DNA of 31,409 nucleotides from a virus. Shown here piece by piece: positions 1-31,409 of this stretch (its first letter is position 1; every line of letters begins with the position of its first letter). The translations under genes were made by a program, and so were the position numbers. The stretch is from positions 1-31,409 of IMG/VR virus record IMGVR_UViG_3300021379_001631, one strand, 5' to 3'. The notes beneath the pieces are model-generated. The model saw nothing but the letters and a program-made list of their open reading frames with translations. It did not search any database and was not told the DNA's origin.

Positions 1-122
1 AGTGCCCTAATAGGTGCATTGGTTGGCAACATGGCAATCAATGTAGATGTACAAGTTGCAGTTTCTTCATACACAGGTATGTTAGAAACAATTTTGCTCA
101 CCAACTCAAGGGTATTAGCCGA
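1..122. repeat. Terminal direct repeat, left copy
   Basis: The first 122 bases recur as the last 122 bases of the window (31288-31409). The only difference is position 9 (A here, G at 31296), a silent third-codon position in a leucine codon. Joining the copies keeps one reading frame open across the junction, so the repeat reflects a circular or terminally redundant molecule rather than two genes. Confidence 0.95.
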
Positions 123-135
123 TTCCATCTCATGA
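1..135 (+). CDS. Tail-tip/baseplate-type protein, 3' end of a junction-spanning gene
   Basis: This is the C-terminal part (44 codons plus TGA at 133-135) of the gene that begins at 31009. When the terminal repeats are merged the product is 137 residues. The end overlaps the next gene's ATG at 132 (ATGA), the same coupling used throughout the tail operon, which supports the circular reading. The visible part is a beta-rich segment with alternating hydrophobic residues. See the entry at 31009-31409 for the function argument. Confidence 0.85.
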   Translation, partial: SALIGALVGNMAINVDVQVAVSSYTGMLETILLTNSRVLADSIS

Positions 136-2945
136 AATTAAATGTAAACATTAACACAAGCCCTGTATCTGCTGCTACTGCAGGAATAGAGTTTGGCTCT
201 CAATTTTTTTGGAAAGATACGGTAAACTTGCAGATAGAATTTTCTGATGTTGACCAAGTACCTTCATGGGCAGGCAATGCCATTGTAAAGGTAAATTTAA
301 CAGACGATGAAAATTACCCACTCATTGACACACAGACAATGACATGGGCAGGCACAACGGCAGAAAGTTTAGTAGCATTGGATGATTTCAGAATTGATAC
401 ATACTTGGATGGTGTATTGGAAAAACCATGCTACTTAGAAGTGCAAATCGAAAACAATACAGAAAAGCAAACTGTAGTTAAGCAGCAATTTCAACTCCTG
501 AATACTTTCATGCAGGGGTTTGTAGTGGAGCTTACTGAGCCATTGGAGCCAGACTTGTTGGAAGTTGAACAATTCTACCCACCTGCTGCACCTGACCAAT
601 TAAGCGTAATTAAATTTCCTGAAAATGTTTTAGAAATCAACGCAATCATTATTGATGGCAACGAACAATATACCCCATACGAACCAAGCAATGTAATAGC
701 ATTACTTACCAACCAATGCCGACCACCCGAAGATGTAGAAGCATCAGTAACACCTGCCGAGCCTGACCAGGTTGATGTAGATATATCCCCACTTGCACCA
801 GATCAATTATCGGCAGGTGAAATACCTGCTGCACCAAGTCAATTGGCATTAGCAATAAGCCCCCTAGCCCCGAGCTTGTTGGAAGTTGTAAAGTTCCCTG
901 AAGAACCAGACCAGGTAGAGGCAGATACAACACCCCTTGCCCCTGACCTACCTGCAACGCAGCAGCTTACACCTGCCCCACCATCCATGATAAATGTGGG
1001 CATAGATGATTTCCTTGAAAGCAGGTATGAACCAGTCGTTCACCTGGACATGAGCTTGGAAGATGACACTTATGTATTTGACGAATACGACCCTGCAACA
1101 GACCCATCCCCGACAACAACGCAATACGCTTTTAAGTTAGATAATTTGGTTGGTATTTGTGATGGGGAAGCATTATCAGAAGATCATGACCAACTTTATG
1201 TTTTGCAGGGTTATTACAAAAAGATTGATAGCTACACGATAAGTTCTACCCTTGCAGGTGTAGACGGGGGTCCTTCATGGGGTAAAGCTTATGTAATGGA
1301 CTACCCCATTGATGCTTCGTGGGATAATTATTATTCTAGCGACTTGGCAGAACGAGTTGCACTTGGTGATAGTGGAGCACCTGCATTTGTATACGATATT
1401 TCAAATGGGCATTGGTCTTTAGCCTTATACCACAGGGCTAAAGGCGAACTGACATATTTCGGGCTTGATATTATAAAAACGGGTGAATGCCCAAGTGGCA
1501 CAATCTTTACCGTATTTAGTTCAACCAATAGCGATTACCCAGTTGATATACCATACGCAAATTTCACATACGGGCAAATCACCAACAATTTGCAGCCAAG
1601 TAGTTTAACAAATTACGGAAACACCCTTGTCAATGTAACCCAAACAAATGCGAACAAAAGGGGTTATTTAGGGCTGAAAACAATTAACGGGTTGAACACT
1701 CTTTGTATTGGAAATGTATATCCTTTGGGTGAAACTGCAGCCTCCTCAAGAGTTAATTTATTCTATGAAATTAACCAACCCTTTGGCTTGATTGGGCAAA
1801 CGGATAGATCCACAAATTGGGAAGAGTTTGAAATATTTTTTGTTTTATTACAAAGAGAGCGTGGAAATAACACTGACCGATTATACCACGGCAATGGAAC
1901 AGTAGACGGGCACGACCGATTCCTTGCACATGCCCCTTGGAACGGATCACCTTCTGAACCAAGATTTATTTTCGATGCAGGTGCAACAGGCGATAAAAGG
2001 GTGGATGGTCTTGGGGATGACCCAATAAGCGAGCCTGTTTTAATTAGCTGCGTATGCTCTGTTGCCAACGACTTAATTGAACTGCGAGTCAATGGCAAAT
2101 TAATAGAATCTAAAACAGGTGCAGAATTTGTAAACATTGGGGACATTTTTTGGATGGGTAGTCCAAGCAATTCAAGTAATTCATACATTGGGGAAGTGAT
2201 ATTTCACCGAAATGAATTGGGAGGTACAAGAAGGCAGAATATTGAAGGCTACTTAGGGCACAAATGGGGAGTATCCCGTTTGTTCCCTGAAGAACACCCA
2301 TGGAGATACATAAAACCATATAATGCAGACGAAAACTTGACTGACCCTTGGGATAAATATTTCCCAAGTCCGATGACAAGCAGTATGTATGTTGAAGACC
2401 ACCCAAGCGGACAACAATTTGCAAACTTCATTGGGATCAAAACAAGAACCATAACCAATAATTTTACAGACCTGAATAAGTCAGACCTTGATGCATGGAG
2501 TTACAGAACGCAACTTGGCGACCCATCAAGTGGGTATTTTGACCCAGACGATGTTCGGGTGGGTGATGTGATATACACAACTGCCAATTATTCAGAGACA
2601 CTTACATCAAGCGTATTTGAAGCCTTGTACGATGGGGACACTTTTGGGAAAGACAATCCAGAGTGGACCGCACAAGCAGGTATGTATTTGCGTGTGGTTG
2701 GTTTTCTTAATGACCCAAACAACTCAGCTATAAGGACCCATTTAAAGTTGGAATTTGGAGATGCGAGAGCGTTACAAGTATTCGACCCGTTGCAATCAAC
2801 TAGCGTTCCAATGGATACACTTGGGCATGGACCAATATTACGAGTTGATCACCCAGGCGGCTACCCAACAAGTTTTACAACCCTGCGGATTGTTGCACCA
2901 ATAGCTAACTATGATGGGACGCAGACCCAAACATGGTTGACTTAA
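132..2945 (+). CDS. Large tail fibre / receptor-binding protein with repeat stalk, GDSGAP motif and LamG-like domain
   Basis: The product has 937 residues. The N-terminal ~130 residues are a beta-sandwich-like region that resembles the preceding small tail protein and probably attaches to the tail tip. Residues ~208-291 form a stalk of seven 12-residue units with consensus P-x-x-P-[SD]-x-[LV]. Residues ~330-470 contain GDSGAP (412-417), the active-site signature of chymotrypsin-fold serine proteases, with Ser414 as the would-be nucleophile; the catalytic His and Asp cannot be assigned. Residues ~520-735 look like a concanavalin/LamG-type sugar-binding domain ending in IEGYLGHKWG. The last ~190 residues are unassigned. 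Position after the tail-tip genes and the long modular build indicate host recognition. The role is inferred; the domain reading is from motif recognition only. Confidence 0.8.
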   Translation: MKLNVNINTSPVSAATAGIEFGSQFFWKDTVNLQIEFSDVDQVPSWAGNAIVKVNLTDDENYPLIDTQTMTWAGTTAESLVALDDFRIDTYLDGVLEKPCYLEVQIENNTEKQTVVKQQFQLLNTFMQGFVVELTEPLEPDLLEVEQFYPPAAPDQLSVIKFPENVLEINAIIIDGNEQYTPYEPSNVIALLTNQCRPPEDVEASVTPAEPDQVDVDISPLAPDQLSAGEIPAAPSQLALAISPLAPSLLEVVKFPEEPDQVEADTTPLAPDLPATQQLTPAPPSMINVGIDDFLESRYEPVVHLDMSLEDDTYVFDEYDPATDPSPTTTQYAFKLDNLVGICDGEALSEDHDQLYVLQGYYKKIDSYTISSTLAGVDGGPSWGKAYVMDYPIDASWDNYYSSDLAERVALGDSGAPAFVYDISNGHWSLALYHRAKGELTYFGLDIIKTGECPSGTIFTVFSSTNSDYPVDIPYANFTYGQITNNLQPSSLTNYGNTLVNVTQTNANKRGYLGLKTINGLNTLCIGNVYPLGETAASSRVNLFYEINQPFGLIGQTDRSTNWEEFEIFFVLLQRERGNNTDRLYHGNGTVDGHDRFLAHAPWNGSPSEPRFIFDAGATGDKRVDGLGDDPISEPVLISCVCSVANDLIELRVNGKLIESKTGAEFVNIGDIFWMGSPSNSSNSYIGEVIFHRNELGGTRRQNIEGYLGHKWGVSRLFPEEHPWRYIKPYNADENLTDPWDKYFPSPMTSSMYVEDHPSGQQFANFIGIKTRTITNNFTDLNKSDLDAWSYRTQLGDPSSGYFDPDDVRVGDVIYTTANYSETLTSSVFEALYDGDTFGKDNPEWTAQAGMYLRVVGFLNDPNNSAIRTHLKLEFGDARALQVFDPLQSTSVPMDTLGHGPILRVDHPGGYPTSFTTLRIVAPIANYDGTQTQTWLT
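753..1004 (+). repeat. Seven 36-bp coding repeats (12-residue P-x-x-P stalk)
   Basis: Seven consecutive 12-codon units (starting at 753, 789, 825, 861, 897, 933 and 969) encode segments such as PLAPDQLSAGEI and PAAPSQLALAIS. The first four or so positions (Pro-x-x-Pro) and a hydrophobic residue at position 7 are conserved; the last unit is degenerate. The same 12-residue pattern occurs in the joining protein at 22147. Confidence 0.9.
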
Positions 2946-2967
2946 AGTAGACACCGACACCTTAGGT
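2946..2967 (+). promoter_or_regulatory. 22-bp conserved intergenic element, copy 1
   Basis: It begins AGTAGAC directly after the fibre gene's stop codon, carries ACCTT at element positions 14-18, and is followed at once by the ATG at 2968. Three other copies lie at 13000, 23914 and 24932. Function unknown; see findings. Confidence 0.7.
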
Positions 2968-3306
2968 ATGGCAACAGTACAAATATCATTCAGAGATAAC
3001 GCAGATAACGAAACCAGTTTCAATATATATCAAGGAACTTCTAGTCCGTTGTCTGCATCATCAACAAAAATAGCAGAAATTACTCTCACAAACGGCACTT
3101 GGGGGGTCGCAGAAGCATCAACAGGTTCTGCACCAAATATTACCCTTACTTCTACCAACACAGGGGATTCCGTTACAACAGGAGAAACCTTTGTTGTGAG
3201 GTATGAAGAAGGCACGACAGGTTCGTATTATTACGGAGTGAGTGCAGAAAATGCAGTGGGTGCATCCGATGTGGTCACTACTGGTTCTGCCCTTAATGTA
3301 ACCTAA
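2968..3306 (+). CDS. Small fibronectin type III-like tail-associated protein
   Basis: The product has 112 residues and reads as a single Ig/Fn3-type beta sandwich: it opens with ISFRDNADNETSFNIYQG, a pattern typical of phage Fn3-like domains (a 'D-N-x-x-N-E-x-x-F-x-I-Y' strand pair), and ends with SYYYGVSAENAVG, which resembles the F-G strand region of Fn3. There is no signal peptide or membrane segment. It follows the large fibre gene by 22 bp, separated by the conserved intergenic element, so it may decorate the fibre or another virion surface. The fold assignment comes from sequence pattern, and the location on the virion is inferred. Confidence 0.65.
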   Translation: MATVQISFRDNADNETSFNIYQGTSSPLSASSTKIAEITLTNGTWGVAEASTGSAPNITLTSTNTGDSVTTGETFVVRYEEGTTGSYYYGVSAENAVGASDVVTTGSALNVT

Positions 3307-3307
3307 T

Positions 3308-3667
3308 GTGACAGGAAAACCCCGAGCTACCGAGCTTGGTGATAATGTGCAGGTGAAGGCAAATCTTGCCTTCATGGCAAAAGTTATCGCAATAGTTGGA
3401 ACATGCGTCTGGGGTTATTCGGTTATTTGGAACAAGATCAACGAACTAGATAATGGGTTGGGCAGAGTGCAGCATGAGGGAACGATGCTTGGGGATTTGT
3501 CTGCAAGGATGATGCATCTTGAAAAATTTGCGGAACAAGCAAAAGCAGACCTTGACCATTTGGTAGCCATGCAAGACAAACCAATAACAAGCGATTATCA
3601 GCAGTTTGAAAGGCTCAAATATTTGGAAAAAGAGCTTGATCGGTTGCGAGATGCAGTTGGAAAATAA
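3308..3667 (+). CDS. Single-membrane-segment coiled-coil protein, possible i-spanin or holin accessory
   Basis: The product has 119 residues. A hydrophobic segment at about residues 19-37 (MAKVIAIVGTCVWGYSVIW) is followed by a long charged helical region up to the C-terminus. This one-TM-plus-coiled-coil arrangement is seen in phage inner-membrane spanins and in a common family of small phage proteins near lysis genes. The only usable start is the GTG at 3308, since the overlapping ATG at 3306 is followed by TGA. It opens the group of membrane proteins that precedes the terminator, which suggests a part in lysis. That role is an inference. Confidence 0.55.
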   Translation: MTGKPRATELGDNVQVKANLAFMAKVIAIVGTCVWGYSVIWNKINELDNGLGRVQHEGTMLGDLSARMMHLEKFAEQAKADLDHLVAMQDKPITSDYQQFERLKYLEKELDRLRDAVGK

Positions 3668-3672
3668 ATGAA

Positions 3673-4134
3673 ATGGGCGAGGTCTTGCTTATGTTGCTTA
3701 CTGGGGGTGGCTCGACTGCCCTTGGTGCTATTCTTAAAGGGGGTTTTGGTCTTATGTTTGAAGCTCGCAGGCAAAGGCATGAATTGGAAATTGCGAGAGA
3801 GTCTAGAGCGAATGATAATTTCATTAGATTACAAGCTCAGTTGGATCAAGCAGGTGTTGGCGAATTTACCTCTTTCTCTCGTCGTGTCATTGGTTTTATG
3901 GGGTGCGGTACTCTTTGCTTGTGCATCTTGCTTTGCACCTGTTTTCCGCAAACAGAGTTCCTCAGTATTACCAACGCAACAGGCGAAGGTAGAACAGAAT
4001 GGTTATTCGGGTTGTTGTCGTACCCTGCAAGTCAAGACCCAATCATTTTATCAGCAGGGCACCTTGCCTACATGGGACAGACAAGCCTTATGGGAATTTT
4101 AGGGTTTTATTTTGGACCATCCCCAAGAAGATGA
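3673..4134 (+). CDS. Holin-like membrane protein
   Basis: The product has 153 residues: a short hydrophobic N-terminus rich in Gly and Leu, a charged helical stretch (about residues 31-65), then two stronger hydrophobic segments, one around residues 72-91 (VIGFMGCGTLCLCILLCTCF) and one near the C-terminus ending GILGFYFGPSPRR. The layout resembles three-helix phage holins of the gene-transfer-release type, but the match is architectural, not by residue. ATG at 3673 was chosen over the ATG at 3668, which opens another frame. The next small gene overlaps its end by 4 bases. Confidence 0.55.
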   Translation: MGEVLLMLLTGGGSTALGAILKGGFGLMFEARRQRHELEIARESRANDNFIRLQAQLDQAGVGEFTSFSRRVIGFMGCGTLCLCILLCTCFPQTEFLSITNATGEGRTEWLFGLLSYPASQDPIILSAGHLAYMGQTSLMGILGFYFGPSPRR

Positions 4135-4199
4135 CATTGTTAAGCATAGGATGTTTTTTAATAATCGGAATTTTATTCCTTGATTGGTTGTACGCATGA
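4131..4199 (+). CDS. 22-residue single-pass membrane peptide
   Basis: This very short frame encodes MTLLSIGCFLIIGILFLDWL plus two residues: essentially one membrane helix. Its ATG overlaps the stop of the holin-like gene (ATGA) and its own stop overlaps the next ATG at 4196. The two-sided coupling matches the style of the neighbouring genes, which argues that it is translated. A role in lysis timing is possible but unproven. Confidence 0.5.
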   Translation: MTLLSIGCFLIIGILFLDWLYA

Positions 4200-4366
4200 A
4201 TTTATTTGACAAATTTGGAATTACCCCTGTTGTGGGTGCAGTCGGTGCCTTGAGCACTTGGTCAGTAAGCACGATCAACGAATATTTAGCCCTTGCAATC
4301 GGTGTAGTTACTTTGGTTTTTACCATTGGGCGTTGTATTGACTTATTTAGAAATATGCGCAAGTAA
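4196..4366 (+). CDS. Small two-helix membrane protein, possible holin
   Basis: The product has 56 residues with two hydrophobic segments (about 10-27 and 31-46) and a basic C-terminus (RCIDLFRNMRK), which fits a class II holin layout. ATG at 4196 overlaps the stop of the 22-residue peptide and was preferred over the in-frame upstream TTG at 4184. It is the last gene before the strong terminator at 4412, at the end of the late block. Lysis function is inferred from size, topology and position. Confidence 0.55.
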   Translation: MNLFDKFGITPVVGAVGALSTWSVSTINEYLALAIGVVTLVFTIGRCIDLFRNMRK

Positions 4367-4411
4367 TTGATTTCCTTCTGCATCGTTGTGGGTGTAGTTG
4401 TTGTTGTGTGG

Positions 4412-4442
4412 AGTGGGCATCCTTAGGGGTGTCCACTTTTTT
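4412..4442 (+). terminator. Rho-independent terminator of the late block
   Basis: An 11-bp stem (AGTGGGCATCC pairing with GGGTGTCCACT, two G-T wobbles) closes a TTAG loop and is followed by six T. It lies 45 bp after the last lysis-like gene and ahead of the replication genes, marking the end of the late transcript. Confidence 0.9.
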
Positions 4443-4533
4443 ATTTACTTATTTTCAAAATCTTATATTTAACTTGAAACAGAGCTGATCGGTAACGCTC
4501 TAAGGTTACAATAACAACAACAACATAAATACA
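4443..4533 (+). promoter_or_regulatory. Leader region of the replication block
   Basis: This 91-bp AT-rich stretch separates the late terminator from the first replication gene. It ends in an unstructured run of AACAAC units directly before the ATG, with no Shine-Dalgarno sequence. A promoter must lie here or read through the terminator. TATATTTA near 4466 resembles the Bacteroidota -7 element (TAnnTTTG) in 7 of 8 positions, but I could not find a convincing partner element, so no exact promoter is called. Confidence 0.35.
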
Positions 4534-5187
4534 ATGACAATAAAAATACACGGTAAGAATTATGTGGAAGTGAAAGACAGGGTCTTGGCATTCCGCAACG
4601 AACGCAGCAATTGGTCAATCACCACTGAATTATTACAATTCGATGCAACTGATGGGCATGTGGTAATTAGAGCAAATGCAATAGATGAAAACGGAGCAAC
4701 TAGAGCAACAGGTATTGCCCATGAGTTCCAGGCAGACAAGACAAGCATGGTCAATGCTACGAGCTATGTAGAAAACTGCGAAACCAGTGCAATCGGGCGT
4801 GCCCTTGCATCTTTAGGTTATGGCATAGAAGAGTCTTACGCTTCTGCAAATGAAGTTACAGGTGCAATCCAATCAAAAGGACAAATAGAGTCCACGCCAA
4901 AGCAACCACCAAAAAATAGAGATGCAGGTGATTGGGAGAATGCAGTTGTGCCTATAGGTAAAAATAAAGGCAAAACTCTAGGGGAATTAGCACCAAAGCA
5001 AAGAACTTGGTATATAGAAAACTTTGAGGCAAATTCTAACTACGAAGATAGTGTCGCTTTTAGAGAAGCACTTGATTTATGTGGGGGGATTAATTCACAA
5101 AAACATACTGATATAGATCCACTTGTTACAGACGAAATATCTGAGCAAACAGCACAAGACGATATGGACGAAGATGTCCCATTCTGA
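4534..5187 (+). CDS. Probable ssDNA-annealing/recombination protein with SSB-like acidic tail
   Basis: The product has 217 residues. Residues ~73-98 (VNATSYVENCETSAIGRALA followed by SLGYGI) carry the N-x-T-S-x-x-E-x-x-E-T-S-A-x-G-R-A-L pattern seen in a broad group of phage ERF/Rad52-like annealing proteins. Residues ~140-164 (PIGKNKGKTLGEL) resemble the small GKxKGKxLxEL module found at the ends of some exonucleases and phage recombination proteins. The last nine residues, DDMDEDVPF, look like the acidic tip of bacterial SSB that recruits replication enzymes. It is the first gene of the replication block. Family placement is by motif only; it could act as an SSB substitute. Confidence 0.6.
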   Translation: MTIKIHGKNYVEVKDRVLAFRNERSNWSITTELLQFDATDGHVVIRANAIDENGATRATGIAHEFQADKTSMVNATSYVENCETSAIGRALASLGYGIEESYASANEVTGAIQSKGQIESTPKQPPKNRDAGDWENAVVPIGKNKGKTLGELAPKQRTWYIENFEANSNYEDSVAFREALDLCGGINSQKHTDIDPLVTDEISEQTAQDDMDEDVPF

Positions 5188-5188
5188 C

Positions 5189-5638
5189 ATGGTAGCACCA
5201 GACATAAATCCACATAAAAATTTTGCTCGAGCATTGAAACTACTTAGAGCAAACCTAGATTCCGATGCGTGCGTTCGATTTGCTCAAATAGAAGGTTGGA
5301 ACTTTAGCTTTTATGAAGATCCTTTGATGGCTGCTGCAATGTGGAATAACTACCTGCCTTGTAAAGTTAGGGTAGGCCATGATGCATTCATTGACAAAGG
5401 CATAACGCCAGAGCATCTAACTAGGTCAGAAATGGAAGAAATCCAAGAGCTTGAAGGGGTAACAAATGACCCTATGGAAGAAGGTTTTCAACCTTTCTAC
5501 ACTTGGACATTTAGCGTTCCAAAGCAATCAAAGGTTTATATTGAGCAACAACGCAAATATCAGGAGGCAAAAGAACGATACTTCGCAAAATACTACCCAA
5601 GCAATACCATGGAAGCACAACGGTATTGGGGAGACTAA
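5189..5638 (+). CDS. Hypothetical protein in the replication block
   Basis: I do not recognise this 149-residue protein. It is soluble-looking, rich in aromatic residues and Glu (repeated Trp/Tyr, for example WNFSFYEDP and FYTWTF), with a C-terminal charged helix (VYIEQQRKYQEAKERYFAKYY). The ATG at 5189 sits one base after the preceding stop; an in-frame ATG at 5174 would overlap the previous gene by 14 bases and add five residues. Its position between the annealing protein and the replication initiator suggests a DNA-replication or early role, without motif support. Confidence 0.7.
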   Translation: MVAPDINPHKNFARALKLLRANLDSDACVRFAQIEGWNFSFYEDPLMAAAMWNNYLPCKVRVGHDAFIDKGITPEHLTRSEMEEIQELEGVTNDPMEEGFQPFYTWTFSVPKQSKVYIEQQRKYQEAKERYFAKYYPSNTMEAQRYWGD

Positions 5639-5650
5639 CACAACAAAATT

Positions 5651-5965
5651 ATGATACACACACACGAATCAATACCATATAAGCCCAATACATGGGTTTA
5701 TTTTCTCAAAGATAATTCAATCATGGCAGGGCAGGTTTCAGAAATCTCTATTAAACTGCACCAAGTGGGCGAATCAACATGCAAAGAAACGGCAGAATGG
5801 ATAATTGAAGCAAATGGCACTAGATACCATTGTGGCTTGAACGATATTGCAACGCAGATAGAAACCATAATGGAAAAAGCCCAAAAGCAATATAGCTCAT
5901 TCAGGCAATGTGCCCAAGAGAATGGGGAAACTGACCCATACGCCCACATAAAGGAGGTGTTCTGA
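5651..5965 (+). CDS. Hypothetical protein upstream of the replication initiator
   Basis: The product is 104 residues with no motif I recognise. A beta-rich first half (WVYFLKDNSIMAGQVSEISI) is followed by a helical second half. No membrane segment or Cys cluster is seen. Its stop overlaps the ATG of the replication gene (TGATG), and its last codons contain that gene's strong ribosome binding site, so the two are probably translated together. Confidence 0.7.
   Translation: MIHTHESIPYKPNTWVYFLKDNSIMAGQVSEISIKLHQVGESTCKETAEWIIEANGTRYHCGLNDIATQIETIMEKAQKQYSSFRQCAQENGETDPYAHIKEVF
5951..5957 (+). promoter_or_regulatory. Strong Shine-Dalgarno sequence for the replication gene
   Basis: AAGGAGG lies 7 bases before the ATG at 5965, a near-perfect anti-16S match. 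Most other genes in the window have nothing like it, so it marks the replication protein as strongly initiated and settles its start. Confidence 0.85.
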
Positions 5966-6402
5966 TGGCATGGATAAAGATTGAACACACATTACCAACT
6001 AAGCCAGAAGTATTTCAATTAGCCAAAAATCTTTTGACAACAAGACAGGAGATTATTGGACACTTAGTTACTTTTTGGATTTGGGTAGATCAAAACTCTG
6101 AAGACGGAACAATGGAAGCTACAGAGGAAATGATTGATATGCTAACGATGCCAAACTTTGCATTTGAGCTAATGAAGCAAGGATGGATTAGTTTAGAGAA
6201 TAGGCAGAAAGGAGAAAAAGTAGAACAAGATATTCTGACAATAAAAGACTTCGAAAAACACAACTCAAACTCCGCAAAAAAAAGGGCTCTTGGTGCTCAA
6301 AGAATAGCTAATATGCGAATGCGTAACGCCAAAAGCGTTACTAGAGAAGATAAGAAAAGAGAAGATAAGAAAAAAGAAAGAAAAGAAACATGGACCAAAT
6401 AA
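5965..6402 (+). CDS. Phage replication initiator-like protein
   Basis: The product has 145 residues. It opens MAWIKIEHTLPTKPEVFQLA and continues with FWIWVDQNSEDGTM and DFEKHNSNSAKKRALGAQR, the pattern of the widespread phage replication proteins that start W-I-K-x-E-x-x-x-x-x-K-P-E-V and carry a winged-helix-like core ending in F-x-x-H-N-G/S-x-x-A-K-x-R. The C-terminus is extremely basic and repetitive (KREDKKREDKKKERKE). It is immediately upstream of a DnaC-like loader, the usual initiator-loader pair that recruits host DnaB. The gene contains an inverted repeat and tandem repeat that could be the origin. It overlaps the loader gene by 13 bases. Confidence 0.75.
   Translation: MAWIKIEHTLPTKPEVFQLAKNLLTTRQEIIGHLVTFWIWVDQNSEDGTMEATEEMIDMLTMPNFAFELMKQGWISLENRQKGEKVEQDILTIKDFEKHNSNSAKKRALGAQRIANMRMRNAKSVTREDKKREDKKKERKETWTK
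6323..6372. other. Candidate replication origin: inverted repeat plus purine-rich tandem repeat
   Basis: A perfect 7-bp inverted repeat, GTAACGC-CAAAA-GCGTTAC (6323-6341), is followed at once by two exact tandem copies of the 15-mer AGAGAAGATAAGAAA (6343-6357 and 6358-6372) and further A/G-only sequence. It lies inside the replication gene, as lambda's origin lies inside O. Origin activity is inferred from structure and location. Confidence 0.4.
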
Positions 6403-6995
6403 TTGATTTTTCTAAAATTGAATTTCTTTCTGATGAAGAAATAGCCCAACGAAAAGAACAGGAGTTAGAAGGCAAAAGAGCCCAAAGGAAGGCAGCAATC
6501 GACAAGGTTACCCCCCCTGCATTTCAGCAAACTGACCAAGCTAGGTTGAATCAGGCAATACTCAAATCTGTAAAGAGGTGGGCATGGCATGGTAACCCTA
6601 ACTTGTGCAACCTGCTACTGTATGGCGAATCGGGTACAGGCAAAACTAGGTTAGCTTGGATTGCTTTGCAGTTGTTGTATGTAAAGACAGGTGCAATGCC
6701 AAGCAGCATCGGAGCCGAAACCTTTGCAAGAAGGGTCATTAGCGAATCTAATCTAATGGCTCAGATGGTAAAAGCCCCGATCCTTCTACTTGATGACTTA
6801 GGCAAAGAAAGAGCGACACCAACTGCTGAATCATCATTATTTGAGTTGATAAGGGAGCGTATGGATTATTTACGCCCAACCATCATAACCACCAACTACG
6901 ACATACAAGAGCTGATTGCCAGGTTCAATCATCAACAGACAGGTAAAGCCATTGCCAGAAGGATAAAAGAAATATCCTTTTGCCTGATGGTTTGA
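6390..6995 (+). CDS. DnaC-like helicase loader, AAA+ ATPase
   Basis: The product has 201 residues. Walker A is GESGTGKT (79-86), Walker B ILLLDDLGKE (131-140), sensor 1 TIITTNY (164-170), and a probable arginine finger lies in ARRIKE (189-194). This is the DnaC/IstB-type ATPase that delivers the replicative helicase to the origin. No phage helicase is present, so host DnaB is the probable partner. The N-terminal ~50 residues are charged and helical and probably bind the initiator or helicase. ATG at 6390 overlaps the initiator gene. Confidence 0.88.
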   Translation: MDQIIDFSKIEFLSDEEIAQRKEQELEGKRAQRKAAIDKVTPPAFQQTDQARLNQAILKSVKRWAWHGNPNLCNLLLYGESGTGKTRLAWIALQLLYVKTGAMPSSIGAETFARRVISESNLMAQMVKAPILLLDDLGKERATPTAESSLFELIRERMDYLRPTIITTNYDIQELIARFNHQQTGKAIARRIKEISFCLMV

Positions 6996-7001
6996 CATTT
7001 T

Positions 7002-7060
7002 TGGGGGGGGCTAGGTTTAGCAAATTACTAGGTTTATGGAAAAAAAACAAGCCCCCCCCA
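7002..7060 (+). promoter_or_regulatory. G8/C8 inverted repeat enclosing the rusA start codon
   Basis: TGGGGGGGGCT (7002-7012) is the exact reverse complement of AGCCCCCCCCA (7050-7060). The 37-base interior contains two copies of CTAGGTTTA (7011-7019 and 7028-7036, the first overlapping the stem by two bases) and the ATG of the RusA gene at 7036. In mRNA the 11-bp G-C stem would enclose the start codon. The C8 run is inside the coding sequence (codons 6-8). Confidence 0.7.
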
Positions 7061-7473
7061 TTCAATTCTTCATTCCGTGCGAGTTACCTAGGTCTACGCA
7101 TCAGTCTGGAAACACTATCCTAAAGACCAAGGAGGGGCGTTATTTTGTAGGCAAGAATCAAAAGGGTAAAGCAACCGCAAAATACTTCAGAGCGATTCTA
7201 AGTGTATTTAAACCTACTTTTCCGATAGCAGGTGCAATACGCTTGGAAATACAATATTTGATGCCATATCTGAAATCAGCAACCAAGGCACAAAAGCAGG
7301 TTGACCCATTGCCAAACCCAAAAAGACCAGATTGCGATAATTTAGCAAAAGGGGTGTTGGATGCCATGCAGGCATCAGGGTATTTCCACGATGATGCACA
7401 GGTGTATAGCCTGCAAATAACTAAAGCATACTCACACAAACCAGGGTTAGGGGTGAAAATATACCAAGAATGA
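7036..7473 (+). CDS. rusA: RusA-family Holliday junction resolvase
   Basis: The product has 145 residues, close to the usual RusA length. The family signature is clear: KRPDCDNLAKGVLDAM (96-111) followed by GYFHDDAQV (115-123). Asp99, Asp101 and Asp119 or Asp120 correspond to the metal-binding carboxylates of the dimeric nuclease. It cuts four-way junctions arising in replication or recombination and so can debranch DNA before packaging. It lies 40 bp after the helicase loader, its start is enclosed by the G8/C8 inverted repeat, and it overlaps the next gene by 4 bases (ATGA). Confidence 0.92.
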   Translation: MEKKQAPPIQFFIPCELPRSTHQSGNTILKTKEGRYFVGKNQKGKATAKYFRAILSVFKPTFPIAGAIRLEIQYLMPYLKSATKAQKQVDPLPNPKRPDCDNLAKGVLDAMQASGYFHDDAQVYSLQITKAYSHKPGLGVKIYQE

Positions 7474-8138
7474 AGAACACCAAACTGCAAGAAAATGACC
7501 AACTTGGACAATATGTATCTTACAATGATGCAATAGATTACACGCCCCTTGTTGATAAAACACACCCAATGACCCCACAGGCAATTAACGCAGAAACACA
7601 AGTAGACTTGTGCGATGCCATTGCTCCACATGTGCTCCCACTCGAGGTCATGCCCTTGCTTGAAGAACATATTGAGAAGCAAACAAAGTTAGCTACCTTG
7701 GAGTTTATCAATAAATTTCTTGGTAAAATGTCACAAAACCTGCACGGGTTCTGTCTACTCCGTGCTTTGGGTTATGATGTGATGCTAGAACATAACGGTA
7801 GGCATGTTAGCAGCCTTAGGCAGCTATCAGAGCATTTTAAGGTGTCTCACCAATACATACATAAACTGACAAAAGACTATAGCACCCAAATCGGATTGGA
7901 TGGTGCAGCAGGTGCAAAACGAAACTCAGTACAACCACCTGATGGGTATGCAACCTTGGCAACAATCATGAAGAAGTATTCAGTTACAAGGCATACCCTT
8001 AAAAAGATAATTAGCGAAACTGGTGCAAAAGTGATGCCATACAAAAGAAATAGCAAAATTGTACAGGAATCGCTTATCAATTCTTACATCCGAAAAAAAA
8101 ATCAAGGAATCTATTTAAAAAAATCTCAAAGTACCTGA
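7470..8138 (+). CDS. Helix-turn-helix DNA-binding protein, possible transcription regulator
   Basis: The product has 222 residues. Residues ~113-135 (SLRQLSEHFKVSHQYIHKLT) form a good helix-turn-helix, and residues ~161-180 (LATIMKKYSVTRHTLKKIIS) a second one. The region before the first (CLLRALGYDVM) resembles proteins with sigma-region-4-like domains found near phage packaging genes. It ends the replication genes, just before a weak terminator and a gap, a usual place for a middle/late gene regulator. Repressor, activator and small-terminase-like alternatives cannot be separated by sequence. Confidence 0.6.
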   Translation: MKNTKLQENDQLGQYVSYNDAIDYTPLVDKTHPMTPQAINAETQVDLCDAIAPHVLPLEVMPLLEEHIEKQTKLATLEFINKFLGKMSQNLHGFCLLRALGYDVMLEHNGRHVSSLRQLSEHFKVSHQYIHKLTKDYSTQIGLDGAAGAKRNSVQPPDGYATLATIMKKYSVTRHTLKKIISETGAKVMPYKRNSKIVQESLINSYIRKKNQGIYLKKSQST

Positions 8139-8158
8139 GTGCGCGGTCGGGTATTTTT
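8132..8158 (+). terminator. Weak candidate terminator after the HTH gene
   Basis: TACCTGA pairs with TCGGGTA (7 bp, one G-T) around a GTGCGCGG loop, followed by five T. It overlaps the HTH gene's stop codon. The stem is short and the loop large, so it may only reduce transcription. Confidence 0.4.
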
Positions 8159-8231
8159 GCGAGAGCCAAAGTTTTCGGTTTTATAGACTTTTTTTATTGC
8201 TTCATTTGTTTAATAAATAGAGAAACAGGGT
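8139..8231 (+). promoter_or_regulatory. T-rich intergenic region before the ParB-like gene
   Basis: This 93-bp gap holds the weak terminator's 3' half and then a T-rich tract (about 8177-8220). A promoter for the ParB, methyltransferase and terminase genes is likely here: TTCATTTG near 8202 matches the Bacteroidota -7 element in 7 of 8 positions, but no clear upstream element is visible. The final AACAGGGT before the ATG resembles the end of the repeat element at 16225 (AAGGGT). Confidence 0.3.
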
Positions 8232-8753
8232 ATGATTATTAAATGTAGCTATACAAATTTGGTTGAAGTTGGTGAATTAGTACCAAATCCAAATAATCCA
8301 AACACCCACAGTAAGGAACAAATTGCTTTATTAGCAAAGATTCTGAAAATACAAGGATTCCGTCAGGCAATTGTAGTTAGCAAACGGTCTGGCTTTATAG
8401 TTAAAGGACATGGAAGACTTGAAGCCGCGAAGCTTGCAGGCTTTGAGAAAGTTCCTGTTGACGAACAAGAATATCTGACAGAGGCAGAAGAGTGGTCAGA
8501 CATGATTGCAGACAATCGGATAGCAGAATTATCAGAGCGTGATAATACTAAACTAAAAGATTTAATAGAGCAGCTTGATACAGGAGAGAATGACCTGGAT
8601 CTTACAGGATACGATCAATCAAGTCTGAGCTTTTTAATGTCACAATTCCATGTAGAAAATGAAAACACAGAAACCTCAGAAGTAGAATTAGAAGACTTAG
8701 AAACAAAGCACAAATGCCCAAAGTGTGGGTTTGAATTTGATAAACCTGTATAA
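8232..8753 (+). CDS. ParB/Spo0J-like nuclease-fold protein
   Basis: The product has 173 residues. It has the ParB N-terminal fold signature: LVPNPNNPNTHSKEQI (17-31), then GFRQAIVV and KGHGRLEAAKLAGFEKVPV (58-76), where GHGRxxAA is the conserved NTP-binding box. It lacks the ParB DNA-binding and dimerisation domains. The C-terminus ends in CPKCGFEF (162-169), a half zinc ribbon common at the ends of phage ParB-like and methyltransferase proteins. Such proteins sit beside phage DNA methyltransferases, as here; a role with DNA modification or packaging rather than partition is likely. The molecular activity is unknown. Confidence 0.85.
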   Translation: MIIKCSYTNLVEVGELVPNPNNPNTHSKEQIALLAKILKIQGFRQAIVVSKRSGFIVKGHGRLEAAKLAGFEKVPVDEQEYLTEAEEWSDMIADNRIAELSERDNTKLKDLIEQLDTGENDLDLTGYDQSSLSFLMSQFHVENENTETSEVELEDLETKHKCPKCGFEFDKPV

Positions 8754-8757
8754 ACAA

Positions 8758-9789
8758 GTGAATAACTGTTCGTGGTTTCTATCAGATTTAAAACAGACAA
8801 ATAACATACAAGTCTTTAGTACCTTTGCCTGTGGTGGAGGTTCAAGTATGGGCTATAAATTAGCAGGTGCAAATGTACTTGGAGCAAATGATATTGATCC
8901 AGAAATGGCATGGCACTATCAGCAAAACTTGAAGCCTGAACTTTATTATCTTTGTCCTATCAAGGAATTGTTAAATCAGAAACTTGATGACAGACTTTAC
9001 AATCTCGATATATTAGATGGATCTCCACCTTGCAGTTCATTCTCAATGGCAGGCAAAAGAGAAAGAGATTGGAGTAAAGAAAAGAAGTTTCGGGAAGGGC
9101 AAGCAAAGCAGGTTCTTTCGGATCTTTTTTTTGACTACCTTGATCTAGTTAAAGAGCTAAAGCCTAAAGTAGCAATAGCAGAAAATGTTAAAGGAATGCT
9201 TATTGGAAACGCAAAAGGTTATACAAAGCTAGTAATAAAAAGGTTTGAGGAAATAGGGTATCGAGTCCAGGTCTTTTTAATTAACGGAAAAAACTGTGGA
9301 GTTCCTCAAGCAAGACAGCGAGTGTTTTTTTGTGCTATTAGATCAGACCTGTATAAGAAAAAACTTATTTTGCAGCCTAAAGAACCAATAATAACAGCAG
9401 GCGAAGCATTGCAAGACATAGTTCTAAATAAAGAAGAACAAAAATATTGTGCTGTAAGTGGGAAATTCACAACTTTATGGAAAGCAACTTTGCCAGGAAA
9501 TAACTTTGAAAAAGCACATGTAAAACTCTATGGACGCCCAAGCTGGTTTACAAATGTCAGAATGCATTCTGGAAAGCCTGCATCAACTCTGACAGCAACA
9601 GATCACGATCATGCTCACTGGTCGGAGCCGAGAATATTTTGTTTTAGAGAAAGGAAAAGATTGCAGAGCTTTCCAGATGACTATGTGGCAAAAAAAGAAA
9701 CGCTAGGAAACTACTTGGTAGGAATGTCAGTGCCTCCAAAAATGACAGAGCAAGTAGCAAAAGCAGTTATTAATCAATGGCTGAGTTAA
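8758..9789 (+). CDS. DNA (cytosine-5) methyltransferase
   Basis: It contains the ordered C5-methyltransferase motifs. Residue numbers are for the GTG start at 8758 (343 residues): motif I FACGGGSSMG (23-32), motif IV GSPPCSSFS with catalytic Cys92, motif VI AENVKG (141-146), motif VIII QARQRVF (184-190), and IX/X around RKRLQSFPDDY and NYLVGMSVPPKM. The target recognition region between VIII and IX is short, so the site cannot be read. There is no ATG before motif I; GTG at 8758, right after the ParB stop, is the best start, and GTG at 8725 is an alternative. No restriction partner is present, so it is probably an orphan that protects phage DNA. It overlaps the small terminase gene by 13 bases. 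Confidence 0.93.
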   Translation: MNNCSWFLSDLKQTNNIQVFSTFACGGGSSMGYKLAGANVLGANDIDPEMAWHYQQNLKPELYYLCPIKELLNQKLDDRLYNLDILDGSPPCSSFSMAGKRERDWSKEKKFREGQAKQVLSDLFFDYLDLVKELKPKVAIAENVKGMLIGNAKGYTKLVIKRFEEIGYRVQVFLINGKNCGVPQARQRVFFCAIRSDLYKKKLILQPKEPIITAGEALQDIVLNKEEQKYCAVSGKFTTLWKATLPGNNFEKAHVKLYGRPSWFTNVRMHSGKPASTLTATDHDHAHWSEPRIFCFRERKRLQSFPDDYVAKKETLGNYLVGMSVPPKMTEQVAKAVINQWLS

Positions 9790-10397
9790 TACCAGAAAAC
9801 TTTGCAGATACTGTTTTAAAGGCAGAATTAAAAAATATTGTTAAGAAGGTACAAGCCGGAAAAACCCTAACATCTGCAGAGAGAAAAATAATTACCCAAA
9901 GCCAGAGTAGTCCTTGGCAAGAACTTAATATTAAGCGTTCAACATACTATAAGTATGTTAAACAAGGAATGCCGGAAACTCTCGAAGATGCCAAAGATTG
10001 GCTTCAAGTACGGGCAGGTTTAGCCAGGCAGGGTAGCGGTAAAATTGAGATAGGTGGAAAAACATTCACGGCACAAGACCTGATTGATTTGCGTGGGAAA
10101 CTGCTCGAGGGGCAATCGGAAAACATAATGCTCAAGAACAGAATTGAAAGGCTGCATGTAGAAGAGAAAGAAGGCAGGTTGGTTGATAGCGATGAACTTT
10201 GCGCAACTCTAAGCAAAATTCTTTATCCATTGAAAAAGGCATTGGATTCCATGCCCGAAAACCTTGCATCAGCACTTAACCCAACAGACCCATCAAGGGC
10301 AGAAGCAATATTAGAACAAGAGCTTGAAAATATTTACGCAGACTTATGCAAAAGCATGGAGTCTGACCAACGCACGAAACAATTTAAATATGAATAG
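9777..10397 (+). CDS. Terminase small subunit
   Basis: The product has 206 residues directly upstream of the GpA-type large subunit. An N-terminal HTH-like region (about residues 32-70, including SSPWQELNIKRSTYYKYVKQG) would bind the packaging site. The middle is a long helical/coiled-coil segment (DLIDLRGKLLEGQSENIMLKNRIERLH region) that suits oligomerisation. The C-terminal part probably contacts the large subunit. Layout and position match lambda Nu1-like small terminases. It overlaps both neighbours. Assignment relies on architecture and synteny. Confidence 0.75.
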   Translation: MAELIPENFADTVLKAELKNIVKKVQAGKTLTSAERKIITQSQSSPWQELNIKRSTYYKYVKQGMPETLEDAKDWLQVRAGLARQGSGKIEIGGKTFTAQDLIDLRGKLLEGQSENIMLKNRIERLHVEEKEGRLVDSDELCATLSKILYPLKKALDSMPENLASALNPTDPSRAEAILEQELENIYADLCKSMESDQRTKQFKYE

Positions 10398-12180
10398 CCT
10401 TGAAGCAACTGCGACTAACATTTTTGCCCCAAAAGAAAAACAGACGGTAAGCGAGTGGGCAGAAAAACACATTTACATTCCAAAAGAAGTTTCTCCATAC
10501 GCAGGTTATTTCAAAGCAGGGTTCAATCAATATTTGATAGAACCATTAAATCAATTTGGGAATAAAAGGACAGATAGATTAACCGTCTGTTTCGCATCAC
10601 AAACGGGCAAGACCACATTGATGCACATTGGATTGCTCTATGTAGTCACAAAGACACCAAAGCCCGTACTTTATTTGATGCCGAGCGATACTGCTGCTCG
10701 ACAGATTTCAAAAGAGCGTATCAAGCCAATGATGGAAGCATCAGCAGAAGTGAGAAAGGTTCTGCCTGCAAACCCTGACAACTTTACTCACCTGACTTAC
10801 AATCTCACAACTTGTAATGTACATTTGGGTGGGGCAGGCTCGGCATCTAAGTTGGCTAGTTTCCCTTGTGCGGTTGTATGTTTTGATGAGTGTGATAAAG
10901 CGAGCGTAAACAACCAGAACGAAGCAGGTGCAATACAATTAGCATCAAACAGAATCAAAGCGTATGGATCATCAAAACTATTTGTTCTAGCATCAACTCC
11001 AACCGTAGATGATGGGGCAGAAACAATATACCACCATTTGAAGCATAGCACTTTTAATACCTACCGAGTTCCTTGCCTTTCGTGTGGTGAATTAGCAGAG
11101 ATTGGGTTCAAGGAAGACGGTGAAAAGTTTCATGTAAAATGGCAGAAAGAAACACAAGGTGGGGAAATAGACATCAACGCAACTGCATCAAACGCAGTTC
11201 TGGTCTGCCCATCATGTGGGCACGAAGTTAAGGACACGGCAGAAAAAAACAAAATGGTCAGTTCTCCATTAGCAAAATGGGAAAGCACGAATCCAACTGC
11301 TGACGAAAGTCACCAAGGCTATCACCTGAATAGCTTGTATAGCAGTTACATAAGTATCAAGGATGCTGCAAGGATGTTCCTTGAAGCAAAAGGAACAAAC
11401 CAACTGCAAGACTTTCGCAATAGTTTCCAGGCTCTGCCATGGAAGCATGACACGGAAGATACGCCCGATGTTATTAAGATGAAGCAACTAGAAGGGGAAT
11501 ATGCAAGGGGTGAAATACCTGCCGACTCTTTGGTGCTATTAACCTGCGATGTGCAGAAGTACGAATTTTATTGGATGGTTACTGCACATGATAACATGGG
11601 AATCACACACATTGTGGACAATGGTAGGGCAGACAATTTCCAAGACCTGAGTGATCTTTACAACCGATACGATTGCGACTATGCAGGGGTGGATTCGGCA
11701 TATAATACTGCTTTTGTTTTATCTAACCTTTTGAACCTCGGAAATAAGTGGTTTGCCATAAGGGGGCAACAGACTATGCAGGGGCAACTCAATATTACTC
11801 AAGTAAACCCAACAGATGGGCAAAAAGACAAAGCAGTAAAAGGCACTGTACCAAGGTTTGATGTAAACAACCTTCACTTCAAAAGACTGTTAGTACGAAT
11901 GCGAAATCAAAAGTTGGCAGGGCTTTCAATTTACAGAAACGCTGATTACCTTTTGTACAGGCATTTGTTATCAGAAGTGGAAGTGGAATTACGAGACAAA
12001 AACGGCAGGGCAAAATTTGAATTTAAACAAATAGATAGGGAAAATCACTGGTTTGACTGCTTGAATTATTCCTTGGCGATTGGGTCCTTTTTCAAGAAAA
12101 CCAAAGTGGGCAAAGTAGACAGACCAACAGATAATAGAAGAGTACCATTGAGCGAAATCCACCGACCCGAAGAAATGTGA
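10390..12180 (+). CDS. Terminase large subunit, GpA type
   Basis: The product has 596 residues from the ATG at 10390, close to the GpA family length. It opens with the family's SEWAEKHIYIPKE. The packaging ATPase has Walker A SQTGKTT (70-76) and Walker B AVVCFDECD (161-169). A C4 zinc-binding element follows (CLSCG and CPSCGHE). The C-terminal nuclease has acidic residues in LLTCDVQ and GVDSAYNT that fit a metal site. It cuts concatemers and drives DNA into the prohead, docking on the portal encoded downstream. GpA enzymes usually make cohesive ends, which suggests a cos-type genome; no cos site could be located. Confidence 0.95.
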   Translation: MNSLEATATNIFAPKEKQTVSEWAEKHIYIPKEVSPYAGYFKAGFNQYLIEPLNQFGNKRTDRLTVCFASQTGKTTLMHIGLLYVVTKTPKPVLYLMPSDTAARQISKERIKPMMEASAEVRKVLPANPDNFTHLTYNLTTCNVHLGGAGSASKLASFPCAVVCFDECDKASVNNQNEAGAIQLASNRIKAYGSSKLFVLASTPTVDDGAETIYHHLKHSTFNTYRVPCLSCGELAEIGFKEDGEKFHVKWQKETQGGEIDINATASNAVLVCPSCGHEVKDTAEKNKMVSSPLAKWESTNPTADESHQGYHLNSLYSSYISIKDAARMFLEAKGTNQLQDFRNSFQALPWKHDTEDTPDVIKMKQLEGEYARGEIPADSLVLLTCDVQKYEFYWMVTAHDNMGITHIVDNGRADNFQDLSDLYNRYDCDYAGVDSAYNTAFVLSNLLNLGNKWFAIRGQQTMQGQLNITQVNPTDGQKDKAVKGTVPRFDVNNLHFKRLLVRMRNQKLAGLSIYRNADYLLYRHLLSEVEVELRDKNGRAKFEFKQIDRENHWFDCLNYSLAIGSFFKKTKVGKVDRPTDNRRVPLSEIHRPEEM

Positions 12181-13004
12181 AAAAAACAAAAGACGCAGTA
12201 GATATAAGTGGATTCGGTGCAGTTATAAAAGGATTGGCAAATCTGTCAGGCAAAACTTTTAAGGAAGTTTTAAAGGCAGAAGTCGGAATGGTGTTAAATG
12301 GTGCAGCACGAAAAACTAAAGTTGCCGAAATTGGCGGGAGAATGTCACGGGGTAAGCGTAAAGGGGGTATTGTGCCCTACAATATGCCTCAAGGAATGAG
12401 TTTCCTTGGGCACGAAGGTGCAAAACTAATTACAAAAAAGAACGGCAGATATTACCACATCGGCGAACCTGTATTGGTTGGCAGGCAACCAGACACAAGA
12501 AACATCGCTGCACCCAAAGGGACAAAGAAAAAATTCCCCAAAAGAGGGGGGAAAATATATTCACGCCCATACCCACGGCAAGCATGGTTGAAGCAAGACT
12601 TTTGGGGTGATGCAGTACCAAAGCAACTAGCAAGGACAAAACGAAAAATCACATACAGAGGTATAACTGCAGGTCAGTTTGTTTATATGGCAGAAAAAGC
12701 AAATATTGTTTTTCCTGTACGAGGTCTTGCAAAAAACAAAATGCAGGCAATGCTTTCACCAGCTGTACGCAGAATTGTAGCACCAAGGTGTAGCGGAAAA
12801 AATATTATTCAGAAGTTTAATGCAGCTATTGAAGTAAAATCCTCAGGCATAAAAATGTCAGCAACCAGAGGGGCGAACCGAAAACTATTAGAAGCAACAA
12901 GGGCACGGGTTAATTTATTTAAGAACCAAGCAATAAAGAAAGAGTTCTACAAAGACATGAAAAATTGGATGCCAAGCAGGTATCCATTAATTTTTGCAAA
13001 GTAG
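12177..13004 (+). CDS. Highly basic structural protein, possible minor head or tail-completion protein
   Basis: The product has 275 residues and is strongly basic throughout (many Lys/Arg, for example RMSRGKRKGG and KGTKKKFPKRGGKIYSR). The N-terminal helix with LKAEVGMVLNGAARKTKVA resembles the start of HK97 gp10-like and minor head proteins of phages, but similarity is weak. It starts at a GTG overlapping the terminase stop (GTGA) and lies between terminase and the gpW-like gene, a position normally used for head completion proteins. DNA contact inside the neck is possible given the charge. Function is inferred. Confidence 0.6.
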   Translation: MKKTKDAVDISGFGAVIKGLANLSGKTFKEVLKAEVGMVLNGAARKTKVAEIGGRMSRGKRKGGIVPYNMPQGMSFLGHEGAKLITKKNGRYYHIGEPVLVGRQPDTRNIAAPKGTKKKFPKRGGKIYSRPYPRQAWLKQDFWGDAVPKQLARTKRKITYRGITAGQFVYMAEKANIVFPVRGLAKNKMQAMLSPAVRRIVAPRCSGKNIIQKFNAAIEVKSSGIKMSATRGANRKLLEATRARVNLFKNQAIKKEFYKDMKNWMPSRYPLIFAK

Positions 13005-13021
13005 ACAATGAAACCTTTTGC
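13000..13021 (+). promoter_or_regulatory. 22-bp conserved intergenic element, copy 2
   Basis: AGTAGAC starts at 13000 (the upstream gene's TAG stop is inside it), ACCTT lies at element positions 14-18, and the next gene's ATG is at 13022, the same 22-base spacing as copies 1 and 4. It shares ACCTTTTGC with copy 4. Confidence 0.7.
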
Positions 13022-13297
13022 ATGGTATCGTACAAATACAGAACAGACCAAGAGTATTTAGAATTTCTTTCAGCAAGAATAACCAGGTTATCTAAGACCC
13101 TTGAAAGATTAGAAACACTTGGTTTGAGCCAATACTCATCCGCAGGTAGCAACAAGTCTTTCAGGCAGCAAGAAGAAATCAGGCAAGAGCTTGAACGGGC
13201 AGAAAAAGAATATGAGGTTGTAAACGCCCGAACCCAAGGTGTAGCATTGAGCCCTAACTTTAAGGAGATGATAATATGCAACCGCAGACAATACTAA
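13022..13297 (+). CDS. Head-tail connector, gpW-like small protein
   Basis: The product has 91 residues, mainly two charged helices (residues 8-32 and 45-75), a size and shape like lambda gpW family proteins that seal the portal after packaging. The position immediately upstream of the portal supports this. The ATG at 13022 follows the conserved intergenic element; the longer frame from TTG at 12965 would overlap the upstream gene and is less likely. Its 3' end contains the portal gene's ribosome binding site and overlaps it by 22 bases. Confidence 0.65.
   Translation: MVSYKYRTDQEYLEFLSARITRLSKTLERLETLGLSQYSSAGSNKSFRQQEEIRQELERAEKEYEVVNARTQGVALSPNFKEMIICNRRQY
13262..13267 (+). promoter_or_regulatory. 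Shine-Dalgarno sequence for the portal gene
   Basis: AAGGAG lies 8 bases before the ATG at 13276, inside the upstream connector gene. It is one of only two strong Shine-Dalgarno matches seen in the window, and fixes the portal start. Confidence 0.8.
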
Positions 13298-15216
13298 ACG
13301 AGTTCGGGAAGCCTGTACAATTCGGCTACGCAGGTAGTCGGCCTTCATGGAGAAAACATGAAGATGCCCTTGACAGGAGCAGTATTGTACAAACTGAAGA
13401 AAAAGTTTTATCGCACGGCAATCGCTTAGAATTGCTTTCAACCCTGCGTGACCTTGAGAGAAACAACCCGATCTGCAAATCTATCATCCAAGTATTTGTG
13501 AGCAACTTGGGTAGCTGCAAATACCAGGCAATGGGTAGCAATGAAGAACTCAACGAAGAACAAAATAAACTTTTTAAAAACTATTTTAGAAACTGCGAAA
13601 TATCAGGGCATGGTATGCAAAAGGTTTTGCAGCATATTATCACCGATTTATTATTAGCAGGTGAAGCATTTGTATTGCTAACAAAGGGAGGTAGCTTTCA
13701 ACTTGTACCATCAGAAAGGGTTGCAAGTAGCCATGACCCACAGAAACGAAAGCAAAACGAAGTTGATGGAATTGTGTTAAATCAATTCGGTAGGCCCACA
13801 CAATACAGGGTAGCTAACATTAAAGACGGTGTAGTAGATTATTCAGAAGGCATTTACATCAATAGCAAAGACTGCATACATGTAGCCAACACAACAAGGA
13901 TTGGGCAAATCAGGGGTACTCCCTTATTAGCAGCAGCAACCAAAACCCTTGAAGATATTCATGAAGTGCAAACTGCTTACACTGCAAAAGTCAAAACAAG
14001 TTCAGCTCTGACAGGATTCATAACAAGCAACCAACCATATTCAGCCAGGTGGGATGGAAACGAATTTGGAGATGAACCCATGCGGTCATCATACAAGAAA
14101 TTGTATTCTGGTTCCCTGTTGTTACTAGAAGCAGGGGAATCAGTTGAAACTATTCAAGGGGGTGCAGTTGATGGGGTGGATAAATTCATGTTATCGCTTA
14201 TATCTTTTGCCTGCTCTTCTGTTGGCATTACCGTAGAAAATTTGGTTGGGTGGTCAAACGCTTCCTTCAGTAGCTCAAAAGCAACTCGGGCAGTTACCAA
14301 TCACAGGTTCGGGCAAATCAGGGAACAGATAGAAGACATTTTCTTGCGAAGATTATGTAAGTGGAAGATGTACAAATGGGAAAATAATGGCGAAATAAAC
14401 GGAATCAGCGAAGCAGACAGAGAAAATTTCGACTTCATGTGGACAACAAGCCCAACCCTTGACCGCAGGCAAGATGCTCAAACTGATGCAGTTCTATTAG
14501 AAAACGGATTGGCAAGTAAATCCACAATCTATGCAGCCAATGGCATGGACTATGAAGAAGAGCTAAAGAAAATGGCAAAAGACAGGGCAATGGAAAAAGC
14601 ATTGCAAGGTGATGTAGCACCAGTAACAGAACAGGCTTCTATTAAAGAAAAAATTGATGCGTATGGCGTTGGTGTTCGTGCAGGTAGCATAACCCCACAA
14701 ATAGAAGATGAAAATTATTTTCGTGAGCAACTCGGGCTAGAGGCAATCAAAGAACCTGTCATGGATGCTTGGAAAACAGACGGGGGAACAAGGCGACCCA
14801 TCACACTAAAATCCCAAGAAGGGTTTGAAGAGCAAGAAGGGATTGACCAAGAGCCAACAGATGCACCTGAACAAGATGGGGAATTGACAGAAGAAGAGCA
14901 AGAAGCATTAGAGTTTGCAACTTACAATGATTACCCAAAGTCTGCATCTAACAATGCCAAAAAAGCCTTAAAGTATAGAAACGAAAATAACCCAGATTGC
15001 GGTACACCTGTTGGATGGGCACGGGCAAATCAATTAGCTAAAGGTGAAAACATAAGCAGGGACACCATCGCAAGAATGGCAAGTTTCAAAAGGCATCAGC
15101 AGCACAAGGATGTACCATATTCAGAAGGGTGCGGAGGTTTAATGTGGGATGCTTGGGGTGGAACAAGTGGCATAGAGTGGGCAATAAGAAAGCTCAAAGA
15201 AATAGATAATGCTTGA
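13276..15216 (+). CDS. Portal protein, lambda type, with C-terminal small domain
   Basis: The product has 646 residues. The first ~480 fit the lambda gpB portal family: an N-terminal helical region with SRPSWRKHEDALDRSS, a central part with LAGEAFVLLTKGGSFQLVPSERV, and the clip/stem segment with SVGITVENLVGWSNASFSSSKATR. An acidic linker (about 520-546) leads to a ~100-residue C-terminal domain containing YPKSASNNAKKALKYR, CGTPVGWARANQLA and CGGLMWDAWGG. That domain is a known phage module usually joined to other capsid-assembly proteins. The portal forms the ring through which terminase threads DNA. The next gene overlaps its stop (TGATG). Confidence 0.93.
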   Translation: MQPQTILNEFGKPVQFGYAGSRPSWRKHEDALDRSSIVQTEEKVLSHGNRLELLSTLRDLERNNPICKSIIQVFVSNLGSCKYQAMGSNEELNEEQNKLFKNYFRNCEISGHGMQKVLQHIITDLLLAGEAFVLLTKGGSFQLVPSERVASSHDPQKRKQNEVDGIVLNQFGRPTQYRVANIKDGVVDYSEGIYINSKDCIHVANTTRIGQIRGTPLLAAATKTLEDIHEVQTAYTAKVKTSSALTGFITSNQPYSARWDGNEFGDEPMRSSYKKLYSGSLLLLEAGESVETIQGGAVDGVDKFMLSLISFACSSVGITVENLVGWSNASFSSSKATRAVTNHRFGQIREQIEDIFLRRLCKWKMYKWENNGEINGISEADRENFDFMWTTSPTLDRRQDAQTDAVLLENGLASKSTIYAANGMDYEEELKKMAKDRAMEKALQGDVAPVTEQASIKEKIDAYGVGVRAGSITPQIEDENYFREQLGLEAIKEPVMDAWKTDGGTRRPITLKSQEGFEEQEGIDQEPTDAPEQDGELTEEEQEALEFATYNDYPKSASNNAKKALKYRNENNPDCGTPVGWARANQLAKGENISRDTIARMASFKRHQQHKDVPYSEGCGGLMWDAWGGTSGIEWAIRKLKEIDNA

Positions 15217-16124
15217 TGCCTGTTGCGAGAATACCAGTCGGCTGCACTGAAGTAACACAGAAAAGCCGAAATGTGTTTTTTGTAAAACACAATTTAAAAT
15301 CATCTGCCACAGAAGATTCTTTTTGGGTGTTGTTGTCATTTGATAGACACCATGATAACCCAAAATCTGACAATGCGATGGAACTCAGGCATCTCAAGCA
15401 GGCAAAAGAAAGAAACGCAATCATCATAGATGGTGGGGATTTATTTTGTGCCATGCAGGGCAAATACGACCCAAGAGCAATAAAGAAAGATTTGAAACCA
15501 GAACATGCAAAAGGGGATTACCTGGATAGCTTGGTAAATACGGCTGCCAACTTCTATGGACCCTACGCAAAAAACTTTGCAATCATGGCACTTGGCAATC
15601 ATGAAACAAACATTGCAAAGAGACACGAAACCAACCTTACGGAAAGACTTGCTGAAAAGCTCAACGACAAGGAAGGAAGTTCAATTAAAGTTGGTGGTAT
15701 GAGTGGATGGGTAAAGTTCCAAATCATGTACCATTCGCAATGTATGACTAAAAACATGTGGTATCATCACGGATACGGAGGTGATGCACCTGTTACGAAA
15801 GGGACAATACAAACAAACAGGCAGGCAGTTTATTTACCAGATGCACATATTGTAGCAACAGGGCATACCCATAACGAATGGCAGTTCCCGATTGCAAGAA
15901 TAAGGCTGACTAACAAAGGCACAATTTATCATGACGAACAACTGCACTTGAAGGTACCAAGCTACAAGGAAGAATATTCTGACGGATATGGTGGTTGGCA
16001 CATCGAAAGAGGTGGACCACCAAAACCAACTGGAGCACTTTGGCTTAGGTTCAGTGCAAGAAAAAGTAAGGAAAATAACAAAGATATTTGCGAGCCAATA
16101 CTAGAAGTAACCAGGGCAAAATAA
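15216..16124 (+). CDS. Calcineurin-like metallophosphoesterase
   Basis: The product has 302 residues. The metal-site motifs occur in the right order: DRHHD (43-47), GGD (73-75), GNHE (127-130), a His pair HHG (184-186) and GHTH (216-219). These are the hallmarks of the binuclear-metal phosphoesterase fold. The substrate cannot be read; phage members may act on nucleic acid ends, nucleotides or signalling nucleotides. It is translationally coupled to the portal gene and is the last gene before a strong terminator, which is an unusual spot for an enzyme in a head-assembly operon. Confidence 0.88.
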   Translation: MPVARIPVGCTEVTQKSRNVFFVKHNLKSSATEDSFWVLLSFDRHHDNPKSDNAMELRHLKQAKERNAIIIDGGDLFCAMQGKYDPRAIKKDLKPEHAKGDYLDSLVNTAANFYGPYAKNFAIMALGNHETNIAKRHETNLTERLAEKLNDKEGSSIKVGGMSGWVKFQIMYHSQCMTKNMWYHHGYGGDAPVTKGTIQTNRQAVYLPDAHIVATGHTHNEWQFPIARIRLTNKGTIYHDEQLHLKVPSYKEEYSDGYGGWHIERGGPPKPTGALWLRFSARKSKENNKDICEPILEVTRAK

Positions 16125-16162
16125 CCATCGGAAAAAGAAGGTATGCTTTGCGTTGATTCATT

Positions 16163-16183
16163 TGGCATTAGGGGTAAATGCCA
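16163..16183 (+). other. Hairpin upstream of the terminator
   Basis: TGGCATT (16163-16169) and AATGCCA (16177-16183) form a perfect 7-bp stem with a 7-base loop. It sits 1 base before the terminator hairpin. It could protect the 3' end of the transcript or be a binding site. It has no T tract of its own. Confidence 0.55.
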
Positions 16184-16184
16184 G

Positions 16185-16218
16185 ACCATCCTTGTTTCGG
16201 CAAGGGTGGTTTTTTTTT
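16185..16218 (+). terminator. Strong rho-independent terminator after the metallophosphoesterase
   Basis: ACCATCCTTG pairs with CAAGGGTGGT (10 bp, one T-G) around a TTTCGG loop, followed by a run of T to 16218. It ends the replication/packaging block and isolates the small-gene island. Confidence 0.93.
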
Positions 16219-16224
16219 GCTCTG

Positions 16225-16280
16225 AAACTTTTTTATCTTTTTTCTTTACATCATAACAAGCTATGATAAGTTAAGGGTAT
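16225..16280 (+). promoter_or_regulatory. Repeated promoter/operator-like element, copy 1
   Basis: This ~56-bp segment runs from AAACTTTTTT through CTTTACATCATAAC and TATGATAAGTTAAG to the start codon at 16279. A near-identical copy lies at 16848-16902. The core is an imperfect palindrome: ATCATAAC at 16250-16257 and GCTATGAT at 16260-16267, one mismatch. It follows a terminator and precedes a gene cluster, so it is a promoter with operator, by inference. Confidence 0.65.
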
Positions 16281-16563
16281 GAATAACGAAGAACAACCAA
16301 CATTTGCCATTTTAAACGAGGGATCACTCCCACCACAATACAAGCTTCTTGCAGTTGATTGGGAAGACATTTGCGATAACCCTCCACATTTTGTGATACA
16401 ATACGATAGGTTCAATTACAACAGGTGGACAGTAAAAGAAAGTTTCTGTTTCCAACATCGTGCGAGTTGTAAAACACTTTCTTCTGCAATTCGCCATGTA
16501 GAAAATTCAGACTTCCATGAAGAATCTGCAACCAAAACATGGAAGCAGACTAGAGAAGTATAA
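16279..16563 (+). CDS. Hypothetical small protein, first gene of the island
   Basis: The product has 94 residues and no recognised motif. It is compact and aromatic-rich (FVIQYDRFNYNRWTVKESFCF), with no signal or membrane segment. Its ATG is inside the end of repeat element copy 1 (AAGGGTATG), so it has almost no leader and would be the first product of that promoter. Such small leading genes in phage islands often target host functions, but nothing in the sequence shows this. Confidence 0.65.
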   Translation: MNNEEQPTFAILNEGSLPPQYKLLAVDWEDICDNPPHFVIQYDRFNYNRWTVKESFCFQHRASCKTLSSAIRHVENSDFHEESATKTWKQTREV

Positions 16564-16577
16564 CATAAACTTAGAGT

Positions 16578-16841
16578 ATGAGCATGACAAAAAAATGGTA
16601 TTATAATGAAGAAGAACTTGTTGAAGCTTTGGAGAAACAAAGCAAGGCAAACCCTAAGTTTTATTTTTACCCATTCAGCGAATGGGGGCGGGCAATGATT
16701 TTCAAAATGGCAAGGCTCAACACTCAAGCCCCCACCGATTGCATGAAGTTAAGCTTCGGGCGTGCATACTACAAAAACGGAAAAAGAAAACAATTCACAA
16801 AAAAGCAAATAATAAAAGACCAACAAGTCGGGTGGAAATAA
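16578..16841 (+). CDS. Hypothetical small basic protein
   Basis: The product has 87 residues (ATG 16578; a second in-frame ATG at 16584). The N-terminal half is acidic and helical (NEEELVEALEKQSKAN), and the C-terminal half is basic (YYKNGKRKQFTKKQIIKD). No family was recognised. It follows the first island gene by 14 bp and is followed by repeat element copy 2, so the two genes form a short transcription unit. Confidence 0.65.
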   Translation: MSMTKKWYYNEEELVEALEKQSKANPKFYFYPFSEWGRAMIFKMARLNTQAPTDCMKLSFGRAYYKNGKRKQFTKKQIIKDQQVGWK

Positions 16842-16847
16842 ATCTAA

Positions 16848-16902
16848 AAACTTTTAATCTTTTTTCTTTACATCATAACAGGTTATGATAAGTTAAGAAT
16901 AT
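16848..16902 (+). promoter_or_regulatory. Repeated promoter/operator-like element, copy 2
   Basis: This second copy of the 16225 element differs at few positions. Here the palindrome is perfect: ATCATAAC (16872-16879), spacer AG, GTTATGAT (16882-16889). The T-rich stretch before it and TATGATAAGTTAAG after it are retained. The next ATG is 31 bp downstream at 16933. Probably a promoter overlapped by a dimeric regulator's site. Confidence 0.65.
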
Positions 16903-16932
16903 ACACAACATTAACCCACAACCAAGTATATT

Positions 16933-17169
16933 ATGACAAAAGCACAAAAACACGCACAAAGAATCATTGAAAACCTCCTTGATGGAGGCGTAAGTAAGCT
17001 AGAGTGGACAAAAGACTTTGTTGAGCCTATTAAGGCAACAAAAATTATAGTTCGCAACTGGCTTGATATTAGAGGAGTTGTCCAATGGTACATTAACGAA
17101 GGATATATAGTAAGAACGAAAGATGTAAGAAAAGAAGAATGGGTAGCTGTAAACCAACAAATTAACTAA
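16933..17169 (+). CDS. Hypothetical small protein with winged-helix-like pattern
   Basis: The product has 78 residues. Helices around residues 3-17 and 30-53, ending in a beta hairpin (YIVRTKDVRKEEWVAV), suggest a winged-helix DNA-binding fold, but no family signature is present. It is the first gene downstream of repeat element copy 2 and could in principle be a regulator acting on it. That link is speculation from position. Confidence 0.6.
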   Translation: MTKAQKHAQRIIENLLDGGVSKLEWTKDFVEPIKATKIIVRNWLDIRGVVQWYINEGYIVRTKDVRKEEWVAVNQQIN

Positions 17170-17182
17170 ACAGAACAACCAC

Positions 17183-17431
17183 ATGAAACTTAAAAAAGCA
17201 TTTAACCAAGCAATAGACTTTGAACTTACATGGTACCCAGAAAGGTACGCATCAGATCAAGTTAAGATCACTAAAGCCACTGCCAAGAGAAATATCAGAC
17301 CCTGCTATGAGCAATATCTAGATTGCGATGGTCACCACATTACTGATGTTGAATTTACTTGGTACGGAGAGGGTGGAGAAATTATCGCAAGCTACGATAT
17401 AGAAATTAAAAGGTTAACCTTAGGAGCATGA
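17183..17431 (+). CDS. Hypothetical small protein
   Basis: The product has 82 residues and is unrecognised. Mixed charge with a beta-rich C-terminal half (DVEFTWYGEGGEIIASYDIEIKRL). Two 'WY' patches (TWYPERY and TWYGEGG) give it slight internal similarity. It lies 13 bp after the preceding island gene, with an A-rich leader and no Shine-Dalgarno sequence. Confidence 0.62.
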   Translation: MKLKKAFNQAIDFELTWYPERYASDQVKITKATAKRNIRPCYEQYLDCDGHHITDVEFTWYGEGGEIIASYDIEIKRLTLGA

Positions 17432-17453
17432 TCTTCCCAACCCACACATCACT

Positions 17454-17621
17454 ATGACATTATTAGAATTACTTTCAGACATGGCAAATGCTGTCGAAGT
17501 TGGAGACATTGAGCACTTTATTCGATTGCAAGAAAAAGCAAGTGACTTGCTTGTAACTTCTGAAGAACGCCAACAAGTTGACTCCATCATTGAAGTGCTT
17601 GAAGCAGCAATAAACCTCTAG
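17454..17621 (+). CDS. Small acidic helical protein
   Basis: This 55-residue frame begins MTLLELLSDMANAVEVGDIE and ends EVLEAAINL before TAG. It is acidic and reads as three short amphipathic helices. It fills the gap between two other island genes (22 bp after one, 16 bp before the next), which supports translation. Function unknown; small acidic proteins in phage islands are sometimes inhibitors of host proteins, but nothing specific is seen. Confidence 0.55.
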   Translation: MTLLELLSDMANAVEVGDIEHFIRLQEKASDLLVTSEERQQVDSIIEVLEAAINL

Positions 17622-17637
17622 GAATAAAGAGACTAAA

Positions 17638-17991
17638 ATGAGAAACAAATCTAAAAAATTTAAATCTTATAAACCAGAAAGGCTAAACTCAATAGAACTT
17701 TTTCCTATAACACCTCCAGGATTAAAAGGAATAATAGAGGAAGCTATTAGACGCAAAAGGCTAGAGAAGAAAGCAAAATTAAAAAAGACAGAAACTGAGC
17801 AAGCAAGAGAAGCAAGGCAAGCAGATAACCTTTTATGGTTTATGGATGCTATCGTGAAGCATAGATACCCAAAGGCCAAGCCTTGGCAGCAAGAAATTTT
17901 ACTACATGCAGAAAGAGGGTTGCTTGGCAGATATACATACGAGCAAGCCAAGGTAGATTATTACTGCATCACAAACGAATGGAGAGACTAA
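17638..17991 (+). CDS. Hypothetical basic protein
   Basis: The product has 117 residues. The first half is strongly basic and helical (IIEEAIRRKRLEKKAKLKKTETEQAREAR split across a Lys/Arg-rich stretch, about residues 32-60); the second half is aromatic-rich (KAKPWQQEILLHAERGLLGRYTYEQAKVDYY). The basic helix could bind nucleic acid. The next gene starts at the base after its stop. Confidence 0.65.
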   Translation: MRNKSKKFKSYKPERLNSIELFPITPPGLKGIIEEAIRRKRLEKKAKLKKTETEQAREARQADNLLWFMDAIVKHRYPKAKPWQQEILLHAERGLLGRYTYEQAKVDYYCITNEWRD

Positions 17992-18273
17992 ATGAAAATT
18001 ACAATAGAAACTGATAAGGATTACGTAGAAGTTCAGGAGGCATTGTGGAACAACACCAAAGAACTTTTAAAAGAAAGCCAAGGAACCTATCATCTGACAG
18101 AAAATAGTTTCTACAGGGCAGCAAAAGAAGCAGTCTTAGGATACCTTGTTAAAGCACTAACAAGCAACGATGTAACAGAATCTCAAAAAATTTGGGCAAA
18201 TGAAGAACTACAAAAACTAGAAAACTTAATAGATACAGTTTTAGAACCAAGCCAATATACTTACGAAGACTAA
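17992..18273 (+). CDS. Hypothetical acidic helical protein
   Basis: The product has 93 residues, mainly helical and acidic, with no recognised motif. Its ATG follows the preceding TAA directly; GGAG about 14 bases upstream could weakly help initiation. It ends PSQYTYED. Confidence 0.63.
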   Translation: MKITIETDKDYVEVQEALWNNTKELLKESQGTYHLTENSFYRAAKEAVLGYLVKALTSNDVTESQKIWANEELQKLENLIDTVLEPSQYTYED

Positions 18274-18298
18274 ATTAACTAATTAACACAACAATACA

Positions 18299-18553
18299 AT
18301 GAGCATCCAAGAATTATCAATAGCATTAGGCAGAAAAAACCAAGAGGGCAAAGCCACAAAACCTCCTGTCATAGCATTCAACCAAGACAAGTATGATGAC
18401 GGGTCTAAAGTTCTTTATTTCAAACTATTTACCAAGCAATATTATCTTGTTATTGCAAAGTATGCAACAAACTCAAAGCGAAAAGCAATTTGCATTTTTG
18501 ATAACTCCTTTGACGCATACGACTTTATTGATGAGTGGACATCAATCTACTAA
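18299..18553 (+). CDS. Hypothetical small protein
   Basis: The product has 84 residues, beta-rich in the middle (VLYFKLFTKQYYLVIAKYA) and ending in an acidic aromatic segment (DAYDFIDEWTSIY). No family recognised. It has the A/C-rich leader (ACACAACAATACA) seen before several genes here and no Shine-Dalgarno sequence. Confidence 0.63.
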   Translation: MSIQELSIALGRKNQEGKATKPPVIAFNQDKYDDGSKVLYFKLFTKQYYLVIAKYATNSKRKAICIFDNSFDAYDFIDEWTSIY

Positions 18554-18574
18554 CCAACCAACTGCACAACACCA

Positions 18575-18853
18575 ATGAAAAAACAACTACACGCAAACAC
18601 CTATGCAAGCTACATAGAGCTTCTTAAAACCTTGCCAGATAGACAAAGTAAAATCCTTTGGGCTATTAATAAAATGACAAACCTAAAGCGACCTATTACG
18701 GATCGAGCAATAAAAACATACCTTATGCTTGATGACATGAACCAAGTACGCCCTCGAGTAACAGAGCTACTCAAAAAGGGTCACATAAAAGAAACTGACC
18801 CCGTGCAATGTATTCACACGGGAAGGAAAGTTCGCAGTGTGGATTTGGCATGA
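18575..18853 (+). CDS. Small winged helix-turn-helix protein
   Basis: The product has 92 residues. The segment PITDRAIKTYLMLDDMNQV followed by RPRVTELLKKGHIKE and TGRKVRSVDL matches a common phage winged-helix pattern (D-x-x-I-x-x-x-L-x-x-x-D-x-N-x-V-R-P-R-x-x-E-L-x-x-x-G-x-I, then a wing with TGRKVR). It probably binds DNA as a regulator or replication accessory. Its stop overlaps the next ATG (ATGA). It is the best regulatory candidate within the island. Confidence 0.7.
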   Translation: MKKQLHANTYASYIELLKTLPDRQSKILWAINKMTNLKRPITDRAIKTYLMLDDMNQVRPRVTELLKKGHIKETDPVQCIHTGRKVRSVDLA

Positions 18854-19140
18854 TAACCGAATACCCTTACCAAGCAACATGCGATATATGCAGGGCGTTG
18901 CTCTTTTCAGCCAACGACTGCTACAATGCAAACCCTTATACCAATGGTTGGTGTTGCAAGCAATGTTACAACGAAAAAGTTAGAACCATGAAAACATATA
19001 GAATTATCAGATACTACGCAAAACCAACAAAACAGAACAAAGTCATAGCAACAGGGTTAACCCTGCAACAAGCTCAAGAATGGTGCAGCAGGGACGACAC
19101 TCGGGGCGAAGGGTGGTTTGATGGGTACACCAAAGACTAA
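18850..19140 (+). CDS. Zinc-finger-like domain fused to a common small phage domain
   Basis: The product has 96 residues from ATG 18850. The N-terminal half has CDIC, a further Cys, and CCKQC (residues 11-39), which would bind zinc. The C-terminal half (residues 47-96) begins MKTYRIIRYYAK and continues GLTLQQAQEWCSRDDTRGEGWFDGY, a very common free-standing small phage protein of unknown function. The Met at residue 47 (ATG 18988) may be an internal start giving the second domain alone. Confidence 0.68.
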   Translation: MITEYPYQATCDICRALLFSANDCYNANPYTNGWCCKQCYNEKVRTMKTYRIIRYYAKPTKQNKVIATGLTLQQAQEWCSRDDTRGEGWFDGYTKD

Positions 19141-19145
19141 AACCA

Positions 19146-19292
19146 ATGCATACAATAAACATAAAACTCAGTCATCACGAAATACTAGCTTTGAAGCAAG
19201 GAACAGGTCAGATACTTTATACAGACTTAGAAAGAGGCATCAAAGTGGTAATTACACCAGAAAAGAAAAAGAAAGCAGCTTGGCAAAAATGA
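19146..19292 (+). CDS. Small 48-residue protein
   Basis: This short frame starts MHTINIKLSHHEILALKQGT and ends VVITPEKKKKAAWQK. Its composition (a beta strand, a helix, then a beta pair with a basic tail) looks like a real small protein, more so than the overlapping longer frame at 19118-19375. It begins 5 bp after the preceding gene and couples to the next by ATGA. No family recognised. Confidence 0.55.
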   Translation: MHTINIKLSHHEILALKQGTGQILYTDLERGIKVVITPEKKKKAAWQK

Positions 19293-19375
19293 ATACACTT
19301 ATTGAAATAATCGCAATCACTTGGCTCGCAACAGGCATATTGCTTCCACTAATTATAACTACATACTACAAATGA
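19289..19375 (+). CDS. 28-residue membrane peptide
   Basis: The product is one membrane helix with a short tail: MNTLIEIIAITWLATGILLP and eight more residues. Both ends are ATGA overlaps with neighbours (19289 and 19372), which strongly suggests coupled translation. A membrane-directed function (for example a superinfection-exclusion or regulatory peptide) is possible but unsupported beyond topology. Confidence 0.5.
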   Translation: MNTLIEIIAITWLATGILLPLIITTYYK

Positions 19376-19515
19376 AATGCCCACATTGTAACAAGGAAAT
19401 AAAGAACCCCATTGCATCAGCAGGTGGTAAGAAAAGCAAACGCAAGATAACACCTGCACAACAGGCAAAAATGCAAGCAGCTAGAAAAAAAACCTTGCAG
19501 GAAAAAAAAGAATAA
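19372..19515 (+). CDS. Small zinc-ribbon-type basic protein
   Basis: The product has 47 residues. It starts MKCPHCNKEIKNP, a one-knuckle zinc ribbon, followed by a very basic tail (GGKKSKRKITPAQQAKMQAARKK). This layout (CPHC-GKEIKNP then basic) is common in small phage proteins. DNA or RNA binding is likely. It is the last island gene, 54 bp before the terminator hairpin. Confidence 0.65.
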   Translation: MKCPHCNKEIKNPIASAGGKKSKRKITPAQQAKMQAARKKTLQEKKE

Positions 19516-19538
19516 CCCAACATTGAATAATCGGCTCT

Positions 19539-19566
19539 TTGTCGACTTTTGTTTCTTATTCATAAT
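19539..19566 (+). promoter_or_regulatory. Possible sigma-70-type promoter before the protease gene
   Basis: TTGTCG (19539-19544), a 16-base spacer and CATAAT (19561-19566) match the sigma-70 consensus at 4 and 5 of 6 positions. Transcription would begin about 19573, within the downstream hairpin. If the host is a member of Bacteroidota, with a different consensus, this call would be wrong. Confidence 0.25.
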
Positions 19567-19569
19567 CTA

Positions 19570-19599
19570 GGGCTCTCGGAAACGGGAGCCCTTTTTTTT
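19570..19599 (+). terminator. Strong terminator abutting the protease start codon
   Basis: GGGCTCTCG pairs with CGGGAGCCC (9 bp, one T-G) around a GAAA tetraloop and is followed by eight T; the next three bases are the ATG of the protease at 19600. It is a textbook terminator, but its T tract occupies the space where a ribosome binding site should be. Confidence 0.88.
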
Positions 19600-20538
19600 A
19601 TGCCTGCAAAAAGCATTGACATACCAATGGTTGACATAGATGCCTTAGGTATGGAACTATTATTCGAAACAGACACCAAGATGAACCAAGGCATTGTAGA
19701 TAAAGCCCTTGGTAGCATCAGTAATGTGAGTTTAATTTCAACACCAGAAGCCAAAGGCCACGGCATGAAATTAGACGAAGCATCAATACAGAGTTTTTAC
19801 AATGCAGTTGATGGCAAAACCATCAAGGCATATTACACCCATAGCCCAAGCAATGAAGCATTAGACTCCATCGGGTTATGGAGCGATTTTGAAATTGTAC
19901 AAGATGGAGAGTACACAAAACTTACCGCCAAGTTCCAGGCATTAGATTCTTGGAAAGAGCATCATCAGGGCGATTACGATGCCTTGTTTGAATTAGCAGA
20001 AAAAGCCCCTGAAGCATTTGGTGTTTCGGCAGAGTTCCAGGCAGAAACAATTTATTACGATGAAGAAGGCGAAGCACAACAATTCAACGGGCAAGAAAAT
20101 GTGGAAGTATATGCAAGAGCAATTAGCGTATCTGCTTTTTCGATTGTCGCCCAACCTGCTGCTAACCCTACGGGCTTATTTGCAGAAGCAAAAGTAGAAA
20201 CCAACTTAGAAGAGGTTACAGAAAACCTAATCAAACTCCAGGCAGAAAATGACAGATTGGCTTTGGACTTAGATGCTTCACAAAAAGCAGTTGAAGCAGC
20301 AGGTAAATCAAACGAAGAATTGCAAAACCAGGTTGACGATTTACACAAGCAACTTGCAAGCATGGAGGTTCGTTTCAAAACTATGGTAGAAGATTCGGGA
20401 AGCGACCCAGTCCATGCTTCCGCAGAAGTTGTACCAATGAGCTTTGATGAAAAACTTGCTAACTGCAAAACCTGGGCAGAGAAACAAAATTTAATTAACC
20501 AAAACATGAGCGAACTCGTACGCACTTGGAATCAATAA
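19600..20538 (+). CDS. Prohead protease fused to scaffold
   Basis: The product has 312 residues from ATG 19600. Residues ~30-190 resemble the phage prohead protease/GPO-type serine proteases: a conserved His in AYYTHS (His81), IGLWSDFEI, DYDALFELAEKAPEAFGVSAEF with Ser143 as the probable nucleophile, and SAFSIVAQPAANPTGLF. Residues ~210-280 are a heptad-rich coiled coil, the scaffold part, that would guide capsid assembly and then be cleaved. It lies directly upstream of the capsid gene. A later in-frame ATG at 19627 cannot be excluded as the start. Confidence 0.85.
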   Translation: MPAKSIDIPMVDIDALGMELLFETDTKMNQGIVDKALGSISNVSLISTPEAKGHGMKLDEASIQSFYNAVDGKTIKAYYTHSPSNEALDSIGLWSDFEIVQDGEYTKLTAKFQALDSWKEHHQGDYDALFELAEKAPEAFGVSAEFQAETIYYDEEGEAQQFNGQENVEVYARAISVSAFSIVAQPAANPTGLFAEAKVETNLEEVTENLIKLQAENDRLALDLDASQKAVEAAGKSNEELQNQVDDLHKQLASMEVRFKTMVEDSGSDPVHASAEVVPMSFDEKLANCKTWAEKQNLINQNMSELVRTWNQ

Positions 20539-20550
20539 AAATAAAGAAAA

Positions 20551-21438
20551 ATGGCTAACTCAATATCATCCGAAATAACCATCAGTTCAGCGGTAAGCGT
20601 ATTAACCGATTTGCTCGCCCCTGTTTCTGATTTCACGCTAAACATCACCAACGAAATCGTAGGTCGGCAGGCAACTGTAAAAGTTCCCATTGTACGGACT
20701 GACGATGTAGCTCGTGATTATTCTTATGCAACAGGGTACAACCAAGACGCAGACTCGGCAGTCGATACCATTGATGTAAACTTAGTAGAAAGAATCAAAC
20801 CTTTCCACTTGGTTGACAATGATATGAACAAGAGCCCACTGACCATCCAGAGTTATGCTAAACAGAATGCTCACGAATTTGGTCGTTATTTGCTCTCCCT
20901 TGTATTTGGTGCTATCCAAGCAGACCTTGATTTGACTACTCCAACTATCACGGCAGAAACTTCAGTAAATGCAGGTTCTACCGCTCTTACAGATATACAA
21001 GGATTGCAATCTGCTCTTGATACTGCAGGTGCTCCAATGGACAGGCATCTTGTTATGAATAGCAGCGTAAATTCTGCTCTTATGCCAAGCAGCATCGAAA
21101 CCTTCGGACCAGGTGTTTTACAAGGTGGTAGATTTGGGAATCTTTACGGAATGTCTACACATGTAACTTCTGTAACAGGTGGTTCAGCAATTGGAGATGT
21201 ACACACTTTTGCAGGTAGCAGTGATGCTCTGGTTATCGCTAACCGTATTCCAGAAGTAAGCGGAACATCTACTTTGGAAGAATACACTCCATTCACCGTA
21301 GACGGAATTGGATTACAATGTGCGTATCGCCGTTATTACGATGCTGCAAAGGGTGAACACTTCGGAGCATTCACAACCATCTTTGGTTGCTCTATTGCAA
21401 AACCTGAGCATCTTGCAGTATTAACTAAGGCATCATAA
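20551..21438 (+). CDS. Major capsid protein
   Basis: The product has 295 residues. Placement right after protease/scaffold, size and sequence texture (SVLTDLLAPVSDFTLNITNE, VGRQATVKVPIV, HEFGRYLLSLVFGAIQADLDL, GGRFGNLYGMSTHVTS, and a C-terminal GLQCAYRRYYDAAKGEHFGAFTTI split over two strands) fit an HK97-fold coat protein of the kind found with GpA terminases. The leader is A-rich (AATAAAAATAAAGAAAA) and lacks a Shine-Dalgarno sequence, typical of highly expressed genes in Bacteroidota and their phages. Confidence 0.85.
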   Translation: MANSISSEITISSAVSVLTDLLAPVSDFTLNITNEIVGRQATVKVPIVRTDDVARDYSYATGYNQDADSAVDTIDVNLVERIKPFHLVDNDMNKSPLTIQSYAKQNAHEFGRYLLSLVFGAIQADLDLTTPTITAETSVNAGSTALTDIQGLQSALDTAGAPMDRHLVMNSSVNSALMPSSIETFGPGVLQGGRFGNLYGMSTHVTSVTGGSAIGDVHTFAGSSDALVIANRIPEVSGTSTLEEYTPFTVDGIGLQCAYRRYYDAAKGEHFGAFTTIFGCSIAKPEHLAVLTKAS

Positions 21439-21439
21439 G

Positions 21440-22132
21440 ATGGCTACGGTAAACGCATCTACAATTTTTCCAAGCATCAAGTTCATCTCTACGGATGGAC
21501 TTGGTGACTTGGGGGAAACCGTAGGTAGTGCAGCAGTTGCAGCATCAAGAACCATTGATGGGCTTACATTCACCGCAGTAACCGCAGGGGCAGCAGGTAA
21601 CTCAATCACGATTGAATTGATTGAGGGGCAAAGTGCCAACGGGGTTGTGGGTGTAGAGATTAGTGCAGTTGGCAATGCAATCACCATTGCTACTGAAAAT
21701 GGTGCTTCTACATACACCCAAGGGGATGTTGAAAATGCCTATCTTGCAGCATCAACGGATGTTACTGATTTGGTTACCTTGAGTGTTGCAAATAGTGCTA
21801 CCGCTTTGATTGGGACTTTTACTTCTGCAAACCTTCAAACAGGTGCAGACGCAACAAGTGGGGACTTGGATCCAAACTCTGAATATGTATTAATCAAAAA
21901 ATCTGATTATTACGACTTAGAAGCAGGCGAAGAAACTGACGGGCGTAAACTTGTGTGGGGTGCAGTACATCGGGCATCCGAAGTTTTTGCAGGGTTGAGC
22001 GACCCACCCGAAAACTTCACTATCGCACGGACAAGCCCAGTAGCAGTCCAACAAGGAACTGCACTTCGCCAGGTATACACAATCACTGCGATTTACGCTA
22101 TTGAAGGTTTAGACCTCAAGGCAGAAGCATAA
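21440..22132 (+). CDS. Accessory head or connector protein with an inserted beta domain
   Basis: The product has 230 residues. Residues ~38-135 form a Gly/Ala/Thr-rich beta domain with the repeatedly seen phage pattern TFTAVTAGAAGNSITIELIEG and ISAVGNAITIATENGAS; it interrupts a protein whose N-terminus (FPSIKFI) and C-terminus (EYVLIKKSDYYDLEAGEE) look continuous. Such domains occur as insertions in tail sheath, capsid decoration and similar proteins. It begins 1 base after the capsid stop, so a capsid decoration or head-completion role is likely. Confidence 0.6.
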   Translation: MATVNASTIFPSIKFISTDGLGDLGETVGSAAVAASRTIDGLTFTAVTAGAAGNSITIELIEGQSANGVVGVEISAVGNAITIATENGASTYTQGDVENAYLAASTDVTDLVTLSVANSATALIGTFTSANLQTGADATSGDLDPNSEYVLIKKSDYYDLEAGEETDGRKLVWGAVHRASEVFAGLSDPPENFTIARTSPVAVQQGTALRQVYTITAIYAIEGLDLKAEA

Positions 22133-22146
22133 ACACATTTAGCTCA

Positions 22147-23481
22147 ATGGAAGATTGGGCAAGTGCTTTAGCCGAGTGCATAGAGGCTGAAAATCAAGCA
22201 TTCGGCGAAACCATACAGATTCGTGGAAAAAACTTAAAGGCTTCCCTCGGCACATCTCAGCAGGGGGAAGCCTTTGAAGTTGGTGGGTATCTTGACACGG
22301 ATACGCTGAACATCGTTTTGCCTGCAAGTGAATTGCTGCAAGTGGGCGACCCACCTGACATCAATGAAATAATTGAAATACGCAACAGGGGCTATCGTGT
22401 GCAAATGCGTAGAACCTTGGAAGCAGGGCACGGGTATGAACTACAGGTAGCATTAGTCCCACAATATATCCCAGAACGACCTACAGAACCGATTTATATT
22501 ACTCCTGACATTGTCAGCGAGTTGGGTGCATGGATAATTCCTGCAAGACCTACGGAGGTGCATTCATTGGCAAGACCAGTGCAACCTAGTGAGGTGCAAA
22601 TTTTGCAATCTCCAAGGATACCCAACGATTTAGAAGTTGGTATTATACCAGATGCACCAAGCGATATTGAAACTGCAAAAAGCCCTGATGCACCAAGTGA
22701 ACTTGAAATAGCACAATCCCCAATTAAACCCCACCAACTGCAAGCAGAAACTTTGTTGTGGACACCTGCACAAACAACAACATTAGCTTGGTATGATGCA
22801 GCAGATGAAGAATCGGTCATATCCAATTCTCACCCTGTAATTAGATGGGAAGATAAAAGTGGTAACGCATACCACTTGACTCCCGACTCAACTCAGAGTC
22901 CAGAAACGGGTCATAGAAAAATTAACAACCTGAATGCGATTGAATTTGTTCCAACCGATAACCTTATAAATACGGACATTAGCCACGACCAAACAAGTAG
23001 CCCCTTGTTCATGGCATTCATTATTAACATTGATAGTCCACAAGATGGGGGCAACACAATATTCAACGGAACAGGGGTTACTACAAAAGGCCACCGCTTA
23101 TTCCTGTCAGAGTTGAATACTGCTAACTCATATCAGGTCATGGGTGGGGATTATGTCAATAATATTCCTGGGTTTTACGGAACTGCAATAGACTCTGTAG
23201 ATACTATGCTTATGCTCAAGATACATGGAGCAAACTCAAGGCTGCGTATAGATGGCACACAAACGGGCACGGGTAATACAGGAACCGTACAGATGACTCA
23301 ATTTGAGCTTGGTGTGAATGAAGTTAATGGAAGAGACTTTGATGGTTTGATGGGGGAAATTGTTTTATTCACTGGTGCATCGGACGAAGAAAAAATTGAA
23401 GGATATTTGGCGCACAAATGGGGATTGGTAAGTGCCCTGCCTGCAACCCACCCATACAAAACAAACCCACCTTTACAATGA
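22147..23481 (+). CDS. Head-tail joining protein fused to repeat stalk and LamG-like adhesin
   Basis: The product has 444 residues. Residues 1-~105 match the layout of gpFII/head-tail joining proteins (MEDWASALAECIEAENQAFGE at the start, then GDPPDINEIIEIRNRGYRVQMRR), which sit at the head-tail junction. Residues ~120-203 are seven 12-residue P-x-x-P-[SD]-x-[LVI] units. Residues ~210-440 form a LamG/concanavalin-like domain (TTLAWYDAADEE, IRWEDKSGNAYHLT, GEIVLFTGAS, IEGYLAHKWGL). The stalk and adhesin parts resemble those of the tail fibre at 132-2945. The protein probably projects a glycan-binding arm from the neck. Its stop overlaps the next start (ATGA). Confidence 0.78.
   Translation: MEDWASALAECIEAENQAFGETIQIRGKNLKASLGTSQQGEAFEVGGYLDTDTLNIVLPASELLQVGDPPDINEIIEIRNRGYRVQMRRTLEAGHGYELQVALVPQYIPERPTEPIYITPDIVSELGAWIIPARPTEVHSLARPVQPSEVQILQSPRIPNDLEVGIIPDAPSDIETAKSPDAPSELEIAQSPIKPHQLQAETLLWTPAQTTTLAWYDAADEESVISNSHPVIRWEDKSGNAYHLTPDSTQSPETGHRKINNLNAIEFVPTDNLINTDISHDQTSSPLFMAFIINIDSPQDGGNTIFNGTGVTTKGHRLFLSELNTANSYQVMGGDYVNNIPGFYGTAIDSVDTMLMLKIHGANSRLRIDGTQTGTGNTGTVQMTQFELGVNEVNGRDFDGLMGEIVLFTGASDEEKIEGYLAHKWGLVSALPATHPYKTNPPLQ
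22504..22755 (+). repeat. Seven 36-bp coding repeats (12-residue P-x-x-P stalk), second gene
   Basis: Seven 12-codon units start at 22504 (degenerate), 22540, 22576, 22612, 22648, 22684 and 22720, encoding for example PVQPSEVQILQS and PDAPSELEIAQS. They have the same period, Pro spacing and hydrophobic position 7 as the repeats at 753-1004, but different codons, so they are old or under protein-level selection. Confidence 0.9.
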
Positions 23482-23918
23482 GCGATTATCTGCAATTCGA
23501 AACCAATTTAGAATCAGGATTGGTTACAACCCTGTTGGGTGCAGGCATAAAAGCAGAAGTTAGCAGGGACTTAACCCAACTTGGAGCATCCAATGTCCAG
23601 GTCAGCTTGCAATACATGGGCGCTAGGGAAGATTCACGCAAACTGCACAAGAATTACCAAGAGTATGATTTGCACCAGGCAGCAGTACAAATACAGGTTG
23701 TCACTTATCGAGATAACTTTGGAGACCATCACAGGATGCTCGGGCAAATACGGGAAATAATGTTAAACCACAAGCAACCATTCGGCAAAAAGTGGTACCA
23801 TGTTTATGACATAAAACCCTTGAGCACAGAGCAGTTTAATGACGAAGAAACAAATACAGACCAAACCACATTGAGTTACGAAATAACTTTCCAACTGCAT
23901 TTTGCAAACTTGGAGTAG
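23478..23918 (+). CDS. Tail terminator / tail completion protein
   Basis: The product has 146 residues from ATG 23478 (overlapping the previous stop). Position between the head-tail joining gene and the tail tube gene, size, and the alternating beta-alpha texture (SNVQVSLQYMGARED, AAVQIQVVTYRD, HRMLGQIREIML, LSYEITFQLHF) match lambda gpU-like tail terminators. These proteins cap the tail tube and join it to the neck. Assignment rests on synteny and length rather than a signature. The stop TAG is inside intergenic element copy 3. Confidence 0.65.
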   Translation: MSDYLQFETNLESGLVTTLLGAGIKAEVSRDLTQLGASNVQVSLQYMGAREDSRKLHKNYQEYDLHQAAVQIQVVTYRDNFGDHHRMLGQIREIMLNHKQPFGKKWYHVYDIKPLSTEQFNDEETNTDQTTLSYEITFQLHFANLE

Positions 23919-23935
23919 ACACAGACACCTTATAC
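23914..23935 (+). promoter_or_regulatory. 22-bp conserved intergenic element, copy 3
   Basis: AGTAGAC starts at 23914 (the upstream TAG stop is within it) and ACCTT lies at element positions 14-18. It shares ACACCTTA with copy 1. At the position where the other three copies have ATG this copy reads AGA, and the tail tube gene starts 27 bp further on at 23963. Confidence 0.65.
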
Positions 23936-23962
23936 AGAACCTTATTTAATAATTTATACATC

Positions 23963-24331
23963 ATGGCTAATCACGATAACATCACTATTGACGGAGATAA
24001 CTATCAATTTGGGGGTCTTGTTACCACTATTAACGGGCAGCAATATATCTTCCAAGAACTTACCGTCTCCAACGGCACAAATGTAATTGAGCTTGAAGGC
24101 TCACAAGGCGAGGTAATTAGTCAGGTGTTTATCGGCAGACCCAAAGAGGCAAGCGGAACCGCAATCCTTGAAACCGATACTGCTCTTTTAGTTCGTGGAG
24201 ACGAATTTACTGCCGAGCTTGTTGCAGGGCAAGGCACATCAACTTTCCTCATTACAGAAACATCCATCAGTAAAAGCAACGGAGCATTCAGCACACAAAC
24301 ATTTTCCGCACGGGAAAAACTGAACCCCTAA
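23963..24331 (+). CDS. Major tail tube protein
   Basis: The product has 122 residues, predicted all-beta (NITIDGDNYQFGGLVTTING, VIELEGSQGEVISQVFIG, TFLITETSISKSNGAFSTQTF). Small beta-rich proteins in this exact position, between the tail terminator and the tail chaperone, are tail tube subunits that stack as hexamers around the tape measure. No strict signature is available. It has a long A/T-rich leader that includes intergenic element copy 3. Confidence 0.7.
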   Translation: MANHDNITIDGDNYQFGGLVTTINGQQYIFQELTVSNGTNVIELEGSQGEVISQVFIGRPKEASGTAILETDTALLVRGDEFTAELVAGQGTSTFLITETSISKSNGAFSTQTFSAREKLNP

Positions 24332-24931
24332 TTGGCTTTTTCAGAAGATATAGCAAAAGCCTTGGAGCAATCCAAGGTTTATGAGTCAGAGGCTTGGCTT
24401 AACCAAAATACCAACATCTGCGGAATAGAAATCCGACAGATGACCCTATACGACTTTTATGTACTTGACGGGGTTGAAAGCCCATTTCTGTCAAAGCAAG
24501 AATATACGGTAGGTGATATAGCAGTGTTTCTATGGATTCTAAGCACCAAGCATTCAAAAGAATCAGCAGATCAAAAAAAATTTGCAGAAGAAATCCACGA
24601 GATTAAAATCTTGGAAGCAGAAAAAGGCATTCTAGAATACATAGAAGCAACCTTCAATGATGCCGACACTCTGGTAGAACAAAAAAAAGACAAGGCGTAT
24701 GCCCCATACATTGCTTATCAAATTGATTTGTATGCGAAAGAGTACGGGTGGAGCATTGAACAAATCATGCAAATACCCTTACGGCAGTTGTTCCAACTTA
24801 ATACCGTTATTGGTTCACGATATGCAAAACAATCAGGCAACCAATATACCAAAATGACAAGGGTGGAAGCAATGGAAGCTAAAGCAATTTTGGACGAAGT
24901 AAAAAAACAAAAACAACCAAGGCACAACTGA
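24332..24931 (+). CDS. Tail assembly chaperone-like protein
   Basis: The product has 199 residues, helical and acidic, directly upstream of the tape measure gene, the standard place of the tail assembly chaperone (lambda G). The start is a TTG at 24332, the base after the tube gene's TAA; no nearby ATG fits. The last codons contain a run of seven A (24901-24907) in the arrangement GTA AAA AAA CAA that could slip, but alternative frames end within 12 codons, so a lambda-like G/GT fusion is not supported. Confidence 0.6.
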   Translation: MAFSEDIAKALEQSKVYESEAWLNQNTNICGIEIRQMTLYDFYVLDGVESPFLSKQEYTVGDIAVFLWILSTKHSKESADQKKFAEEIHEIKILEAEKGILEYIEATFNDADTLVEQKKDKAYAPYIAYQIDLYAKEYGWSIEQIMQIPLRQLFQLNTVIGSRYAKQSGNQYTKMTRVEAMEAKAILDEVKKQKQPRHN

Positions 24932-24953
24932 AGTAGACGATTGAACCTTTTGC
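24932..24953 (+). promoter_or_regulatory. 22-bp conserved intergenic element, copy 4
   Basis: AGTAGAC begins 1 base after the upstream TGA, ACCTT lies at element positions 14-18, and ATG of the tape measure gene follows at exactly +22. It shares ACCTTTTGCATGG with copy 2. Confidence 0.7.
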
Positions 24954-27728
24954 ATGGCATTTAGCGATCATGTAAAGGTTATATTCGGGGCAGACACCAA
25001 AGGTTTCCAGACTGAGCTTGGCAGGGCTCACGATAAGGCAAAACAATTCAAGAGCCAAATGGCAACCCTGCTCACAGGGGCATTGGGTGCAGCAGCTTTC
25101 CAAAAAGGAAGTGAAGCGGTTATAGATTATGGCACTACCTTGAGCAACATGGCCACAAGGCTAGGGGTCTCAACTGATTTTTTACAAAAATATAACTTTG
25201 CAGCGAACCAAAGTGGGGTAGAAACGAATGCTGCCAATGTCGCTTTACAAAGGTTTCTTCGCAGGGCAGCAGAAGCAAAAGAAAAAGGTGGACCACTCAA
25301 GGAAACCTTAGATAAACTTGGAATTGCTTTTACTGATGTAAATGGCAATGCCAAAAGTGGGGAAACTTTATTTCAAGATTTTGGTAAAGCACTTGGTGGG
25401 ATACAAGACCCTTCGGAAAAGCTAAGAACTGCGTTCCAATTCTTGGATACCGAAGGTGTTGCATTAACTCAAATGTTTAAGGATGCAACCAACCCGATTG
25501 AAGATATGGGCAAAGAAGCTGAGAGGCTAGGATTGGTTCTTAGTAGTGAGACAGTAGAAGACCTAAGGGCAGCAGGTGACGAACTAGATCGGCTAAAAAC
25601 AACCTTTGTAACATCATTAGCCCGTGGGCTTATTCCCTTCATTCGGAAATTATCAGAATTTAAAGAACCAATTTCAGCGGTAATACAAAAGTTCGGGGAG
25701 TGGGCTCCAAAAATTGGTGCAGTAGTAGCAGTACTGGTTGCCCTTAAAACTGCTTTGGGAATCAAAGCGATTATAGCAGGTGTTGCCGTAGCAGTTGGTG
25801 GGCTTGGAACTGCCATAGTTACATTGAAAAATGCGATGCTCGCATTGAATGTAGTTATCAATAAAAATGGGTTTACAAGATTAGCAGCAGTTATATCAGG
25901 TGTTGCAGCAGTGGCAATAACCGCACTGGCTGACAAGTTCGGTCTCTTTGAAGCAAAGGTAGAAGATACGGCAAACAAAATGCAGCAGAAATTGAATCCA
26001 CAAATTGATGGATTAAAAAACAAAATAGCTGCTACACAGGCAGAAACTGAAAAACTTAGGCAAGAGTTGCAAAAACTAAACGAAGTTGAAGTTAAACTTG
26101 GGATTGACCAACTAGAACTAAACCTTGTGAACGCAGGTGCAGCAGTTCAGAAAAATATAGAAGCACTTAAAAAACAGATAGAGCAGCAAAAAAAGACAGT
26201 AGATGCAGCACAAGAGCATGTATGGAAGTTAGAAGACCAGAATGCAGCAACTGAAGATGTGAGTGATGCAACCACTGCACTACTTAGAGAGAAACAAAAC
26301 CTCGCCAACCAAGAAAACAATTTAGAAAAACTGCTCAAAAAACATTTCGATATTGAAAAAGAACGGAAAGGGTTGATGGAGCAAATAAACCAACTGCGAC
26401 AAGCTGAAGCACTTGGTATGAAGGACTTATTCGATGGAAGCAACAAAGTTACAATTGAGTTGCGAAGGCAGAAAGAAATAAACGATGCTTTAAAGGAAGG
26501 TGGAGAAAAACTTGTTGAACAAGTTAAAGAACGGCATGAGTTTGAAAATAAGGTAAAAGAACTTGTTACCAACGGCAAAATGGAAATGAAAGATGCCGTA
26601 AAAATAGCAGGGGATTTGGTTCAAAAGAAGGGCGAAAACAAAGACTTGTTGGATAAAATAAAAGAGGCCGAAAAAGCAGCAAAACAAGTAGCAGACCAAC
26701 GGGACGGGGTAGAAGGTGCAATATTAGAAAAACTGAGGCAACAACTGGCACAACAAAAACTGAACCGCTTGGAAGCAGACAAGCAACTCCAAGTTTTGCA
26801 GCTACAAGCAGCAGGTCAAAACGATAAAGCCATAGCATTGCAAGCTCAGTTCGATAAAGAAAAACAAATACTGCAAGTGATGCAGCAACAAGGGCTAAAC
26901 CTCCAACAAGCAAAAGCACAAATTGAACAAAAAGAACGACTAGAAAACCAAGTCAAGCTGAACATTATTGACCAACAAATTGAAGAAAAAAAGATGGGCG
27001 GTATTCGGGAACTTGCCCAAAGAAGAATTAAGGATGGCATTGATGCGGAAGAAAAAGCTCAAATCAGAAAAGCCAAAAAAATCGTGTTTTTAGAAGATCA
27101 AATATTGGCAAAAAAAGATGAGCAAAACGACCTTGCAGTAAAGCAGGTCGCGGAGTGGGAAAAAATCAAACTCAGGGAAGTATCCTTATTATTAGATGAT
27201 GCTACTGCCGAAGATTTGGAAGAACTGCAAAGAGAAAAATTGCAACTTGTTGATAATCATGCCCAACAAATGGCAGCACTCCAGGCAGCCCAGGCACAAA
27301 TCCAAGCCGATCAAAATGCAGCACAAGCAGCAGCGATAGCAGACAGGGCAGCAATCGCAAAAGATGGAGCAGATATTGCCAAAAAAATCAAAGATGTTAA
27401 TGATGCAGCAGTTCAAGAAATGGCAGCAGTGGGTGACAAGCAGGTGCAAAAGCTCGATCAAATAAATAACAACCCTGCCGTAAAGGATGCAGTAAAAGAC
27501 ACAAAGCAAACATTAGACACAACCATTAAAGATTGTTGTAAAGCAATAGTAGAAGCAATCAATAACATCAAAATTACTGCAAGCGGTTCGGGCGGTTCTG
27601 CTTCTTCACCAACACCTCAACCGCCAAATGTGATAAACCAAATCACCGTAAATATTAAAAGCGAATTGAAAGAAAAAACCCAAGAAGACATACTGCGAAC
27701 TCTGAAGGGTTATTTCGTGAATCAGTGA
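24954..27728 (+). CDS. Tail tape measure protein
   Basis: The product has 924 residues, the second longest in the window. The N-terminal ~240 residues (VKVIFGADTKGFQTELGRAH, GALGAAAFQKGSEAVIDYGT) are a conserved tape-measure start. Residues ~252-330 are strongly hydrophobic and Gly/Ala/Val-rich, the usual membrane-inserting part. Residues ~345-840 are almost entirely Gln/Lys/Glu-rich coiled coil. It sets tail length: at about 0.15 nm per residue the tail would be near 140 nm. No lysozyme or peptidase domain was seen. Long open frames on the opposite strand here are shadows of this composition. Confidence 0.93.
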   Translation: MAFSDHVKVIFGADTKGFQTELGRAHDKAKQFKSQMATLLTGALGAAAFQKGSEAVIDYGTTLSNMATRLGVSTDFLQKYNFAANQSGVETNAANVALQRFLRRAAEAKEKGGPLKETLDKLGIAFTDVNGNAKSGETLFQDFGKALGGIQDPSEKLRTAFQFLDTEGVALTQMFKDATNPIEDMGKEAERLGLVLSSETVEDLRAAGDELDRLKTTFVTSLARGLIPFIRKLSEFKEPISAVIQKFGEWAPKIGAVVAVLVALKTALGIKAIIAGVAVAVGGLGTAIVTLKNAMLALNVVINKNGFTRLAAVISGVAAVAITALADKFGLFEAKVEDTANKMQQKLNPQIDGLKNKIAATQAETEKLRQELQKLNEVEVKLGIDQLELNLVNAGAAVQKNIEALKKQIEQQKKTVDAAQEHVWKLEDQNAATEDVSDATTALLREKQNLANQENNLEKLLKKHFDIEKERKGLMEQINQLRQAEALGMKDLFDGSNKVTIELRRQKEINDALKEGGEKLVEQVKERHEFENKVKELVTNGKMEMKDAVKIAGDLVQKKGENKDLLDKIKEAEKAAKQVADQRDGVEGAILEKLRQQLAQQKLNRLEADKQLQVLQLQAAGQNDKAIALQAQFDKEKQILQVMQQQGLNLQQAKAQIEQKERLENQVKLNIIDQQIEEKKMGGIRELAQRRIKDGIDAEEKAQIRKAKKIVFLEDQILAKKDEQNDLAVKQVAEWEKIKLREVSLLLDDATAEDLEELQREKLQLVDNHAQQMAALQAAQAQIQADQNAAQAAAIADRAAIAKDGADIAKKIKDVNDAAVQEMAAVGDKQVQKLDQINNNPAVKDAVKDTKQTLDTTIKDCCKAIVEAINNIKITASGSGGSASSPTPQPPNVINQITVNIKSELKEKTQEDILRTLKGYFVNQ

Positions 27729-28222
27729 TGCCAACAAAATACCAAATTCTCAATGTACTTGCAGATCATGCCACCAGGTTGGTTTTGAATGTATCAAACC
27801 TTGATGGCAGTGAAGCAAAAAAACAAAAAAAAGTAGCAGAAGATTTTCAGGCAAAATTACAAGACCTTGAAAAGCAAGTTTACGAATCACGAAAAGCAGA
27901 AAGAGGTTATTCCAAACTAGAGCGGATTCTAAAACAGTTAGAAGTTTTAGAAGAGAAAAAACAACTTGCTCAAGCTAAAGGGATTACGAAAGCATCAGAA
28001 GAATACGATAGAGCAATAGCAAATTATACCAAAATGTACGACAGAATTATTGATGAAGGCAAAACTGGTCAACAACTCCGTGCAGAAAAAATTGCTGAAA
28101 GAAGACTGGAGCCACAAAAATACCGAGAGATGCAAAAAGAAGCAAATATTCAAAGGATGAACGAAAAGAAAGTTGGAAAAGGTTTGAAAAGGGCAAGGTA
28201 TATTTTACAGGAAAATTCATGA
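27728..28222 (+). CDS. Hypothetical coiled-coil tail protein
   Basis: The product has 164 residues from ATG 27728 (TGATG overlap with the tape measure stop). It is highly charged and helical throughout, with long heptad-like stretches (QAKLQDLEKQVYESRKAERG, LERILKQLEVLEEKKQLAQA) and a basic C-terminus. Position right after the tape measure indicates a distal tail or tail-assembly protein. No family recognised. Confidence 0.65.
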   Translation: MPTKYQILNVLADHATRLVLNVSNLDGSEAKKQKKVAEDFQAKLQDLEKQVYESRKAERGYSKLERILKQLEVLEEKKQLAQAKGITKASEEYDRAIANYTKMYDRIIDEGKTGQQLRAEKIAERRLEPQKYREMQKEANIQRMNEKKVGKGLKRARYILQENS

Positions 28223-28632
28223 GTACATCAAAAATCAGTCTACTTGCTACAAATGCTGCACAATCTTTGGGCAACAAAAAAATACAACCAAAGCAGGAAC
28301 AATATACTGGTTTGCTTGGTACTAACGAAACCAACAAAAATGAAGGCAAACCAACAAACGAAGGTTACCAAGGTTTTTTGGGTACATCCAACCCAGAAAC
28401 AAGCGAATCGAAAACAAGTGAGGGTACATACGAGGGGCTATTAGGTTTCAACCCAGAAAAAAGGTCAGAAACCAAGGTGCAGGGCGAAAAACGCCAAGCA
28501 TCAATAAAAAAAGATGAAGGGTTTATTGAAACCAAATACGATACACCTGAAACTAAAATGGGGACATCAAAATTATTTACCCAAAGCTTTGATAACGAGT
28601 ATTCCAAAACAAAAATTACAATCAAATTATGA
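28219..28632 (+). CDS. Low-complexity tail protein with three 21-residue repeats
   Basis: The product has 137 residues, rich in Lys, Glu, Thr and Ser and probably disordered. Three copies of the motif Y-x-G-[LF]-L-G start at residues 29, 50 and 71 (YTGLLGTN, YQGFLGTS, YEGLLGFN), exactly 21 residues apart. The same motif occurs once in the Cys-rich protein at 29983 (YQGFMGFG). Coupled by ATGA at both ends. It may act as a linear-motif hub in tail-tip assembly; that is inference. Confidence 0.65.
   Translation: MSTSKISLLATNAAQSLGNKKIQPKQEQYTGLLGTNETNKNEGKPTNEGYQGFLGTSNPETSESKTSEGTYEGLLGFNPEKRSETKVQGEKRQASIKKDEGFIETKYDTPETKMGTSKLFTQSFDNEYSKTKITIKL
28303..28491 (+). repeat. Three 63-bp coding repeats (Y-x-G-[LF]-L-G units)
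   Basis: Three consecutive 21-codon units start at 28303, 28366 and 28429. Each opens with the hexapeptide Y-x-G-[LF]-L-G followed by a Thr/Ser/Glu/Lys-rich spacer; spacing is exact although the spacer sequence varies. Confidence 0.85.
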
Positions 28633-29597
28633 GCAGTGTCACGCCAATATATGATAGCCCAACCAAGTTTACAGAATACGAACCCGTTGGACCATTAACC
28701 GAAACAAGGATTGACCCCTTTGCATCCAATTTGGTTTTGTTAAAGCAAGACTATGTAATTGCTGCAAAGTTTTACAGAATACCACCGTATGGATGCACGC
28801 ATCATGAGCAGTTGAATGCTACATTGGTGAATGTGTCCCCAAGTGAAAACATCGGTGGGGGGTTAGTTCGCATCACTTGTACATTTGTGAAGGGCACACC
28901 TGCTGCTATTCATCGAGACACGGCAAGGACATACACCTTTCCTGGAGTCATAGTGCCAAGTATTACTGCCCGAGAAACTTACGAATATATCACAACCCTT
29001 GACCCTACAAAATGGGCAGCTACCCAAGTCGAATTTAATGTTGCAGGTGTAGATGAACCTTATGTGCATACGGTTTTCCAAAAAGAAGACAAAGAAGAAA
29101 GAACAAGAGACATAACCCTCCGAAATGTTGTATTAAGGGAACCACAAGCGATTACAGTTAATGTGACACAAAGAATTACATATTGCACAACTGCAACTCC
29201 AGTGGGCGTAAGTATAACAGGGCAAGGCGTAGAAGTTAGCAATGTGAGAAATTCAAGGTCAAGACACCCAAACAGGGTGGACATACCTGCCGATGATTTA
29301 AACGGAATACCTGAAACAAACCAAGCATTTGTAATTTATGGCAATAGCACAAGCCAAGCAGCAACTAATGTAGCCAATGAATTAGACAAAAAGAAAAGCC
29401 CACTGCATGTCAGGTTCGACTACCAAATCCCAACAATCAATAATGATGCCCAAATCACAGAATATTTGAGTGATACATCGAACCCAACAATTGGGGGGTA
29501 TTTTGGCAGAACCAGAATATATTTGGAAAGCACACAAATAGAGCAAATTAACGGGGCTTTATATAAATACACAGATGTTTTTACCACACCGAGATGA
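28629..29597 (+). CDS. Tail-tip structural protein, unrecognised family
   Basis: The product has 322 residues, mainly beta strands, without membrane segments. Segments such as FYRIPPYGCTHHEQLNATLV, VRITCTFVKGTP and EYITTLDPTKWAA suggest repeated beta-sandwich domains. It is coupled by ATGA to both neighbours in the cluster between tape measure and fibre, where siphoviruses encode distal tail and tail-tip proteins. Specific identity could not be assigned. Confidence 0.7.
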   Translation: MSSVTPIYDSPTKFTEYEPVGPLTETRIDPFASNLVLLKQDYVIAAKFYRIPPYGCTHHEQLNATLVNVSPSENIGGGLVRITCTFVKGTPAAIHRDTARTYTFPGVIVPSITARETYEYITTLDPTKWAATQVEFNVAGVDEPYVHTVFQKEDKEERTRDITLRNVVLREPQAITVNVTQRITYCTTATPVGVSITGQGVEVSNVRNSRSRHPNRVDIPADDLNGIPETNQAFVIYGNSTSQAATNVANELDKKKSPLHVRFDYQIPTINNDAQITEYLSDTSNPTIGGYFGRTRIYLESTQIEQINGALYKYTDVFTTPR

Positions 29598-29983
29598 GAA
29601 ATTTTTTTAATTCAGTAGCACAGGGGCAAACACCAACCTTATTAGAAGCTCAACAGGCAAATAAGGTTTATGCAGCACTAAACCAGTTAGCAAACATCAC
29701 CGTAGTAGATGCAGATAAAACTTCCATAGAATATACAATGGAAGGAATTAAAATCAAAATTGAAGACAAAACAAAAGGGTTAACAGATACGGTAACCTCC
29801 ATCAATGTGAAGTACCCACTTGTTGCAGAGCAAGAAGTGAGCCCTGAAGGAGTTGTTTACAATATTAAACTTGAAGGTTATACCCAATACATAAAATATT
29901 GTGGGGGGGAAGGGCATGTATTTTTCCTGAATCAAGATTACAACTCGAGCCAAGTACCATTGAACACATCGTTACTAGCTTAA
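29594..29983 (+). CDS. Small tail-tip protein
   Basis: The product has 129 residues: an N-terminal helical part (LLEAQQANKVYAALNQLANI) followed by beta strands. ATGA overlaps the previous gene and its TAA overlaps the next ATG. A run of seven G (29903-29909) near codons 104-106 lies beside an open -1 frame that continues into the downstream gene, so a slipped fusion product is conceivable. Family not recognised; similar small N-terminal helical segments are common in phage tail adaptor proteins. Confidence 0.65.
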   Translation: MRNFFNSVAQGQTPTLLEAQQANKVYAALNQLANITVVDADKTSIEYTMEGIKIKIEDKTKGLTDTVTSINVKYPLVAEQEVSPEGVVYNIKLEGYTQYIKYCGGEGHVFFLNQDYNSSQVPLNTSLLA

Positions 29984-30837
29984 TGGACTATTACGAAAAG
30001 ACAGCATCAGGTGGTTCATTAAGCGGAACCAATTTTGATTGGAAAGCCAAAGGCTACCAAGGGTTCATGGGATTTGGTGTTGATGAAGATGGCAAGTGTT
30101 GCGAAGACTGCATTTGTGCTGACAAATGCCTTGTAGATTGCGTTTATTGGTATGGCAAAAAACCAGTCAGGGCACTTTACAACTCAAATAATTTTGGGTT
30201 CCAAGTTGGGGGTTTCCAGATGGAATGCAATTTAAATTTCATAGACCCATGTGCGGTTGAAAATAACATACAAGAAGAACAACAATTTCCATACAAAATT
30301 TTCTATGAAGCAGGGTCTGATACATGGATTCCAAGCACCTCTTACTTAGCCCCTTTTCCAAATAGGTTGAGAAACTGCGTTAGTGATTGGCAAAGAACTG
30401 AAGATGAGGGTTGGTATTGGCACACCCCATGCGATGACAATGAAGACTTTACCACTTTAGATACTTTGCGTTTAGAAGGCTCAAGAGAATACACTAGTGG
30501 TTGTAGGCCTCAAAAAAATTCTTTGAATGCTCAGGTTCAACTATTTTTTGTTAGCACAAAGGAACAACAAGTTTTCGATAAACCTTTAGAAGACGGTACG
30601 CACCAAACTATTTCAGTTCCTGCTGGTGAACCAGGTCTATTCTTTCTCGACATATACTATTCAGCTTATGTTTCGAGTTTCAATGGCAATGCATGCTTAG
30701 ATGACCCTTGGGGGTTCAACCATATAATCCCATACGACCCAGATGCAGATGAATATACCCTGCGAAGTGTGCTTTCAAACCCTAGTACGGGAACACCATT
30801 AGACCATTGGCACGATATAACCATACAGATGCAATGA
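29983..30837 (+). CDS. Cysteine-rich tail-tip protein
   Basis: The product has 284 residues from ATG 29983 (overlapping the previous TAA). Residues 39-53 hold six Cys in the order C39-C40-x2-C43-x-C45-x3-C49-x3-C53, which could bind a metal or iron-sulphur cluster; lambda's tail-tip protein gpL is known to carry an iron-sulphur cluster. Just before it is Y-Q-G-F-M-G (25-30), the motif repeated three times in the 28219 protein. The rest is beta-rich with further scattered Cys and Trp. Probably part of the tail-tip hub. Confidence 0.65.
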   Translation: MDYYEKTASGGSLSGTNFDWKAKGYQGFMGFGVDEDGKCCEDCICADKCLVDCVYWYGKKPVRALYNSNNFGFQVGGFQMECNLNFIDPCAVENNIQEEQQFPYKIFYEAGSDTWIPSTSYLAPFPNRLRNCVSDWQRTEDEGWYWHTPCDDNEDFTTLDTLRLEGSREYTSGCRPQKNSLNAQVQLFFVSTKEQQVFDKPLEDGTHQTISVPAGEPGLFFLDIYYSAYVSSFNGNACLDDPWGFNHIIPYDPDADEYTLRSVLSNPSTGTPLDHWHDITIQMQ

Positions 30838-31025
30838 ACAAAACAAGAATGGAAGAAGTAATAGCTGCAACCATGCAAAAGGTAAAATTTCAACATCAAG
30901 AATCGAAAGGGTTGGGAGATACCATTGCAAAGATTACAAAAGCAGTTGGGATTAAGCCATGTAATGGCTGCAAAAAACGACAAGAAAAACTAAACAAAAT
31001 GTTTCCGTATGAGGCTAAAAATTAA
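30834..31025 (+). CDS. Small conserved phage tail-tip protein (GLGDTIxK/CxxC motif)
   Basis: The product has 63 residues from ATG 30834 (ATGA overlap). Residues 28-61 contain GLGDTIAKITKAVGIKPCNG followed by CKKRQEKLNKMFPY, a pattern that is widespread in small phage proteins, many from Bacteroidota phages, with two Cys near the turn and LN..FPY at the end. Function unknown. It sits among tail-tip and baseplate genes and overlaps the next gene by 17 bases. Confidence 0.7.
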   Translation: MNKTRMEEVIAATMQKVKFQHQESKGLGDTIAKITKAVGIKPCNGCKKRQEKLNKMFPYEAKN

Positions 31026-31409
31026 CACACAAAAAGTGCCCACAAAGGCATTGGAAAACATAAACGGGGTAACCAGTGCAGCTTTCCCGACTATGGTGCA
31101 AAACGACAACTTGCCAATTGAGATAGACATACTCAATGAAGACGGCACACTACCTTATTTTTGGGGTTCTGCTGAATATGCAATGAAACTATCTATTGGA
31201 GACATTGCAACAAGACTCACATACTGCGAGAGTAATATAATGACCCCAAGCAACGGGTTATACACTGGCACAATCAATATTAATAGCAGTGCCCTGATAG
31301 GTGCATTGGTTGGCAACATGGCAATCAATGTAGATGTACAAGTTGCAGTTTCTTCATACACAGGTATGTTAGAAACAATTTTGCTCACCAACTCAAGGGT
31401 ATTAGCCGA
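31009..31409 (+). CDS. Tail-tip/baseplate-type protein, 5' part of a junction-spanning gene
   Basis: It starts with ATG 31009 and stays open to the window end; merged with 1-135 it encodes 137 residues. It opens MRLKINTQKVPTKALENI and has PTMVQNDNLPIEIDILNEDG, which resembles the N-terminal domain of siphophage baseplate or fibre-attachment proteins. The same layout begins the large fibre gene that follows (FGSQFFWKDTVNLQIEF), so the two N-termini may be related and dock at the same tail position. Function inferred from that resemblance and position. Confidence 0.75.
   Translation, partial: MRLKINTQKVPTKALENINGVTSAAFPTMVQNDNLPIEIDILNEDGTLPYFWGSAEYAMKLSIGDIATRLTYCESNIMTPSNGLYTGTININSSALIGALVGNMAINVDVQVAVSSYTGMLETILLTNSRVLA
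31288..31409. repeat. Terminal direct repeat, right copy
   Basis: This is the partner of 1-122, identical except G at 31296 versus A at 9. Both versions encode leucine in the junction-spanning gene. Confidence 0.95.

Follow-up and report, generated by a model that had tools for sequence, protein, structure and literature searches.

A predicted gpFII-type stopper with a proline-repeat spacer and a ConA-like C-terminal domain in a phage with a lambda-like morphogenesis block

Stopper proteins, packed tightly into the DNA gate of the phage, are usually small. The locus described here raises the question of what a protein of this type does with an additional arm of about 340 residues that ends in a lectin-type domain. 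The window, i.e., the whole stretch of DNA analyzed, is the virus record of 31,409 bases. Its two ends (positions 1-122 and 31288-31409) match each other over 122 bases except for one, which makes it probable that the record is a complete genome of about 31.29 kb. For comparison, seven relatives were fetched using the portal, capsid and tube proteins of the window as queries.

The morphogenesis genes follow a lambda-like order: small terminase, large terminase, portal, capsid, the gene starting at 21440, the fusion gene, a terminator-like gene, tube, a gene in the position of the chaperone, and tape measure. The small terminase subunit matched PHROG_57, and a large terminase of the GpA type (lambda type) and a portal of the lambda family are encoded upstream of the fusion gene. 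The major capsid protein (20551-21438; PHROG_283/267 major head protein) is followed by a conserved protein, possibly a decoration or adaptor protein (21440-22132), which is syntenic in relatives and gave no family match. Downstream of the fusion gene, a tail terminator-like protein of 146 amino acids (23478-23918) was assigned by synteny, a weak match to PHROG_176 (E 0.032) and a match to Pfam Tail_completion_gp17 (E 0.08). Next come a putative tail tube protein (23963-24331), named for its position and 55-98% identical in relatives, and a putative tail assembly chaperone (24332-24931), which lies between tube and tape measure and was assigned by synteny with no family match. The tape measure protein (24954-27728) was recognized by length, position and a match to Pfam PhageMin_Tail below the cut-off (E 3.9e-6). 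The genes from capsid to tape measure lie on the plus strand.

Three further observations concern this block. The protein between the capsid and stopper genes ranges from 230 to about 340 amino acids among the window (21440-22132) and relatives L092 (8896-9927) and L103 (3949-4971), the length varying apparently by internal domain repetition. Over its C-terminal ~100 residues (14890-15210, residues ~539-644), the portal often shares 73-87% identity with stretches of many other phage contigs whose similarity to it is confined to this part (confirmed for 597 of 600 pattern matches); the pattern would suit a conserved mobile domain attached to the portal. Between terminator and tube, relatives L092 (12518-13479), L093 (6241-7214) and L094 (8579-9549) carry a gene for a 244-amino-acid metallophosphatase-like protein and one for a protein of ~90-100 amino acids; in the window, a phosphoesterase gene (15213-16124) follows the portal gene instead.

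The fusion ORF (22147-23481, plus strand) starts with ATG at 22147 and continues uninterrupted through 444 codons to the TGA at 23479-23481, with an ATGA overlap (23478-23481) between its 3' end and the start of the next gene. It encodes a stopper domain (residues 1-106; 22147-22464), a proline spacer (residues 107-204; 22465-22758) and a ConA-like domain (residues 205-444; 22759-23478). Relative L001 encodes a full-length counterpart with 89% identity, and dN/dS between the two was 0.048/0.569 in the stopper, 0.136/0.688 in the spacer and 0.035/0.316 in the lectin region. Thus, all parts of the neck fusion are under purifying selection in this comparison, and the whole ORF is maintained as a protein. 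Other phages with the same fusion, a check proposed in the preliminary description, do exist: five relatives also encode a stopper joined to a proline spacer and a lectin. With the window, this makes six distinct phages that have the fusion, and the idea of an assembly artefact was rejected for this reason.

The assignment of residues 1-106 was based on structure prediction and gene position. An AlphaFold2 model from a seven-member alignment showed an N-terminal helix (residues 2-19), a beta-sandwich and a low-confidence loop (residues 39-50); its confidence was moderate (pLDDT 78), with one loop under pLDDT 50. An N-terminal helix with a small beta-sandwich in about 100-120 residues is the layout of the gpFII-type fold (PMC10721106). 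The top PDB matches in Foldseek were the R4C stopper-terminator complex, the Chi, T4, lambda and Pam3 necks and the SPP1 connector, at modest E-values (R4C stopper, best, 1.8e-3; lambda neck 8k37_M, 4.2e-3). VIA alignment gave Z 10.0 to the stopper of roseophage R4C and Z 9.3 to lambda gpFII (97 residues, 2.8 A), and nearly all rows with Z >7 were neck proteins. Matches in BFVD included annotated head-tail joining or adaptor proteins. No Pfam, PHROG or PDB-sequence profile match to joining families was obtained for residues 1-106, and divergent neck proteins are often missed by such profiles. PDB sequence searches with the stopper profile and the lectin profile gave no match; the N-terminal domain alone gave two non-significant matches among cultured phages (E about 9) and one among plasmids (E 0.6). 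The gene lies between the major capsid and tail terminator genes of a lambda-type block (the terminator assignment itself being weak, PHROG_176 E 0.032). Proteins in the same slot of six of the seven relatives were 28-92% identical over the first ~106 residues, and that of the seventh, L103, matched the stopper profile at E 2e-26. The proposal of a gpFII-type joining domain in the first ~105 residues, which the preliminary description had made from size, position and sequence texture, was thus upheld by predicted fold, gene position and the armless homologues of 106 residues that relatives encode at this locus, and at this level of fold and position the domain is supported as a gpFII-type stopper.

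In predicted fold, including the N-terminal helix, in genome slot and in length, the domain resembles lambda gpFII, the R4C stopper, SPP1 gp16 and XM1 gp4. Loop 39-50 of the model sits about where a hairpin of lambda gpFII orders only on assembly (PMC10721106). Whereas lambda gpFII ends at residue 117, the window protein continues with the spacer-lectin arm of ~340 residues, and it also differs in having no sequence-profile match. Since longer stopper-fold proteins were among the structure matches (a T4 neck chain of 165 and a phiKZ neck chain of 437 residues), extension of a stopper as such is already known; a lectin or esterase cargo on a repeat spacer is new with respect to the freely accessible literature searched, in which no stopper fused to a lectin or to an esterase or glycan domain was found.

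The spacer is built of PxxP units with a 12-residue period. The seven 12-residue proline repeats described initially were seen as seven in-phase prolines (residues 120, 132, 144, 156, 168, 180 and 192), six of which (132-192) carry full PxxP units spaced by 12. When residues 107-204 were shuffled 20,000 times with their composition preserved, three shuffles reached the phase score and none had as many paired PxxP units as the real sequence. Among relatives, the number of units ranges from about 3 to 13.

The C-terminal domain, which ends in an EGYLAHKWG...LPATHPYK motif, was predicted with confidence as a jelly roll (pLDDT 90.2, pTM 0.90). Its best VIA match was domain 4 of arabinanase AbnA (Z 20.4), one entry of which contains a bound arabino-oligosaccharide; the tailspike of cyanopodophage Pan3 followed with Z 19.4, and a GH54 arabinofuranosidase and a trans-sialidase lectin-like domain were further near structures. 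PHROG_10356, annotated as virion structural protein, matched at E 1.8e-22, so that jelly roll and family profile together give a ConA-like lectin fold of the PHROG_10356 type. Pfam Laminin_G_3 (PF13385) scored 15.3 bits, below its gathering cut-off of 27.6, and the domain is therefore called ConA-like rather than LamG_3: of the LamG-like arm first described, the glycan-binding type of fold was retained and the LamG family name was not. ConA-like folds serve non-glycan roles too; by fold resemblance, the arm is a candidate glycan-binding domain. Matches to tetanus and botulinum binding domains, and the label botulinum neurotoxin on a cyanophage protein, were set aside as reflecting the shared jelly roll only, not function.

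The lectin domain is widespread, with 505 matched stretches in IMG/VR, mostly in proteins whose short N-terminal tags are unrelated. One protein of this type, CPKG_00053 of cyanophage KBS-S-2A, is 30% identical to the window lectin over the whole domain and is encoded directly before the head closure protein Hc1; in contrast to the window protein, it is standalone, with a short N-terminal tag, and lacks both stopper fusion and proline spacer. In KBS-S-2A, S-CBS4 and S-SRP02 (L008, L009 and L007), proteins of the lectin type form clusters with short, interchangeable N-terminal peptides (MTLVWRPGF, MSWIITG and MPIYTPGKVVL); these clusters lie beside neck genes in one phage and beside fibre genes in another.

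The arm varies among the relatives. Stopper, spacer and lectin occur in the window, L001, L012 and L103, while L025 (identical in contig L013) and L092 have a stopper, a short spacer, a SASA acetylesterase domain and the lectin. The SASA domain (PF03629), located between spacer and lectin, was matched in L092 with 76.8 bits (E 2.5e-21) and in L025 with 75.7 bits (E 5.3e-21) against a gathering cut-off of 24.8; it is absent from the window protein. Relatives L093 and L094 encode a bare stopper of 106 amino acids at the same locus, and in both the terminator encoded by the next gene has spacer-like units (P.APSNIL) near its C-terminal end, to which L094 adds a small extra domain. On neither the capsid nor the portal tree do the two lineages with SASA group as sisters, and both trees are compatible with loss of the arm in the bare pair as well as with its original absence there. 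Since relatives swap the cargo or carry the spacer on the neighbouring terminator, the arm is supported computationally as a portable module with exchangeable cargo. Because of the acetylesterase, an acetylated polysaccharide is the likeliest target in the two relatives that carry it. Queries with the stopper domain and the conserved tube protein retrieved no prophage relatives from bacterial genomes. Akkermansia phage Moulinsart (28% terminase identity) was considered as a cultured relative and dropped, since it gave no stopper or lectin profile match.

The same modules were found on a second protein of the window, P0002 (132-2945, plus strand; 937 amino acids), a putative tail-fibre or tail-tip protein. 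Its spacer (residues 199-271) is 40% identical to the neck spacer, and it also matches the C-terminal part of the neck lectin domain. The tail proteins of relatives likewise carry spacer and/or lectin. At residues ~383-432, between proline spacer and lectin, P0002 contains a GDSGAP motif and matches Peptidase_S6 weakly (E 0.012), so that a trypsin-like protease domain may be present there.

Both domain folds, the covalent fusion, its conservation, the reuse of modules and the exchange of cargo are supported computationally, and we consider it probable that the protein is a gpFII-type stopper with an accessory polysaccharide-adhesion arm fused to its C terminus. We infer virion incorporation, copy number, glycan binding and benefit from this reading. 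The N-terminal domain, probably a hexamer, would sit between portal or adaptor and tail terminator. Lambda gpFII forms a hexamer, and its C-terminal loop contacts the terminator gpU (PMC10721106); therefore, the extended proline spacer of each subunit would leave at the stopper-terminator seam. Since this loop packs against gpU in lambda, the outward exit of the arm is an assumption. The spacer would hold the ConA-like domain away from the particle, and binding of the arms to polysaccharide, either in the host envelope or around it, would be of low affinity and multivalent. The ring of arms and the targets named in the preliminary description (mucus, capsule or algal polysaccharide) would be possible forms of this. 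In this way, the particle might be kept at the surface while the tail-tip protein with the same spacer and lectin engages, weak multivalent binding complementing the tail tip as proposed for the neck modules of 936 phages.

Two known systems come close to the proposed arm. Lactococcal 936 and TP901-1 phages display carbohydrate-binding modules (CBMs) where head and tail meet, in neck passage structures (NPS), some groups of which are similar to the CBMs of carbohydrate esterases; a neck CBM of a 936 phage bound host cells weakly (PMC6669499). The NPS consists of a distinct collar protein, in which coiled-coil fibres follow a BppU-like N-terminal beta-sandwich, whereas the window arm is part of the stopper and continues from the stopper fold into a proline repeat. 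The fusion would thus work like NPS or collar devices without belonging to them, given that its N-terminal domain has the stopper fold instead of a BppU-like one. In Vibrio phage XM1, six trimeric tailspike-like collar spikes of gp40, for which host sensing was suggested, are located on the seam of stopper (gp4) and terminator (gp5), i.e., the seam at which the window arm is proposed to exit (PMC10457771). XM1 gp40 is a separate trimeric protein of 839 residues that docks non-covalently and has an Ig-like attachment domain and a coiled coil; the window arm, in contrast, is covalent.

One alternative reading is structural: the lectin-like domain would hold on to a part of the phage itself (capsid, neck or tail fibres) rather than to a glycan of the cell surface, as a whisker- or collar-like brace or a fibre-retention device. 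T4 whiskers function in fibre assembly, the collar of Milano is thought to add robustness (PMC10491603), the collar spikes of XM1 reinforce the joint (PMC10457771), and a ConA fold by itself is no proof of sugar binding. However, a brace has no obvious need for 3 to 13 spacer units or an inserted acetylesterase, two relatives lack the stopper arm, and the presence of the lectin on hundreds of phage contigs is easier to reconcile with an external ligand than with one particular part of the phage. We therefore regard this role as unlikely, although it is the best of the alternatives. Still less probable is that the C-terminal part is not displayed, with the protein being processed or an internal start yielding a separate lectin, so that the working stopper is bare. 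The stoppers of L093 and L094 are bare and standalone lectins are common in cyanophages, but the frame is continuous in six phages with the spacer maintained, and inspection by eye of the region just before the lectin revealed no clear candidate for an internal start preceded by a ribosome site. That the N-terminal domain is another small neck or minor tail protein and the true stopper lies elsewhere is very improbable: the primary-sequence signal is weak and the neck inventory is incomplete (no confident adaptor, and gene 21440 without a role), but the best fold matches are nearly all to stoppers or neck proteins, a terminator-like gene follows, and distant relative L017 has a 104-amino-acid match to the stopper (E 0.007) directly after its capsid gene.

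With an adhesion arm on the stopper as the preferred reading, a broader proposal can be made tentatively, and we rate it as possible rather than probable. The stopper-terminator seam may be an evolved mounting rail, on which a portable 12-residue spacer hangs exchangeable lectin and acetylesterase modules on neck ring, terminator or tail tip; the neck would then be a second polysaccharide-engaging organ, enzymatically active in some members. The repeated occurrence of lectin and esterase cargo on the gate within one lineage suggests that a phage neck can serve for adhesion or as an enzyme platform even when there is no dedicated collar protein. Since natural armless relatives exist, the function of the neck appendage is open to a direct genetic test. 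The finding also suggests that extended stoppers and terminators are worth checking when phage host-range determinants are annotated.
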